Positions 1 to 53,725 of a stretch of 53,725 nt of DNA are shown in pieces. The stretch covers positions 1 through 53,725 of the forward strand of contig CAJPGC010000033.1 in NCBI GenBank assembly GCA_905339405.1, written 5' to 3'. The position numbers and the translations under genes were made by a program. How positions within the stretch are numbered: position 1 is the stretch's first letter; each line of letters begins with the position of its first letter. The notes below the pieces were generated by a model. The model was not told the DNA's origin and made no database searches. It saw nothing but the letters and a program-made list of their open reading frames with translations. The DNA is from an uncultured bacterium. GTDB taxonomy: Bacteria > Desulfobacterota > GWC2-55-46.

Positions 1-98
1 ATGAGGCCGATGAAGGTCGAGACCACCATTGCGATGCCCATGGTGGCGAGCATCGCGAGGCCTCTGAAAACACCCCGGTTCCCTTTATCTTCAGGCAT
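1..98 (-). CDS. AtpZ/AtpI-type protein, N-terminal part only
   Basis: Only the first 32 codons lie in the window; the gene runs off the left edge on the minus strand. The peptide starts MPEDKGNRGVFRGLAML and continues into a glycine-containing hydrophobic stretch. This is the usual start of the small two-helix membrane protein (AtpZ/AtpI family) that precedes F0F1 ATP synthase genes and assists c-ring assembly or Mg2+ handling. A strong AGGGGG site lies 6 bases before the ATG at 98. If the call is right, the atp operon continues beyond the left edge. The call rests on a short fragment, so another small membrane protein is possible. Confidence 0.6.
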   Translation of the reverse strand, partial: MPEDKGNRGVFRGLAMLATMGIAMVVSTFIGL

Positions 99-297
99 GG
101 CTGCCCCCTTGAAAGTCTGTATTGAGCTCAGGATTTTTAAGGGGAGGCCTATACAATCGAGGTTTATTAACACAGCCGGCAAGGCAAAGTCAAACTATAT
201 TTTCCCGGCCGCCCCGCACCAAAGCCTGCCCATTATCCGAGTATACACGCTGTCAACGGCCCGTTTCCGATAAGGGATATGCTTTGTCCAGCCTTTC

Positions 298-325
298 TTG
301 ACTGGCGTTGATTTTGTGATAAAAT
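298..325 (+). promoter_or_regulatory. sigma70-type promoter for the sugar-nucleotide operon
   Basis: TTGACT at 298-303 and TAAAAT at 320-325 are separated by 16 bases. The predicted start near 332 would give a leader of about 150 bases before the GTG at 483, with the hairpin at 419-440 inside it. Confidence 0.55.
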
Positions 326-418
326 CATTCGGTTTTTACTCCTTCCATTAACACTTTCCCGGTACCCCCGGCTGAAGGCTTGATTCGACGGTCTGCGTAT
401 ACGCGCGAGCAGTGGCTG

Positions 419-440
419 AAAAAGCCGCAGGCGGCTTTTT
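419..440 (+). terminator. Terminator-like hairpin inside the leader
   Basis: AAAAAGCCGC and GCGGCTTTTT form a perfect 10-bp inverted repeat with almost no loop, ending in five T. It lies between the promoter at 298-325 and the GTG at 483. It could attenuate the downstream operon, or it could simply end a short transcript. Confidence 0.6.
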
Positions 441-482
441 CACCGTCCTGTTTAAAAATCTTTCCTTATAAGGAGACGACCC

Positions 483-2996
483 GTGAAGAGCATCATTATG
501 GCCGGAGGCTTCGGCACAAGGCTCCGCCCGCTTACGAACAACCTTCCAAAGCCCATGGTGCCGATGGCCAACAGGCCCATGATGGAGCACATAATCGAGC
601 TCCTGAAGAAAAACTCGATTACGGACCTGACCTCTCTCCTGTATTTCCAGCCCGAGATGCTTACCGAGAGATTGGGCGACGGGTCGGCCTTCGGCGTCAA
701 GCTTGGCTACATAACGCTCACGGTAGACCTGGGCACCGCCGGGGCGGTGGGAAGCGCCATGAGGCAGCTCCCGGGGGACGAGACGACGCTCATCATAAGC
801 GGCGACGTCCTCACGGACATAGACCTCAACAAGGCGGTCCAGTTCCACAAGGAGAAGGGGTCGGTGGCGACCATCGTCCTCACCAGGGTTGAAAACCCCC
901 TTCCCTTCGGCATAGTCATAACCGACGCAGAAGGCAGGATAGCGAGGTTTCTCGAGAAGCCGAGCTGGGGCGAGGTCTTCAGCGACACCATCAACACGGG
1001 CATATACATCCTCGAGAAGAAAGTCCTTGACTACATACCCGTTGACAGGGAGTTCGACTTCAGCAAGGACCTCTTCCCGATGCTCCTTGAGAAGGGGGAG
1101 CCCATATACGGTTATACCGCCGAAGGCTACTGGAAGGACGTCGGCAGCCTCGAGGAGTACAGGATAGCCAACATGGACATCCTCCAGGGGCTCGTGACGG
1201 TCGACATACCCGGTGAGCGCATAGAGAACAGGAGGCTCTGGGTCGGCAAGGGAGCGCGCATCGACTTCACGGCCAAGCTCGAAGGCTCAATCGTAATAGG
1301 CGAGAACTGCAGGGTAGGGGCCGACGCCAGGATATCGAACTCGATAATAGGGCCCAACTCGGTCGTAGAGGAAGGGGCGGTCATAATCGACTCGGTACTC
1401 TGGGACAACACGCGGGCAGCGCGCGGGGCGTCGATGCACGAGGACGTCATCGGGAGCTTCAGCGAGGTGCTGGAGAAGGCCCATCTTGCCGAGGGCGTCA
1501 TCGTAAGCGACCATTGCTCGATAGGCAGGCAGGCCACCGTCAAGGCGAACGTCAAGGTCTGGCCTTACAAGACTGTCGAGGACGACGCCACACTGGCTTC
1601 TTCTCTCATATGGGGCGAGAAGTGGAGCAGGCACATCTTCGCGACCTACGGCGTCACGGGGCTGGCGAACATAGAGATATCCCCCGAGTTCGCGGCAAAG
1701 CTGGGCGCGGCTTACGGCGCTTCTTTGAAGAAGGGCTCCTCCGTTTCGACCTCGAGGGACGCGCACAAGACCTCCCGCATGATAAACAGGGCCATGATGA
1801 CCGGCATACTCTCCACTGGCGTCAACGTCCACGACTACGGGGTCACCCCCATGCCGGTGGTGCGGTTCCTTTCGAGAAGCGGCACCGAGGCCGGAGGCGT
1901 GCACACCCGCAGGTCGCCGTTCGACATGCAGATACTCGACCTCAAGTTCTTCGACACCAAGGGGCTCGACCTGCACCCGGGCTACGAGAAGACGATAGAG
2001 AAGCTCTTCTTCAGGGAGGATTTCCCCAGGGTGCCGATGGAAGAGACCGGAGAGATGAGCTTCCCCATCCACGCCTTCGAGTCCTACCAGGACAGCTTCA
2101 TGTCATTGATAGACGCCGAGACGGTGAGGAAGGCCAGGTTCAGGTTCATACTCGACTACTCCTACGGGTCGTCCTCGAGGATATTCCCGTCGATACTCGG
2201 CAAGCTCAACTGCGAGGTCATCGCCCTGAACGCGAACCTCGACGGCAGCAAGACCACGAAGACCGCCGAAGAGTTCCAGAGGTCGATGGACCAGCTCTCT
2301 TCCATAGTCCGCTCCCTTGACGCTGACATGGGCTTTTACCTCGACGCGGGCGGCGAGAAGGTCTTCCTCTTCGACGAGACCGGCGAGGCTCTCGACGGGG
2401 ACACGGCCCTCAACATAGTCACCCTCCTTACGCTCAAGTACTGCAAGGAGACCGGCAGGAAGGGGCACATCGCTGTGCCCATAACAGCCTCCAGGGCGAT
2501 AGACAGGATGTCCGAGACATACGGCTTCACCGTCAAGAGGACCAAGACGACCGGAAGGGGGCTGATGGAGGCGGCGGCCGAGGAAGGCACGCTCTTCGTG
2601 GGAGAGCAGCAGGGCGGCTACATATTCCCCGAGTTCCAGCCGAACTTCGACGGCATGTACGCGGTCGCCAAGATACTCGAGATGCTCGCGCGCCACGGCG
2701 CCAGGCTCCATAAGCTCATGAGGGAGATACCGCCTTCGATAATAATGAAGGAGAAGGCCGCCTGCTCCTTCGAGAACAAGGGGATGATAATGAGGAGGCT
2801 CGCGGAAGAATCCAGGAACCTTGAGACTGTACTTCTAGACGGAATAAAGATAAAATTCGCCGACGACTGGCTGGTAGCGTACCCGAGCCAGGACATGCCG
2901 TACTTCAACCTCGTGGCCGAGGCCTCGACGGAAGAGGCGGCAAGGGCGCTCGTGAATCAATACTCGGAGAAGATAAGGGAATGGCAGAAGTCATAA
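483..2996 (+). CDS. Nucleotidyltransferase / phosphomannomutase-like fusion
   Basis: The 837-residue protein has a sugar-1-phosphate nucleotidyltransferase domain (about 1-235), a left-handed beta-helix repeat section (about 245-375) and a phosphohexomutase-fold domain (about 385-837). The first carries GGFGTRLRPLT at 8-18, a FLEKPS motif and an INTGIYI segment, so it should make an NDP-sugar such as GDP-mannose or NDP-glucose for glycans. In the mutase domain the usual TASHNP phosphoserine loop reads GGVHTRRSPFD (about 468-478). The metal loop DGDGDR reads DADMGFYLDAGGE (about 613-625). The mutase half is therefore probably inactive or altered. The GTG start follows AAGGAGA. The downstream hydrolase overlaps by 16 bases. 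The exact sugar cannot be told from sequence alone. Confidence 0.85.
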   Translation: MKSIIMAGGFGTRLRPLTNNLPKPMVPMANRPMMEHIIELLKKNSITDLTSLLYFQPEMLTERLGDGSAFGVKLGYITLTVDLGTAGAVGSAMRQLPGDETTLIISGDVLTDIDLNKAVQFHKEKGSVATIVLTRVENPLPFGIVITDAEGRIARFLEKPSWGEVFSDTINTGIYILEKKVLDYIPVDREFDFSKDLFPMLLEKGEPIYGYTAEGYWKDVGSLEEYRIANMDILQGLVTVDIPGERIENRRLWVGKGARIDFTAKLEGSIVIGENCRVGADARISNSIIGPNSVVEEGAVIIDSVLWDNTRAARGASMHEDVIGSFSEVLEKAHLAEGVIVSDHCSIGRQATVKANVKVWPYKTVEDDATLASSLIWGEKWSRHIFATYGVTGLANIEISPEFAAKLGAAYGASLKKGSSVSTSRDAHKTSRMINRAMMTGILSTGVNVHDYGVTPMPVVRFLSRSGTEAGGVHTRRSPFDMQILDLKFFDTKGLDLHPGYEKTIEKLFFREDFPRVPMEETGEMSFPIHAFESYQDSFMSLIDAETVRKARFRFILDYSYGSSSRIFPSILGKLNCEVIALNANLDGSKTTKTAEEFQRSMDQLSSIVRSLDADMGFYLDAGGEKVFLFDETGEALDGDTALNIVTLLTLKYCKETGRKGHIAVPITASRAIDRMSETYGFTVKRTKTTGRGLMEAAAEEGTLFVGEQQGGYIFPEFQPNFDGMYAVAKILEMLARHGARLHKLMREIPPSIIMKEKAACSFENKGMIMRRLAEESRNLETVLLDGIKIKFADDWLVAYPSQDMPYFNLVAEASTEEAARALVNQYSEKIREWQKS

Positions 2997-3625
2997 CCGT
3001 AATAGTAGGCGCCCTCGAGGTGAACTGCTACATAGTCTGGGACAAAGACTCCGGTGACGGCGTAATAATAGACCCTGGCGCGGACGCCGCGGAAGTTGAG
3101 GCGGCGGCGAGGGAGCGCGGGGTGAAGGTGCGGTGCGTCCTGAACACCCACGGCCATTTCGACCACGTCGGCGCGGACGCAGCGATTAAGGCGGCTTTCG
3201 GCGCCCCGGTCGCCATCCACCCGGACGACGCGCCCCTCATGGCCGACGCGCACGAGCACGGCATTTTCTTCGGGGTAAGCACTCCCAAACAGCCTGAGCC
3301 GGACATGCTCCTCAAGGACGGGCAGGCCGTGGAGTTCGGCGGCCTCAGGCTCAGGGTCATTCACACGCCGGGGCATACCAGGGGCGGCATATGCCTCTAC
3401 ATCGAAGATGGTAAAATCCTCTTTACCGGAGATACCCTTTTCGCCGGCTCTGTCGGCAGGACGGATTTCGAAGGCGGCTCGATGGACGACCTCATGGCTT
3501 CCATCACGCGAAAGCTCCTGCCCCTCGGCGACGAGGTGAGGGTGCTCCCCGGACACGGGCCGGAATCGACCATAGGCGAAGAAAAGGAGATTAACCCTTT
3601 TCTTGCCGGAATCAAAAAGATATAA
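2981..3625 (+). CDS. MBL-fold metallo-hydrolase, glyoxalase II-like
   Basis: This 214-residue cytoplasmic protein is a metallo-beta-lactamase-fold hydrolase. It has the metal motif THGHFDHVG (His57, His59, Asp61, His62), HTPGHTRGG with His132, FTGDTLF with Asp151 and a late PGHGPES motif. This is the pattern of glyoxalase II-like thioesterases and related small hydrolases (YcbL group). It lacks the long C-terminal substrate domain of true glyoxalase II, which argues for the shorter YcbL-type family. The ATG lies inside the end of the preceding gene, so the two are translationally coupled. The substrate is unknown. Confidence 0.85.
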   Translation: MAEVITVIVGALEVNCYIVWDKDSGDGVIIDPGADAAEVEAAARERGVKVRCVLNTHGHFDHVGADAAIKAAFGAPVAIHPDDAPLMADAHEHGIFFGVSTPKQPEPDMLLKDGQAVEFGGLRLRVIHTPGHTRGGICLYIEDGKILFTGDTLFAGSVGRTDFEGGSMDDLMASITRKLLPLGDEVRVLPGHGPESTIGEEKEINPFLAGIKKI

Positions 3626-3653
3626 TAAAAATATCTAATTTTGAGGCCCGCTG

Positions 3654-4829
3654 TTGATACTGAAAAACAAAAAGATAACTCTGGGAGTGACCGGGGCAAT
3701 ATCTGCCTACAAGGCCCTCGAGCTCACCAGGCTCCTCATAAAAGAGGGGGCCGAGGTACATCCGGTGATGACCCGTTCGGCGGCCGAGTTCATAACGCCG
3801 TTGAGCCTTTCAACCCTGGCGAAGAACCCGGTCTCCACGGCACTTTTCGACCTCACGGGAGAGTCGAGGATAAGCCACATAGACCTCGCGCAGTCGGCCG
3901 ACCTCATAATCGTCGCGCCAGCGACGGCCAACATCATAGGCAAGGCCGCGGGCGGGCTTGCCGACGACCTACTCTCGACCATACTCATGGCCGCGAAAGC
4001 GCCGGTCCTTCTCGCCCCCTCCATGAACTCCCAGATGTGGGCGAACCCGATTGTCCAGGCAAACGTCAAGAAACTCGAGAAGGCGGGCTATCATTTCATT
4101 GGGCCCGCTGAGGGCGACCTCGCCTGCGGCTACAAGGGCAAGGGCAGGCTCGCCTCCGTCGAGGAGATACTCGAGGCCGCGAAAGAGGCCCTCATCGCCA
4201 AAGACCTCAAGGGCGAGAAGGTGCTCGTTACAGCGGGGCCAACGCGTGAGGCCATAGACCCCGTGAGATACGTCTCGAACGCCTCGTCCGGCAAGATGGG
4301 CTACGCCATAGCTAAGGCCGCGAGGAGAAGGGGCGCGGAAGTCGTCCTCGTCTCAGGGCCGTCGTTCCTGCCGCGTCCGGCAGGGGTGACATTCGTGCCG
4401 GTGCGCACCGCCGAGGAGATGCTCGACGCTTGCGTCAGGTACTTCCCGCAATCGACAATAGTCATCATGGCGGCCGCGGTCGCCGATTACAGGCCCACGA
4501 AGAGCTACCCGAATAAGGTCAAGAAGGACGCCAAGTCCCTTTCCCTCGAGATGGAAAGGACCCAGGACGTATTGAAGCACCTGGGCACCCTGAAGAAAAA
4601 AAGCCAGACCCTCATTGGCTTTGCTCTCGAGACCGACAGCATCGAGGAGAACGCCGGGAAAAAGCTCAAGGAGAAGGGGCTCGACCTCGTAGTCGCGAAC
4701 ACTCCGGCTGGCCTCGACAGCGACACCAACCAGGTGACCATATTGAGCCGTGACGGGCAGGCCGACAGGCTTCCGCCGCTGCCTAAAGATGAAGTGGCGG
4801 ACAGGATACTGGACAGGGCGGTGAAGTAA
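3654..4829 (+). CDS. coaBC: CoaBC, coenzyme A biosynthesis bifunctional protein
   Basis: The fusion enzyme joins cysteine to 4'-phosphopantothenate (CoaB) and decarboxylates the product to phosphopantetheine (CoaC). The N-terminal flavoprotein half shows the catalytic His75 in SRISHIDLA, Asn125 in PSMNSQMW and Cys158 in DLACGYKGKGRL. The CTP-dependent ligase half begins near 188 with LVTAGPTREAIDPVRYVSN and has the lysine-rich KVKK at 288-291 where the catalytic lysine sits. The length of 391 is normal. A TTG start is chosen because it gives the family N-terminus and has a TTGAGG site upstream. It lies 28 bases after the hydrolase. Confidence 0.95.
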   Translation: MILKNKKITLGVTGAISAYKALELTRLLIKEGAEVHPVMTRSAAEFITPLSLSTLAKNPVSTALFDLTGESRISHIDLAQSADLIIVAPATANIIGKAAGGLADDLLSTILMAAKAPVLLAPSMNSQMWANPIVQANVKKLEKAGYHFIGPAEGDLACGYKGKGRLASVEEILEAAKEALIAKDLKGEKVLVTAGPTREAIDPVRYVSNASSGKMGYAIAKAARRRGAEVVLVSGPSFLPRPAGVTFVPVRTAEEMLDACVRYFPQSTIVIMAAAVADYRPTKSYPNKVKKDAKSLSLEMERTQDVLKHLGTLKKKSQTLIGFALETDSIEENAGKKLKEKGLDLVVANTPAGLDSDTNQVTILSRDGQADRLPPLPKDEVADRILDRAVK

Positions 4830-4896
4830 GGGTTTTTTTTGAAAGTTAGTTCTTTTTCCTGAATGCTGATTTCAGAAAAAATACTGATAAAAGGAA

Positions 4897-4927
4897 AAAA
4901 GGGGGCGGCTTTTAGCCGCCCCCTTTT
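4897..4927. terminator. Bidirectional terminator between coaBC and the HhH gene
   Basis: AAAAGGGGGCGGC (4897-4909) and GCCGCCCCCTTTT (4915-4927) form a perfect 13-bp stem with a 5-base loop. A-rich and T-rich flanks let it work for both convergent transcripts. Confidence 0.9.
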
Positions 4928-4942
4928 ATTTTGTTCTCCTTC

Positions 4943-5164
4943 TCACGCGGCCCTCTTGCCGCCTATCGTGACCCCGCTTCTTCTGAGGTCGTTTATGTGT
5001 CTGGCCGAGAAGTCAGGGATGTCGTTCAGGTCTGTCCAGTCGTTGAAAGGCCCGTGGCTGTTCCTGTAGTCTATTATCTTCTGGGCCCAGTTCCTGTCGA
5101 GTCCCTTGACCGTGAGAAGGTCGTCTATCGTCGCCGTATTGAGGTCAAACCCTCTTATTGGCAT
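4943..5164 (-). CDS. Small helix-hairpin-helix protein (ComEA-like HhH)
   Basis: The 73-residue protein is essentially one tandem helix-hairpin-helix module: FDLNTATIDDLL, then a GLDRNWAQKIIDYR hairpin, then IPDFSARHINDL. HhH modules bind DNA backbone non-specifically. Unlike ComEA there is no signal peptide or membrane anchor, so it should be cytoplasmic. The ATG at 5164 is chosen over the GTG at 5170 because GGAGG lies 5 bases before it. It is a clear paralogue of the next upstream gene, 69 bases away, and both probably share the promoter at 5552-5525. Its exact role is unknown. Confidence 0.8.
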   Translation of the reverse strand: MPIRGFDLNTATIDDLLTVKGLDRNWAQKIIDYRNSHGPFNDWTDLNDIPDFSARHINDLRRSGVTIGGKRAA

Positions 5165-5233
5165 AACCACCTCCGGAGCTTGGGGCTTAAAAAACCCCTG
5201 TTTGGCTTCAAGCTATTCCAGTGTCCGTCGTAT

Positions 5234-5449
5234 CTAAGCCGCCTTTTTCCCCAGGGTGAAGCCCTGGTTTTTGAGGTCGTCGACGACGGCGCTCGAGAAG
5301 CCTGGGATGTTCTTCACGTCGTCCCAGCTTTTGAAAAGGCCGTGCTCTTCCCTGTACCTGACTATCGCCTCGGCCCTCTGGCGCCCGATGAGCGGGATGT
5401 TCGACAGGACTTCGACGCTTGCGTTGTTAAGGTCTATGTTCCATGCCAT
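5234..5449 (-). CDS. Small helix-hairpin-helix protein, paralogue of its neighbour
   Basis: This 71-residue protein begins MAWNIDLNNASVEVL and carries the same two-part HhH layout as the gene downstream, including IPLIGRQRAEAIVRYREEHG and IPGFSSAVVDDL. Both end in a short basic GxKxAA tail. The ATG at 5449 is preceded by AAAGGAGG 8 bases away; a longer in-frame reading to 5518 has no such site. There is no export signal. DNA binding is expected from the family, and a tandem duplication is evident from the matching motifs. No specific process can be assigned. Confidence 0.8.
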   Translation of the reverse strand: MAWNIDLNNASVEVLSNIPLIGRQRAEAIVRYREEHGLFKSWDDVKNIPGFSSAVVDDLKNQGFTLGKKAA

Positions 5450-5524
5450 GACTTTTCCTCCTTTGAAGGAAAGGGGCAGCTTTGCCGTGAAACCGGCTTT
5501 CCCCTTTAAAGGTGCCATATTCTG

Positions 5525-5552
5525 ACTATAGTCCCTCGAAGAGGGAAGTCAA
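5525..5552 (-). promoter_or_regulatory. Promoter of the HhH gene pair with a spacer dyad
   Basis: On the minus strand, TTGACT (5552-5547) and TATAGT (5530-5525) are 16 bases apart. The spacer holds TCCCTC-TTC-GAGGGA, a perfect 6-bp dyad (5546-5532), placed where a repressor or a MerR-type activator would act. Confidence 0.6.
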
Positions 5553-5597
5553 GCGCAGCTGGCTGGAGCGTTTTGAGAAAAAAAGAAGAAAGGCGGG

Positions 5598-6452
5598 TCA
5601 GATCCTGACCCATTTGAGGGCGTTTTCCATGGCGGCTTCCCAGTCTTTGCCGCTTTTCCTTGCCGTGTTGAGCCGCTTCCTGATGAATTTGGCCGCGTTC
5701 AGGCTGTGCTTGCCCGTGGGGTCTTTACGCAGGCAATGGGCCTTGTGCGTGAAGGTGAGGAGGTCTATTATGCTGTCTATCGATATGGCGAAGTACCTGT
5801 CCTTCTCCTCGCGGCTCAAGGCCCACTTGGAAGACAGCGACAGGAGGTTGAGCATCTTGTGCCACTGCTCGAGCCTCTGTATCGACATGACGGAGGAGAA
5901 GATGGTCTTGTTCGTGCGGAACGAAAGGGGCGTGTCCTCGATGGTGGCGTCCAGCAGCCTGTCGTTGTCCCTGTGGACTTCCTTCACGAGCTTCTTGGGG
6001 AGCTGCCAGACGCTCTTGTCGGCGAGCGCGTCGAAGCGCATCTCCCAGTAAATGTGGCGGAGCGTCCTCGACGAGAACGAGCGTATCATCATCTCCGGGA
6101 TGAAATGGTTGTGGGCTATCGTGTCGGCGGCAAGGTGGCTCAAGTAGCCGTAGACGAAAGCGCGCTGGGAGTCGCTCTCGGCCCTCTTGAGGAGCTTGAA
6201 GCCTATCTTCCAGTTGTGGCAGTGCTTGAGCTCCTCGACGAGGTTCTTGCCCACCACGACGTCCGCGCTTATGTTGCCGTATAGGAAATCGTAAGGGTAA
6301 GCCTCCAGGAGCGCCCTTGCGGGAGGGATGAGGAGACGCGTGTTATCGAGCATGGTCTTGCCGAGCTCGAGGTGAGTTGCCGGGCCCCAGGCAAAGGCCG
6401 CGTCCGGCCAAGCGAGCAGTATGAAGACGGCCAAAGCCGCTATAACGAACAT
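5598..6452 (-). CDS. Exported zinc-dependent phospholipase C-like protein
   Basis: The 284-residue protein has a signal peptide (hydrophobic 2-14, cleavage after AFA) giving a mature N-terminus WGPATH. A free N-terminal Trp and a close His are zinc ligands in the phospholipase C / S1-P1 nuclease fold. Further candidate ligands are in GNISADVV and in YGYLSHLAADTIAHNH. The order matches the Zn_dep_PLPC family. It would act outside the cytoplasmic membrane, probably on phospholipid or nucleotide phosphoesters. No clear ribosome site precedes the ATG, so the start is less certain. It is transcribed divergently from the next gene. Confidence 0.8.
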   Translation of the reverse strand: MFVIAALAVFILLAWPDAAFAWGPATHLELGKTMLDNTRLLIPPARALLEAYPYDFLYGNISADVVVGKNLVEELKHCHNWKIGFKLLKRAESDSQRAFVYGYLSHLAADTIAHNHFIPEMMIRSFSSRTLRHIYWEMRFDALADKSVWQLPKKLVKEVHRDNDRLLDATIEDTPLSFRTNKTIFSSVMSIQRLEQWHKMLNLLSLSSKWALSREEKDRYFAISIDSIIDLLTFTHKAHCLRKDPTGKHSLNAAKFIRKRLNTARKSGKDWEAAMENALKWVRI

Positions 6453-6517
6453 ATAATAATGGTAAGAGAAAGGATTAGCTGTTGTAAAGGGAAAAAAAAG
6501 GTAGTAGATATAAAAGC

Positions 6518-7198
6518 ATGGATTCTTCAGAGATAAAAGACATAGCCGAAGGGCTCAAGAGGAGGATAGAGCTCCTTTTGGACGCCGGGATAACCGCCGT
6601 GCCTAAAAGGGCCGCCGGGAAAGGCGGCCCCGCGCAAGGCTGCGCCCCCGGCTGGCTCTTCTTTGAAGGCAGGCTTTCAGAGGTGGCCGCCTTCTCTCCC
6701 TGCGTCCACCAGGGGTGGAAAGGCGTGCTTTTTGGCATATACCCGCTGGCGAAAGCTACAGCCTTGTGGGGCGTGCCGGTTTCGGCGGAGAGCATACAAG
6801 GCAACCCTTTCGGGACGGATGCAGCCGCTCAGCTCGAAAAGATGCTGGAGTGGCTCGCCAAGGAGTTGAATGTGGCCGCCCCGGACGTCTTTGACCCGCC
6901 TGTGGTCATCGGCGCAAGCTGCCCGGAGTCAGGCGCTTATTCTGACGCCGGGGCCGCGACCGGGTGCCTCAAGCCCCTTGAACCGCGTATCTCAGGCGTT
7001 CTCCTTCTCATGGGTGAGCTCGCTTCGTGGGCATTCCTCCACTCAGCGGACATGAGCGAGGCGAGGGGCAGGGTGCACAAGACGTCGGGCCGCAAGGCCG
7101 TCGCCACCTACGCGCCGGACAAGCTGGTGGCCGACCAGAACATCAAAAAAGCCGCCCACGCCGACTTGAAACTCCTCATCCAGGCAATCGGCTCCTGA
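6518..7198 (+). CDS. Divergent uracil-DNA-glycosylase-fold protein, probably inactive
   Basis: The 226-residue protein is not an obvious enzyme, but its second half aligns by eye with family 4/5 uracil-DNA glycosylases. GASCPESGAYSDAG and TGCLKPLEPRISGVLLLMGE match the CRPPENRxPTxEE region and the IALG strand. GRVHKTSGRKAVATYAPDKL matches the terminal RG-hx-HP region. The expected N-terminal GEAPGxxED motif that holds the catalytic acid is absent, and the terminal HP is AP. It may therefore be a non-catalytic relative or use a different base or ligand. The ATG at 6518 has only a weak GGTAG upstream. Confidence 0.55.
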   Translation: MDSSEIKDIAEGLKRRIELLLDAGITAVPKRAAGKGGPAQGCAPGWLFFEGRLSEVAAFSPCVHQGWKGVLFGIYPLAKATALWGVPVSAESIQGNPFGTDAAAQLEKMLEWLAKELNVAAPDVFDPPVVIGASCPESGAYSDAGAATGCLKPLEPRISGVLLLMGELASWAFLHSADMSEARGRVHKTSGRKAVATYAPDKLVADQNIKKAAHADLKLLIQAIGS

Positions 7199-7243
7199 GT
7201 TCCTCTTATTGAAAAGCTTTTTTTTCCCTGATAGAATCAGAGA

Positions 7244-8644
7244 ATGAAAATAGATAGCGAGCGGAACCCCCGCAGTCTACTGCTGGGTCAAGCGAGCGAA
7301 CAGAAAACGAATTCCTCATTTTTCGAAGCTTCCCTGCGGCTTGCCGCGGTGAGCTTCAAAAAACCTTTACGGTTTTTGCTCTTCCTGGCAGCCTTCCTCC
7401 TCATCCAGCTTCCCTCTTATTCATTCGCAAGGGAGGTCCTTTACGTGACGCTCGACGGCGTCGTGAACCCGGTCATGGCCGATTACCTCGACGACGTCCT
7501 CAAGGAGGCCTCCCAAAAGAAGGCCGGGGCGGTCGTCGTGCAGCTCGACACTCCCGGCGGGCTCGACCTTTCGATGAGGGAGATTATTAAAGACATATTC
7601 GCCTCTGAAGTCCCTGTCGTCGTCTATGTGGCCCCAGCCGGGTCGAGGGCGGCTTCAGCCGGGGTCTTCATAACCTACGCAGCTGGCGTCTCTGCAATGG
7701 CCCCTGGCACGAACATAGGCTCCGCGCACCCGGTGTCGATGGGAGGGAAGATGGACGAGATCATGACGGCAAAGGTAGAGAACGACGCCGTGGCCTACAT
7801 AAAGGGCATAGCCGCCAAGAGGGGCAGGAACGTCGAATGGGCTGAAAAGGCGGTGCGCGAATCGGTGAACGTCACAGCCGAGGAGGCCTTGAAGCTCGGC
7901 GTAATAGACATGGTGGCTTCCACGAGGGAGGAGCTTTTCGAGAAGCTTGACGGCATGAAGGTGGAGACGGCCTCGGGTATAGTCACGCTTCAGACTGCCG
8001 ACGCCCAGGTGACAGAGAGCGGGATGAGCCTCCGGTACAGGATACTCAACGCCATCTCTAACCCGAACGTCGCCTACATACTCATGGTAATCGGTATGAT
8101 AGGCATCTACTTCGAGCTTTCAAATCCCGGGGCCATATTCCCTGGGGTCATCGGCGCGGTCTGTCTCGTGCTGGCGTTCTACGCGTTCCAGACCCTGCCC
8201 ATCAACTACGCGGGGCTCCTCCTCATAGCCCTCGGCATAATCTTTTTCATAGTGGAGCTCATGGTGGTAAGCTATGGCTTGCTCTCGATAGCCGGGGTGG
8301 TCTCTCTCCTTCTCGGCTCGCTCATGCTCTTTGATTCGCCAGCGCCGTACTTCAGGATTTCCATCTGGATTATACTCCCGGCCGTCATACTCATGACGGC
8401 GGTCATACTCGGGGCGATGTTCTACGCCGTGAAGATACACCGGAGGAAACCGGTGAGCGGCCAGGAGGAGCTCGTGGGGGCCGTCGGAGCAGCCTCTGAC
8501 GATTTCGGTGGCGGAAAGGAAGGCAAGGTCTTCATCGAAGGGGAGTATTGGAACGCTTCGTCGGATGATGAGATAAGGCAGGGCGACAAGGTGGCCGTCG
8601 TAGAGGTCAGGGGTCTGCTGCTCAAGGTAAGAAAGGCCTCATAA
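7244..8644 (+). CDS. nfeD: NfeD-family membrane serine protease
   Basis: This is an NfeD1b-type membrane protease with a ClpP-like domain, four or five membrane segments (about 270-410) and a C-terminal OB-fold NfeD domain. The protease part shows LDTPGG (101-106) and GSRAASAGVF with the nucleophile Ser138. A signal-like helix lies at about 43-60. The first 35 residues are unusual and the ATG at 7244 has a poor ribosome site; an in-frame GTG at 7349 would start just before the helix and may be the true start. NfeD with the adjacent slipin forms a conserved pair acting in membrane quality control, with slipin as scaffold or substrate. Confidence 0.9.
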   Translation: MKIDSERNPRSLLLGQASEQKTNSSFFEASLRLAAVSFKKPLRFLLFLAAFLLIQLPSYSFAREVLYVTLDGVVNPVMADYLDDVLKEASQKKAGAVVVQLDTPGGLDLSMREIIKDIFASEVPVVVYVAPAGSRAASAGVFITYAAGVSAMAPGTNIGSAHPVSMGGKMDEIMTAKVENDAVAYIKGIAAKRGRNVEWAEKAVRESVNVTAEEALKLGVIDMVASTREELFEKLDGMKVETASGIVTLQTADAQVTESGMSLRYRILNAISNPNVAYILMVIGMIGIYFELSNPGAIFPGVIGAVCLVLAFYAFQTLPINYAGLLLIALGIIFFIVELMVVSYGLLSIAGVVSLLLGSLMLFDSPAPYFRISIWIILPAVILMTAVILGAMFYAVKIHRRKPVSGQEELVGAVGAASDDFGGGKEGKVFIEGEYWNASSDDEIRQGDKVAVVEVRGLLLKVRKAS

Positions 8645-8660
8645 AACAGGGGGGTAGGAC

Positions 8661-9425
8661 ATGGAATTCGGGATAGGCACTGGCACTCTTGTGCTCATAG
8701 GACTGGCGGTCCTGTTTTTGTGGAGCGCGGTAAAGATACTTCCGGAATATGAAAGGGGCGTCATTTTCTTCCTGGGCAGGTTCCAGGCGGTAAAGGGCCC
8801 GGGCCTCATACTCCTCATACCCGGAGTCCAGAAGATGCTGAAGGTATCGTTGAGGACCGTGACGATGGACGTCCCTCCCCAGGAAGTCATAACAAGGGAC
8901 AACGTCTCAGTGAGGGTGAACGCCGTCATCTACTTCAGGGTAATGATGCCCGACAAGGCGATCATAGCTGTCGAGAACTTCCTCTACGCCACGAGCCAGC
9001 TCTCGCAGACGACCCTCCGCAGCGTCTGCGGACAGCGCGAGCTCGACGAGCTTTTGACTGAAAGGGAAAAGATAAACAAGTCGATACAGGAGATACTCGA
9101 CAGGCAGACCGACCCGTGGGGCATAAAGGTCAGCCTCGTAGAGGTCAAGGCCATAGACCTGCCCGAGGAGATGAAGAGGGCCATGGCCAAGCAGGCCGAG
9201 GCCGAAAGGGAGAAGAGGGCGAAGATAATACACGCCGAGGGCGAGCTCATGGCCTCTCACAAGATACTCGAGGCCTCGAACCTCCTTTCGCAGAACCCGG
9301 TCTCCCTGCAGCTGAGGTACCTTCAGACACTGACCGAAATAGCGGCCGAGAAGAACTCGACGATACTTTTCCCGCTGCCAATGGACATAATAAAGCCCTT
9401 TTTGAAGGGGATGAAGACGGAATAG
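8661..9425 (+). CDS. Slipin (stomatin/prohibitin-like SPFH protein)
   Basis: The 254-residue protein has one N-terminal membrane helix (about 8-22), the SPFH/PHB domain ([17 protein letters not shown], then [19 protein letters not shown]) and a C-terminal coiled coil rich in Ala, Glu and Lys ([17 protein letters not shown]). The short tail [14 protein letters not shown] is typical of bacterial slipins. Homologues oligomerise at the membrane and are cut by the NfeD protease, whose gene ends 16 bases upstream; the two are almost surely co-transcribed. The start is well placed after a GGGGGTAGG site. Confidence 0.95.
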
Positions 9426-9438
9426 CCGGAAGGGAAAG

Positions 9439-10143
9439 ATGGGCGCAGCTGGAAGCGGTTCACCGGGACACAGGAGAAGGCTGAGGGAGAGGTTCCTGAG
9501 GTCGTCCCTCGAAGGGTTCCACGACTACGAGGTCGTGGAGCTCCTCTTGACGTTCGCCATACCCCGGCGGGACGTCAAGCCGCTCGCGAAGGCGCTTGTG
9601 GCGAGGTTCAAGGGGCTCTCGGGCATCTTCGAGGCCTCAGCGGAGGAGCTTCGCGAGGTGGCCGGGTGCGGGGAAAGGAGCGTAGAGCTCTTCGCTCTCC
9701 TGAAAGAAGTTGCCTCCGCCTACGTCAACGAGAAGGGCGCTGCCCGCCCTCCCGTGAAGTCGGCCGCCGACGCAGTCTGCTTCGTCAACGACCATTCGAA
9801 AGAGTACGGGGAAGCCGCAGAGAGGCTCTTCGCTCTTTTCCTCAATTCAAAGAACGAGATACTGGGCATCGAGCTTTTGCACGAAGGGGATATGAACGTG
9901 GCGCTCGTGCCGCCTCGCGCCGTGATGGAGAAGGCCTTCGGCCATAACGCGCGCTCGATAATATTCGTGCATACGGCGGACGGTCATGCCGCGCCTTCAA
10001 AAGGGGAGAAGGCGCTTGCCGAAGGGCTGGAAGCCGCGGCCCGCTCGATCGACATACTCGTCCACGATCACATAATAGTGGGGAAGAAAAACTTCCTCAG
10101 CGCGAGGGACCTGGGCTGGCTGAGGCCCGGACCCTGCCCCTGA
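9439..10143 (+). CDS. RadC-like protein with a degenerate JAMM motif
   Basis: The 234-residue protein has the RadC architecture: an N-terminal HhH region (LRERFLRSSLEGFHDYEVVE, IPRRDVKPLAKAL) and a C-terminal RadC/JAB domain. In RadC the metal site reads HNHPSGDPxPSxxD. Here it reads HTADGHAAPSKGE, losing the second His, the Ser-Gly of the loop and the Asp, so metal-dependent hydrolase activity is unlikely. The intact paralogue at 38557-39270 keeps every residue. The ATG follows GGAAGGGAAAG. It lies 13 bases after the slipin gene, and its end overlaps the convergent thiD by 47 bases. Confidence 0.8.
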   Translation: MGAAGSGSPGHRRRLRERFLRSSLEGFHDYEVVELLLTFAIPRRDVKPLAKALVARFKGLSGIFEASAEELREVAGCGERSVELFALLKEVASAYVNEKGAARPPVKSAADAVCFVNDHSKEYGEAAERLFALFLNSKNEILGIELLHEGDMNVALVPPRAVMEKAFGHNARSIIFVHTADGHAAPSKGEKALAEGLEAAARSIDILVHDHIIVGKKNFLSARDLGWLRPGPCP

Positions 10144-10864
10144 GCTCCTTCTCCAAAAAACTCTTTGCTTCCTTTACCGCCGCATCCATCTTCCTGCCTC
10201 TTGCAAGGCAGGCCGCTATCGCGGCCGATAGCATGCACCCTGTCCCGTGAAAAGCCGCTTCCGGCCCTTTTATCCTCCTGCCCTTTAAAAAGGTGAACGA
10301 CTTGCCGTCGTAGAGGAGGTCTGTGGGGGCGGCATCGAGGTGCCCGCCCTTGACCAGCACGTTCGGCGCGCCCATCTCGAATAGGGCCTTCGCGGCCCGC
10401 TCCATGCCTGTCATGTCTTTTATTTTGAGGCCCGTGAGGGCAGAGGCTTCGGGTATGTTCGGTGTGACTATCGCGGCCAGCGGAAAGAGGGAAGCCATCG
10501 CCTTCATTCCGGCCTTGTCGAGAAGCGGCCTCCCGGCCGTTGCGCGAAGGACGGTGTCGATGACTAGGTTCTTGATTTCCCGGGCCTCGATGAATTTTTT
10601 TATCACCTTGAGGTTCTCGAGGCTTCCTATCATGCCGGTCTTGGCGGCGTCTATCGTGAACTCTTCGAAAAGAAGCTCTAGCTGGTCTTTCAATAGCCTT
10701 CCCGGCACTGCCACCGCGGACTTAACTCTCGCGTTGTTCTGCGCCGTTATTGCGGTGACCGCCGAGAGCCCCCTTACATTGAATGAGGAGAAGGTGCGGA
10801 GGTCTGACTGGAGCCCGGCCCCGCCTGAAGGGTCCGAGCCAGCTATCGTGAGGACGTTCTTCAT
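10097..10864 (-). CDS. thiD: Hydroxymethylpyrimidine/phosphomethylpyrimidine kinase ThiD
   Basis: ThiD phosphorylates hydroxymethylpyrimidine twice to make the pyrimidine diphosphate of thiamine. The 255-residue protein has the ribokinase-fold signature: TIAGSDPSGGAGLQSDL near the N-terminus, KTGMIGS, VTPNIPEASAL and the anion-hole motif FHGTGCMLSAAIAA near the end. The ATG at 10864 gives the usual family start, two bases after the upstream DUF445 stop; ATG 10873 overlapping that stop is possible. Its 3' end overlaps the convergent RadC-like gene. No thiE or thiamine riboswitch is visible nearby. Confidence 0.93.
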   Translation of the reverse strand: MKNVLTIAGSDPSGGAGLQSDLRTFSSFNVRGLSAVTAITAQNNARVKSAVAVPGRLLKDQLELLFEEFTIDAAKTGMIGSLENLKVIKKFIEAREIKNLVIDTVLRATAGRPLLDKAGMKAMASLFPLAAIVTPNIPEASALTGLKIKDMTGMERAAKALFEMGAPNVLVKGGHLDAAPTDLLYDGKSFTFLKGRRIKGPEAAFHGTGCMLSAAIAACLARGRKMDAAVKEAKSFLEKELRGRVRASASPGPSR

Positions 10865-10866
10865 CG

Positions 10867-11469
10867 TCACCATCCGAAAACTAGCGTAAGCGCAACCTGG
10901 AAGACGCCTATCAAAAAGCCCATCACGCCGCCGAGGTACTCCAGGTGCTTCAGTTCTCTTGCTATGAAGTCGGTGAGGAGCCTCTCGAACCTCTTGAGGT
11001 CGAGCTTGTCTATCCTGTTGACGAGGAGCTCCTGGACGTCGATGCTGTCCTTGACCCTCGCGGCAAGCGTCTCTTTTTTCCTGTCGAGGTGAGTTATTAT
11101 CTCTTTCGTGAGTACGTACTTTACCTGGCTTTTTAGGCTCTCCGAGACGAGGCCCACGACCGGAAGCTTCAAAAACCTCGAGGAGAACCTGTGCTCCACC
11201 GCCTCTTCGACCGTCTTTTCTATCTCTTTTTCCCATTCGAGGCCTGAAAGGGCTTTTGCGAGGTCGTCCGAGGAAAGGAGCTCTTTTTCGATGGTCCTGG
11301 CCATCGAACGGGCTATCTCTTTTCTCCTCTTCGGGATGACGCCCTGCACCTGGTAGCCCAGGAGGCTGAAAGGCACGTGCGGCCTGAAAAGGAGCTTGAT
11401 GGCGACGTAGTTGGTAAGCCAGCCTATTACGGCCCCCGTCAAAGGCGGCAGGAGAAGGTCATATGGCAT
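10867..11469 (-). CDS. DUF445 family membrane protein
   Basis: The 200-residue protein starts with a hydrophobic segment carrying the family signature TGAVIGWLTNYVAIKLLFRPH, followed by QGVIPKRRKEIARSMARTIE. It has a charged helical middle and ends in a second membrane helix (GGVMGFLIGVFQVALTL). This is the DUF445/YheB layout of two membrane anchors around a cytoplasmic helical domain. The function is unknown; B. subtilis YheB-type members are linked to spores and membranes. It immediately precedes thiD and is probably co-transcribed. Confidence 0.88.
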   Translation of the reverse strand: MPYDLLLPPLTGAVIGWLTNYVAIKLLFRPHVPFSLLGYQVQGVIPKRRKEIARSMARTIEKELLSSDDLAKALSGLEWEKEIEKTVEEAVEHRFSSRFLKLPVVGLVSESLKSQVKYVLTKEIITHLDRKKETLAARVKDSIDVQELLVNRIDKLDLKRFERLLTDFIARELKHLEYLGGVMGFLIGVFQVALTLVFGW

Positions 11470-11554
11470 TTTTTATGGCGCTCCGGTCTATATGGGAGAA
11501 ATCAAAGCAGGGAAAGTTTTGAAAGAGGAGTGGTCCGGCGGGTTCTGGCTTGCT

Positions 11555-11833
11555 TCAGGAGAGAAAGCCCTTCTTCGATTTCTCTTCCTCGAAGTACTTC
11601 TTGTACAGGATGTCCCACTCCCTGCTCCCCTCGGGGACGCCTCTTGAAAGCGAGCGTATCTTGTTCCTCGCGGCCGAATCAGCCTCGTCCTCGACCTTGA
11701 GGTAGTCGGTTATGACCTTCTTTATCTCGAGGAGGGCCTTGTTCTCGTCGGTGAAATCGACCAGGTCGTCCTTCCAGACGGCGTCGAAGATGAGGTGGGC
11801 TATGTGGGATATCCTGTCCTCGGTGAGCCTCAA
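11555..11833 (-). CDS. DUF507 family protein, second copy
   Basis: The 92-residue protein starts MRLTEDRISHIAHLIFDAVW and ends with a charged tail. It matches the small all-helical DUF507 family, of unknown function, found mainly in Deltaproteobacteria, Aquificae and Nitrospirae. It overlaps the first copy by four bases (ATGA), so the two form a tandem duplicated pair that is probably translated together and may form a heterodimer. No metal or catalytic motif is visible. Confidence 0.85.
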   Translation of the reverse strand: MRLTEDRISHIAHLIFDAVWKDDLVDFTDENKALLEIKKVITDYLKVEDEADSAARNKIRSLSRGVPEGSREWDILYKKYFEEEKSKKGFLS

Positions 11834-12111
11834 ATCACTATCCCCCGTTCCCTGGCGAGTTTGCCCTTGACGATGTTGAACATCTTCCTGTAGTCGAGCC
11901 GCTGGCTGTCTATCTCGCCGGAGTGGCCCTTCAGTATCTCCTCGACCTCACGGTCGAGGCTGTCCTCGGCCCGAAGGTCGGCAAGGAAGACCTCGACCAT
12001 GCGTTCGTGGACCTTCGGCTCGGCTGCCTTGAACTCGACCAGCTCCTTTTCCTTGAGCTTGCCGACGACTATGTGGGCTATCTTCTCGACCTGTTCTTTT
12101 GTAAGCCTCAT
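11830..12111 (-). CDS. DUF507 family protein, first copy
   Basis: The 93-residue protein begins MRLTKEQVEKIAHIVVGKL and ends RLDYRKMFNIVKGKLARERG, the two conserved segments of DUF507. It differs from the downstream copy throughout, so the duplication is old. It is the first gene of the pair and is divergent from the PA2779-like gene, whose promoter lies at 12152-12180. The function is unknown. Confidence 0.85.
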   Translation of the reverse strand: MRLTKEQVEKIAHIVVGKLKEKELVEFKAAEPKVHERMVEVFLADLRAEDSLDREVEEILKGHSGEIDSQRLDYRKMFNIVKGKLARERGIVI

Positions 12112-12151
12112 TCTGCGAAAATATCACATAATATCCGTGTTTGCAAGGGAG

Positions 12152-12180
12152 TTGACAGACCGGGTTTTTTGGACTATAAA
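12152..12180 (+). promoter_or_regulatory. Consensus sigma70 promoter for the PA2779-like operon
   Basis: TTGACA (12152-12157) and TATAAA (12175-12180) lie 17 bases apart, close to ideal. The predicted start near 12187 leaves a leader of about 130 bases before the ATG at 12319. Confidence 0.85.
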
Positions 12181-12318
12181 TTAACGGACGCCGTGTAAGT
12201 AGCGCTGGCGTTTGGCATCCTCCGGCTGGGAAGGATTCTGCGCTGGAAAACATCTGACGCTGTCAAGCGAGTCGGGCCTGGAAGACGGCCTGAAAACAGG
12301 AAAAAGGGGGAGTACGCA

Positions 12319-12717
12319 ATGAAGTTGGTGAAGAACTGGTATTTCAGGCAGATAGCTTTTGTGCTCGCGTTCACGATGCTCGCTCTCGGGGCCGTACCGG
12401 CCAAGAGCATGGCTTACGTCGTGGGTTCCGAGGCGGCTGTCTCTGAGCATTCGAGAGAGGCTGACATCGCCAGAATACAGAGGGTACTGGAGTCGAAACT
12501 GGTCGCTGACAGGCTTTCGCAGGCCGGTCTGACCGAGGAAGAGATAAACGGCAAGATAACGCAGCTTTCGGACGAGGAGGTCCATTCCTTCGCTTCCCAG
12601 CTCGAGAGCGTCTATCCGGGCGGAGACGGGCTCGGGGTCGTCATAGGCCTTCTCATAATAGTAATACTCGTAATGGTCATACTGAAGCTTTCTGACAGGA
12701 AGATAGTCATAAGGTAG
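12319..12717 (+). CDS. PA2779 family exported protein
   Basis: The 132-residue protein has a signal-like segment (FRQIAFVLAFTMLAL), an acidic helical middle (DIARIQRVLESKLVADRLSQ, GLTEEEINGKI) and a C-terminal membrane helix (GVVIGLLIIVILVMVIL) before a basic tail. This is the PA2779 family layout. It is encoded just before a C39-like lipoprotein and a TPR lipoprotein, as PA2779 is next to PA2778 in Pseudomonas. The function is unknown; a cell-envelope role with the neighbouring peptidase is inferred. A strong GGGGGAG site precedes the ATG, and a terminator follows. Confidence 0.85.
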   Translation: MKLVKNWYFRQIAFVLAFTMLALGAVPAKSMAYVVGSEAAVSEHSREADIARIQRVLESKLVADRLSQAGLTEEEINGKITQLSDEEVHSFASQLESVYPGGDGLGVVIGLLIIVILVMVILKLSDRKIVIR

Positions 12718-12731
12718 GCTTTTTCGGCAAG

Positions 12732-12765
12732 GGCCCGGGGTCAGTCGGCCCCGGGCCTTTTTTTT
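12732..12765 (+). terminator. Strong intrinsic terminator after the PA2779-like gene
   Basis: GGCCCGGGG (12732-12740) and CCCCGGGCC (12749-12757) form a 9-bp G+C stem followed by eight T. It would cut expression of the downstream lipoprotein genes relative to the first gene. Confidence 0.92.
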
Positions 12766-12778
12766 GAGGATCATTGGA

Positions 12779-13345
12779 TTGGGACCGGGTATTGGAATAT
12801 TTAAAAAAGTCTTTTTAGCCGTTGTTGCCGTTCTTTTTTTCGGCTGCGCCGGCAACGTTGATATTATAAAGCCGCCGGGCACAGGCCCCTACATCCAGGG
12901 CGTGCCTTTTTTCGCCCAGGGCGAATACATGTGCGGCCCGGCAGCCCTCGCGAGTGTAATAGGCTTTCACGGCCGCTCGGAGGGCATGGAGGCGGTCGCA
13001 AAAGAGGTCTACAGCGCAAAGCTCAAGGGCACCTTGCCGATGGACCTCCTGCTTTACGCCAAGTCAAAGGGCTTCGAGGCGAAGTATTACAAGGGCAGCA
13101 TCGAGGGGCTCAAAGAGAGCCTTGCCCGGGGCGAGCCGCTCATATTGTTCCTGAACCTGGGGTACAGCTTCTACCCCGTGGGACATTACGTGGTCGCGGT
13201 CGGGATGGACGAAGCCGCCGGAGTCGTCTTCGCCCACTCTGGCATGAACAGGGAAGAGGCGTTCACCGTCAGGGAACTCGAAAAGTCGTGGTCGAAAACA
13301 GGCTGGTCAACCCTCCTTGTGAGGCCGAAAGAGAGGCCGGAATGA
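12779..13345 (+). CDS. C39-like cysteine peptidase lipoprotein (PA2778-type)
   Basis: The product is a lipoprotein (lipobox LFFGCAG after one hydrophobic helix) with a papain-like C39 domain. The nucleophile is in GEYMCGPAALASV, the catalytic His in VGHYVVAVGMD, and a third polar position lies near FAHSGMN. It resembles the peptidase half of PA2778. TTG at 12779 is chosen because GAGGA sits 9 bases before it; the in-frame TTG at 12764 falls in the terminator T-run. The next gene overlaps by four bases (ATGA). It probably acts on peptides or cell-wall proteins at the periplasmic face. Confidence 0.8.
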   Translation: MGPGIGIFKKVFLAVVAVLFFGCAGNVDIIKPPGTGPYIQGVPFFAQGEYMCGPAALASVIGFHGRSEGMEAVAKEVYSAKLKGTLPMDLLLYAKSKGFEAKYYKGSIEGLKESLARGEPLILFLNLGYSFYPVGHYVVAVGMDEAAGVVFAHSGMNREEAFTVRELEKSWSKTGWSTLLVRPKERPE

Positions 13346-13989
13346 AAAAACATCTGCTTGCCCTGCTCGTCTTCGCATCCTTTGGCGCGTACGGCTGCGG
13401 CGTCGTCGATATAAAGGAAGAGGACGCGCTCACACATAACGAACACATGAAGCTCGGGGCGATTTACGAGGCAAAGGGAGAGTACGAGCTCGCCCTCCGC
13501 GAGTACGGCGACGCGCAGGCCATAGACACAAAGGAGCCCAGGGTATACTTCGCGATGGGCAACGTCTACCTGAAGATGAAGGACTACGACAACGCCGAAA
13601 AGGAGTACAGGAAGGCGATAGAGCTCGGCGCCGCCCCGGATTTCTACAACAACCTGAGCTGGGTTTACATCGAGAGGGGGCAGCTCGGCGAGGCCAGGTC
13701 CGCCGTGAACGAGGCTGTCGCCATGGCCCAGCCTGAAAAGGGTTACATCTACCTCGACACCCTCGGAGTCGTGCTGATGAAGTCCGGGGAGTACGAAGAG
13801 GCCGAGGAGAGCTTCATGAAGGCCGCCGACACCGTGCACGGGAAGAACAGGGAGGCGTACCTGGCCATCTACGGACACCTCGTAGAACTATATAAAAAAG
13901 AAGGAAAGACGGAGCAGGCCTTGATCGTGGAAGAGAAGCTCAAGCTCTATGAGACGGCCACCGAGGGGGCGGCGAAGCCCGGCATATGA
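13342..13989 (+). CDS. TPR-repeat lipoprotein (partner of the C39-like protein)
   Basis: The 215-residue protein starts with a lipoprotein-like signal (Cys19 in GAYGCG) and then consists of tetratricopeptide repeats such as LGAIYEAKGEYELALREYGD, VYFAMGNVYLKMKDYDNAEK and TLGVVLMKSGEYEEAEESF. In Pseudomonas PA2778 the C39 domain and the TPR part belong to one protein; here they are two genes joined by ATGA, and both carry their own lipid anchor. The TPRs likely recruit the peptidase or its substrate. It overlaps rlmB by four bases. Confidence 0.85.
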   Translation: MKKHLLALLVFASFGAYGCGVVDIKEEDALTHNEHMKLGAIYEAKGEYELALREYGDAQAIDTKEPRVYFAMGNVYLKMKDYDNAEKEYRKAIELGAAPDFYNNLSWVYIERGQLGEARSAVNEAVAMAQPEKGYIYLDTLGVVLMKSGEYEEAEESFMKAADTVHGKNREAYLAIYGHLVELYKKEGKTEQALIVEEKLKLYETATEGAAKPGI

Positions 13990-14723
13990 GGACCATCTAC
14001 GGCATAAACCCGGTGACTGAAGCGTTGAGGGCCGGGAAGAACATCGATCGCGTCGTCGTGAGCGACACGAGGGCCGACAAGGCCGTCGCGTCGATAATAA
14101 AGGCGGCCGCCGACAGGGGGATCGAGGTCAAGCGGGCCCCCGACGAAGAACTCAAACGCATATCCAAGACCGAAAAGCACCAGGGGGTCGCGGCCGTCAT
14201 CGCCGAAGACTTCAAGTACAGGGACCTCGAAGACCTCATAGCCGCGTGGAAGGAAAGCGGGGACCAGGCCTTCTTCCTCATACTCGATTCCATCCAGGAC
14301 CCGCAGAACCTGGGCTCGCTCGTGCGCACCGCGAACGCAGCCGGTGTCCACGGCATCGTCATCCCGAAAGACAGGGCGTCCGAGGTGACGGCGACCGTTG
14401 TGAAGACCTCCGCCGGGGCCACCGAAGTGACGCCCATCGCGCGAGAGACTAACATCACCAGGGCGATAGAGCGGCTCAAGGAAGAAGGCGTCTGGGTCGC
14501 CGCCATAGAGGCAGGCTGCAGGGACACGGTCTACAGCGCGGACCTGGACAGGGACCTGGCCCTCGTGATAGGCAGCGAGGGGCGGGGCATAAGGCGTCTC
14601 GTGCGTGAGAACTGCGATTTTTGCGTATCTATACCCATGTACGGCGAGATAAGCTCGCTGAACGCCGCGCAGGCAGGGGCAGTGGCCATGTTCGAAGCCA
14701 GACGCCAGAGGCTCAGAAGGTAG
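13986..14723 (+). CDS. rlmB: 23S rRNA (guanosine-2'-O)-methyltransferase RlmB
   Basis: This SpoU-family methyltransferase methylates the ribose of G2251 in 23S rRNA. The N-terminal substrate-binding domain begins with MRTIYGINPVTEAL. The trefoil-knot catalytic domain has the three motifs: LDSIQDPQNLGSLVRTANA, IGSEGRGIRRLV and IPMYGEISSLNAAQAG. The length of 245 residues is normal. The start codon overlaps the TPR gene stop, so it lies at the end of the lipoprotein operon. Confidence 0.94.
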   Translation: MRTIYGINPVTEALRAGKNIDRVVVSDTRADKAVASIIKAAADRGIEVKRAPDEELKRISKTEKHQGVAAVIAEDFKYRDLEDLIAAWKESGDQAFFLILDSIQDPQNLGSLVRTANAAGVHGIVIPKDRASEVTATVVKTSAGATEVTPIARETNITRAIERLKEEGVWVAAIEAGCRDTVYSADLDRDLALVIGSEGRGIRRLVRENCDFCVSIPMYGEISSLNAAQAGAVAMFEARRQRLRR

Positions 14724-14724
14724 G

Positions 14725-14752
14725 GATTCCTCCGCTTCGCTCAGAACGTCAA
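14725..14752 (+). repeat. Partial copy of the GATTCTTCGCTTCGCTCAG repeat
   Basis: GATTCCTCCGCTTCGCTCAG followed by AACGTCA resembles the repeat arms at 21414-21458 and 21491-21528. It sits in the short gap between rlmB and ilvA. Confidence 0.5.
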
Positions 14753-14765
14753 ACCAAAGAGGCCC

Positions 14766-15965
14766 ATGATAGAGCTCGTCAACGAGGCCGCTTCCACGAT
14801 AAAAGGCGTTGTGACCCGCACGCCCTTGATACCTTCATCCACCCTCTCCAGGCTCTTCGGTTTCGAGGTCTGGCTCAAGCTTGAAAACCTCCAGAAAACA
14901 GGCTCCTTCAAGGTAAGGGGCGCCTTCAACAAGATTGCCTCCCTCTCAAAAGCAGAAAAAGCGAAGGGCGTCGTTGCCGCCTCGTCGGGCAACCACGCAC
15001 AGGGAGTAGCTTGGGCGTCCTCCCTTCTGGGAGTGAAATCCCTCGTCATCATGCCGGAGAGCACCCCAATCGTGAAGTTCGTGGCGACGAAGGGCTACGG
15101 CGGCGACGTTATCTTCCACGGCGCTGACTTCAACGAGGCGTACAGGTTCGCCATCGGGTACGCGAAGGAAAGGGGGCTGGCCTTCATCCCGCCGTTCGAG
15201 GACGACCTCGTGATAGCGGGGCAGGGCACCATAGGCCTCGAGATACTCGAAGACCTCCCTGACGTCGACACGGTAGTCGTGCCGGTGGGCGGCGGCGGGC
15301 TCATATCCGGCATAAGCGCGACAATAAAGAGCGTCGAGCATTCGGTCACTGTCATAGGCGTTGAAGCCTCGGCGTCGAGCTCCTGCGCCGAATCCTTGAG
15401 ACGGGGCAGGCCGACCGAGGTGCCTGGCGCTCCTACGATAGCAGACGGCATAGCCGTAAAGAGGGTCGGGGAGAGGACCTTCGAGCTGATAAGGCGTTAC
15501 GTAGACAAGGTAGTCGACGTGGGGGAGGGCTCCATAGCCGAAGCTATATTGAAGCTCCTCGAGAGGAAAAAACTGATGGTCGAAGGCGCAGGCGCCGTGA
15601 CCATAGCAGCCGCCATGGAGGGGAAGCTGCCGGAGTCGGCAAAAAAGGCGGTCTTCGTCCTGAGCGGCGGCAATATAGACGTCACGATGCTCGACAGGGT
15701 GATAAGACTCGGCCTGCTTAAAGAGGGGAGGATACTCCGGCTGGCGACGGTCATAAGGGACATCCCCGGCGCGCTGGCAGGCTTAAGCGCCCTCATCGCA
15801 GGGCTCAAGGCCAATATCCTCCATGTGATACACCAGCGGGAGGCCGTTGAAGTGCCTGTCGATTCGATACGCCTCGAGATAATCCTCGAGGTCGAAGGAT
15901 TTGCCCACTCGGAGCGCATATTGAAGGCGTTGAGGGAGAACGGGTATGAGCCTGAGAGCCGGTAA
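14766..15965 (+). CDS. ilvA: Threonine ammonia-lyase with ACT domain
   Basis: This PLP enzyme converts threonine to 2-oxobutyrate for isoleucine biosynthesis. The PLP lysine is Lys49 in TGSFKVRGAF, the phosphate loop is GGGGLISG, and the serine/threonine dehydratase core runs to about 315. A single ACT domain (about 325-399, RDIPGALAGLSALIAG) follows. The 399-residue length with one ACT domain fits the short catabolic-like or IlvA2 type rather than the 510-residue E. coli IlvA, so feedback by isoleucine is uncertain. A GAGG site lies before the ATG. Confidence 0.9.
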   Translation: MIELVNEAASTIKGVVTRTPLIPSSTLSRLFGFEVWLKLENLQKTGSFKVRGAFNKIASLSKAEKAKGVVAASSGNHAQGVAWASSLLGVKSLVIMPESTPIVKFVATKGYGGDVIFHGADFNEAYRFAIGYAKERGLAFIPPFEDDLVIAGQGTIGLEILEDLPDVDTVVVPVGGGGLISGISATIKSVEHSVTVIGVEASASSSCAESLRRGRPTEVPGAPTIADGIAVKRVGERTFELIRRYVDKVVDVGEGSIAEAILKLLERKKLMVEGAGAVTIAAAMEGKLPESAKKAVFVLSGGNIDVTMLDRVIRLGLLKEGRILRLATVIRDIPGALAGLSALIAGLKANILHVIHQREAVEVPVDSIRLEIILEVEGFAHSERILKALRENGYEPESR

Positions 15966-15968
15966 AGC

Positions 15969-15994
15969 TGCGCCCGGGCCTGGGCCCGGGCGCA
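15969..15994. terminator. Hairpin between convergent ilvA and the zinc-ribbon gene
   Basis: TGCGCCCGGGCC (15969-15980) and GGCCCGGGCGCA (15983-15994) form a perfect 12-bp stem with a 2-base gap. There is no T-run, so it may terminate by hairpin strength or serve a convergent boundary role. Confidence 0.6.
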
Positions 15995-15999
15995 CCTGA

Positions 16000-16275
16000 T
16001 TACTTGTCCTTCCACCTCTTCAGGAGCTTCATCATGTCTCCGGCCATCTTCATGGCCTCTTCGTCGGTGGTGGTGCTCTTGCCGAGCTTCATCGCGTTGG
16101 CGATGTTCTTTTGCATCTCTTCTTTCGTCACGTTCTCGGTGAACTGCCCTTTCCAATAGCAGTGCCTGCAGTACGAGATGTTCATGACGGTCATGTTCGT
16201 CTCGCAGCCGAAGTCGTCTTTTTTCGTGATGGCCATGCCGCAGCTGTGGCAGACGGGGCCTGGTAGTATCTCCAT
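16000..16275 (-). CDS. Small zinc-ribbon protein
   Basis: The 91-residue protein has four cysteine positions in CHSCGM near the start and YCRHCYWKG about 20 residues later, then a lysine-rich helix. This is the Zn_ribbon_2 (PF12674-type) pattern found in small proteins of anaerobes. The cysteines would hold one zinc. The function is unknown. The gene is alone between a convergent ilvA and a repeat-bearing gap. Confidence 0.75.
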   Translation of the reverse strand: MEILPGPVCHSCGMAITKKDDFGCETNMTVMNISYCRHCYWKGQFTENVTKEEMQKNIANAMKLGKSTTTDEEAMKMAGDMMKLLKRWKDK

Positions 16276-16302
16276 GTCATCTTCTCTCTTTCTTTCTTAA
16301 TT

Positions 16303-16342
16303 GAAAATCGCTATTTTTCCTGATCTCTTCGTCAGGCCGGAA
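16303..16342. repeat. 40-bp direct repeat, copy 1
   Basis: It begins GAAAATCGCTATTTTTCC and ends GTCAGGCCGGAA. It matches the copy at 16446-16485 at 37 of 40 positions by my reading, with starts 143 bases apart. Confidence 0.8.
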
Positions 16343-16445
16343 ATAAAAATGCTCACATATTTTACATATATGCTCCGCTTTTTATTTCCGCCCTTCCTCG
16401 ACCTCAGAAAAAATAGCTGATTTTTATGTTGCTCTGAAAAAAAAT

Positions 16446-16485
16446 GAAAATCGCTCTTTTTCCTCTTCTCTTCGTCAGGCCGGAA
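16446..16485. repeat. 40-bp direct repeat, copy 2
   Basis: The second copy ends five bases before the stop codon of the HIT gene. Three substitutions separate it from copy 1. Confidence 0.8.
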
Positions 16486-16489
16486 CCGG

Positions 16490-16828
16490 TCAGCCCATCC
16501 TGCCCAGAAGCGGGCGTCCTGCCATGAAGTGCATGTGCAGGTGGAAGACTGTCTGGCCGCCCTCTTCGTTTGTGTTGATGACAATGCGAAAGCCCCTGTC
16601 CCCCAGCCCCAGCTCCCGTGCCATCTTCCGGGCGGTCTGAAGGAGCTCGCTTAAAAGCTCATTGTCTTCGCAGTCCATGAGCGTCCGGTAGTGTTTCTTG
16701 GGTATTATGAGGAGGTGGGTTGGCGACTGCGGGTTTATGTCTTTTATTACCATGACCTTTTCGGTCTCGGCCAGTATCTCCGCCTTTATCTTCTTTTCCG
16801 CTATCATGCAGAAAACGCAATCGCTCAT
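16490..16828 (-). CDS. HIT (histidine triad) family hydrolase
   Basis: The 112-residue protein has the HIT active site [10 protein letters not shown] near the C-terminus, the N-terminal CxxC of the HINT branch ([10 protein letters not shown]) and the HLLIIPKKH strand. Such proteins hydrolyse AMP-lysine or AMP-phosphoramidates. It overlaps hisIE by four bases (ATGA), so it is translated after it. A housekeeping role in removing adenylated compounds is inferred from the family. Confidence 0.93.
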
Positions 16829-17490
16829 TTTTTCGCCCTCGAGTTTTTCTCTTCTATGCCGGAAGTCCCGTACCTGCGGCCAAGCTCGGTGAAGACCTCG
16901 TCTATTTTTATGCCCTTGTGGGCAAGGAGCGCCATCGAATGGAAAAGCAGGTCGCAGAACTCGTAGAGGACCTGGCCGTTCTCCTTCTCGCTCGCCGCCT
17001 CCACGAGCTCGTACGTCTCTTCTTCTACCTTGGCGAGTATCTTGGGGAGCCCCTTTGCGTAAAGAGAAGCTACGTACGAGCTTGACGGGTCCGCCTTCTT
17101 CCTCTCTTCGAGCACCTTCGCCAGCTGTGAGATGACGGCCGGGCCAGCGGGTTTTACATTCTCTCCGGCCGCCAGCGACCTGTAAAAGCAGGTCCGCTCG
17201 CCGGTATGGCAGGCAGGCCCCTTGGGCTCGACCAGGACAAGCAGCGTGTCGCCGTCGCAGTCGTAGAGTACTTCACGCACTTCCTGGAAGTTGCCCGAAG
17301 TCTCGCCCTTGAGCCACAGCGAGTTCCTCGACCTGCTGTAGTAATGGGCCTTTCCGGTGGAAAGGGTCTTTTCAACTGCCTCGGCGTTCATCCAGGCCAT
17401 CATGAGGACTTCGCCGGTGGACGCGTCCTGGGCTATCGCCGGGACGAGCCCCTTTTCGTTGAACTTGAGAGCGCTTATTCCGCCTTTCAT
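16825..17490 (-). CDS. hisI: HisIE, phosphoribosyl-AMP cyclohydrolase/ATP diphosphatase
   Basis: The bifunctional enzyme performs steps 2 and 3 of histidine biosynthesis. The N-terminal HisI cyclohydrolase domain (about 1-120) has the motifs [38 protein letters not shown] and [11 protein letters not shown]. The C-terminal HisE MazG-like domain (about 128-215) has [12 protein letters not shown]. The zinc-binding cysteines and His are present. It is a lone his gene here followed by the HIT gene. The length of 221 is usual for the fusion. Confidence 0.94.
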
Positions 17491-17585
17491 CTAATCCCGC
17501 CGCCAGAGCTTTTTTAGAAGGTTATTATATCCCGTACTTTGGTGTCAATGCCAGTTTTTTCACAGGTTTTCGGCAGGAGGCCGCC

Positions 17586-18686
17586 TTGACTGGACGGGGT
17601 TTGGCTGGTAGACTTTCGCATATGCCAAAGACCATCATAGAACGCTCAGAGACAAGCTTCCTCCAGGTAATAAACGAAAAAGGCGACTCAGACGAGTCCT
17701 TGATGCCGCCCGTCGGAGAAGCGGGCTTCAGGAGGTTTTTCGAGACCATGCTCCTGGCGCGCTCCTTCAACCACAGGGCGCTCTCCCTTCAGAGGGAGGG
17801 GCGCATAGGCACTTACGCCTCCATATGGGGGCAGGAGGCAGCGCAGATAGGCTCGGCGCTGGCTTTTTCTGAAGACGACTGGCTCTTCCCGTCGTTCAGG
17901 GAGTCGGGCGTGCTGGTGGCAAGGGGCTACCCCATGTGGATGCTCTACAGGTACTGGGCTGGCGATGAACGGGGCATGAGCGCCCCGGGATTCAATATCT
18001 TCCCGATGAGCGTACCTGTCGGCACTCAGGTGCCGCACGCGGCAGGGGCCGCGTGGGCCATGAAGCTCAAGGGGCACAAGAAGGCCGCTGCAGTCTACTT
18101 CGGGGACGGCGGCTCCTCGAAGGGCGATTTCCACGAGGGGCTCAACTTCGCCGGGGTCTTCAAGGCCCCATGCGTATTCCTCTGCCAGAACAACCAGTGG
18201 GCCATCTCAGTGCCGAGGGCCCGCCAGACTGCGGCCAAAACTATAGCGCAGAAGGGTTATGCCTACGGCATGGAAGGAATACAGGTCGACGGGAACGACA
18301 TCGCAGCCGTGTACAAGGTTGTAAAAGAAGCCGCCGAGAAGGCGCGTTCAGGCGGCGGGCCGACGCTCATAGAGTGCTTCACCTACAGGCTCGACGACCA
18401 CACCACAGCCGATGACGCTTCGCGTTACAGGACCGACGAAGAGGTAGAGGAGTGGAAGGCGAAGGAGCCGCTAATAAGGCTCAGGCTCTACATGGAGAAA
18501 AAAGGCTGGTGGACGAAAGAGTACGAGGAAGCTGAGGCCAAAAAGGCCCAGGAGGCAGTTGACGCCGATATCAAAAAAGCGGAAGCCTACAGCGCCCCTG
18601 ACCCTGCCGACATAATAAAGTACACGTACAAGGACCTCACCGGGAGGCAAAAAAAGGAGCTCAAGGAGTTCGGATGGGGAAGCTGA
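17586..18686 (+). CDS. pdhA: Pyruvate dehydrogenase E1 component, alpha subunit
   Basis: This is the thiamine-diphosphate-binding subunit of the alpha2beta2 E1 decarboxylase. The ThDP motif reads GDGGSSKGDFHEGLNFAG. Other family motifs are GTYASIWGQEAAQIG, QVPHAAGAAWA and the phosphorylation-loop region YRLDDHTTADDASRYR. The TTG at 17586 is chosen because AGGAGG lies 5 bases upstream; the ATG at 17622 has no such site. The beta subunit starts inside its 3' end. Substrate choice between pyruvate and branched-chain 2-oxo acids cannot be fixed from sequence; pdhA is preferred from the overall fit. Confidence 0.88.
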   Translation: MTGRGLAGRLSHMPKTIIERSETSFLQVINEKGDSDESLMPPVGEAGFRRFFETMLLARSFNHRALSLQREGRIGTYASIWGQEAAQIGSALAFSEDDWLFPSFRESGVLVARGYPMWMLYRYWAGDERGMSAPGFNIFPMSVPVGTQVPHAAGAAWAMKLKGHKKAAAVYFGDGGSSKGDFHEGLNFAGVFKAPCVFLCQNNQWAISVPRARQTAAKTIAQKGYAYGMEGIQVDGNDIAAVYKVVKEAAEKARSGGGPTLIECFTYRLDDHTTADDASRYRTDEEVEEWKAKEPLIRLRLYMEKKGWWTKEYEEAEAKKAQEAVDADIKKAEAYSAPDPADIIKYTYKDLTGRQKKELKEFGWGS

Positions 18687-19636
18687 ACATCGTCCAGGCC
18701 ATAAACCAGGCTTTGGCGCAGGAGATGGAAAAGGACCCTGACGTCATAATCATCGGCGAGGACGTGGCAAAGGACGGCGGGGTGTTCAGGGTTACCCAGG
18801 GCCTCCTCGACAAATTCGGCCCCGAGCGGGTCATCGACACGCCTTTGGCTGAGCTCGGCATCATAGGCACCGCCGTGGGCCTGGCGGCCTACGGCATGAA
18901 ACCGGTGGCCGAGATACAGTTCATGGGCTTCACCTACGCCGGGCTCGAGCAGCTCTTCTCGCACGCCTCTAGGATAAGGTCGCGCTCCAGGGGCGCTTTC
19001 TCATGCCCCATGGTCGTGCGCACGCCTTACGGCATAGGAATAAAGCCCCCGGAGCTCCATTCCGAGTCGTCAGAGGCGCTTTTCGCGCATATGCCGGGGC
19101 TCAAGGTCGTCATACCGTCGAACCCGTACAACGCCAAGGGCCTGCTCGTTTCTGCCATAAGGGACCCTGACCCGGTGCTCTTCATGGAGGCCTCCCGCCT
19201 TTACAGGTCGATAAAATCTGATGTGCCGGAGGAGCTCTATTCCATACCGCTCGGCAAGGCGAACATCTACCAGGAAGGCTCGGAGATAACGGTCGTGGCG
19301 TGGGGGACGATGCTCCACAGGGCCGCCGAGGCGTCGGAAGATTTCGACTGCGAGATAATAGACCTTCAGACCATCCGCCCCTTTGACGAGGAGACGGTCG
19401 TAAATTCCGTCAAGAAAACCGGGAGGCTCGTCGTGGTGCACGAGGCCCCCAGGGTCTGCGGCTTCGGGGCTGAGGTGGCCGCGCTCGTGGCAGAGGAGGC
19501 TTTCGGCTATTTGAAAGCCCCTGTCGTGAGGGTCGCCGCGCCGGATGCTGTCGTGCCCATGGCAAGGCTCGAAGACCACTATATGCCGAGCCAGGAGATG
19601 ATAAAGAAGGCCTATCAGAAAGTAATGCAATACTGA
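18674..19636 (+). CDS. pdhB: Pyruvate dehydrogenase E1 component, beta subunit
   Basis: The beta subunit supplies the activating glutamate and cofactor-binding part of E1. The 320-residue protein shows the family motifs IIGEDVAKDGGVFRVTQGL, DTPLAELGIIGTAVGLA and EIQFMGFTYAGLEQL, with the C-terminal transketolase domain HEAPRVCGFGAEVAAL. It overlaps pdhA by 13 bases, which ensures a matched subunit ratio. It is 51 bases before the E2 gene. Confidence 0.92.
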   Translation: MGKLNIVQAINQALAQEMEKDPDVIIIGEDVAKDGGVFRVTQGLLDKFGPERVIDTPLAELGIIGTAVGLAAYGMKPVAEIQFMGFTYAGLEQLFSHASRIRSRSRGAFSCPMVVRTPYGIGIKPPELHSESSEALFAHMPGLKVVIPSNPYNAKGLLVSAIRDPDPVLFMEASRLYRSIKSDVPEELYSIPLGKANIYQEGSEITVVAWGTMLHRAAEASEDFDCEIIDLQTIRPFDEETVVNSVKKTGRLVVVHEAPRVCGFGAEVAALVAEEAFGYLKAPVVRVAAPDAVVPMARLEDHYMPSQEMIKKAYQKVMQY

Positions 19637-19687
19637 TTCTCTTTTCTCCTTTCCCGCTGTCTATCTTTCATTACCCGGAGGCTTCCA

Positions 19688-20968
19688 ATGGAATTCGACT
19701 TCAAGCTGCCAGACCTCGGCGAAGGCATAACCGAAGGCGAGGTCGTCAAGTGGCGGGTCAAGGAGGGCGACCATGTCGAAGAGCACCAGGTCGTTCTTGA
19801 GATAGAGACGGACAAGGCCATAGTCGAGGTCCCTTCCCCCCGAAGCGGCAAGGTAACTTCTATCGGGGTCAAAGAAGGGCAGGCCGTGAGCGTCGGGGCC
19901 ACCTTGATGAAAATAGAGACCGGTGAAGCCGCCGCAAAGGCAGAGGAGAAGGCCCCCGAGAAGAAGGTGGAGGAGGAAAAGAGGACGAGGCCGCCTTCTG
20001 TTTCGGTAGTCGGCGCGCTCCCGGACAGGGAAGAGGTAATGGCCGCGCCGAAGGCCAGGGCGCTCGCCAAAAAACTCGGCGTGGACCTGGCAACAGTCAA
20101 CGGCACAGGCCCCGGCGGGCTGGTGACTGAAAAGGACGTGCAGGCTGCTTCCGAGGGCAAACCGGCCGCAGCTCCTCCGGCGGCGAAGGCGCAAGAGAAG
20201 GTCGAGAAAAAGACCGAGGAGCCGCGTGAGGCAAGGCAGGCGGGCCCCGGAACCGACAAGTACGGCGCCATAGAGATTGTGCCGATAAGGGGCGTCCGCC
20301 GCGCCATAGCCAGAAACTTAATGGCCAGCCAGAAGAATACAGCCTTCGTGACCGGCATGGACGACGCAGACGTCACCGAGCTCTGGAACCTGAGGAAGCG
20401 CGAGTCGAAGGTGGCGAAGGAGAAGAAAGTACACCTCACCTTCCTGCCCTTTTTCATGAAGGCCGCGCAGCACGCGCTCGCCCTGCACCCGATGATAAAC
20501 GCCTCGGTCGACGAGAAGGCCGAAGAGGTGGTCGTAAAGAAGTACTACAACATAGGCGTTGCCGTCGACACGCCCGAGGGGCTCATGGTCTCGGTCGTCA
20601 AGAACGTCGAGAAAAAGACCATCCTGGAGCTGGCCGCAGAGCTGCAGGAGCTTTCAGTAAAGGCGAGGGACAGGAAAATAACCCTCGAGGAATTGAAGGG
20701 TTCTACATTCACCATAAGCAATTACGGGACGTTCGGGGCTACCTACGCCACCCCGATAATAAATAACGGCGACATCGCAATACTCGGCACCGGGAAGATA
20801 GCGGACCGGCCCTGGGTAGTTGACGGTCAGGTGGCGATAAGGAAGGTCCTGCCCATATCCCTCACCTTCGACCACAGGATAATCGACGGGGCAGAGGCCT
20901 CCAGGTTCGTAAGCAGGATAAAGGCTTTCCTTGAAGACCCGGGCAGGATATTCATAGAGAGCGCGTAA
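19688..20968 (+). CDS. pdhC: Dihydrolipoamide acetyltransferase E2
   Basis: This 426-residue E2 core protein has one lipoyl domain (1-80, attachment Lys43 in IETDKAIVEV). A linker follows, then the peripheral-subunit-binding domain (about 118-155, PKARALAKKLGVDLATVNG), an Ala/Pro/Lys-rich linker and the catalytic acyltransferase domain (about 195-426) with the HRIIDGAEASRF motif. It transfers the acyl group from E1 to CoA. No dihydrolipoamide dehydrogenase (E3) gene follows, so E3 must be encoded elsewhere. Confidence 0.92.
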   Translation: MEFDFKLPDLGEGITEGEVVKWRVKEGDHVEEHQVVLEIETDKAIVEVPSPRSGKVTSIGVKEGQAVSVGATLMKIETGEAAAKAEEKAPEKKVEEEKRTRPPSVSVVGALPDREEVMAAPKARALAKKLGVDLATVNGTGPGGLVTEKDVQAASEGKPAAAPPAAKAQEKVEKKTEEPREARQAGPGTDKYGAIEIVPIRGVRRAIARNLMASQKNTAFVTGMDDADVTELWNLRKRESKVAKEKKVHLTFLPFFMKAAQHALALHPMINASVDEKAEEVVVKKYYNIGVAVDTPEGLMVSVVKNVEKKTILELAAELQELSVKARDRKITLEELKGSTFTISNYGTFGATYATPIINNGDIAILGTGKIADRPWVVDGQVAIRKVLPISLTFDHRIIDGAEASRFVSRIKAFLEDPGRIFIESA

Positions 20969-20983
20969 GAGGCGTGAGATTTT

Positions 20984-21008
20984 AGTCCCCCTTTTCTAAA
21001 GGGGGACT
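20984..21008. repeat. Palindromic hairpin after the E2 gene
   Basis: AGTCCCCCTTT (20984-20994) and AAAGGGGGACT (20998-21008) form a perfect 11-bp stem with a 3-base loop. It may end the pdh transcript or be one copy of a dispersed palindromic repeat. Confidence 0.6.
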
Positions 21009-21032
21009 GAGGGGTATTGAGGCGTCAATTAA

Positions 21033-21071
21033 TCTCCCCTGACCCATCGTTAGGGGAGAGGGGCATTTTTT
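21033..21071 (+). terminator. Terminator-like hairpin
   Basis: TCTCCCCT (21033-21040) and AGGGGAGA (21052-21059) form an 8-bp stem, followed by GGGGCATTTTTT. This is a second possible end point for the pdh operon. Confidence 0.5.
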
Positions 21072-21160
21072 GTGCTGTGCTTTTAAAAACATTTTGTGGC
21101 GGGGCTTCGGCTCACTCGAAACGACCGCTCCAATCTTGTCTAGTCTTTAACACATACACC

Positions 21161-21284
21161 GTAACAGGGCGGAGCGCGCCTAAGGGAGGAAGAGGCGAAC
21201 CGGGCCGGGGCTGCGGGGAGCGAAGCGACCTCAGGGGCCCGGTTCGCGGGTGGGGGAGGCTGAAAGCGTGCAGAGCCCTGTTAC
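21161..21284. repeat. Long nested inverted repeat, possible structured RNA
   Basis: GTAACAGGGC (21161-21170) pairs perfectly with GCCCTGTTAC (21275-21284). Inside, GCGAACCGGGCC (21195-21206) pairs perfectly with GGCCCGGTTCGC (21236-21247). Partial pairing continues between and within these arms, ending in a GCGAAGC-type apex near 21220-21226. It matches no RNA family I recognise (not SRP RNA, not 6S). It could be a dispersed palindromic element or a non-coding RNA. Confidence 0.55.
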
Positions 21285-21413
21285 AGAGAGCGGCGGCAGC
21301 CGCGTTACATGGAATTTTGAATAGATGATAAAAGCGCGGCAGCGCGCGAAATGCTAGATGAAAGCCTTGTTTGCGAAGCATGTAAGGAAAAGCGAAGCCG
21401 TGTTTTTCTTCAG

Positions 21414-21528
21414 GTAGATTACGAGATTCTTCGGTCGCTTCGCTCTCTCAGAATGACAAACAGGTCAGTGAATCGTAAGCCAAAGATAATCTGTCATTCT
21501 GAGCGAAGCGAAGAATCTCGCGTTCTAC
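21414..21528. repeat. MITE-like inverted repeat pair
   Basis: The left arm (21414-21458) runs GTAGATTACGAGATTC through to CAGAATGACA. The right arm (21491-21528) is its near reverse complement, TGTCATTCTGAGCGAAG through to TTCTAC. Related partial copies lie at about 21575-21611 and 14725-14752. The layout fits a small non-autonomous palindromic repeat with no coding capacity. Confidence 0.65.
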
Positions 21529-21612
21529 CGGAAACCTTGGTGATTCCCGCATCGTCTTGCGCGCGGCAAACGATTTTTTTTAGCCGCTTTGCTCTCTAAG
21601 AATGACAAAACA

Positions 21613-21640
21613 AAAAGCCCGCTCTTTCGAGCGGGCTTTT
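21613..21640 (-). terminator. Terminator of the superoxide dismutase gene
   Basis: AAAAGCCCGCTC (21613-21624) and GAGCGGGCTTTT (21629-21640) form a perfect 12-bp stem. On the minus strand it is followed by a T-rich run, 26 bases after the sod stop codon. Confidence 0.9.
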
Positions 21641-21665
21641 CTTGTCTCATCAATCAGCCGTCAGT

Positions 21666-22280
21666 TCAGCTCGCGGCTTCTTTTTGCACCTGGTCGAGGT
21701 CGACCTTCTCGAGCCTCTTGGAGCACACGGCCCAGTTTACGTTCTTCATGAAGGCGTCTATGTAAGGCGCCCTCTTCGCTCCGTAGTCCATGAAGTAGGC
21801 GTGCTCGTAGACGTCCATCACGAGAATCGGCACAACGTTTATCGGGGTCTTTTCGTTGTGCGCGTCCAGGCAGTAGTTATGGAGCTTGCCGTCGTAGAGG
21901 CTCAAGGCGAGGATGACCCAGCCCCTGCACGCAAGGCCTGAGGCCTTGAACTCTTCGGCCCACCTTTCAAAGGAGCCCCATTCGCGCGCTATGAGGTCCG
22001 CCACTTTGCCGGTGGGCTTGCCGCCCTTGCCGGTGAGGTTCTCGAAGTAGTACTCGTGGAGCACCACGGCGTTGTAGGCGAAGGTCTCGTCTATCTTCAC
22101 CGACCTCCAGTCCGAGAAGGCCTGGTTCGCGGTCGAAAGCTCGGTCTTTTTCTGGCGCTCCTCTATCTCGTTCAGCTTGTTGACGTAGCCGACGTAGAGT
22201 ATGTCCCTGTGGTTGGAGATCTGCGCGTCAGAAAGCCCCTCGGGCTTGATGTCGAACTTTTTGGGCTGGTGCTGTGCCAT
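21666..22280 (-). CDS. Fe/Mn superoxide dismutase
   Basis: The 204-residue protein has the four metal ligands of the Fe/Mn family: His in ISNHRDILYVGYVNKLNE, His in VVLHEYYFENL, and Asp and His in VMDVYEHAYFMDYG. The usual DxWEHAYYLDY motif is changed to DVYEHAYFMDY, and the protein lacks the typical N-terminal LPYxxxALEP start. It therefore belongs to a divergent clade. It has no signal peptide. It would detoxify superoxide in the cytoplasm, in keeping with a microaerophilic or oxygen-exposed anaerobe. AGGAGGAG precedes the ATG. Confidence 0.88.
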   Translation of the reverse strand: MAQHQPKKFDIKPEGLSDAQISNHRDILYVGYVNKLNEIEERQKKTELSTANQAFSDWRSVKIDETFAYNAVVLHEYYFENLTGKGGKPTGKVADLIAREWGSFERWAEEFKASGLACRGWVILALSLYDGKLHNYCLDAHNEKTPINVVPILVMDVYEHAYFMDYGAKRAPYIDAFMKNVNWAVCSKRLEKVDLDQVQKEAAS

Positions 22281-22334
22281 GCTACTCCTCCTTGATATAG
22301 AGCGTTATTGCGTAACGGTTGAAATATGAAAGCC

Positions 22335-22350
22335 CCGGGCGGGAGCCCGG
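22335..22350 (-). terminator. Short hairpin between the holin-like gene and sod
   Basis: CCGGGC and GCCCGG form a 6-bp stem with a GGGA loop. It lies after the holin-like gene on the minus strand, with only a weak T-run. Confidence 0.45.
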
Positions 22351-22398
22351 ATACATAGCTTAATTAAACCAGCAAACGGAAATCTGTCAAGGAAGGGC

Positions 22399-22734
22399 TT
22401 AAACGAACCTGTTCAGGATTATGTTGAGGACGCTTATGACTATGGCTCCCAGCAGGGCAGGGAAAAACCCCGCGACCAGAAAGCCGGCTATCGCGTAACC
22501 GACGAACCAGAGAATGAAGGCGTTCAGGATGAAGGTGAAAAGGCCGAGAGTGAGGAGATTTATCGGCAATGTCAGGATTATGAGGACGGGTTTTGCTATG
22601 AGGTTCAGTACGCCGAGGAGGACGGCGGCCTTTATGGCGGGGCCGTAGCCCTCGACCGTTACCCCGGGGACGAGGTAGGAGGCCAGGAAGATTCCCGCCG
22701 TGAGGATTATGAGCCTCAAAAGAATGTTTAACAT
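22399..22734 (-). CDS. Phage-holin-superfamily-IV membrane protein
   Basis: The 111-residue protein is almost wholly hydrophobic, with four predicted membrane helices and the motif GVLNLIAKPVLIILTLPINLLTLGLFTFILNAF abbreviated in its conserved part as KPVLIILTLPIN and LGLFTFILNA. This is the PF04020 pattern of widespread small chromosomal membrane proteins (YvlD type). Despite the family name there is no phage context. The function is unknown. Confidence 0.85.
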   Translation of the reverse strand: MLNILLRLIILTAGIFLASYLVPGVTVEGYGPAIKAAVLLGVLNLIAKPVLIILTLPINLLTLGLFTFILNAFILWFVGYAIAGFLVAGFFPALLGAIVISVLNIILNRFV

Positions 22735-22765
22735 CTTGACCTTTTTAGCAGACTTGTGCTTTCAG

Positions 22766-23545
22766 TTACTTGTTGGAAAGTATCCGCGTCATCTCGCCGT
22801 GCAGCAGCTTGTTCGAGGCGAGGCATTCCTTGCCGTATATCGAAAAACGCCCGCCTGAGAAGTCCGTCACCCGCCCGCCCGCCTCTTCGACGATGAGCGA
22901 CCCGGCGGCCACGTCCCAGGGCCTGAGCTTCATCTCCCAGTAGCCGTCGAACCTGCCCGAGGCTATGTAGCACAGGTCCAGGGCCGCGGAACCCGCCCTT
23001 CTTATGGCCTGCGCCTTAAGCGAGAACTGTGAGAAGAAATCGAGGTTGTTGTCCTTCGAGGCCCTGAGGTCGTAAGGGAAGCCTGTGGCCAGCAGGCCCC
23101 TTCCGAGCTCGTCTATCGCGGAGACTTTTATCTTCTTCCCGTTGAGGAATGCCCCTTTGCCCTTTTCAGCCGTATAGAGCTCGTCGAGCATCGGGTCGTA
23201 GACCGCGCCGAACCTGACCTCTCCTTCAACCTCGAACCCGATGGAGACGCAGAAGAACGGAAAGCCGTGGGAGTAGTTCGTCGTCCCGTCAAGCGGGTCT
23301 ATTATCCATTTGCAAGGGGAGTCCTGCTTTACCTCGGGGCTTTCCTCGGTGAGTATGCCGTGGGCAGGGAATGACTTCCTTATGGATGCCATTATGAGCT
23401 CTTCGGACTTCCGGTCGACCTCGGTTACGATGTCGACAGCGCCCTTGAACTCTATCCTGTTGACCTTGCCGACGTTCTCCTTGAGGAGCGCCCCGGCGGC
23501 CCTGGCCGTCTCAACGGCGAAATCCCTTATGGCTGTCATGTCCAT
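22766..23545 (-). CDS. suhB: Inositol monophosphatase family protein
   Basis: The Mg2+-dependent sugar phosphatase has the family motifs VDIVTEVDRKSEE, ILTEESPE, WIIDPLDGTTNYSHGFPFF and the late WDVAAGSLIVEEAGG. The Asp pairs of DPLDGTTN and WDVAAG hold the metals. The length of 259 residues is normal. It may act on inositol-1-phosphate, and an inositol-phosphate synthase occurs at 47491-48708, but SuhB proteins are often broad in substrate. The ATG at 23545 is chosen; an in-frame TTG at 23566 is possible, and neither has a strong ribosome site. Confidence 0.88.
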   Translation of the reverse strand: MDMTAIRDFAVETARAAGALLKENVGKVNRIEFKGAVDIVTEVDRKSEELIMASIRKSFPAHGILTEESPEVKQDSPCKWIIDPLDGTTNYSHGFPFFCVSIGFEVEGEVRFGAVYDPMLDELYTAEKGKGAFLNGKKIKVSAIDELGRGLLATGFPYDLRASKDNNLDFFSQFSLKAQAIRRAGSAALDLCYIASGRFDGYWEMKLRPWDVAAGSLIVEEAGGRVTDFSGGRFSIYGKECLASNKLLHGEMTRILSNK

Positions 23546-23648
23546 TGAATGAGCCCGGCCTTTCAAAAAGGTCTATACTAACTGATTATTTCCGGGAGGG
23601 CCAGATAAAAACCGCAGAAATGCGCATCGGGAGGCTGATAAATGACAA

Positions 23649-23666
23649 GCCCGGGTCTCCCCGGGC
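23649..23666. terminator. Hairpin after the FmdB-family gene
   Basis: GCCCGGG (23649-23655) and CCCGGGC (23660-23666) form a 7-bp stem. A five-T run follows on the plus strand, while the minus strand continues TTGTCATTT. It lies between fmdB and suhB, both on the minus strand. Confidence 0.5.
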
Positions 23667-23701
23667 CTTTTTGGTCGAAAACGAGTTTTAATTCTTCGCG
23701 G

Positions 23702-23944
23702 TCAGCAGTTGGGGCATGAAGCGCAGCCGGGGTTGTTTTTCTTGTCCTTCTTGCTCTCGGCCGGGCTTCCAGAGTAGTTGTCCTTGTACCAGCCGCCGCC
23801 TTTCAGGTGGAAAGAGGAGGACGATATCTTTTTTTCGACCTTCCCGCCGCACTCTTCACATTTGGTAAGCGGCTTGTCCGAGAACTTCTGCAAGGCCTCG
23901 AACTCCCTGCCGCATTTGTGGCACATGTATTCATAGATCGGCAT
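23702..23944 (-). CDS. FmdB family zinc-ribbon protein
   Basis: The 80-residue protein starts MPIYEYMCHKCGREFE with two CxxC pairs (CHKC and CEEC) forming a zinc ribbon. Then come the SSSSFHLKGGGWYKDNY motif and a Cys-rich tail CASCPNC. This is the FmdB family, whose first member was linked to formamidase regulation in Methylophilus; most relatives are of unknown function. It has its own strong promoter at 24052-24024, and a leader stem-loop. It is divergent from the MFS gene. Confidence 0.9.
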   Translation of the reverse strand: MPIYEYMCHKCGREFEALQKFSDKPLTKCEECGGKVEKKISSSSFHLKGGGWYKDNYSGSPAESKKDKKNNPGCASCPNC

Positions 23945-23979
23945 AAACCATCCTCCGTTTGAACATACATAGCTGGAGC

Positions 23980-24007
23980 ATTCCCCGCAGAATCAGCCTC
24001 GGGGAAT
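23980..24007. promoter_or_regulatory. Dyad in the FmdB gene leader
   Basis: ATTCCCCG (23980-23987) and CGGGGAAT (24000-24007) form a perfect 8-bp inverted repeat. It begins about 10 bases after the predicted transcription start and is well placed for an operator or an RNA stem-loop. Confidence 0.5.
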
Positions 24008-24023
24008 CCTCAAATCCTAATAT

Positions 24024-24052
24024 ATTGTAGGTACCTGAGGCCCGGATGTCAA
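24024..24052 (-). promoter_or_regulatory. sigma70-type promoter for the FmdB-family gene
   Basis: On the minus strand, TTGACA (24052-24047) and TACAAT (24029-24024) lie 17 bases apart, close to consensus. The predicted start is near 24017, about 70 bases before the ATG at 23944. Confidence 0.8.
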
Positions 24053-24214
24053 TTTTAAAAAAGCTTTTTTCCGCTTCCCCGGAAGAAATGGCTGGCTAAC
24101 CGCCTGATTTTATGACAGAATACCCTGATTCAGGCGGCCGCTTGCGTTCCTTTCGGCTTCGATTTTTGTCACTGCCCCTCACGCCGCTTCCGTTGTATCA
24201 TCATTTTTATTGAT

Positions 24215-25525
24215 ATGAGCCCAGAAGAGAAAAGAAAAGAAAAAAGCCTCGGATACTCCATCAGGGATGGGGTCTTCGTGAGCATGATGAACGGCTTCAC
24301 CCTCGATTACTTCACACCGTTTCTCATCCTCCTCGGCGGCACGATAAGGCACGTGGGCATATTGAGCGCGCTGCCGAACCTGGTCGCGGCCTTCATCCAG
24401 CTCAAGAGCCCTGACATCGCCGACCGCCTGAGTTCCCGGAAAAAGGTCATAAGCCTTTTCATCCTTGTGCAGGCTTTGATGCTGCCGCCGATGGTCGCGT
24501 GCTGGTTCCTCGAATGGAGGATAGGCGTCTTCATCGCCGTTGTCACGCTCTTTACGGCTGCCGGGGCAGTCATAATGCCTGCCTGGGGAAGCCTCATGGC
24601 CGACCTGGTGCAGGAGGACAAACGGGGCGAGTACTTCGGCTGGAGGAGCAAGACCCTCGGCATGATAACGGTCCTGGCGACCTTTTCGGCCGGTTTCATC
24701 CTGCACAGGGCCGAGAAGACGAACGCCCTTGTAGGCTTCGCGGCCGTTTTCGCCCTCGCTTTCGTGTTCAGGCTCGTCTCGTGGCACTACATGAACAAGA
24801 TGCACGAGCCCGCTCTGGCGAGGAAGGAGGAGGACTACTTCTCGCTCCGCGATTTCGTCTCCCGCTACCAGACGAGCAACTTCCTGAGGTTCGTGGTATT
24901 CGTCTCTCTATTGAAGTTCACTGTCTACGTGGCCTCGCCGTTTTTCGCGGTGCTGATGCTCAAGAACCTGGGCTTCGGGTATCTGGCCTTCACGCTGGTC
25001 ACGCTCTCGGCCACTTTAGCGGCCATAGCGAGCATACGGCGCTGGGGCAGGCACGCGGACAGGGTCGGCAACCTGAAGGTCGTGCGCTCGACCTCTATGC
25101 TGGTCGCGCTCATCCCCCTTTTCTGGCTCGTAAACCAGAACCCGGTCTACCTCTTTTTCGTGCAGGCGTTCTCCGGGTTTGCCTGGGCGGGTTTCAACCT
25201 TTCGGCCTCGAACTTCATCTACGACGCCTCGAGCCCCGGAAAGAGGACGAGGTGCATAGCCTACTTCAATTTTTTCAGCGGCGTGTCGATGAGCCTCGGG
25301 GCGCTTTTCGGCGGCTGGCTGGCGATGGTCATCCCCACGGGCTTTCTTGAGTTCAAGGCGATGAACCTTATCCTCATCTCGGCGGTCCTGAGGCTCGCCA
25401 TGGCCTACTTCCTGCCTTTCAAGCTCCAGGAGGTAAGGGAGGTCGAACACATAAAAACCCACGAGCTGCTCTGGTCGATGCTGCGCTTGAGGCCGGCCTT
25501 CGCGAGGGGTACAATAGAAAAATAA
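24215..25525 (+). CDS. MFS transporter
   Basis: The 436-residue protein has about 12 hydrophobic segments and the MFS layout. The loop after helix 2 reads PDIADRLSSRKKV, corresponding to the family GxLaDrxGrr motif. The central cytoplasmic part between the two halves (about 200-225) is charged (KMHEPALARKEEDYFSLRD). The second half has RRWGRHADRVGNLKV, a repeat of the same loop. The substrate cannot be assigned. There is no clear ribosome site before the ATG at 24215, so a later start is possible. It is divergent from the FmdB-family gene. Confidence 0.85.
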   Translation: MSPEEKRKEKSLGYSIRDGVFVSMMNGFTLDYFTPFLILLGGTIRHVGILSALPNLVAAFIQLKSPDIADRLSSRKKVISLFILVQALMLPPMVACWFLEWRIGVFIAVVTLFTAAGAVIMPAWGSLMADLVQEDKRGEYFGWRSKTLGMITVLATFSAGFILHRAEKTNALVGFAAVFALAFVFRLVSWHYMNKMHEPALARKEEDYFSLRDFVSRYQTSNFLRFVVFVSLLKFTVYVASPFFAVLMLKNLGFGYLAFTLVTLSATLAAIASIRRWGRHADRVGNLKVVRSTSMLVALIPLFWLVNQNPVYLFFVQAFSGFAWAGFNLSASNFIYDASSPGKRTRCIAYFNFFSGVSMSLGALFGGWLAMVIPTGFLEFKAMNLILISAVLRLAMAYFLPFKLQEVREVEHIKTHELLWSMLRLRPAFARGTIEK

Positions 25526-25542
25526 AGGGGCGGGCGTAAGGC

Positions 25543-26547
25543 TTACTTTACGAGGTATGAGCCGAGCGTTTCGCTCGTGCCCTCGAAGGTCGCTATGGTC
25601 TTCGAGCTCCATTCGGGGCGCACGCTGTACGCGGCCGCGTCCCTGAAGCATGAATCGATTGCTTCCCTCAAGACGCCCGTCATGGCTGCGACATAGGTCT
25701 TGGTCCTCTGGCGTCCTTCTATCTTCAATGCCGCCACCCCCGCGTCCATGAGGCCGGGGAGTATCTTGAGGACGTTAAGCGATTCCGGGTCTTCGAATAC
25801 GTAGGCGTACTCTCCATCGGGCTTTATGTAGCGCCCCTTGCAGCAGGTCGGATAGGGCGAGGACTCGTTCTTGCCGAGCCTGTTGAGAGTCATGTCGTTG
25901 AGGGCGATGGACATCCCTCCTCCCGGCTCGGACGAGAATCTGACGAACCTCGACGGCGAGCACGCGCCCTCGGTATTCGTCGACGCGCCGGTCACGTAGG
26001 ATGAAAGGTAGCACCTGCCCTCGATGTTTATGCAAAGTCCTCCGAGGGCGAATACCTCTATCTCGACGTCGGTGCGCTCACGGAGGTGCTTTATCTCCTC
26101 GACGGTCAAAACCCTCGGCAGCACCACCCTTTTTATCCCGAAGTGCTTCCTGTAAAAGTTTATAGATTCATAGTTGGACGAGCTCGCCTGCGTCGAAAGG
26201 TGGAGGTTCGCCTGTGGGTACTTATCCCTCGCGTACTTCAGCACGCCGATGTTGGCTATTATGACCGCGTCGGCCTTGAGGTCCATGGCGAGGTCGACGG
26301 CCTTGTACCACTTCGGGAAGGCGTCGCCCTGGGGGAAGGTATTTATGGCGACGAAGAACTTGCGCCCCTTTGAGCGGACGTACCTTATGCCGTCCTCGAG
26401 CTCCTCGGGGGTGAAGTTCAGCCCTTCGAAGTTCCGGGCGTTCGTGGAGTCGCTGAAGCCGAGGTAGACAGCGTCAGCGCCGCTGTCTACGGCCGCCCTC
26501 AGGGAGGCGAGGTTGCCCGCCGGGGCTATGACTTCAGGTTTGATCAT
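25543..26547 (-). CDS. U32 peptidase family protein, UbiU-like
   Basis: The 334-residue protein starts with the U32 signature KPEVIAPAGNLASLRAAVDSG and ADAVYLG. It has the four-cysteine arrangement that holds a 4Fe-4S cluster in UbiU: GLCINIEGRC, then EGACSPSR, then TCCKGRY. UbiU with UbiV performs O2-independent ubiquinone hydroxylation; related members hydroxylate RNA (RlhA) or act in folding. A UbiV partner is not seen here, so only the family, not the substrate, can be given. The ATG at 26547 is preferred; ribosome sites are weak. Confidence 0.8.
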   Translation of the reverse strand: MIKPEVIAPAGNLASLRAAVDSGADAVYLGFSDSTNARNFEGLNFTPEELEDGIRYVRSKGRKFFVAINTFPQGDAFPKWYKAVDLAMDLKADAVIIANIGVLKYARDKYPQANLHLSTQASSSNYESINFYRKHFGIKRVVLPRVLTVEEIKHLRERTDVEIEVFALGGLCINIEGRCYLSSYVTGASTNTEGACSPSRFVRFSSEPGGGMSIALNDMTLNRLGKNESSPYPTCCKGRYIKPDGEYAYVFEDPESLNVLKILPGLMDAGVAALKIEGRQRTKTYVAAMTGVLREAIDSCFRDAAAYSVRPEWSSKTIATFEGTSETLGSYLVK

Positions 26548-26587
26548 GAAAGGAATATACAATTTAAAAGCTTCTTCGTCAAATATT

Positions 26588-29530
26588 TCAAGGGCGGGTC
26601 ATGAGCAGCGCTTCTATGGCCTTTGCAGGCGCAGGCCTGCTGAACAGGTAGCCCTGGGCTGAACCGCAGCCCAGGTCGTTCAGGATGGCGAGCTGCTCTT
26701 CCGTTTCGACCCCTTCGGCCACGACGTCGAGCCCCAGGCTGTTGGCTATGGCGATTATGCCCATCGCCATCGAAAGGCTGCTCGAGTCGGCGGCGATGTC
26801 CCTGATGAACGAGCGGTCTATCTTCAGGGTGTCTATGGGCAGCTCTTTAAGGTAGCTCAATGAGGAGTAGCCAGTGCCGAAGTCGTCGATGTAGACGAGA
26901 AGGCCGAGCTTGCGTATCTCCTTCAACGTGCCGACGAATATGTCCATGTTGTTCATCAACTCGCTTTCGGTCACTTCCACTGCCAGCCTTATGGGGCGCG
27001 ATGCGAAGTCGAAGCCGAGTATGCGCTGTAGCCGCTCGAAAAAGTCCTGGTGCCTAATCTGCCTCACGGAGACGTTCACGCCCATCTTAAGGTCCCTCAG
27101 GCCGCGCTTCTCCCATTCGAGCGCCTGCGCCACGGCCGTCTTCAGCACCCATTCGCCTATGGGGACTATGAGGCCCGTCTCCTCGGCGACTGGGATGAAC
27201 TTGTCGGGGGGGACCGGCCCGAGCTTGGCGCTGGTCCATCTGAGGAGCGCCTCCACCCCGGTTATACGGCGGTCCTCCACGTTCACTATCGGCTGGTAGG
27301 CGAGCTCAAACTCCTTTCTTTCGAGGGCGTGCCTCAGCTCGTTTTCTATCTTCCTGCGCTCCCTGGCCTTGATGTTTATTTCCTGTGAGAAGTACTGGGC
27401 GGGACCGGCGCCGCTGGCGTCGGCCGCGTGCATCGCGAGCTCCGTGTTCTGTATCAATTCCTGCGGCGACGTGCCGTCGTCCGGGTATATGGCTATGCCC
27501 GAGCAGACTTTTATGTATACCTCTTCGCCGGAGATAGTCGCCGAAGCCGGCAGAGCGCCGATTATCTTCTCCACCACCATGACCGCGTCTTCCCTGTCGG
27601 CCAGGTCCAGGAGCATGACTCCGAAGTTGTCGTTCCCGAGCCTCGCCACAGTGTCGCCTTCGCGCACCGAGGAGGCGAGGTAAGCCGCCAGGGTCTTTAA
27701 AACCTCGTCCCCGGCCCTGTGGCCGAGCGTGTCGTTTATCCCGCTGAAGTCCTTTATGTCGAGTATGGCCACGGCCACGACCCTCTGGCTGTACTTGGCC
27801 CTCAAGAGCCCCTGGGTCAGGTGGTCCTCGAAAACCCATCTGTTGACCAGCCCCGTGAGCGGGTCGTACCTCGAAAGATAGTCGAGGAGCTTTTCTTTTT
27901 CTATCTTCTCGAGCCCCAGGGAAGTGTTGGCGGCAAGGTCAAGGAGGAGCCTCAGCTCGTCCTCGTCGTTGAAAAAATCAGGCTCTCCAGAGTAAAGGGT
28001 GAGCGCGCCGATGCTCTTGCCCCCTATTCTCAAAGGGAACGCCGCCACCGACACGTAGCCGTATTCGCTTGCCAGCTCTTTCCACGGCACTCCGGCGATG
28101 TCCTTTTGGAAATCCCCCGAGATGACCTCCCGGTTTTCCTGGAACGCCCTGAAGGCCAGCGGAACCGCCCCGGCATGGGGGTCCGCGCGTTCCATGAGCC
28201 TGTCTATGTACTTTCTATCCCTGCCCGCCCAGGCGGCCGGGTAAAGCTTTCCTGAGCCGTCAGCGAGCGCCGCCCACGAGAGCGTGAAGCAGCCGTGTTC
28301 CACGGCTATGCGGCAGGCCTCGTTCAGAAGTTCGTCTTTCCCGAGGTTGCGGATTATCGCGCCGTTTATGGCGCTCAGGACGGCGTATATCCTGTTGAGC
28401 CTGGCGATCCTCGTGAGGTGGCGCTCGGATTCCTCTTCGCGCGCCTCCAGCGAGTCGGCCATGGCGTTGAGGCTTTTCGCGAGGTCGTTGAACTCGTCGC
28501 TTCCCATGTCGCGCATTGCCCTGGCCTTCCTTTTTCCGGCGCCGAGCTCCATTGTGACATCGACCATCTCCCTCACGCTCTTGAGGATTAGTTTTTCGGA
28601 GGCCAGCAGCGCCAGCAGGAGGACGAACGTGACGATGAGCGTCGAGGTCAGGAGGTTCCTGGCGAGCAGGCGGTCGGCCTTGGCGTAGACTACCGAGGCG
28701 GGGATGCCGGATATGACGAAGATGCTGCTGTCCCTGGAAAGGTCGAGCCTTATGAATGAGTATACCCGCAGTATCTCGTCGCTTCCTACGAGACGGGCGT
28801 GCCCCTCGTCGCCGCCGCTCAGAAGCGGCTCGAGGTCGGAGCCCTTGAGGTTTTTGCCTGTCCACCCGTGTTCGGGGGGGTAGGTGGCGAGCACCGTCCC
28901 TGAGCTGTCCGCGAGTATGACGCTCTGACCCTGCTTCAGAGGTTGCCCGGAAAGTTTTTTCCCAAGCATGGTAATGGGCACGGCGGCGAACAGCACGCCC
29001 TTGAATTCGCCCTGTTTTACGACCGGGTAGCCGAAGTTGACGGTCGCCATCTTCGTTATCGCGCCGACCTGGTAGTCTCCTATGGAAAATTCGAGGCTCT
29101 CGGCGGCCCGCCTGAAGTACGTCCTCTGGCCGGCGTAGACCGGCGTGGTGAAAGGAAGGGCGCTGGCTGTTATCATGCCGTCGGGCGCTACGAAGCCGAT
29201 GTTGGAGTAGACGTCCTGCTGGGTGAGGAGCTCGGAGAGAAGCCTGGAGAGCGCGGCCGTGTTCTCCACGTCCATCGTGCGCCCCAGCACCGAAAGGAAT
29301 ATTTTCGTGTCCTGCACCAGGTTCATCTGTTCCATCGAGACCCGGCGTATGGCCGAAAGCGCTTCGCTCCTGGCCTCGGCAGAGTCGTGCCTGCGCTGCT
29401 CGACGTTGGTGTAGATGATGAGGACAAGGGCCGGAAGGGACGCGAGGAGCACGAGGGCTATGAGGCGCGCCCGGAGGGTGGAAAGCAGCCCTCCGGAGGC
29501 CCGGCCTGAGCTGGTTGCGGTTTTCTCCAT
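26588..29530 (-). CDS. Membrane sensor with dCache-type, GAF, GGDEF and EAL domains
   Basis: The 980-residue protein has a membrane helix (about 18-40), an extracytoplasmic PDC/dCache-type sensor domain, a second membrane helix (about 305-325), a HAMP-like linker, a GAF domain, a GGDEF domain and a C-terminal EAL domain. The GGDEF domain has DPLTGLVNR, but its signature is ARLGNDNFG (about 632-637), so cyclase activity is unlikely. The EAL domain has EALLRW, VEVTESELM and IDDFGTGYSSL, with the conserved KIDRSF. It should act as a c-di-GMP phosphodiesterase, with the GGDEF part possibly a GTP sensor. ATG at 29530 follows AGGTGA. Confidence 0.88.
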   Translation of the reverse strand: MEKTATSSGRASGGLLSTLRARLIALVLLASLPALVLIIYTNVEQRRHDSAEARSEALSAIRRVSMEQMNLVQDTKIFLSVLGRTMDVENTAALSRLLSELLTQQDVYSNIGFVAPDGMITASALPFTTPVYAGQRTYFRRAAESLEFSIGDYQVGAITKMATVNFGYPVVKQGEFKGVLFAAVPITMLGKKLSGQPLKQGQSVILADSSGTVLATYPPEHGWTGKNLKGSDLEPLLSGGDEGHARLVGSDEILRVYSFIRLDLSRDSSIFVISGIPASVVYAKADRLLARNLLTSTLIVTFVLLLALLASEKLILKSVREMVDVTMELGAGKRKARAMRDMGSDEFNDLAKSLNAMADSLEAREEESERHLTRIARLNRIYAVLSAINGAIIRNLGKDELLNEACRIAVEHGCFTLSWAALADGSGKLYPAAWAGRDRKYIDRLMERADPHAGAVPLAFRAFQENREVISGDFQKDIAGVPWKELASEYGYVSVAAFPLRIGGKSIGALTLYSGEPDFFNDEDELRLLLDLAANTSLGLEKIEKEKLLDYLSRYDPLTGLVNRWVFEDHLTQGLLRAKYSQRVVAVAILDIKDFSGINDTLGHRAGDEVLKTLAAYLASSVREGDTVARLGNDNFGVMLLDLADREDAVMVVEKIIGALPASATISGEEVYIKVCSGIAIYPDDGTSPQELIQNTELAMHAADASGAGPAQYFSQEINIKARERRKIENELRHALERKEFELAYQPIVNVEDRRITGVEALLRWTSAKLGPVPPDKFIPVAEETGLIVPIGEWVLKTAVAQALEWEKRGLRDLKMGVNVSVRQIRHQDFFERLQRILGFDFASRPIRLAVEVTESELMNNMDIFVGTLKEIRKLGLLVYIDDFGTGYSSLSYLKELPIDTLKIDRSFIRDIAADSSSLSMAMGIIAIANSLGLDVVAEGVETEEQLAILNDLGCGSAQGYLFSRPAPAKAIEALLMTRP

Positions 29531-29660
29531 CGTATAAATCACCTGTAAAAGAAATAATGCCGGAGCCCGGGCAGACCCCGGGCGCTGGCTTTTCAGGGGA
29601 TTCATTCAAGTGGGATTTATCTTAGCTGCGGGAACCCCAAAGCGGGGATTGGTGAGAGTC

Positions 29661-29684
29661 CTGAGGCGGCGGGGGCCGCCTCAG
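29661..29684 (-). terminator. G+C hairpin overlapping the end of ssb
   Basis: CTGAGGCGGC (29661-29670) and GCCGCCTCAG (29675-29684) form a perfect 10-bp stem that includes the ssb stop codon. There is no T-run, so termination is uncertain. Confidence 0.45.
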
Positions 29685-30091
29685 AACGGAACGTCGTCTA
29701 TATCGCTTGCCGGGATGTCGTCGGCAGATACGTCGGATGCGGCGTGCGGCGAGCTTTCGCCCCTGCCGCCGAGCATCTGCATCGTGTTGGCGAGTATTTC
29801 GGTGGTGTACTTCTTGTTGCCGTCCTTGTCGTCCCAGCTCCTGGTCTGTATCTTGCCTTCTATGTAGACCTGCTTGCCCTTCGAGAGGTACTCGCCGCAT
29901 ATCTCCGCGAGCTTGCCGAAGGCCACGACCCTGTGCCACTCGGTCTTGGTCTCCTTCTGTCCGTCCTTGTTGGCACGCGTCTCGCTGGTGGCGAGCCTGA
30001 ATGTGACTACCGCCATGCCGCCCGGCGTGTACCGTATCTCCGGGTCAGCTCCGAGGTTGCCCACGAGGATGACCTTGTTGACTCCCGCCAT
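29681..30091 (-). CDS. ssb: Single-stranded DNA-binding protein
   Basis: The 136-residue SSB has one OB-fold domain ([36 protein letters not shown]) and a Gly/Ser/Asp linker ending in the acidic tip DIDDVPF that recruits repair and replication proteins. The length is somewhat short but complete. It has its own promoter at 30150-30121 with the ATG preceded by AAGGAGAA. SSB coats single-stranded DNA in replication and repair. Confidence 0.95.
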
Positions 30092-30120
30092 TAGTGTTCT
30101 CCTTAGAGGATTGTTCCCAT

Positions 30121-30150
30121 ATTATATCCATCAGGGCCTCAGCTTTGCAA
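30121..30150 (-). promoter_or_regulatory. sigma70-type promoter for ssb
   Basis: On the minus strand, TTGCAA (30150-30145) and TATAAT (30126-30121) lie 18 bases apart. The -10 is perfect and the start near 30114 leaves a leader of about 23 bases. Confidence 0.75.
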
Positions 30151-30243
30151 GCCCAATCGATATATTTTTTGGTGATATTTCCTTTCCTTGCGTGATATAT
30201 TAATCAATTGAAAAAATAGAAAAGGGGTTTCAAAGGCCGTTTT

Positions 30244-30957
30244 ATGAGCGTTTTGAGGTCTTCCGCAGTATGGGCGGTGTGGGTCCCCGCGACGATAATT
30301 TCGTTTTTCCTCATCGCGCTGGCCTGGCCTTTCGACAGGCGCGGCAACGTGATGCACAACATATGCGTCCTGTGGGCGAAGGTCCTTGTTGCCGTCTCCG
30401 GGGTCAGGGTCAGCGTCAGGGGGCTCGGGAACGTGCCGAAGGGCAGCCCGGTGCTGTTCCTTTCCAACCACCAGGGCGCCTTCGACATACTGGCGCTCCA
30501 GTCGGTCCTGCCGGTCCAGTTCCGCTGGGTGGCCAAAAAGAGCCTCTTCAAGGTGCCGTTCGTGGGCTGGTCAATGCGCCTTGCCGGGTACATATCGATA
30601 GACAGGGAAAACCCGGCCGAGGCGATGAAGAGCATGGAAGAGGCGGCCTTCAAGATGGACAGGGGCTCCTCCGTGGTCATATTCCCGGAGGGCACTCGCT
30701 CTGAGACGGGCAGCCTCCTGCCGTTCAAGAGGGGCGCATTCATGCTGGCGAAAAAATGCGGCCGCCCGATAGTGCCGGTGGCGATAAACGGCACCGGAGG
30801 CATATTGAAAAAAGGGGGCTTCATAGTGAACCCCATGAAGGTCTCCATATCAATAGGAAGCCCGATAGACATCGGTTCGTCGGATGAAAAGGAGCTCAGG
30901 AACATGACCAAACGTCAGGTAGAGGCGATGCTCAAGGGCGCGGCGGAGCTCGCATGA
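30244..30957 (+). CDS. plsC: 1-acyl-sn-glycerol-3-phosphate acyltransferase
   Basis: The 237-residue enzyme acylates lysophosphatidic acid to phosphatidic acid. It has a hydrophobic N-terminal segment (about 6-28), the HX4D catalytic motif NHQGAFD, and FPEGTRSETG, the conserved block that contacts the phosphate. The VPVAINGTGGIL block follows. It is a membrane-associated cytoplasmic enzyme of phospholipid synthesis. Its stop overlaps the next start by four bases (ATGA), so it is co-translated with RNase J. Confidence 0.92.
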   Translation: MSVLRSSAVWAVWVPATIISFFLIALAWPFDRRGNVMHNICVLWAKVLVAVSGVRVSVRGLGNVPKGSPVLFLSNHQGAFDILALQSVLPVQFRWVAKKSLFKVPFVGWSMRLAGYISIDRENPAEAMKSMEEAAFKMDRGSSVVIFPEGTRSETGSLLPFKRGAFMLAKKCGRPIVPVAINGTGGILKKGGFIVNPMKVSISIGSPIDIGSSDEKELRNMTKRQVEAMLKGAAELA

Positions 30958-32630
30958 GCGAAGGGGAGAGGGTGGAAAAATCCCTCCGGATGATACCCCT
31001 CGGGGGCCTCGGAGAGATAGGCCTCAACATGATGGCGATGGAGTACGATGACACCATAATAGTCATCGACTGCGGCCTCATGTTCCCGGAAGACTACATG
31101 CTTGGCATAGACCTGGTCATTCCGGACGTCACTTACCTGGCGCGGAACCGCGACAAGGTCAAGGCCTTCATAATAACCCACGGGCACGAGGACCACACCG
31201 GGGCCCTGCCTTTCGTACTGCGCGAGATAGACGCGCCGATATACGGCACGGCCCTCACCATAGGCCTTATCGAGGAGAAGCTCGAGGAGTTCGGACTGGC
31301 AAACTCGACCGTCCTGGAGACGGTGCGCCCGAGGGACAGGGTATCGATAGGCCCCTTTGACATCGAGTTCATCAGGGTGAGCCATTCCATTGTCGACGGC
31401 TGCGGGCTGGCGATAAAGACCCCCGTCGGCACCGTCGTGCACACGGGGGACTTCAAGATGGACCAGACCCCGGTAGACGGCGAGGTCATGGACTACGCCA
31501 GGTTCTCCGAGTACGGCGAGGCGGGCGTCCTTCTTTTCATGTCGGATTCGACGAACGTCGAAAAGGAAGGCTACACGCTCTCGGAGCGCGAGATAGGCTT
31601 CAACCTCGAGGACATCTTCAGGAGGTGCGAAGGCCGGATAATCGTCGCGGCCTTCTCCTCGAACATACACCGCATACAGCAGGTCATGGACGCCGCCGAG
31701 AAGTTCGGCCGCAAGGTCGTCCTGAACGGCAAGAGCATGGTCGCGAACTCGAGGATAGCCCGCGCGCTCGGGTACTTGAAGGCCTCCGACGGGCTCATGG
31801 TAGACCTGCGCGACCTGGACAGCCTGCCCCACCAGAGGGTCGTGCTGCTGACCACCGGCAGCCAGGGCGAGCCGATGAGCGCCCTCACGCGCATGGCCAT
31901 GGACAACCACAAGCAGATAAAGGTCACGAAGGGCGACACCATAATACTGTCGTCCAAGTTCATACCCGGCCACGAAAAGGCCATCTCCACCATGATGAAC
32001 CACCTGTACAGGAGAGGGGCCGACGTCATATACGAGAAGGTCTCGGAGGTGCACGTCTCGGGACACGCCAGCCGCGAAGAGCTCAAGATAATGCTCAACA
32101 TAGTGAAGCCCAGGTACTTCATGCCGGTCCACGGCGAGTACAGGCACCTGGTGCTCCACGGAAGGCTTGCCGGAACAGTCGGCATACCTGAAGAGAACAT
32201 TTTCGTCGCGGAGGACGGGGACGTCATCGAGTTCACGAAGGACGGGGCAGGGAAGGCCGGCAAGGTCGAGCACGGCAGGGTCTTCGTCGACGGCAAGGGC
32301 GTCGGTGACGTCGGCGAGATGGTCCTGAAGGACAGGAACCACCTTGCCGAGGGCGGGATGGTGCTGGCCGTCGTCGCGATAAACAACTCCACCGGAGAGA
32401 TAGTCTACGGCCCTGAGATAGTCACCAGGGGGCTGGTCCTAGAGGAAGTGAGTCCCGGGCTTATAGAGCAGGCAAGGAACATAGTCGTGGAGACCCTAGG
32501 GAACATCAACGCCGAGGTCAAAACAGAGCAGCTCGAGGTCAAAGAAGAGGTAAGGCGGGCCTTGAGGAGATTTTTCAACAAGACTCTCGAGAGGAGGCCG
32601 GTCATCCTGCCGGTCATAATCGAGATATAG
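30954..32630 (+). CDS. rnj: Ribonuclease J
   Basis: The 558-residue protein is a beta-CASP metallo-beta-lactamase ribonuclease. Metal motifs are THGHEDHTGALPF near 74-80 and a conserved Asp in VVHTGDFK. The beta-CASP insert includes SDSTNVEKEGYT, and a late HVSGHAS motif follows. The C-terminal domain ends in the helical RRALRRFFNKTLERRP region. RNase J degrades and matures RNA 5' ends. The pairing of plsC with rnj is by context only. Confidence 0.95.
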   Translation: MSEGERVEKSLRMIPLGGLGEIGLNMMAMEYDDTIIVIDCGLMFPEDYMLGIDLVIPDVTYLARNRDKVKAFIITHGHEDHTGALPFVLREIDAPIYGTALTIGLIEEKLEEFGLANSTVLETVRPRDRVSIGPFDIEFIRVSHSIVDGCGLAIKTPVGTVVHTGDFKMDQTPVDGEVMDYARFSEYGEAGVLLFMSDSTNVEKEGYTLSEREIGFNLEDIFRRCEGRIIVAAFSSNIHRIQQVMDAAEKFGRKVVLNGKSMVANSRIARALGYLKASDGLMVDLRDLDSLPHQRVVLLTTGSQGEPMSALTRMAMDNHKQIKVTKGDTIILSSKFIPGHEKAISTMMNHLYRRGADVIYEKVSEVHVSGHASREELKIMLNIVKPRYFMPVHGEYRHLVLHGRLAGTVGIPEENIFVAEDGDVIEFTKDGAGKAGKVEHGRVFVDGKGVGDVGEMVLKDRNHLAEGGMVLAVVAINNSTGEIVYGPEIVTRGLVLEEVSPGLIEQARNIVVETLGNINAEVKTEQLEVKEEVRRALRRFFNKTLERRPVILPVIIEI

Positions 32631-32643
32631 GCCGGGAAACCTT

Positions 32644-33753
32644 ATGGACAGCAAGAGCGTAGTCTGGTTCGCCGGCCTGAGGGCCGGCTCCAGGGAAAAC
32701 CTCTTCGACAAGATAGGCTCGCTTCTTCAGAACGCGGGCGTCAAAGATGCCTTCAGGAAAGGCCATCTCGTCGCCGTGAAGCTCCATTTCGGCGAGAAGG
32801 GCAACGCCTCCTTCATCCGCCCGGTCTTCGTCAGGAGGGTCGTGGAAAGCATAAAGGAGACCGGCGCGTCCCCGTTCCTCACCGACACGAACACCCTTTA
32901 CGTAGGCACCAGGGGCAACTCCCCGGAGCACCTGAAGACGGCCATAGAAAACGGCTTTGATTACGCGGTCGTAAACGCCCCTCTCATAATAGCTGACGGG
33001 CTTCGCGGGGACTCCGCCGCCCTCGTCAGGATAGGCGGCAAGCACTTCGACGAGGTGGGCATAGCAAAAGAGATTGCCTCTGCCGATGGCCTCGTCGTGC
33101 TCACGCATTTCAAGTGCCATGAATTGACCGGCTTCGGCGGCGCTTTGAAGAACGTCGGCATGGGCTCGGCGTGCAGGGAGGGCAAGCTCGCCCAGCACTC
33201 GAATGCCGCTCCGGTCGTTGACCCTTCCGGCTGCATGGCCTGCGGCGATTGCGTTGAGGCCTGCCCGGCGGCAGCGATAGAAGTCGGGGCGGTGGCCGTC
33301 ATAAACGAGGAGCCGTGCATCGGCTGCGGCCACTGCATAGCCGTCTGCCCTCAAGGGACAATAAAGATAAGGTGGAACGAGAGCCCCGCAAGGCTCCAGG
33401 AGAAGATGGTCGAGCACTTCGAGGGGGCGGTGAAGGGGAAGGAGGGCGCTTGCCTGTACCTGACCTTCATAACGCAGGTCTCCCCGGCCTGCGACTGCTA
33501 CGGGCACAACGACTCTCCGATAGTCCCGGACATCGGCATGCTCGCTTCGGCCGACCCGGTTGCCATTGACCAGGCCGCCGTTGACCTCGTGAACGGCGCG
33601 GAAGGCTTCAAGGGGACGGCCCTCACGTCCGGACATGAGCCGGGCGGAGACAAGTTCAGGGGCGTGCACCCGGATATCGACTGGGAGACGCAGCTCGATT
33701 ACGCCTCCAACCGAGGGCTCGGGTCGCGGGAGTATATCCTAAAAAAGATATAG
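32644..33753 (+). CDS. DUF362 protein with a 2[4Fe-4S] ferredoxin domain
   Basis: The 369-residue protein has an N-terminal DUF362 domain (VAVKLHFGEKGNASFIRP, LTDTNTLYVGTRGNS, THFKCHELTGFGGALKN) with an inserted 2[4Fe-4S] ferredoxin module: CMACGDCVEACP and CIGCGHCIAVCP. DUF362 proteins are common in anaerobes and are thought to bind an iron-sulfur cluster in redox chemistry. It starts 14 bases after RNase J and ends 13 bases before PilB. The substrate is unknown. Confidence 0.88.
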   Translation: MDSKSVVWFAGLRAGSRENLFDKIGSLLQNAGVKDAFRKGHLVAVKLHFGEKGNASFIRPVFVRRVVESIKETGASPFLTDTNTLYVGTRGNSPEHLKTAIENGFDYAVVNAPLIIADGLRGDSAALVRIGGKHFDEVGIAKEIASADGLVVLTHFKCHELTGFGGALKNVGMGSACREGKLAQHSNAAPVVDPSGCMACGDCVEACPAAAIEVGAVAVINEEPCIGCGHCIAVCPQGTIKIRWNESPARLQEKMVEHFEGAVKGKEGACLYLTFITQVSPACDCYGHNDSPIVPDIGMLASADPVAIDQAAVDLVNGAEGFKGTALTSGHEPGGDKFRGVHPDIDWETQLDYASNRGLGSREYILKKI

Positions 33754-33765
33754 AGAGATGAATCC

Positions 33766-35646
33766 ATGGCTATAAAGAAGATAGGCGAGCTGCTTGTTGA
33801 GGCCGGGCTCATAACCGACTCACAGCTTCAGGAGGCGCTCCAGGCCTCGAAGGACGGCAGGGGGCAGAGGGTCGGCGCGGTACTCGTCCAGAAGGGGTAC
33901 ACGACGGAGATAGACATAGCCCAGACGCTCGCCTTCCAGCTCGGAGTGCCGTTCGTCGAGATATCGAAGTCGCAGGTCGACCCGGACGCCGTTGGCCTGG
34001 TGCCCGAGCGGATCGCCAAGAAGTACATGGTAATGCCGCTTACGCATGAGCACAGGGTCTTGAAGGTCGCCATGGCCGACCCGCTGAACCTGCACGCGAT
34101 AGACGACCTCAGGTTTTCCACCGAGATGGAGGTGCAGCCTTCAGTAGCGACGCTCACCGAAGTGGAAGCCGCCATAAACACTCACTACCACTTGAGCGAG
34201 CCGATAGAGAACCTCCTCGGCGACCTGAAGAAAGACAGGCACGTCGAGCTGGTGCGCGAGGTCGAATCGGACAGGGACATCGTCGAGAACACGAAGAAGT
34301 CCTCCGCCCCTCCCATAATAAAGATGGTCGACTCCATCCTGATACACGGGTACGAGAACAGGGCGAGCGACATCCACATAGAGCCGCAGGAGCTGTCGGT
34401 GAAGCTCCGCATCCGGGTGGACGGCATAATGAGGGAGACGATGAAGCTCCCCAAGTGGGTGCAGGGGCCCGTCGTTTCCAGGATAAAGCTCATGGCCAGG
34501 ATGGACATAGCAGAAAGAAGGGTGTCCCAGGACGGCAGGTTCAAGGTCAAGCTCGGGGAAAAGGCGATGGACCTGCGCGTGTCCACCCTTCCGACCCAGT
34601 ACGGCGAGACAGTCGTCATGAGGCTCCTTGACCCGAAATCGGCAATGCTCGACCTTGCTGGCGCGGGCTTCCTTCCGGACGACCTCTCGAGAGTCAGGTC
34701 GATAATCGAGCGGCCCCAGGGCGTGGTCCTGGTGACAGGCCCCACGGGCAGCGGCAAGACTTCCACGCTCTACTCGATGATAGCGTCTATAAAGAGCGAG
34801 AAGATAAACATAATAACAATAGAGGACCCCATCGAGTACGAGCTCAAGGACGTGAACCAGGTCGCGGTGAACGACAAGACGGGGCTTACATTCTCTTACG
34901 CCCTGAGGAGCGTCCTCAGGCAGGACCCTGACGTCATACTCGTCGGTGAGATGAGAGACGAAGAGACATCCGTCATCGCCCATCAGGCCTCGATGACGGG
35001 CCACCTTGTCTTCTCGACCCTTCACACCAACGATGCGGTAGCCTCAGTCGTAAGGCTGCGGAACCTGGGCATACCTCCGTACATGATAGCCTCCGCTTTG
35101 AACGGGGTGGTCGCCCAGCGGCTCGTGAGGACCATATGCACGCAGTGCAAGGAGGCCTACGACCCCACTGAAGAGGAGCTTAAAAAAGGCGGGGTCAGGT
35201 GGAGCGGCAGGAAGCTGTACAGGGGGGCCGGGTGCAAGTCATGCTCGGGCACCGGGTACTCGGGCCGCGTCGGGATATTCGAGGTCATGACGGTGAGCCA
35301 GAAGGTCAAAAGCCTTATCAGCGCCGACGCCTCCGAGCAGGAGATCTTCAGGGCGGCCGTCGACGCAGGCATGACGCCCATGCACATGGATGGGCTCAAG
35401 AAGGTGGCCGCCGGGATAACGACCCTGGAGGAGCTTACGAGGGTCATATACCTCGGGAGGGCCGACGAGGCCTCCAAATGCGCCGTCTGCTTCGAAAACC
35501 TGCCGGAAGGCGCCCTGAGATGCCCGAACTGCGGGACGGCTCCCTCGAAGAACTGCCCTTCGTGCGGCAAGGAGAGCCAGAGCGGCTGGAAGGTCTGCCC
35601 CTGGTGCACGGCCGCCCTTTCAGGAGGCCAGCGAGCCGGCTCGTAG
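33766..35646 (+). CDS. pilB: Type IV pilus/type II secretion assembly ATPase with zinc-ribbon tail
   Basis: The 626-residue ATPase has an N-terminal MshEN domain (KIGELLVEAGLITDSQLQEA), the GspE/PilB core with Walker A GPTGSGKTST, Walker B VILVGEMRDEET and the internal zinc CxxC pairs (CTQC, CKSC). After the core it carries an unusual 45-residue tail with four CxxC motifs (CAVC, CPNC, CPSC, CPWC), a double zinc ribbon. No pilC, pilM or pilT lies nearby. It is expected to power extension of a type IV pilus or secretion pseudopilus. Confidence 0.9.
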   Translation: MAIKKIGELLVEAGLITDSQLQEALQASKDGRGQRVGAVLVQKGYTTEIDIAQTLAFQLGVPFVEISKSQVDPDAVGLVPERIAKKYMVMPLTHEHRVLKVAMADPLNLHAIDDLRFSTEMEVQPSVATLTEVEAAINTHYHLSEPIENLLGDLKKDRHVELVREVESDRDIVENTKKSSAPPIIKMVDSILIHGYENRASDIHIEPQELSVKLRIRVDGIMRETMKLPKWVQGPVVSRIKLMARMDIAERRVSQDGRFKVKLGEKAMDLRVSTLPTQYGETVVMRLLDPKSAMLDLAGAGFLPDDLSRVRSIIERPQGVVLVTGPTGSGKTSTLYSMIASIKSEKINIITIEDPIEYELKDVNQVAVNDKTGLTFSYALRSVLRQDPDVILVGEMRDEETSVIAHQASMTGHLVFSTLHTNDAVASVVRLRNLGIPPYMIASALNGVVAQRLVRTICTQCKEAYDPTEEELKKGGVRWSGRKLYRGAGCKSCSGTGYSGRVGIFEVMTVSQKVKSLISADASEQEIFRAAVDAGMTPMHMDGLKKVAAGITTLEELTRVIYLGRADEASKCAVCFENLPEGALRCPNCGTAPSKNCPSCGKESQSGWKVCPWCTAALSGGQRAGS

Positions 35647-35661
35647 CCGGTAAATTTCTTT

Positions 35662-35690
35662 TTGACTCAGGCTTTTAAATCTTGTAGATT
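35662..35690 (+). promoter_or_regulatory. Candidate promoter upstream of the cytochrome gene
   Basis: TTGACT (35662-35667) and TAGATT (35685-35690) are 17 bases apart. It lies about 135 bases before the cytochrome ATG, farther than the candidate at 35746-35774. Confidence 0.5.
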
Positions 35691-35745
35691 GTAGTTACAC
35701 GAAGATCGGGGTTTTTCGCTGCGCTTTCGTGGTCCGTTTTGGTGT

Positions 35746-35774
35746 TTGCCGGGCGGTTCCATTTGTGCTATTAT
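35746..35774 (+). promoter_or_regulatory. Nearest promoter of the cytochrome-luxR unit
   Basis: TTGCCG (35746-35751) and TATTAT (35769-35774) are 17 bases apart. The predicted start near 35781 leaves a leader of about 44 bases before the ATG at 35825. Confidence 0.5.
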
Positions 35775-35824
35775 GCCCGCGAGTTCGATTCCAGTACCCT
35801 GTTTTGAGAAGAATCCCCGCTTTT

Positions 35825-36400
35825 ATGCTGACGCCGAAACTGAAAACCTTGTTTATTACCGGGGCCGCGCTGCTTGTCTGCGCGCCCGTTGCCTTATCTT
35901 TAGCCGCGATGGACCCGGCCCCGGCGGACTGGCCGGATTACGAATACAACAGGGCTCCGGGTGAGTTCAAGAGGAACAAGTACGGTATGATCGACCCGAG
36001 CCCGGACGTCGTCTCGCTCCAGCAGCTCCCGGTCGACAGCTACGGCTTTGTCGATTGGACAAAGGCGATGAAAGACAGCATAATAGCCCCACGGGAGTCC
36101 ATAAGCGGAAAGGCCCCCAGGCTAGGCCCCGAGGACAGCGAAGCGTTCAGCGGAGACGTCCTCATAAAGTCCAAGATGAAGTTCATGCCGGACGTCATCT
36201 TTCCCCATTCCGCGCATACTGAGTGGCTGAAGTGTTCCACATGCCACCCCAGGATATTCAAGAAAAAGGCCGGCGCCACCCCCATAACCATGACCGGCAT
36301 CTGGAACGGCCAGTTTTGCGGCAGGTGCCACGATAAAGTGGCCTTTCCCACAAGGAACTGTTTCAAATGCCATTCAGTCCCCAGGTCCACAAGCAAGTAG
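35825..36400 (+). CDS. c7-type triheme cytochrome
   Basis: The product has a signal peptide (about 1-24, hydrophobic LFITGAALLVCAPVALSL) and three CxxCH heme sites: CSTCH, CGRCH and CFKCH. HSAHTEW supplies an expected His axial ligand. This is the c(7)-type triheme domain family of deltaproteobacterial periplasmic electron carriers. The ATG at 35825 gives a normal signal; a longer reading frame to 35729 is not supported. The unusual point is that it precedes two luxR-type genes by 23 bases and may be transcribed with them. Confidence 0.85.
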   Translation: MLTPKLKTLFITGAALLVCAPVALSLAAMDPAPADWPDYEYNRAPGEFKRNKYGMIDPSPDVVSLQQLPVDSYGFVDWTKAMKDSIIAPRESISGKAPRLGPEDSEAFSGDVLIKSKMKFMPDVIFPHSAHTEWLKCSTCHPRIFKKKAGATPITMTGIWNGQFCGRCHDKVAFPTRNCFKCHSVPRSTSK

Positions 36401-36423
36401 GCACGTTTTAACGGAGCGGCCCG

Positions 36424-37011
36424 ATGCCTTTTGACGACCTATCCAAAGACGAACTCATAAGGATACTCGAACTCGTCGAGATTTCGCAGAAATGCAAGAG
36501 CCCGGCGTCCGTGAAGAGCCTCATACTGGCCTCAAAGGACGTCCTCGAGGCCGAGTTTGCGGTATGCGGTTTTACTACCAGGGGCCCGCAGCCCGTGGTC
36601 AGCGACTTCGTGAACGGGAACTACCCGGAGGAATGGGTCAGGCGCTATACCGAAGAGAACCTCTGCCTGCATGACCCGGTAGTGCGTTTTCATTCCAAAT
36701 ACATGCTCACGCAGTTCTGGTCGGATGTTTTCGTTTTTTACGATTACCCGCAGGCCAACGCGCTCATCAGCGACGCCAGAGACTACGGCCTCAAATTCGG
36801 CATGACAGGGGCCGTGTACGCGCCCGAAAGAGACGAAGTCGCCCTGTTCACCTTCGCAAGCGACAGGAACAGGTTCAAGAAGCATCACAAAAGACTGCTC
36901 GAGATCATGATGACACATTTTTACAATGCTTTGAGCAAGAGTTTCATTGCGTTGCCAAGAGTCGGGGAAGCGAACAGCGGGAAGGAAGTCTTGGGCTTAA
37001 CACGCATTTGA
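36424..37011 (+). CDS. LuxR-type autoinducer-binding protein lacking the HTH domain
   Basis: The 195-residue protein matches the LuxR autoinducer-binding domain. It keeps the ligand-pocket pattern WVRRYTEENLCLHDPVV (Trp, Tyr and Asp-Pro of the signal site) and LTQFWSD. It ends at NSGKEVLGLTRI, which aligns with the first strand of the HTH of the next gene (LSNREKEVLCWM) and then stops. The DNA-binding domain is therefore missing. It could bind AHL without binding DNA, like the anti-activator TrlR of Agrobacterium. No frame in the following bases restores the HTH. A GGAGCGG site lies before the ATG. Confidence 0.85.
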   Translation: MPFDDLSKDELIRILELVEISQKCKSPASVKSLILASKDVLEAEFAVCGFTTRGPQPVVSDFVNGNYPEEWVRRYTEENLCLHDPVVRFHSKYMLTQFWSDVFVFYDYPQANALISDARDYGLKFGMTGAVYAPERDEVALFTFASDRNRFKKHHKRLLEIMMTHFYNALSKSFIALPRVGEANSGKEVLGLTRI

Positions 37012-37024
37012 GGGGGTGGCAGAC

Positions 37025-37756
37025 ATGGTCTACAAGGATTTCACCAAAAGAGAGCTTGCGGAGATACTGGACATCATACAGGCCGCCCTGGCCTGCAAGT
37101 CGGAGAAGGATGTCATCTCGGTCACCGGCAAGGTAATGAGTCTCGTGTCCGCGGACATGGGCGTGTGCGCGCTGGGGGAGATCGACTCGGGCCGCCTCCT
37201 CAAGGTGGCCAACCACAACTGGCCGACGGAATGGGCGCTCATGTACACCGGCGAGGAACTCTATAAAAAGGACCCGGTGTTCCTCTTTAACTACGAGCAC
37301 TTCAAGTCATTCGAATGGAAAGACGCCACTGAGCGCTTCTCTGAAACGCCCAACAAGAACATCATGAACAGGGCCTGCGAGTTCAGGCTCAAATACGGCA
37401 TATCGAGCGGGATTTGCGGAGGCAGCTCGAAAGGCAGCATATTCTCCTTCGCGAGCGAACGGAACAGGTTCAGCAGCCACCACTTGAAGATACTCGACCT
37501 GCTCACGCCTCATATACACCAGGCCCTTGTGAAGACCCTCGATAACCAGACCAGGGCGGACATCGACCTCTCCAACAGGGAAAAAGAAGTCCTGTGCTGG
37601 ATGAGGGAAGGCAAAACGAACTGGGAGATATCCATGATCCTCAACATCAGCGAGAGGACCGTGAAGTTCCACGTTCAGAACATCGAGCGCAAGCTTAATG
37701 CTGTAAATAAAGCTCATGCGATTGCGATAGCGATGGATAACGGTCTGGTAGTGTGA
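37025..37756 (+). CDS. LuxR-family quorum-sensing transcription factor
   Basis: This is a complete LuxR-type regulator. The ligand domain has the Trp, Tyr and Asp-Pro pattern in WPTEWALMYTGEELYKKDPV and a Trp in SFEWKD. The C-terminal HTH reads LSNREKEVLCWMREGKTNWE and ISERTVKFHVQNIERKL, typical of this family. The ATG at 37025 is chosen: AGGGGG lies 8 bases upstream. It starts 13 bases after the truncated paralogue and its end overlaps the convergent luxI by 62 bases. It should bind the lux-box-like palindrome at 38476-38491 when occupied by AHL. Confidence 0.93.
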   Translation: MVYKDFTKRELAEILDIIQAALACKSEKDVISVTGKVMSLVSADMGVCALGEIDSGRLLKVANHNWPTEWALMYTGEELYKKDPVFLFNYEHFKSFEWKDATERFSETPNKNIMNRACEFRLKYGISSGICGGSSKGSIFSFASERNRFSSHHLKILDLLTPHIHQALVKTLDNQTRADIDLSNREKEVLCWMREGKTNWEISMILNISERTVKFHVQNIERKLNAVNKAHAIAIAMDNGLVV

Positions 37757-38363
37757 CCATCCACCTGTAATAATCCGGCTTCTTGACGTGCGCCGTTTCC
37801 TCGAACTCGCGCCAGTCAAGCATACATACAGCGGCCTTGACGCCGTCGGGCATGGTCACAAAGTCGCCGAAGGCCTCGACCGGAAGACATCCGAGCCGCA
37901 GGACCCTGAAACAACGGTTGTCCACGACCATTGCCGAATACCTTACCCCTTTCAGCAGATTCCAGTGGTACAACCCTTTATAAAGAATGCTTGTTACGTT
38001 CGGGGCATACTTGCTTGAGCGGTATTCCTTCTTTACGCAAAGCCTCGTTATCTCGGCCACATCGCTCGTACGCCGTATTTTCTTGTCCTTGGGCATCATG
38101 CAGGCGAACTCCTTGTCCAGCATGAACAAGTTCGGAGGCTGTATGATTCTGAGGCTGCCCATGAGCTCCATTTCATGGGTGAATACGCCGATCATCTCGG
38201 ATGTGTCGTCGTAGCTGTCGACTTCCATCCTGCCGGGGAGTTTCGGCACCCAGCCGAGTTCCTCCGAAAAGACCTCGTGCCTCAGTTTCCAAGCCATCTC
38301 GAACTCTTCGGGAGCGGAGATGGTTTTTACGATGCAATTTTCTTCCTGGAATATCAGCTCCAT
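37695..38363 (-). CDS. Acyl-homoserine-lactone synthase (LuxI family)
   Basis: The 222-residue LuxI-type synthase makes an AHL signal from S-adenosylmethionine and an acyl-ACP. Conserved residues are Arg28, Phe32 and Trp38 in RHEVFSEELGW, then Glu47, Asp49 and Asp52 in EVDSYDD, Arg72 in SLRIIQ, and Glu104 and Arg107 in EITRLCVK. The tail after 190 is family-like but not decisive for acyl chain length. AAGGGAGGTGCC precedes the ATG. Its 3' end overlaps luxR by 62 bases. Its upstream gap holds the lux-box palindrome shared with radC. Confidence 0.92.
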   Translation of the reverse strand: MELIFQEENCIVKTISAPEEFEMAWKLRHEVFSEELGWVPKLPGRMEVDSYDDTSEMIGVFTHEMELMGSLRIIQPPNLFMLDKEFACMMPKDKKIRRTSDVAEITRLCVKKEYRSSKYAPNVTSILYKGLYHWNLLKGVRYSAMVVDNRCFRVLRLGCLPVEAFGDFVTMPDGVKAAVCMLDWREFEETAHVKKPDYYRWMVTLPDRYPSLSQSHELYLQH

Positions 38364-38475
38364 GCCGGCACCTCCCTTTTCCCACTTTGTAGCAGGTGAG
38401 GGCCTCTGGATGTAACTGGCATGGCTAGCAGTTTAAAAAATCGTGTAAATGGTTTAGAATATAAGGTTTTGCCTC

Positions 38476-38491
38476 CTGTACCATGGTACAG
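38476..38491. promoter_or_regulatory. Lux-box-like operator palindrome
   Basis: CTGTACCATGGTACAG is a perfect 16-bp palindrome with the same CTGTA/TACAG ends as known lux boxes. Its centre lies 43.5 bases before the predicted radC start and about 121 bases before the luxI start codon. LuxR binding here is inferred. Confidence 0.7.
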
Positions 38492-38514
38492 TCGCCTTCA
38501 ACCTGCATTTGTAA

Positions 38515-38520
38515 TAGAAT
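38515..38520 (+). promoter_or_regulatory. Predicted -10 element of the radC promoter
   Basis: TAGAAT lies 23 bases after the palindrome end, with no consensus -35. The palindrome would occupy that place, as in LuxR-activated class II promoters centred near -42.5. The predicted start is near 38527. Confidence 0.5.
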
Positions 38521-38556
38521 CGCCGCTATCTGGAATTTCAGCACGCGGAGGCAGCA

Positions 38557-39270
38557 TTGGACAGAAGCGTTTCGGGCGGCACCCCGGGAGGCGGGAGGCC
38601 AGCGTCTTCAGGAAGGGCGCGTCAGGGGGCATTGGCGGCTCTCAAGCCCGTTGATATGCTTGAGCGTCTCTTAAGCTACGCGGTGAAGGAAAAGGAGCTG
38701 AAGGACGCTTCCACCGGGCTCATGAAGCGGTTCAAGGGGCTCCGCGGCGTGCTTGACGCGAGCCATGAGGAGCTGAAAGACTCGGGCCTGGTAGGCGAGA
38801 GCGGGGCCGTATTCCTTAAGTTCGTGAAAGAGGCGGCCGGGGTCTACCTGAAAGAGCGGATGATGGGGAAGGACGCGCTCGGCAACATTAAGTGCGTGCT
38901 CGACTATTTGAACCTGACGCTCTCGGGCGAGCGCATAGAGAAGTTCCTCGCCATATACCTTGGTCCGGGGAACGAGGTGCTCTCCGTCGACGTCCTGCAC
39001 GAGGGCACGATAAACCAGACGGTAGTGTACCCGAGGAAGGCAATCGAAAGGGCTTTCAGGCATAAGGCCTCGGGCGTAATATTCGTGCACAACCACCCCA
39101 GCGGGGACCCGGCCCCCTCTCAGATGGACAGGCAGCTCGCCAGGACCCTCGAAGGCGCCTCAGCCGCCGTAGACCTCGAGGTCGTCGACCATATCGTCAT
39201 AGGGAAGAACAGGCATTTCAGCGCAAGGGAAAACGGCTGGATGGCCGCCGGAAGGACGCGGAAGGCTTAA
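38557..39270 (+). CDS. radC: RadC-family JAB/JAMM protein, intact metal site
   Basis: The 237-residue protein has a shortened HhH part (LLSYAVKEKELKDASTGLMK) and the C-terminal RadC domain with an intact JAMM motif HNHPSGDPAPSQMD, plus EVVDHIVIGKNRHFSA. RadC was first linked to DNA repair and later to recombination-associated roles. Its exact biochemistry is still unsettled. A TTG start is chosen because GGAGG lies 6 bases before it. It is divergent from luxI across the lux-box palindrome, so it may be quorum-controlled. A degenerate paralogue lies at 9439-10143. Confidence 0.9.
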   Translation: MDRSVSGGTPGGGRPASSGRARQGALAALKPVDMLERLLSYAVKEKELKDASTGLMKRFKGLRGVLDASHEELKDSGLVGESGAVFLKFVKEAAGVYLKERMMGKDALGNIKCVLDYLNLTLSGERIEKFLAIYLGPGNEVLSVDVLHEGTINQTVVYPRKAIERAFRHKASGVIFVHNHPSGDPAPSQMDRQLARTLEGASAAVDLEVVDHIVIGKNRHFSARENGWMAAGRTRKA

Positions 39271-39286
39271 AAGAAGAAATGTGACG

Positions 39287-39338
39287 GGCGGGCCGTAACC
39301 ACCGGATTGATGCCGGGGTGGCGGGCCGCCTTGTTTTT
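39287..39338 (+). terminator. Terminator-like structure after radC
   Basis: The outer arms GGCGGGCCG-type and CGGGCCGCC, and the inner arms CCACC and GGTGG, form a bulged stem followed by TTGTTTTTT. It separates convergent radC and the PilZ gene. Confidence 0.6.
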
Positions 39339-39364
39339 TGGAATGGAAAGAAAGTATGCGAGGG

Positions 39365-39709
39365 TCATTTGTTGCTCCTGGCGTACTCCAGGCACCTCGA
39401 GAGTATCGGGAAGCTCTTGCGGGTTATCTTCGCGTCGAACATTATCCCGGCGCCCGCCTTGTCTCCAACCGGCTGTACCCAGCTCACCACGCCGGGTATC
39501 TCCTCGGCTTCAACCGGCCTGGTCCCATCCATGTAGGTTATCTTAATAGAGACCCTCTCCTTTTTTCTGAGCGGCCTGGATGCGTAAAGGCCTATGCCGC
39601 CCCTGCTTATGTTGAGCATGACGGCGTCTATCCACTCCTGCCCGTCAGAGGGACGGACTTTCACTTCGGCGAGCATATAGCGGCGCCTGAGTTTCCTTTT
39701 TTCCTCCAT
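39365..39709 (-). CDS. PilZ-domain c-di-GMP-binding protein
   Basis: The 114-residue protein is a single PilZ domain: the basic KRKLRRRYML stretch carries the RxxxR c-di-GMP motif and NISRGGIGLYA corresponds to the [DN]xSxxG motif. It should bind c-di-GMP and act as an adaptor in motility, pili or exopolysaccharide. The ATG at 39709 has AAGGGGG upstream; the longer frame to 39769 is not used. It is 72 bases downstream of the hybrid kinase gene on the same strand. Confidence 0.88.
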   Translation of the reverse strand: MEEKRKLRRRYMLAEVKVRPSDGQEWIDAVMLNISRGGIGLYASRPLRKKERVSIKITYMDGTRPVEAEEIPGVVSWVQPVGDKAGAGIMFDAKITRKSFPILSRCLEYARSNK

Positions 39710-39781
39710 AGCGGCCCCCTTCCTTGAAAACAGGCTTATTTTCAACCCGCCGGAAGAAAAAAGCAACACCTTTTCAGGTAA

Positions 39782-42013
39782 TCAGGTCCTGGCGAAAGAA
39801 TCGCTAACGGTCTTCAGGAGCGTGAGCATCGAGTACGGCTTCTGCAGGTAGCTGTAGCCCTTGCCGTCCAAAAGAGGCCTTTGTGAGGCTTCCAGGTACC
39901 CGCTCGTGAGGACTACCGCGAGGCCGGGCTTTTTGGCCAGGAGCTGCTCCGCGAGACTGACCCCGCTCTGGTCGGAGAGGACCACGTCGCTGAGGACCAT
40001 CCGGATCTCCTCTTTCTCCTTTTCGAACAGTTCAAGCGCTTCAGCGGCGTTCGACGCAGCGGACACCTTGTAGCCGTGGCCGGAAAGCGCCGTCCTTGTG
40101 AAATCCCGCACCTTCTGGTCGTCCTCGACCAGCAGTATCTTCTCACCGCTGCCCTGTGCGCCCCGTTCCTCCTTGTGCCTTGCGGCCGCCTCCCTTCGCC
40201 TGGACATCACCGGGAAGTAGATGCGGAAGGTCGTTCCTTTGCCGGGCGCGCTCTCCACGCTTATCCAGCCGTTGTGCTGCTTTACGATGCTGTAGACGAC
40301 GGCCAGCCCGAAGCCGGTGCCCTTGCCGGCCTCCTTGGTCGTGAAGAACGGCTCGAAGATGCGCGAGACCAGCTCCCTGCTCATGCCCACCCCGGTGTCC
40401 GCCACGGTAAGGCGCACCGTCTCGCCGGGGCGCGCCCCGGGTATCGATTCCGCCCGCTTCTCGTCTATTACTATGTTCTCGGTCTTTATCATGAGCTTGC
40501 CGCCAGAGGGCATCGCGTCCTTGGCGTTCACGGCGAGGTTCATTATGACCTGCTCGACGTTGCCTTCGTCAGCTTCTATGGTCCACGCGTCGGGCGCGAG
40601 CTCTGTGGAGATTGTTATCTCCTCGCCGATGAGCCTGCTTATCATGAGCAGCAGGTCGCTTATGACCTTGTTCATGTCGAGCGGCACGAGCTCGAAGGGC
40701 TGGCCGCGGCTGAACAGCAGGAGCTGCCTGGTGAGCTTGGAGGCGAGCATGACGGAAGTTACTATGCCGTCGACCTTCGGGTAAAGCGGGTCGTCCTTGC
40801 TCATCTCCTCGATGGCGAGCTCCGCGTTGCCCCTTATGGCGGTGAGGATGTTGTTGAAGTCGTGCGCTATGCCGCCGGCGAACCTGCCGATGGCTTCCAT
40901 CTTCTGCGACTGGCTCAATCGGGCCTGTATGAGCTCGCGCTCTCGCTCGGTTTTTTTCCGCTCGGTTATGTCGCGGATCATCGCCGTGAAATGTACGACG
41001 CCGCCGAGCGTGAAGTTGTTGAGGGCGAGCTCGAGGGGGAATATCTCCCCAGATTTTTTTACCCCTTCGTACTCCACTATCTGCCCCTGGACCTTGCTCT
41101 CGCCGGTTTCGAGGAACCTCTTGAGGCCTTTCCTGTGCGCCTCCCTGTACTTCTCAGGGACTATCGTGGAGACCGGCATGCCGATTATCTCACCCCTGGC
41201 ATAGCCGAATATCCTCGCGGCGCTGTCGTTGCAGTCGATTATCCTGTCCTGGGAATTGGCTATGATGATGCCGTCGAAGGCGGTGTTGTGCACGAGCCGG
41301 TAGCGGGCCTCGCTCTCTTTAAGGGCCTTCTCCGTGAGCTTCCTTTCGGTTATGTCCTCCCCGGAGCTGAGGATGCCGATTACCCGCCCATCTTCCTTAA
41401 GGACGGAGTTGTGCCACAGGACGGTCCTTTCCCCCCCGCCCCTGGTGACGACCGGGTTTTCGTAGTAGCCTTCGGCTTCGGCCGCTTCGCTGCTCCCGGA
41501 GACTAGCATGGTGAAGACAAGCTTGACCTCGCTTTTCATCCGCTCCGGGATGAATTCGGAAAACCAGTCCTTCCCGATTATCTCGTCCTCCCGGTAGCCC
41601 AGCACCTCGCAGCCCTTGCGGTTTATGAGCTCGACCTGCCCGCGCCTGTTCAGCACTATCACCATGACGCCGGCCACTTCCAGGTACTTCCTTAGTTTAT
41701 CGCGCTCGCGCGAAAGGGCCTTTTCGGCTTCCTTGCGTTCTTCCACCAGTGCGAGGAGGGGCTTGAAGAGGAAGAAGTACAGGACCGGGGAGAGTATCAC
41801 TACCAGCAGCGGGGCGTCCACGAGCACGACAGTGACCGGGTGCAGCATCTCCCTTAAAAGGAACAGGACTATCATCACCACGAGCTCGGCCGAAAAGACC
41901 GAGGCGACAAGTATGGCCAGCAGCTTTGCGGGAGAGGTTACGTGGGCCGTCCGGGGCATGGAGCGACTGGGCCGGCTGCCCGGTTCTTTTTCAGTATTGT
42001 TATAAGATGGCAT
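39782..42013 (-). CDS. Hybrid histidine kinase with PAS domains and receiver
   Basis: The 743-residue protein has two N-terminal membrane helices (about 30-85), a coiled linker, two PAS domains (about 105-230 and 235-355), a HisKA domain with the phospho-acceptor His near 384 in GIAHDFNNILTAIRG, a HATPase domain (NLAVNAKDAM, DTGVGM, KGTGFGLAVVYSI) and a C-terminal receiver with Asp near 676 in LSDVVLSDQSG. The receiver being last points to a hybrid phosphorelay. The membrane part has little periplasmic sequence, so the PAS domains are the likely sensors. No cognate regulator is nearby. Confidence 0.92.
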   Translation of the reverse strand: MPSYNNTEKEPGSRPSRSMPRTAHVTSPAKLLAILVASVFSAELVVMIVLFLLREMLHPVTVVLVDAPLLVVILSPVLYFFLFKPLLALVEERKEAEKALSRERDKLRKYLEVAGVMVIVLNRRGQVELINRKGCEVLGYREDEIIGKDWFSEFIPERMKSEVKLVFTMLVSGSSEAAEAEGYYENPVVTRGGGERTVLWHNSVLKEDGRVIGILSSGEDITERKLTEKALKESEARYRLVHNTAFDGIIIANSQDRIIDCNDSAARIFGYARGEIIGMPVSTIVPEKYREAHRKGLKRFLETGESKVQGQIVEYEGVKKSGEIFPLELALNNFTLGGVVHFTAMIRDITERKKTERERELIQARLSQSQKMEAIGRFAGGIAHDFNNILTAIRGNAELAIEEMSKDDPLYPKVDGIVTSVMLASKLTRQLLLFSRGQPFELVPLDMNKVISDLLLMISRLIGEEITISTELAPDAWTIEADEGNVEQVIMNLAVNAKDAMPSGGKLMIKTENIVIDEKRAESIPGARPGETVRLTVADTGVGMSRELVSRIFEPFFTTKEAGKGTGFGLAVVYSIVKQHNGWISVESAPGKGTTFRIYFPVMSRRREAAARHKEERGAQGSGEKILLVEDDQKVRDFTRTALSGHGYKVSAASNAAEALELFEKEKEEIRMVLSDVVLSDQSGVSLAEQLLAKKPGLAVVLTSGYLEASQRPLLDGKGYSYLQKPYSMLTLLKTVSDSFART

Positions 42014-42098
42014 ATCTGTCCTGGTAGTCAGTACAAGTATATCGCAAGGCGGCCGAGCCGGGTTTTATCAATACACTATTCTTCATTTTTCATGTCCA

Positions 42099-42134
42099 GT
42101 CAAGCTTGACAGCGCTAAAGGCCTTGTGTAGAGT
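42099..42134. promoter_or_regulatory. Overlapping divergent promoters on a palindrome
   Basis: GTCAAGCTTGAC (42099-42110) is a perfect 12-bp palindrome holding a -35 on each strand. On plus, TTGACA (42106-42111), 17 bases, TAGAGT (42129-42134). On minus, TTGACT (42104-42099) with a weaker AATAGT 17 bases on. The two would drive the monoheme gene and the kinase gene. Confidence 0.6.
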
Positions 42135-42183
42135 CACTTATTGGTGAAGACCATCGAACAGGCGAAACTCCGAGGAGGGCCTT

Positions 42184-42945
42184 ATGAAAATGGCAGCCGC
42201 AGCTTTTCTGGTCTTGCTTGCGCCGGTAGCAGTCTTTGCCTACCCGAACGGGACGCCGAATTACGTGACCGACACGGGCCCTTTTTGCGCGTCATGCCAT
42301 TCGGCGGCCAAAGCCGAGTACATGGCCGAGCTCCCCTCTGAGGCGGCAAGGGCCGAAGTGCCTGAGGTAAAGCATTACGGGCTCGTGCGCATGCCCACCC
42401 CGCCTTCGCCGTACATCGAGCTCTCAGACGAGGACAAAGAGGAGATAATCAGAGAAGCCAAGCTCATCGACGCCAGTGCGTCAGTGAGCATCGAGGCCCC
42501 GAAGAAGATGAAGGCGGGCCAGGAGGCGACCCTTACCGTGAAGGCACGGGGAGGCAACGGCCCGGTCATCTGCGTCATGCTCGTGGACAGGGCGTCGAGG
42601 TTCCAGTCGAGGCCGGTGGCCTCTTCAGGCTGGTTCATCCAGGGGGCCCCGGAAGTGCGAGGCCAGGACGGCAAGGCCCAGACCGGCTGGCTTGACAAAA
42701 GGGCCGATGGGGCCGGGCGCAACCTCAATTACATCACCATATCCGGCCAGCGTTTCGACCTCGATAAGAAACTCTTCCCGGAGGGTATTGTCACGTACAG
42801 GGTAAAGGCGCCCCAATCGCCCGGCGTGTACACCATGGCGGCGGCGTTCCTGTACGGGACCGAGAACGCCGTGAACTCGGCTTTTTTCCAGAGGCCCTCG
42901 GGCAGGATACTTTTTTCGGAAGAGTTAAGGATTGAGGTCGAATAG
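42184..42945 (+). CDS. Exported monoheme c-type protein with beta-sandwich domain
   Basis: I do not recognise a named family. The 253-residue protein has a signal peptide (about 1-19), one heme-binding CASCH right after it, then a charged linker and an Ig-like or Reeler-like beta-rich domain (about 95-250), with VSIEAPKKMKAGQEATLTV and GIVTYRVKAPQSPGVYT. A heme near the N-terminus with a distal Met or His ligand is likely. It would be periplasmic or surface exposed. Its promoter overlaps the divergent kinase promoter, so the kinase may sense a state relevant to it. Confidence 0.7.
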   Translation: MKMAAAAFLVLLAPVAVFAYPNGTPNYVTDTGPFCASCHSAAKAEYMAELPSEAARAEVPEVKHYGLVRMPTPPSPYIELSDEDKEEIIREAKLIDASASVSIEAPKKMKAGQEATLTVKARGGNGPVICVMLVDRASRFQSRPVASSGWFIQGAPEVRGQDGKAQTGWLDKRADGAGRNLNYITISGQRFDLDKKLFPEGIVTYRVKAPQSPGVYTMAAAFLYGTENAVNSAFFQRPSGRILFSEELRIEVE

Positions 42946-43512
42946 GGCGAACCGGATGGCCCTCCTGGCCGCAGCAGGCGATTTTTCCCCAGGCATAAAA
43001 AAAATTGTTTACAAGCATCGTGAAATCTATTAGATTGTTGGACTTATATCCTCCATTTACGGCAATAATACCGCTTTGGAGCCGGAAGGCTGTTTGCGAC
43101 AGCTTTCCGCCTGATTAACGTTGTGAGCTGAGTGAGTCGCTGTCGCATGCCGCGCATTTTTAAATTCCTTATAATGAATTGAGACGCTATTGCACCCGGG
43201 GTCATGCGCCGTGTTTCCGCCAGGCGTTTGACAACGCGGGCGCGAACGGCTATTCTTTGAAGAACGCCGCTATTTCCGTGTGTTGACGCTTCCGTGCCCG
43301 GCGCGGGACTTTGTTTTTTATGCCTCGCGCGGCGTGTTCCACCCGGGAGCTTGAAGGGTAAAATATGAGCCTGCCGATGTCCGATTCTGGAGCAGGCCCC
43401 TTGGAAAGGAGGCGGATATTACCTTTCAGAGGGGTTTGAAAAACCGGTTGCTCTTTCTTCAATGACTTGTAACACCAAAAACGCAGTACCATAAAACAGG
43501 AGGATGTAAAAA
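42946..43512. other. Gene-poor region with two promoter candidates
   Basis: No convincing gene is seen in these 567 bases. Two good promoter-like pairs point rightwards: TTTACA (43008-43013) with TAGATT (43031-43036), and TTGACA (43228-43233) with TATTCT (43251-43256), both spaced 17 bases. A hairpin with one mismatch (CGGAAGGCTGT and ACAGCTTTCCG, 43083-43109) lies between. A non-coding RNA or a long leader for the lipoprotein gene at 43513 is possible. Confidence 0.5.
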
Positions 43513-43704
43513 ATGAAAAGGTTCGGATTCGCTGTAATCGTAGCTCTCTTTGGTCTTTCGACTCTCGTGGCTTGCAAGAAGCAGGAAGCCCCGGCTCCGG
43601 CCCCGGCCCCGACCGAGCAGCAGGCTGCTCCTGAGGCTTCACCGGCTCCGGCTCCTGAGACCGCCGCTCCCGCAGCTCCCGCGGCTCCCGCTGAGCACAA
43701 GTAA
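43513..43704 (+). CDS. Small Ala/Pro-rich lipoprotein
   Basis: The 63-residue protein has a lipoprotein signal ending at Cys21 (STLVACKK), then a low-complexity stretch of Ala, Pro, Glu and Gln (EAPAPAPAPT, EASPAPAPET). No fold is expected beyond the lipid anchor. It may be a spacer-type outer-membrane or periplasmic lipoprotein. AGGAGG lies before the ATG, so the gene is probably real. Its function is unknown. Confidence 0.75.
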   Translation: MKRFGFAVIVALFGLSTLVACKKQEAPAPAPAPTEQQAAPEASPAPAPETAAPAAPAAPAEHK

Positions 43705-43756
43705 AATCTAAGCCCTGGGCAGCAACGGCCCGGAGGCCCGATTCCGGAGGTACTTC

Positions 43757-44170
43757 GTGAACGGAGTTGGCGTCGTTTTATCTTTGCTGTTGCTGTCCAC
43801 GGTCGCGGTATCCTGCGGCCAGGAAACTCATGGCGGGGCCAGGAGGGGGGACGACCCCGGAGAGGCCCCGCTTTTTATTTCCGAGGCTGAGGACGGCACC
43901 TTCCTGAAAGAGACCGAGGCCAGGTTCAATGAACTCAGGGATAAGGTCGACCGCGTCGAAGGAGACGTCAGGAAATCCGCCGGAGGCGCCTCCACGAGGA
44001 ATGAGCTGGACGAGGCGAAAAAGAGGCTTGGCGAGATGGAGAAAGACCTCGAGAAGCTCAAGGCCGAAGGAGCTGGAGTCTCAAAAGAGCTGCTTGCCGG
44101 CTTTAATCAAAAGGAGAAGGAACTCGAGATATTTCTGAACCGCGCCGCCTCCGGGACCGGCGGAAACTGA
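43757..44170 (+). CDS. Coiled-coil lipoprotein
   Basis: The 137-residue protein has a lipoprotein signal with Cys20 in VAVSCGQ, a flexible acidic segment and a long coiled coil (about 55-125, NELRDKVDRVEGDVRK, KKRLGEMEKDLEKLK). It resembles small periplasmic coiled-coil proteins of unknown role. The GTG at 43757 has GGAGG upstream. It follows the Ala/Pro-rich lipoprotein by 52 bases and may be co-expressed. I recognise no named family. Confidence 0.72.
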   Translation: MNGVGVVLSLLLLSTVAVSCGQETHGGARRGDDPGEAPLFISEAEDGTFLKETEARFNELRDKVDRVEGDVRKSAGGASTRNELDEAKKRLGEMEKDLEKLKAEGAGVSKELLAGFNQKEKELEIFLNRAASGTGGN

Positions 44171-44204
44171 GTAAAGCCGTCATAACCTTCACGCGAGGCT
44201 TATC

Positions 44205-44936
44205 TTGGACAGCGGCAGGCTCTTCATAGCCACCTCCGGCTGGCATTACGGCCACTGGATAGGCCCGTTCTACCCGGAAGGCATCCGCAAAAACCGCCTT
44301 TTCGAACACTACCTCACCCGCTTCGATACCGTCGAGATAAACAACTCGTTCTACCGTCTGCCCGAAGAGAAGACTTTCGCCCATTGGCGCGACGAGACAC
44401 CTGCTGGTTTCGTCTTCGCCCTGAAGGCCAGCCGCCTCATTACCCACGTCAAGAGATTGAAAGACCCGCATGAGCCGCTCAGGAACTTTTTTGAGAGGGC
44501 CTCTATCCTGGGGGAAAAGCTCGGCCCGGTGCTCTTCCAGCTGCCTCCCAGGTGGCGCAGGAACATCGAGCGTCTCGAGGCGTTCTTGAAGGCCCTTCCT
44601 GCGGGCCGCGCTTTCGCCTTCGAGTTCAGGGACCCAGACTGGTTCCACCCGGACGTTTACGCCCTTTTAAGGGAGCACAACGCGTCGTTCTGCTTATATG
44701 ACTTCGACCTCCTTCAGTCTCCCAGGGAGGTCACGGCGGATTTCGTATACATAAGGCTCCACGGGCCGGCCGGGAAGTACAGGGGACAGTACTCTGAGGA
44801 GACGCTCGAGGACTGGGCAGGGTTCCTGAAGCTCTGGCGGGGTAAGCTCAAGGCTCTTTATTGCTACTTCGACAATGACGAAGCAGGCTACGCGGCCCTT
44901 GACGCCTTGAGGCTCAAGGAGATGACAGGGGCCTGA
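44205..44936 (+). CDS. DUF72 family protein (YecE-like)
   Basis: The 243-residue protein has the DUF72 signature IATSGWHYGHWIGPFYP, then TVEINNSFYRLP and FVFALKASRLITHVKRL, with later FRDPDWFHPDV and VYIRLHGPAGKYRGQYSEE. The family is TIM-barrel-like; E. coli YecE is a member of unknown function. The TTG start has GAGG 7 bases upstream. It ends 12 bases from the convergent UbiA-like gene. Confidence 0.9.
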   Translation: MDSGRLFIATSGWHYGHWIGPFYPEGIRKNRLFEHYLTRFDTVEINNSFYRLPEEKTFAHWRDETPAGFVFALKASRLITHVKRLKDPHEPLRNFFERASILGEKLGPVLFQLPPRWRRNIERLEAFLKALPAGRAFAFEFRDPDWFHPDVYALLREHNASFCLYDFDLLQSPREVTADFVYIRLHGPAGKYRGQYSEETLEDWAGFLKLWRGKLKALYCYFDNDEAGYAALDALRLKEMTGA

Positions 44937-44948
44937 AGCCCGGCAGAT

Positions 44949-45806
44949 TCAGAACTTCCTCGAGAGTACGATGGCCGGAAGCGCGAGCGCCGCTACCGGC
45001 AGGCCTGCCGTTATGCCTCCGGCCCCGGCGGAGAAGGCGGCGTCAAGAAGCGGGATTGAAAGCACGAGAGCCTTCATGGCCCCTTCTGCCTTGAGCTTTC
45101 CTGAAAGGGCCATGACGACAGCCGCCCCCGAAGTAACGTAGAAGATGGCCGCGAAAAGGAGCCCTTCCGCCATGAAAAAACCGCTGAATATGAGGACTTG
45201 AATCGCTGCGCAGGCCGCTATCCATCCTGAGAGCGCGCCTATGCCTGAAGAGAGCGTCTCGGGACCCGGGAGCCTCTTGAGGAGGGTTATCGCGAACACG
45301 AAGGCGAAGATGATGAGCGGAAGCAGCAGCATGACCCCCGTGCCGGGCGACCCTGCGCTCAAGCCCAGGGAGAGGTTCAGCGCACGGCTGAAGCCCATCG
45401 TTACGGCCCCGTATACCAGAGAGCCTTTGAGCCCGGCGTTGTAGGCGATTGCTGCCGCTGAAAGCCCCAGGGCCATGATGAGCGGCCATGCGCCCGCTGC
45501 GGAGGCCGAGAGGACCCCTGCGATGATGAGCACGGCCCCCAGCGAAAGCGCTCCCCCGGGGCTTACCCGTCCAGAAGGGATGGGCTTGCCGGCCGGGTCA
45601 TGCCCCCTGTCTGCGAAGTCGTTGAGCGCTGATGCGCCAGCGTAGATAAGCGCCGATGAAGCAAGGAGGTATGGGAGTTTGAAGATGTCGATGCCGGACG
45701 GGCTGGCGGCGATAAACCCGGCCAGCGGGTCGGCGATGGCGATGAAAAGGTGCGGGAGCCTCACCAGCTCAAGGTACGAAGCCGTCTTTTCGCGCAAAGT
45801 GAGCAT
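44949..45806 (-). CDS. UbiA-family prenyltransferase, EboC-like
   Basis: The 285-residue membrane protein has eight or nine hydrophobic segments and the aspartate motif LNDFADRGHDPAGKP, which binds the prenyl diphosphate through Mg2+. The AYNAGLKGS and GFSRALNLSLG blocks resemble EboC / SCO3242-type enzymes more than UbiA or MenA. It is the last gene of a four-gene operon, 34 bases after the TatD-like gene. It would prenylate a polar acceptor, possibly a cyclitol made by the preceding genes. Substrate choice is inferred from context. Confidence 0.85.
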   Translation of the reverse strand: MLTLREKTASYLELVRLPHLFIAIADPLAGFIAASPSGIDIFKLPYLLASSALIYAGASALNDFADRGHDPAGKPIPSGRVSPGGALSLGAVLIIAGVLSASAAGAWPLIMALGLSAAAIAYNAGLKGSLVYGAVTMGFSRALNLSLGLSAGSPGTGVMLLLPLIIFAFVFAITLLKRLPGPETLSSGIGALSGWIAACAAIQVLIFSGFFMAEGLLFAAIFYVTSGAAVVMALSGKLKAEGAMKALVLSIPLLDAAFSAGAGGITAGLPVAALALPAIVLSRKF

Positions 45807-45840
45807 CTGCCCCCCTTGAGGCTCTTATGATGCGTCCCGG

Positions 45841-46644
45841 TCAATCCTCCCCGATATAAAAGCGGCCGGAGCTGCCGAGAAAGCTAGCAGGGTTGCCGAA
45901 GGCAAGGGAGGCGACCGCCTCCTTTGAGAAGCCCCTCTGGCGCATGAGCATCGCTACTTTTGGCACCGCGAGCGGGTCGGAGGAGCCCCAGTCGGCCGAG
46001 CCGTTCACCAGAATCCTTTCCATGCCGTATCTGTCAATAATGTCCACGGCCTCTGGCGCGCTGAGCCCGGAGCGGCCGTTGACGGTCAAGCCAGCCCAGC
46101 AGCCCGTCTTCTCGAGCGTCAAGGCGGCGCATCTGCTGTCAGAGTGGTCGATGACGATGCGCTCCTGAGTCACCTGTTCGTCCTCCATTATCGAGATTAC
46201 CCTTTCCACGCATTTTTCCCTGTTGCGGCTCGTGCAGTGGACCAGGACCGGCAGCCGCCGCTCTTCCGCCATGCGGAGCTGGCGCCTCAGGGCGTCCTCC
46301 TCCTCGGGGGTCGCCATGTCCAGGCCGACTTCTCCTACCCCGATGACCGTGGGCCTGTCCAGGAACGGCTCCATGGCCTTGAGGACGTCGAGGGCGATGG
46401 GGCTCCCGGCTTCCCTGGGGTTGAGCCCGACCATCGCGAAGTGGCTTATGCCGTACTCGGCAGCGCGCTTCGTCTCATGCGTCACGACCTGCTCCCAGTA
46501 GTCCTCGAAGGACTCCGGGGACCTCCGGTATATGCCAGACCACAGCGAAGGCTCAACGCAGGCAACTATGCCGGAGGCGGCCATCCGGTACAGGTCGCCG
46601 GTCGTCCGCGAGGAAGTGTGTATGTGCGGTTCAATTAACCGCAT
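45841..46644 (-). CDS. TatD-family metal hydrolase, EboB-like
   Basis: The 267-residue protein is a TIM-barrel amidohydrolase-type protein with metal ligands in IEPHIHTSSRT, GEVGLDMAT, LVHCTSRN, IDHSD and GSADWGSSDP. The HIHxTSRT start is the mark of the EboB branch rather than the DNase TatD. It overlaps the upstream isomerase gene by 14 bases. In ebo clusters the protein is essential for precursor export or modification; the exact reaction is not known. Confidence 0.82.
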   Translation of the reverse strand: MRLIEPHIHTSSRTTGDLYRMAASGIVACVEPSLWSGIYRRSPESFEDYWEQVVTHETKRAAEYGISHFAMVGLNPREAGSPIALDVLKAMEPFLDRPTVIGVGEVGLDMATPEEEDALRRQLRMAEERRLPVLVHCTSRNREKCVERVISIMEDEQVTQERIVIDHSDSRCAALTLEKTGCWAGLTVNGRSGLSAPEAVDIIDRYGMERILVNGSADWGSSDPLAVPKVAMLMRQRGFSKEAVASLAFGNPASFLGSSGRFYIGED

Positions 46645-47494
46645 CGTTCACGGCCCTTCTCCTGGCGAGCCCCTTGAGGAACTCGAGGGACTTCCTCGCC
46701 GCCTCCTCGGGCTTGTCAGGGTAGGTATAGAGCTCGACCGTGATGAAGCCGCTGTAGTCCTTGTCGAAAAGGGAGAGGAGCTTCTTGAAGTCCATGTCCC
46801 CGGTGCCGGGGATGAGATGGAAGTGCCTCCTGTCTTTTATGTCCTCGAGGTGCACGTGGAAGATCCTGCCCTGAAGGAGCTTCATTGTGGACTCAGGGTC
46901 TTCTCCCAGGACGTGGCTGTGGCCGAGGTCGAGGTTGGCGCCGAGGAACTCCGAGCCTATCTCGTTTATGAGGCACGAGAGCTCTGAGCCAGATTCGATG
47001 AGGAGGCCGGGTTCGTACTCGAGGCCCACTTTGACGCCAGTCTTCTCCGCGTGAAAGATTATCTCCCGAAGGGCTTTTTTCAGCGACTCGACCCCTTCTT
47101 CGGGCGTGCTTTCGGGCTGTATCGGCCCGGAGGTGATGCTGACGTTGGGGCAGCCGAGCTCGCTGGCGAGGTCGATGCATTTTTTCGTGTAGTCCACCCG
47201 CCATCCCCTCACGTCAGGGTCGGGGTCAGTAAGGCACGGCTCGAAAAGGGGCTCGCCGGAGCCGTTCCCGTAATAACCGCGCACCGTGTTGGCGTTGATG
47301 TTCGAGACCGCTATCCGGCTGGAGGTAAGGGTTGACTTGAGTTTTTTTATGTCTGAGGCACGCAGCGTATGCACGTACAGGTGTGGGATGTCCGCGAGCA
47401 GTTCCACTCCGTCGTACCCTGCGGCGGCTATGGACTCGATGGCCTTGTATACGGTATGCCTGATGAAAGCGTTCGTGGAAAACGAGAACCTCAT
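46631..47494 (-). CDS. Sugar phosphate isomerase/epimerase-like TIM barrel
   Basis: The 287-residue protein is an AP-endonuclease-2-type TIM barrel of the sugar isomerase superfamily: FSTNAFIRHTVYKAIESIAA at the start, YDGVELLADIPHLY, then GLEYEPGLL, ANLDLGHSHVLGED, and IFHVHLEDIKDRRHFHLIP GTGDMDF split by a Gly-rich turn. Metal ligands are Glu, Asp, His and Glu. The ATG at 47494 has AGGAG upstream and overlaps the inositol-phosphate synthase stop by four bases. The substrate is probably the inositol phosphate or a derived keto-sugar; this is inferred. Confidence 0.82.
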   Translation of the reverse strand: MRFSFSTNAFIRHTVYKAIESIAAAGYDGVELLADIPHLYVHTLRASDIKKLKSTLTSSRIAVSNINANTVRGYYGNGSGEPLFEPCLTDPDPDVRGWRVDYTKKCIDLASELGCPNVSITSGPIQPESTPEEGVESLKKALREIIFHAEKTGVKVGLEYEPGLLIESGSELSCLINEIGSEFLGANLDLGHSHVLGEDPESTMKLLQGRIFHVHLEDIKDRRHFHLIPGTGDMDFKKLLSLFDKDYSGFITVELYTYPDKPEEAARKSLEFLKGLARRRAVNDAVN

Positions 47495-48708
47495 GTGTGA
47501 GCTCCTTTTATGTCCGCCGACGCGGCGTAGGAAAAAAGCATCCCCGCCTGCTCGTAGAAACGGTGTTCGTCCACTCCCTGCGGGGCTTTGAAGAAAGAGG
47601 CCAGGTGCCTCATGAGCCCGCCTTCGCCCCGTCTCCTCGAAAGCTCGGAGAGCCTTACGAGATCGAGGACAAGCGGGGCCGCGAGCACCGAGTCGTAGCC
47701 CTGCCAGACGAACTGCAGGGACATCTTGGCGCCGAGGAAGCCCTTGAAGTGGATGAAGTTCCACGCGGTCTTCTGGTCGTCGAGGGAGGGCACGTAGTGT
47801 ATGTGCACCTTCGAGTGGGGCGAGTAGCCGAGGACTTTGCCGAGGATGGCGTCTTTCGTTATTATCTTCGATTCCTTGTTCTCCGGGTCGTTGAGTATCC
47901 GTCCGTCCATGTTGCCGAGGATGTTGAAGCCCTCCCAGCTCAATACCTCGAGGTTCCTGTAGAGGAACATAGGCAGCAGGGCCGATTTCACGAGCGTCTC
48001 GCCCGTCTTGCCGTCGTCCCCCATGATCGGCACGCCCTTTTCCTCCGCCAGTTTCACTATTGCGGGGATAAGCGCAGCGTTGGAGGGCGTGAAGTTCAGG
48101 TAGGGGCAGCCCTCCATTACAGAGGCGTATGAGTAAAGGGAGCTGGCGCGCACTTCGTCCTGCCTGTCCTCCTCTATGCACTTCTCGAAGGCTTCGGCAG
48201 TCTCATGCGAGGGGCTGTGCTCCAGCGGAGGCTCTGTCGAGGCGAGGTTCACGACGACGACGCATTCCAGGGAGTTCCTTTCCCTGAAGCCGCGGAGGTC
48301 CTTCCTGAGTTTTTTCACCTGTGCGGAGAGCGTCTGTTTGCAGGATGACTCCCGGCAGGCGATCGTCTCTATCGCCTTGCCGCAGTTCGTCGCCACGCCC
48401 ATGCATATCTCCGGGGCGGCCTCCATGAGGCCGTCTTCTATATCGCGGAGCATCTCCGAGGGCAGGAGCGAGCTTCTGAAGTACTCCCGCGCGCTCTCCA
48501 GAGGAGAGGAGGGGCGCACGTCCCAGCCGCCGAAGACCATCTCTTCCGGGCCGATGAGCCCGAGGGAGGAAAAAGCGGGCAGCTCTGTTACCATGCCGGC
48601 GCGGTCGCAAAGGCCTTTTCTCATCGCGAGCGCGCCTGCGATTACGGCCGTCGCTATGTACCCGGACGCCCCGATGAAGAATACGCCGGTCTTGCCTGTT
48701 CTGTCCAT
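47491..48708 (-). CDS. Myo-inositol-1-phosphate synthase family protein
   Basis: The 405-residue protein has the Rossmann start GVFFIGASGYIATAVIAGAL and the family core GDDGKTGETLVKSALLP, followed by NILGNMDGRILNDPENK and SKIITKDAILGKVLG, which are the inositol-1-phosphate synthase signatures. It should convert glucose-6-phosphate, or a related sugar phosphate, to an inositol phosphate using NAD+. The ATG at 48708 has AAAAAGGGGC upstream; the longer frame to 48873 looks untranslated. It is the first gene of the ebo-like operon, which it probably supplies with the cyclitol. Confidence 0.88.
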   Translation of the reverse strand: MDRTGKTGVFFIGASGYIATAVIAGALAMRKGLCDRAGMVTELPAFSSLGLIGPEEMVFGGWDVRPSSPLESAREYFRSSLLPSEMLRDIEDGLMEAAPEICMGVATNCGKAIETIACRESSCKQTLSAQVKKLRKDLRGFRERNSLECVVVVNLASTEPPLEHSPSHETAEAFEKCIEEDRQDEVRASSLYSYASVMEGCPYLNFTPSNAALIPAIVKLAEEKGVPIMGDDGKTGETLVKSALLPMFLYRNLEVLSWEGFNILGNMDGRILNDPENKESKIITKDAILGKVLGYSPHSKVHIHYVPSLDDQKTAWNFIHFKGFLGAKMSLQFVWQGYDSVLAAPLVLDLVRLSELSRRRGEGGLMRHLASFFKAPQGVDEHRFYEQAGMLFSYAASADIKGAHT

Positions 48709-48995
48709 GTCTCGAAGCCCCTTTTTCAGCTTGATTGTAGTCTCGCTTTCCTGAAGCGCGCTTTTTGGAAAGGCTTCGGCCTCTTCCCTTGCCTTAGTGG
48801 GATATGTCATGGAAAAGGCGGGCAGAGAACTCTTTTCGGTTCTGGTTTTGAGGACAGGTTTACGGAAGAGCATGAAACCAAATAGCGGCTGCGTGATGAA
48901 TTCTCTAACAAGGATTGTAAGTCAAGAATGGTGTTTGTCAAGAAGGCCTGGCGCGGCCCTGCGGGCTTTGAAGGGAGCGGAGTTTTTTAACGAGA

Positions 48996-49025
48996 AAAGG
49001 CCCGGGGACGAAGCCCCGGGCCTTT
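48996..49025 (-). terminator. Terminator of the small zinc-ribbon gene
   Basis: AAAGGCCCGGGG (48996-49007) and CCCCGGGCCTTT (49014-49025) form a perfect 12-bp stem, six bases after the stop on the minus strand, followed by TCTCG. Confidence 0.85.
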
Positions 49026-49030
49026 CATTT

Positions 49031-49219
49031 TCAGGCGTTGCCGCCCTTGCCGCCCTTTTCGAGGTTTGTGACCATGTCAGTGAACATGGTCCCTCTTATC
49101 GTGGTCTTCTCTCCGCATTTCGGGCACTGAAGGGTAGTGCCGTCCTTCAGGTCCTTGGCTTTTTTCTTGAAAACGGTCGTGCAGACCGGGCAGGTGATGT
49201 CTATCATTACGTCGGCCAT
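49031..49219 (-). CDS. Small zinc-ribbon protein
   Basis: The 62-residue protein has two CxxC pairs, ITCPVCTTVF and LQCPKCGEKT, giving a single zinc ribbon, and a Gly/Lys-rich tail. It resembles MJ0042-type or RNA-polymerase-like zinc fingers. It has no export signal. A GGAGG site precedes the ATG. A role in RNA or DNA binding is possible; nothing specific can be claimed. It stands alone between the ebo-like operon and the glycosyltransferase gene. Confidence 0.75.
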   Translation of the reverse strand: MADVMIDITCPVCTTVFKKKAKDLKDGTTLQCPKCGEKTTIRGTMFTDMVTNLEKGGKGGNA

Positions 49220-49320
49220 GAAATCCTCCCAAATGAATTTTCCGCCTCAGGGCGCTTTTTGGTTATTTAACCATAAAAAGAGGGCGCGTGGCAAGGGGAG
49301 GGGGCAGATGCGCCACGGGG

Positions 49321-50184
49321 TCACGCCGCGACGATTTTGAAATGCTTTTTGCTGAGGTCCAGCCCCGTGAACCTTTCCACGAGCATCTTCACGCGCTGCC
49401 TCCTGTCTCTCATGGAGAGCCTGTAGCAGGGATTGAGCTCGAGAGAGGACGGCACTTCAGGCAGCCAGTCCTTTATGGCGGCAGGGTGCGTCCCTTTGAA
49501 CTCTTTCAGTATGGCGGGGTCTATGTCGCCGTAGGATATCTCTTTGTGCGCCTTGTTCCAGTAGCGCTGTACGCTCATTGATTTCATGTTCATGTGCCGC
49601 TCCTGCCTGGCCCATCCGTAATGGTAGATGGTCGCGTCCGCCAGGGCTGCCTTCGGGTAGCGTCCTTTTTTGTTCGAGTCGAGCACGACGAAAAAAAGGC
49701 CGTCCGGGGCGTATGTCCTTATCGTGTTCCTTATTATTCTCGGGGCGCGCCTGTACCAGGCTGGGCTTTCAAGGTAAGTCGTATGGTTGCCGTAGAAGTG
49801 CAGGTAGTCGAAGACGAGCGCCTCGACTTCCGGGTTGTCCAGGTTGCGTCTCATGGCGTCGTATATCTTCGGGAGGTCGTCTTCGTGCACCACCTCGTCG
49901 CCCTCGAGGTAGAAGGCCCAGTCCCCGGTGCAGCTGTAGTGCGCTATTGTTTTCTGCTGGCCGTAGACGAAACCCTTCGTCCTCAGGAGGTCGTTCCATT
50001 TCGTCGTGATTATCTTTATCTTCGGGTCGTTTATCGACTCTATGAGCTCTATGGTGCCGTCGTTCGAGTCGCCGACGTTGACGATGAACTCGTCGCATAT
50101 CGGAAGTATGGACTTTATAGACTGCGTTACCGGGTAGTCGAATTCAAGCGCATTTCGTATGAACGTAAACCCGCTTATCTTCAT
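49321..50184 (-). CDS. Family 2 glycosyltransferase
   Basis: The 287-residue protein has the GT-A start GFTFIRNALEFDYPVTQSIK, then VGDSNDGTIELIESINDPKI and the catalytic DXD-type motif EGDEVVHEDDLP. It lacks transmembrane segments, so it probably works at the cytoplasmic face. Together with the downstream O-antigen ligase it points to lipopolysaccharide or other surface-glycan synthesis. It overlaps the ligase gene by 41 bases. The transferred sugar cannot be told. Confidence 0.9.
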   Translation of the reverse strand: MKISGFTFIRNALEFDYPVTQSIKSILPICDEFIVNVGDSNDGTIELIESINDPKIKIITTKWNDLLRTKGFVYGQQKTIAHYSCTGDWAFYLEGDEVVHEDDLPKIYDAMRRNLDNPEVEALVFDYLHFYGNHTTYLESPAWYRRAPRIIRNTIRTYAPDGLFFVVLDSNKKGRYPKAALADATIYHYGWARQERHMNMKSMSVQRYWNKAHKEISYGDIDPAILKEFKGTHPAAIKDWLPEVPSSLELNPCYRLSMRDRRQRVKMLVERFTGLDLSKKHFKIVAA

Positions 50185-51388
50185 TCGTCACCTCCATTTC
50201 CTCCGTCCTGCCCAGCGCCGTCTGAAGGCCGGTGAGCATGGCGAAGAGCATGCCCGTGTGGACCTGGATTATCTGCGTGTCGGTGAGGGACGCGCTGAGC
50301 ACGACCACACCGAAGGCCAATATGGAAAAGCCGGTGATATGGTCCATGTGTGACCACCCGGCCCTGATGAACTGGATGAGAAGCCATGCGAGCGATAAGA
50401 GCCCTGCGGCCCCGAAGCTTACGGCCATGTACAGGAAGCTGTTGTGCGGCTGGACGAGCACCGTCCCGGGGGCAAGCTGAGGGGTGGCGTATTCCGCCAT
50501 CGCCATTTGATAGCCGCCGGTGCCCACGCCCATGACCGGGTTGTCCATGAATATCCGGACAGCGCCGTTCCACATATGGAGCCGGAGGCCTACCGAGCTG
50601 TCCGGGCTGCCGCCGTAGTAGGCCTTCACCTGGGCCGCGGCGTCGCTGACGGAAGACCGGACGACCGGAGTTGTGAAAAGGAGCGCCAGCGCGAGCGCGG
50701 CCGCGCCGAAGACCTTCGGGAGCGACCGTTGACCGAGAAGGTTGTAGACGATAAGCGGGGTGGATAACACGAGGGTAAGGAGCGCGGTCCTTCCGGGCGC
50801 GCCGGTGAAGAGTGAAATGCTCGCAAGGTAAAGCGCTATCCCCGCTCCGTAGAGTATTTTCCTGTTTGGAGAGTTTGATTTTCCGAAGTAAAAAGAGAGG
50901 ATGAGGACCCCGAAGGTCAGGAGCATGATGTAGGTTATCGGGTTTATGAAGCTTGCGGCGTACTTTTGCGGCGCGTTGACGGCCCCGGCGTTAATGGCTA
51001 TGTGCAGTACTGCCGCCAAAGAAAGCCCTGCAAGGAAACTGTCGAGGAAGGCCTTGGGGGAGTACCTGGCGAACGGTATCGAGGCTATCGCGAAGGCGAA
51101 GAGCCAATAATGGGTCTTGGACGCGAACCCGAGCCCGGCGGCGAGGTCGGCCGTGTAGAGCAGCCCTATCCAGTGGAGTGCCGCGAAGGCCAGCAGGGGG
51201 GCTACCCAGGGCATTTTGAGCCATGAGCGGCTTTCAATGAGAAACCTCCCCGAACATAGCCACACGGCCAGCGTAAGAAAACCCGCGATGAGGAACGGAG
51301 AAGTACCCAGGGGGATGAGGAAAAAAGTTACGCAGAAACCCCGGAAGAGGATTCGCTCGATATCAATGCCGCTTTTCACCGCTCTCAT
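50144..51388 (-). CDS. O-antigen ligase family membrane protein (WaaL-like)
   Basis: The 414-residue protein is strongly hydrophobic with about 10-12 predicted membrane helices and the Wzy_C / WaaL feature GLRLHMWNGAVRIFMDNPVMGVGTGGY, read here as RLHMWNGAVRIFMDNP and VMGVGTGGYQ, followed by LVQPHNSFLYMAVSFG. The conserved periplasmic His (PHNSFLY) and Arg support ligase activity. It would join O-antigen to lipid A-core, or polymerise glycan. The ATG at 51388 is preferred over TTG at 51412. It overlaps the glycosyltransferase gene by 41 bases. Confidence 0.88.
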   Translation of the reverse strand: MRAVKSGIDIERILFRGFCVTFFLIPLGTSPFLIAGFLTLAVWLCSGRFLIESRSWLKMPWVAPLLAFAALHWIGLLYTADLAAGLGFASKTHYWLFAFAIASIPFARYSPKAFLDSFLAGLSLAAVLHIAINAGAVNAPQKYAASFINPITYIMLLTFGVLILSFYFGKSNSPNRKILYGAGIALYLASISLFTGAPGRTALLTLVLSTPLIVYNLLGQRSLPKVFGAAALALALLFTTPVVRSSVSDAAAQVKAYYGGSPDSSVGLRLHMWNGAVRIFMDNPVMGVGTGGYQMAMAEYATPQLAPGTVLVQPHNSFLYMAVSFGAAGLLSLAWLLIQFIRAGWSHMDHITGFSILAFGVVVLSASLTDTQIIQVHTGMLFAMLTGLQTALGRTEEMEVTNEDKRVYVHTKCA

Positions 51389-51705
51389 AAGCCGCCCAAC
51401 GCTTTTTTCCAAGCATATATCGACTTATTGCATTTGCAAGCGGCAGGGAGAAGTTTTTTCAGAATCGCAAAGGGCGGCTCTTTCAAGCCGCCACCACCGC
51501 CGTATCTTCACCCTTATGAGAGGCGAGAGTCTTTTTTGATTTACACCAGTACTGACGGATTGTAAATTGTTCGTATGGCCGAAGCAGTATTTTTATTGCG
51601 GAGTTTTTATTTTTCAAAAATAATACGAAAGAAACCATTAAAAACGCCGAAATCAAGCAAGAGAGATTCCATGTGTTTTGAATAAGCGTAAATGGGGAGT
51701 GAGGA
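51389..51705. other. Divergent intergenic region
   Basis: No gene is visible in these 317 bases between the ligase and rhomboid genes. GGCGGCT and AGCCGCC form a 7-bp hairpin (51473-51492). The plus strand has a weak TTGTTC/TATTTT pair. The sequence before 51700 is A+T-rich. Confidence 0.5.
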
Positions 51706-53151
51706 ATGAGCGAGGGCAATCAGGGCTATTTCAAAAAACATCAGGAGCAGGCCTTTTTGCTCAAGGCATTTGGCCTCATCCTGGTCATCATCGCTTTGGG
51801 CAGTTATATCCGGGCTTACATGGGCATCCTCTTCCTCCTGTTTCCGGTCGTTTTTCTTATTTACGTAAGGCTCCAGGCCATAAGCAGCAACCAGAGCGCC
51901 TTCGAGATATTGAAGCAGCATATCACTTTCATGCCTTTCATGTACGCCGATGGCGACAGGAAAAAGGAGGGGGTCGCGTGGGTGACATATTCTCTCGTGG
52001 CCGCGAATGTCTTCATCTTTTATGTCTTCCAGCAGAGCCCGCAAATAGACCCGGAGGTCTTTGAGCATCTTTTGTTTTTGCCGATGGAGCCGAACGCGTG
52101 GAATGTGCCGCTCAGCGCAATTACTTCCGTATTTCTCCATGCTGACAATTACCACCTGTGGGGAAACATGGTCTTCCTGTGGGTGCTCGGCACGGTTGTC
52201 GAGAAGAGGATAGGGTGGGTGAACTTCCTTCTGACCTATCTCGCAGCCGGGGTACTCTCCGGGCTTATATCCGCTGCAATGGGATACCTGTTCCTGAATG
52301 AGTTGACGCATGGACTTGGCGCATCCGGCGCGATCTCCGGCGTCATGGGCATATTCGCGGTAAGGTGCTACTTCAAGAGCATGGTATTTCCGCTCCCGAT
52401 ACTCGGAGTCTTTTCTCTGATATTGCCGATATCGCTTAAGATCAGGCTCAACTCGCTGGTCATAATCGGGCTCTTTTTCATAATGGACCTGAGCGGCGGC
52501 ATAGGCCAGATAAGCGGGACAGATTTTTCGAACATAGGCCATTGGGCGCACATTGGCGGAATGTTGTCGGGTATCGTATTCGCGGCTTTCATGGGGCTTG
52601 GGAGCGCCGCGGTCGAGGAAAGGCATCTGGAGATAGGCATCAAGGCTTCGGATGAAGGGCTCTCCTCGGGCGAGGGTGAGGAGTCCCTGAGGCTGGCGCT
52701 CCAGAAAAACCCGTCAAACCCGGAGGCGCTTCTTCACCTCGCGCGCATGAAGTCAAGGCATACCACTACTGACGAAGGCAAGGACCTCTACCAGAAGGCG
52801 ATGCGGCTGATGGTGACGGCGCAGCCCCAGAAGGCGGCTTCGGTCTTCAAAGAGTTTCATGGCAAGTACCTGGCGGGCATGGAAGACCTCGCGCTCATGC
52901 ACAGGATAGCGGGCATACTGTACAAAAGCGGAGATTTCGAGTCCGCGCTCAATGCCCTTGAGGCAATTGTGCGCTCGGCAAAGGCGCCGAAAGAGCTGCT
53001 TGAACGGGCGACTTTTCAGTTCGCGGCGATGCTCGACGAAATAGGCAACGAACAGGCGGCCTGCATGTATTATGAGGGCTTCCTGGAGAAGTTCCCTGAA
53101 TCGCAGGCCGCCCCGAAGGTGAGAGCAAGGCTTTCAAAGGCAAACGCATGA
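51706..53151 (+). CDS. Rhomboid-family protease with C-terminal TPR-like region
   Basis: The 481-residue protein has a rhomboid core with six membrane helices and the catalytic pair Ser207 (GLGASGAISG) and His282 (HWAHIGGMLSG), with His150 and Asn154 in YHLWGNMVF forming the oxyanion site. After the core, about 290-481 is a soluble helical region with TPR-like repeats (LALQKNPSNPEALLHLARMK, AGILYKSGDFESALNALEA). The extra N-terminal helix is usual for this bacterial branch. The TPR part likely selects substrates. A GGGGAGTGAGGA site precedes the ATG. Confidence 0.9.
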   Translation: MSEGNQGYFKKHQEQAFLLKAFGLILVIIALGSYIRAYMGILFLLFPVVFLIYVRLQAISSNQSAFEILKQHITFMPFMYADGDRKKEGVAWVTYSLVAANVFIFYVFQQSPQIDPEVFEHLLFLPMEPNAWNVPLSAITSVFLHADNYHLWGNMVFLWVLGTVVEKRIGWVNFLLTYLAAGVLSGLISAAMGYLFLNELTHGLGASGAISGVMGIFAVRCYFKSMVFPLPILGVFSLILPISLKIRLNSLVIIGLFFIMDLSGGIGQISGTDFSNIGHWAHIGGMLSGIVFAAFMGLGSAAVEERHLEIGIKASDEGLSSGEGEESLRLALQKNPSNPEALLHLARMKSRHTTTDEGKDLYQKAMRLMVTAQPQKAASVFKEFHGKYLAGMEDLALMHRIAGILYKSGDFESALNALEAIVRSAKAPKELLERATFQFAAMLDEIGNEQAACMYYEGFLEKFPESQAAPKVRARLSKANA

Positions 53152-53242
53152 AGTGAAAAGTCGAGGATACCTTGAGAAGTCATAGAAGAGATATCTCCGA
53201 GAGATGAGACAACGAGATAGATACTTAAGGAATAAAATGAAA

Positions 53243-53272
53243 AAGGGGCTACGGGAAAACCCGTAACCCCTT
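53243..53272 (-). terminator. Terminator downstream of tRNA-Phe
   Basis: AAGGGG with TACGGG (53243-53255) pairs with CCCGTA and CCCCTT (53260-53272), with one mismatch and an AAAA loop. On the minus strand it is followed by a T-rich run, nine bases after the tRNA end. Confidence 0.8.
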
Positions 53273-53280
53273 GATTTTAG

Positions 53281-53356
53281 TGGTGGCCAGGGAGGGAGTT
53301 GAACCCCCGACACGGGGATTTTCAGTCCCCTGCTCTACCAACTGAGCTACCTGGCC
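53281..53356 (-). tRNA. tRNA-Phe (GAA anticodon), CCA encoded
   Basis: The minus strand folds as a tRNA of 76 bases: GGCCAGG and CCTGGCC close the acceptor stem, GTTCAAC is in the T arm, and the anticodon loop reads CTGAAAA with anticodon GAA for phenylalanine. CCA is encoded at 53283-53281. Such tRNA genes are common integration sites. Confidence 0.95.
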
Positions 53357-53438
53357 GGGAGGGATAAACCTAAGGAGGGCAATGGGAAGAGGGCAGAGGG
53401 CCTCGGGGCCCACTCCGACCTCCGTCCTGGAATCTGGC

Positions 53439-53725
53439 CTAGGCCTTCGTCCCCCGGGACGCCGTGATCACCGACTTGATCCCGCCCCGGACGTTGAAGT
53501 CTCCAACCACCTGGATCCACCGCGGCTCCACCGCTGCGCTCAGGTCGTCGAGGATCCGGTTCACCGCGCGCTCATAGAAAACCGCCGCGTCCCGGTAACT
53601 CCACAGGTAGAGCTTCAGGCTCTTCAGTTCGATGCACTTCGCCGCCGGGACGTACGTGATCGTGATGATCCCGAAGTCGGGCGCCCCGCCCTTCAGCAGG
53701 GCCAGTTCCGATGCATCCGACTCCA
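53439..53725 (-). CDS. QueF-like 7-deazaguanine reductase, C-terminal part
   Basis: The last 95 codons of a minus-strand gene fit NADPH-dependent preQ0 reductase (QueF, queuosine pathway): ELKSLKLYLWSYRDAAVFYE, VNRILDDL and VVGDFNVRGGI match the family closely. Upstream, the usual LCPxTGQPDFG is LLKGGAPDFG by gapless alignment, so the catalytic Cys is a Leu. The fragment is cut at the window edge. Its Ile codons are all ATC and its Arg codons CGG/CGC, unlike the host's frequent ATA and AGG. It could be a non-catalytic relative, or DNA from another source. Confidence 0.7.
   Translation of the reverse strand, partial: ESDASELALLKGGAPDFGIITITYVPAAKCIELKSLKLYLWSYRDAAVFYERAVNRILDDLSAAVEPRWIQVVGDFNVRGGIKSVITASRGTKA

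Follow-up and report, generated by a model that had tools for sequence, protein, structure and literature searches.

The question raised by this locus is which gene the palindrome between luxI and radC serves. The initial annotation of the window (the whole stretch of 53,725 nucleotides analysed here) had placed a perfect 16-bp palindrome in the gap between the two divergently transcribed genes and assigned it to radC, luxI or both. Reading of the sequence located the palindrome, CTGTACCATGGTACAG, at 38476-38491 (no strand; centre 38483.5), as had been described; it is called box B below and is predicted to be the operator through which a LuxR-type protein acts on radC.

Four genes define the setting. 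On the minus strand, luxI (37695-38363) encodes a 222-residue homologue of acyl-homoserine-lactone (AHL) synthases (PF00765, 2.6e-14; LasI, 1.2e-05) in which residues R28, W38, D49, D52, R72, E104 and R107, the signature residues of LuxI proteins, are invariant in the alignment, as expected of a synthase. On the plus strand, luxR2 (37016-37756), the 3′ end of which overlaps that of luxI by 62 bp, encodes a full LuxR-type regulator with an AHL-binding autoinducer domain (PF03472) and a GerE-type HTH (PF00196), the architecture of a receptor in LuxI/LuxR quorum sensing, and its product is predicted to bind box B and a further box described below. Upstream of it, luxR1 (36424-37011, plus strand) encodes a protein of 195 residues with the AHL-binding domain only (PF03472) and no HTH, which is the structure of LuxR proteins of the TrlR/CerN type; by analogy, LuxR1 might damp LuxR2 or form heterodimers with it. 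To the right of the gap, radC (38557-39270, plus strand) encodes a RadC-like JAB-domain protein of 237 residues (PF04002, 3.9e-34; TIGR00608 score above the cut-off; match to 2qlc, 2.7e-20) with the JAB metal-binding motif HNHPSGDPAPSQMD, which places it in the RadC family. The TTG start of radC, which is ATG in a relative (G003, locus L017), follows a directly legible GGAGG ribosome-binding site (38547-38551, plus strand).

Being a perfect palindrome of 16 bp carries no significance by itself in this window, where two were found and 0.85 expected; the weight of box B therefore rests on its sequence type, place and conservation. CTGTACCATGGTACAG is present in a single copy in the window even when three mismatches are allowed (0.08 expected), and it recurs nowhere else exactly in the 2.65-Mb genome, where the next best site has two mismatches. 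Box B is a CT-N12-AG dyad resembling known LuxR-type sites, as a class II lux box should. Its variation across loci is mostly symmetric (pair 4 is A-T in 16 loci and C-G in five), as expected for a dimer site, and pairs 6 and 7 are invariant.

The position of box B relative to radC is that of a class II activator site. Distances are given here from the box centre to the first base of the -10 hexamer; on this measure the lux promoter of V. fischeri, centred at -42.5, has a value of approximately 31 nt. Box B is centred 31 nt before TAGAAT (38515-38520, plus strand), a predicted -10 that departs from TATAAT; the radC start predicted 7 nt further on, at about 38527, puts the centre of the palindrome at -43.5, in agreement with the initial annotation. 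When matches to TATAAT were scored at every offset from box B toward radC (n=25), they peaked at 31-32 nt with a mean of 5.32 out of 6, versus a median of 2.44 elsewhere, and a hexamer with at least five of six matches stood at that distance in 21 of the 25 loci, versus a background of 3.6%; these counts ignore kinship, and the related genomes are, with few exceptions, bins assembled from metagenomes. The spacers between box B and the -10 vary in sequence among loci. The class II reading on the radC side is supported by this 31-32 nt spacing, and also by the fact that box B stays with radC where luxI has been lost.

A second CT-N12-AG box of the form AACTG-N10-CAGTT, overlooked in the initial annotation, occupies 38414-38433 (box A, AACTGGCATGGCTAGCAGTT; no strand) and is predicted to be the operator for luxI and for a second rightward promoter. 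Toward radC, TATAAT matches peak at 5.0 at 31 nt from box A (n=25), at a predicted -10 that reads TAGAAT in the window (38455-38460, plus strand) and TAAAAT in most relatives; 24 of 25 loci have at least five of six matches at 31-32 nt. Toward luxI, the predicted -10 (38386-38391, minus strand) reads TACAAA in the window and TAAAAA in most relatives; it lies at 31-32 nt from box A, where the matches peak at 4.04 (n=25). Only two of 25 loci reach five of six matches on this side because the hexamer is usually TAAAAA, which scores four; for this predicted promoter, it is constancy and not strength that constitutes the evidence. In most relatives the centre of box A is 43-44 nt from the luxI ATG and the -10 ends approximately 6 nt before it, a spacing that suggests a leaderless luxI mRNA; the genus of the window has about 16 nt more before luxI (in the region 38361-38391), carrying GGAGG. 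The distance between the centres of the boxes is 60 bp in the window and in many relatives, 67 to 80 bp in others and still larger in one locus (L014). Upstream sequences contain box A in luxI loci of the family and in more distant luxI loci. It is less symmetric than box B in genomes with two boxes, and the luxI boxes of two single-box relatives (L023, L024) are perfect CTGTCC-N4-GGACAG.

The search of related genomes for the palindrome beside radC, which the initial annotation had proposed, found box B in the luxI-radC gap of nearly all relatives that bear the cluster. The gene order luxR1-luxR2-luxI-radC is kept across the family, a group of uncultured "Deltaproteobacteria", in many genera, as judged by tblastn, and the HTH-less luxR1 stands beside luxI throughout; box B is kept in 25 luxI loci and in four luxR2-radC loci that have no luxI. 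The luxI search covered 30 genomes of the family and found relatives in most of them, as well as in some further families of its order; 26 of the 30 have a match at threshold, the weakest of which are partial and resemble other acyltransferases. The named luxI relatives in the public genome set belong mostly to groundwater "Deltaproteobacteria" bins such as GWA2_54_12. In three genomes of one genus (G005, G006, G007) and one of another (G025), luxI and box A are gone and luxR1 is absent from the stretches read, and box B with its -10 remains before the radC orthologue, with luxR2 just upstream. These losses indicate that box B goes with radC and luxR2, and box A with luxI. In a further genome (G027, locus L025), frameshifts and stop codons interrupt luxI and box B has decayed, possibly a recent loss of the system. 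Three family genomes have luxI with no adjacent radC (L021, L023, L024), and outside the family the two-box gap precedes genes for sensor/receiver or small proteins (L042, L044, L046, L050, L057, L070), so one output gene has apparently been swapped for another, and radC may be regarded as the usual target in the family, not an obligatory one.

Box B is very probably a lux box of LuxR2, from which the AHL-bound regulator most likely activates radC in the class II manner, with luxI controlled separately through box A. The sequences show that there are two boxes, conserved and at fixed spacings, and that luxI, box A and luxR1 have been lost together; from this it may be inferred that LuxR2 binds the boxes, that binding depends on AHL, that the effect is activation rather than repression, and where transcription starts. 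An AHL-bound LuxR2 dimer on box B, at about -43, would adjoin RNA polymerase at the radC promoter and activate transcription from TAGAAT; on the less symmetric box A, LuxR2 would activate luxI and so provide positive feedback. Box A is also at class II distance from the second rightward -10, whose promoter may be a second source of radC transcripts.

The alternative that survives best is nevertheless improbable: LuxR2 on box B might repress, by blocking either the rightward transcript from box A, of which box B would occupy approximately +9 to +25, or the radC promoter itself. However, activators require the class II distance that separates box B from a TATAAT-like hexamer, whereas a pure roadblock would need no fixed distance to a downstream -10.

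Activation of radC also has to be weighed against control of luxI by the same palindrome. The initial annotation had noted a TATATT on the luxI side and suggested that binding at the palindrome would overlap the promoter core there. The hexamer is indeed on the minus strand at 38463-38458, 12 bases from box B, and a weak average -10 signal is found 19-20 nt from box B toward luxI. However, TATATT overlaps the reverse complement of the conserved TAGAAT/TAAAAT region, the rightward -10 that belongs to box A, and the signal tracks box A when the distance between the boxes shifts from 60 to about 80 or more; moreover, on the luxI side of box B, only one of 25 loci has a hexamer with at least five of six matches at the class II distance, the predicted -10 of luxI stands 31-32 nt from box A instead, and box B survives where luxI has been lost. 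Control of luxI from box B is accordingly very unlikely. The assignment of one palindrome to "radC, luxI or both" may be retained for radC and dropped for luxI, and control of both requires two boxes rather than one, since luxI has its own box A with a TAAAAA-type hexamer at 31-32 nt.

It is just as hard to credit that box B acts mainly as an RNA hairpin, a stability or attenuation element in the leader of the box A promoter. In four relatives (L019, L070, G006, G007) the inverted repeat extends far beyond a LuxR site, and G-T wobbles in three loci pair only in the rightward RNA. In the window and its genus, however, shuffling the flanks around a fixed core does not worsen the fold (z 0.14 to 0.95), and pairing in box B drops to about half beyond 16 bp; an RNA function would also leave the fixed distance to TATAAT unexplained, and the box recurs at other promoters. 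The hairpin was therefore rejected for the window, which has no excess pairing, and is favoured only in some relatives; in the four with extended repeats box B may have a second role. Box B of L070, upstream of luxI, lies within an inverted repeat with 20-bp arms, and that of L019 within a similarly extended perfect or near-perfect repeat; binding of a LuxR dimer calls for nothing of such length. An Rfam scan of 18 loci gave three matches, all of them in L010 and below the gathering score.

The probable identity of the regulator is suggested by a comparison with CviR, the best solved relative of LuxR2 (3qp6, 4.4e-33), with which the HTH shares 37 of 57 residues, including GKTNWEI..ILNISERTVKFHV. 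The ideal CviR site is reported to be CTGNCCNNNNGGNCAG (Stauff and Bassler, as cited in PMC12114271). Relative to the site in that form, box B of the window matches eight of ten fixed positions, with two symmetric departures, and box B of L015 matches all ten, as do the luxI boxes of L023 and L024; to the extent of this match, LuxR2 would be expected to bind boxes A and B. Binding of the palindrome by some other regulator is very unlikely, given that box B resembles the site of CviR, the protein that among solved structures has the HTH nearest to that of LuxR2, and that loss of luxI leaves luxR2 and box B side by side.

The genome of the window (G000) has two further copies of radC besides the one linked to luxI. 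A second, divergent copy within the window, at 9505-10131, has 35% identity to the luxI-linked radC and groups with other unlinked copies in the RadC tree. No box at class II spacing was found before the other radC copies examined, including the copy on contig C4 of the window genome. In the RadC tree the box-linked copies cluster, with 7 changes versus 16.4 when shuffled. A dedicated RadC subfamily is not claimed, as these copies fail to form a single clade with support and the bootstrap of the tree was still unstable.

In the 30 genomes of the family, the pattern of box B, N23 and TATAAT, with up to three mismatches, is matched distinctly more often than its reversed control. Loose box patterns without a -10 had 83 matches versus 122 in the control, and AACTG-N10-CAGTT alone had four in each; loose boxes are uninformative about the regulon, and only a box plus a -10 is informative. 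Genes downstream of such sites were named from their sequences. In the window genome, a lux-box-like CTGTACCCTGGTACGG with TTGACA and TATAAT (C26:42296-42340, L152) precedes a gene for a receiver-domain response regulator, and a box plus -10 stands ahead of such a gene in G003 and G024 as well. Another site (C37:10012-10212, minus strand; L151, 1813-1963) has a lux box and -10 followed by approximately 150 nt with no conserved orf; loci of this type end in a terminator-like hairpin about 130-175 nt on and are divergent from a gene for an 84-residue PQ-loop-like protein. They are also present in G003, G024, G026 (with the -10 off the 31-nt register), G027, G028 and G029, and represent a candidate quorum-controlled small RNA, the alignment of which is too uneven for a covariance model.

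Different thresholds for the two boxes are suggested by the lesser symmetry of box A in two-box genomes and its perfection in the single-box L023 and L024, but this is speculation. A fuller scheme may be sketched tentatively, and is doubtful as a whole: the near-perfect box would fire radC at low AHL, the weaker box would set the luxI feedback and the HTH-less LuxR would damp the receptor, in a family-wide AHL circuit that has RadC as its dedicated output and a small RNA and a response regulator elsewhere, while lineages without luxI would eavesdrop with receptor, box and radC.

RadC is widespread and its function is unsettled, and the lux box gives a direct way to ask when radC is needed. The presence of the box before radC throughout the family, even after loss of luxI, points to selection that ties this copy of radC to cell-cell signalling, and radC looks like a conserved direct target of such signalling. 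The paired boxes, one of which is lost together with luxI, are a natural experiment that separates the operator of the synthase from the operator of the target. A full-text literature search gave nine papers that mention radC, quorum sensing and luxI, none of which connects the three in its title or the opening of its abstract, so the remark in the initial annotation that quorum-sensing control of a RadC protein would be unusual stands.

The lux box of Vibrio fischeri adjoins the -35 region, is centred near -42.5 and has the core CTGTA/TACAG, and the window box resembles it in all three respects, but the window has two boxes approximately 60 bp apart in a divergent gap, with radC as the rightward target. 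The general model of class II LuxR promoters is set out in PMC13043044. CviI/CviR of C. violaceum and CsuI/CsuR of C. subtsugae are likewise encoded by convergent luxR and luxI genes that overlap at their 3′ ends (by 80 bp in C. subtsugae versus 62 bp in the window; PMC12114271), and CviR likewise has a 16-bp palindromic site, ideally CTGNCCNNNNGGNCAG, from which the window box differs in having A/T rather than C/G at the fifth position of each half. Unlike either system, the window has an imperfect box for the synthase and a second, perfect box predicted to serve radC, and it encodes an HTH-less LuxR beside the pair. HTH-less LuxR proteins such as TrlR of Agrobacterium and CerN of Cereibacter sphaeroides damp their LuxR partners (PMC11655674); luxR1 resembles their genes in encoding an AHL-binding domain with no HTH and adjoining the gene for a full LuxR, and differs in that an entire family retains it at an unchanged place in the gene order. 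Induction of radC during competence has been described in several bacteria, in which it is dispensable for that process and has an unclear role in transformation (PMC4630621); there, and by prediction here, radC is under a regulated programme, but the control element in the window is an AHL-type lux box beside luxI. The lux-box promoter itself is known, and what is new is radC as a conserved target, the twin boxes and the HTH-less LuxR partner.
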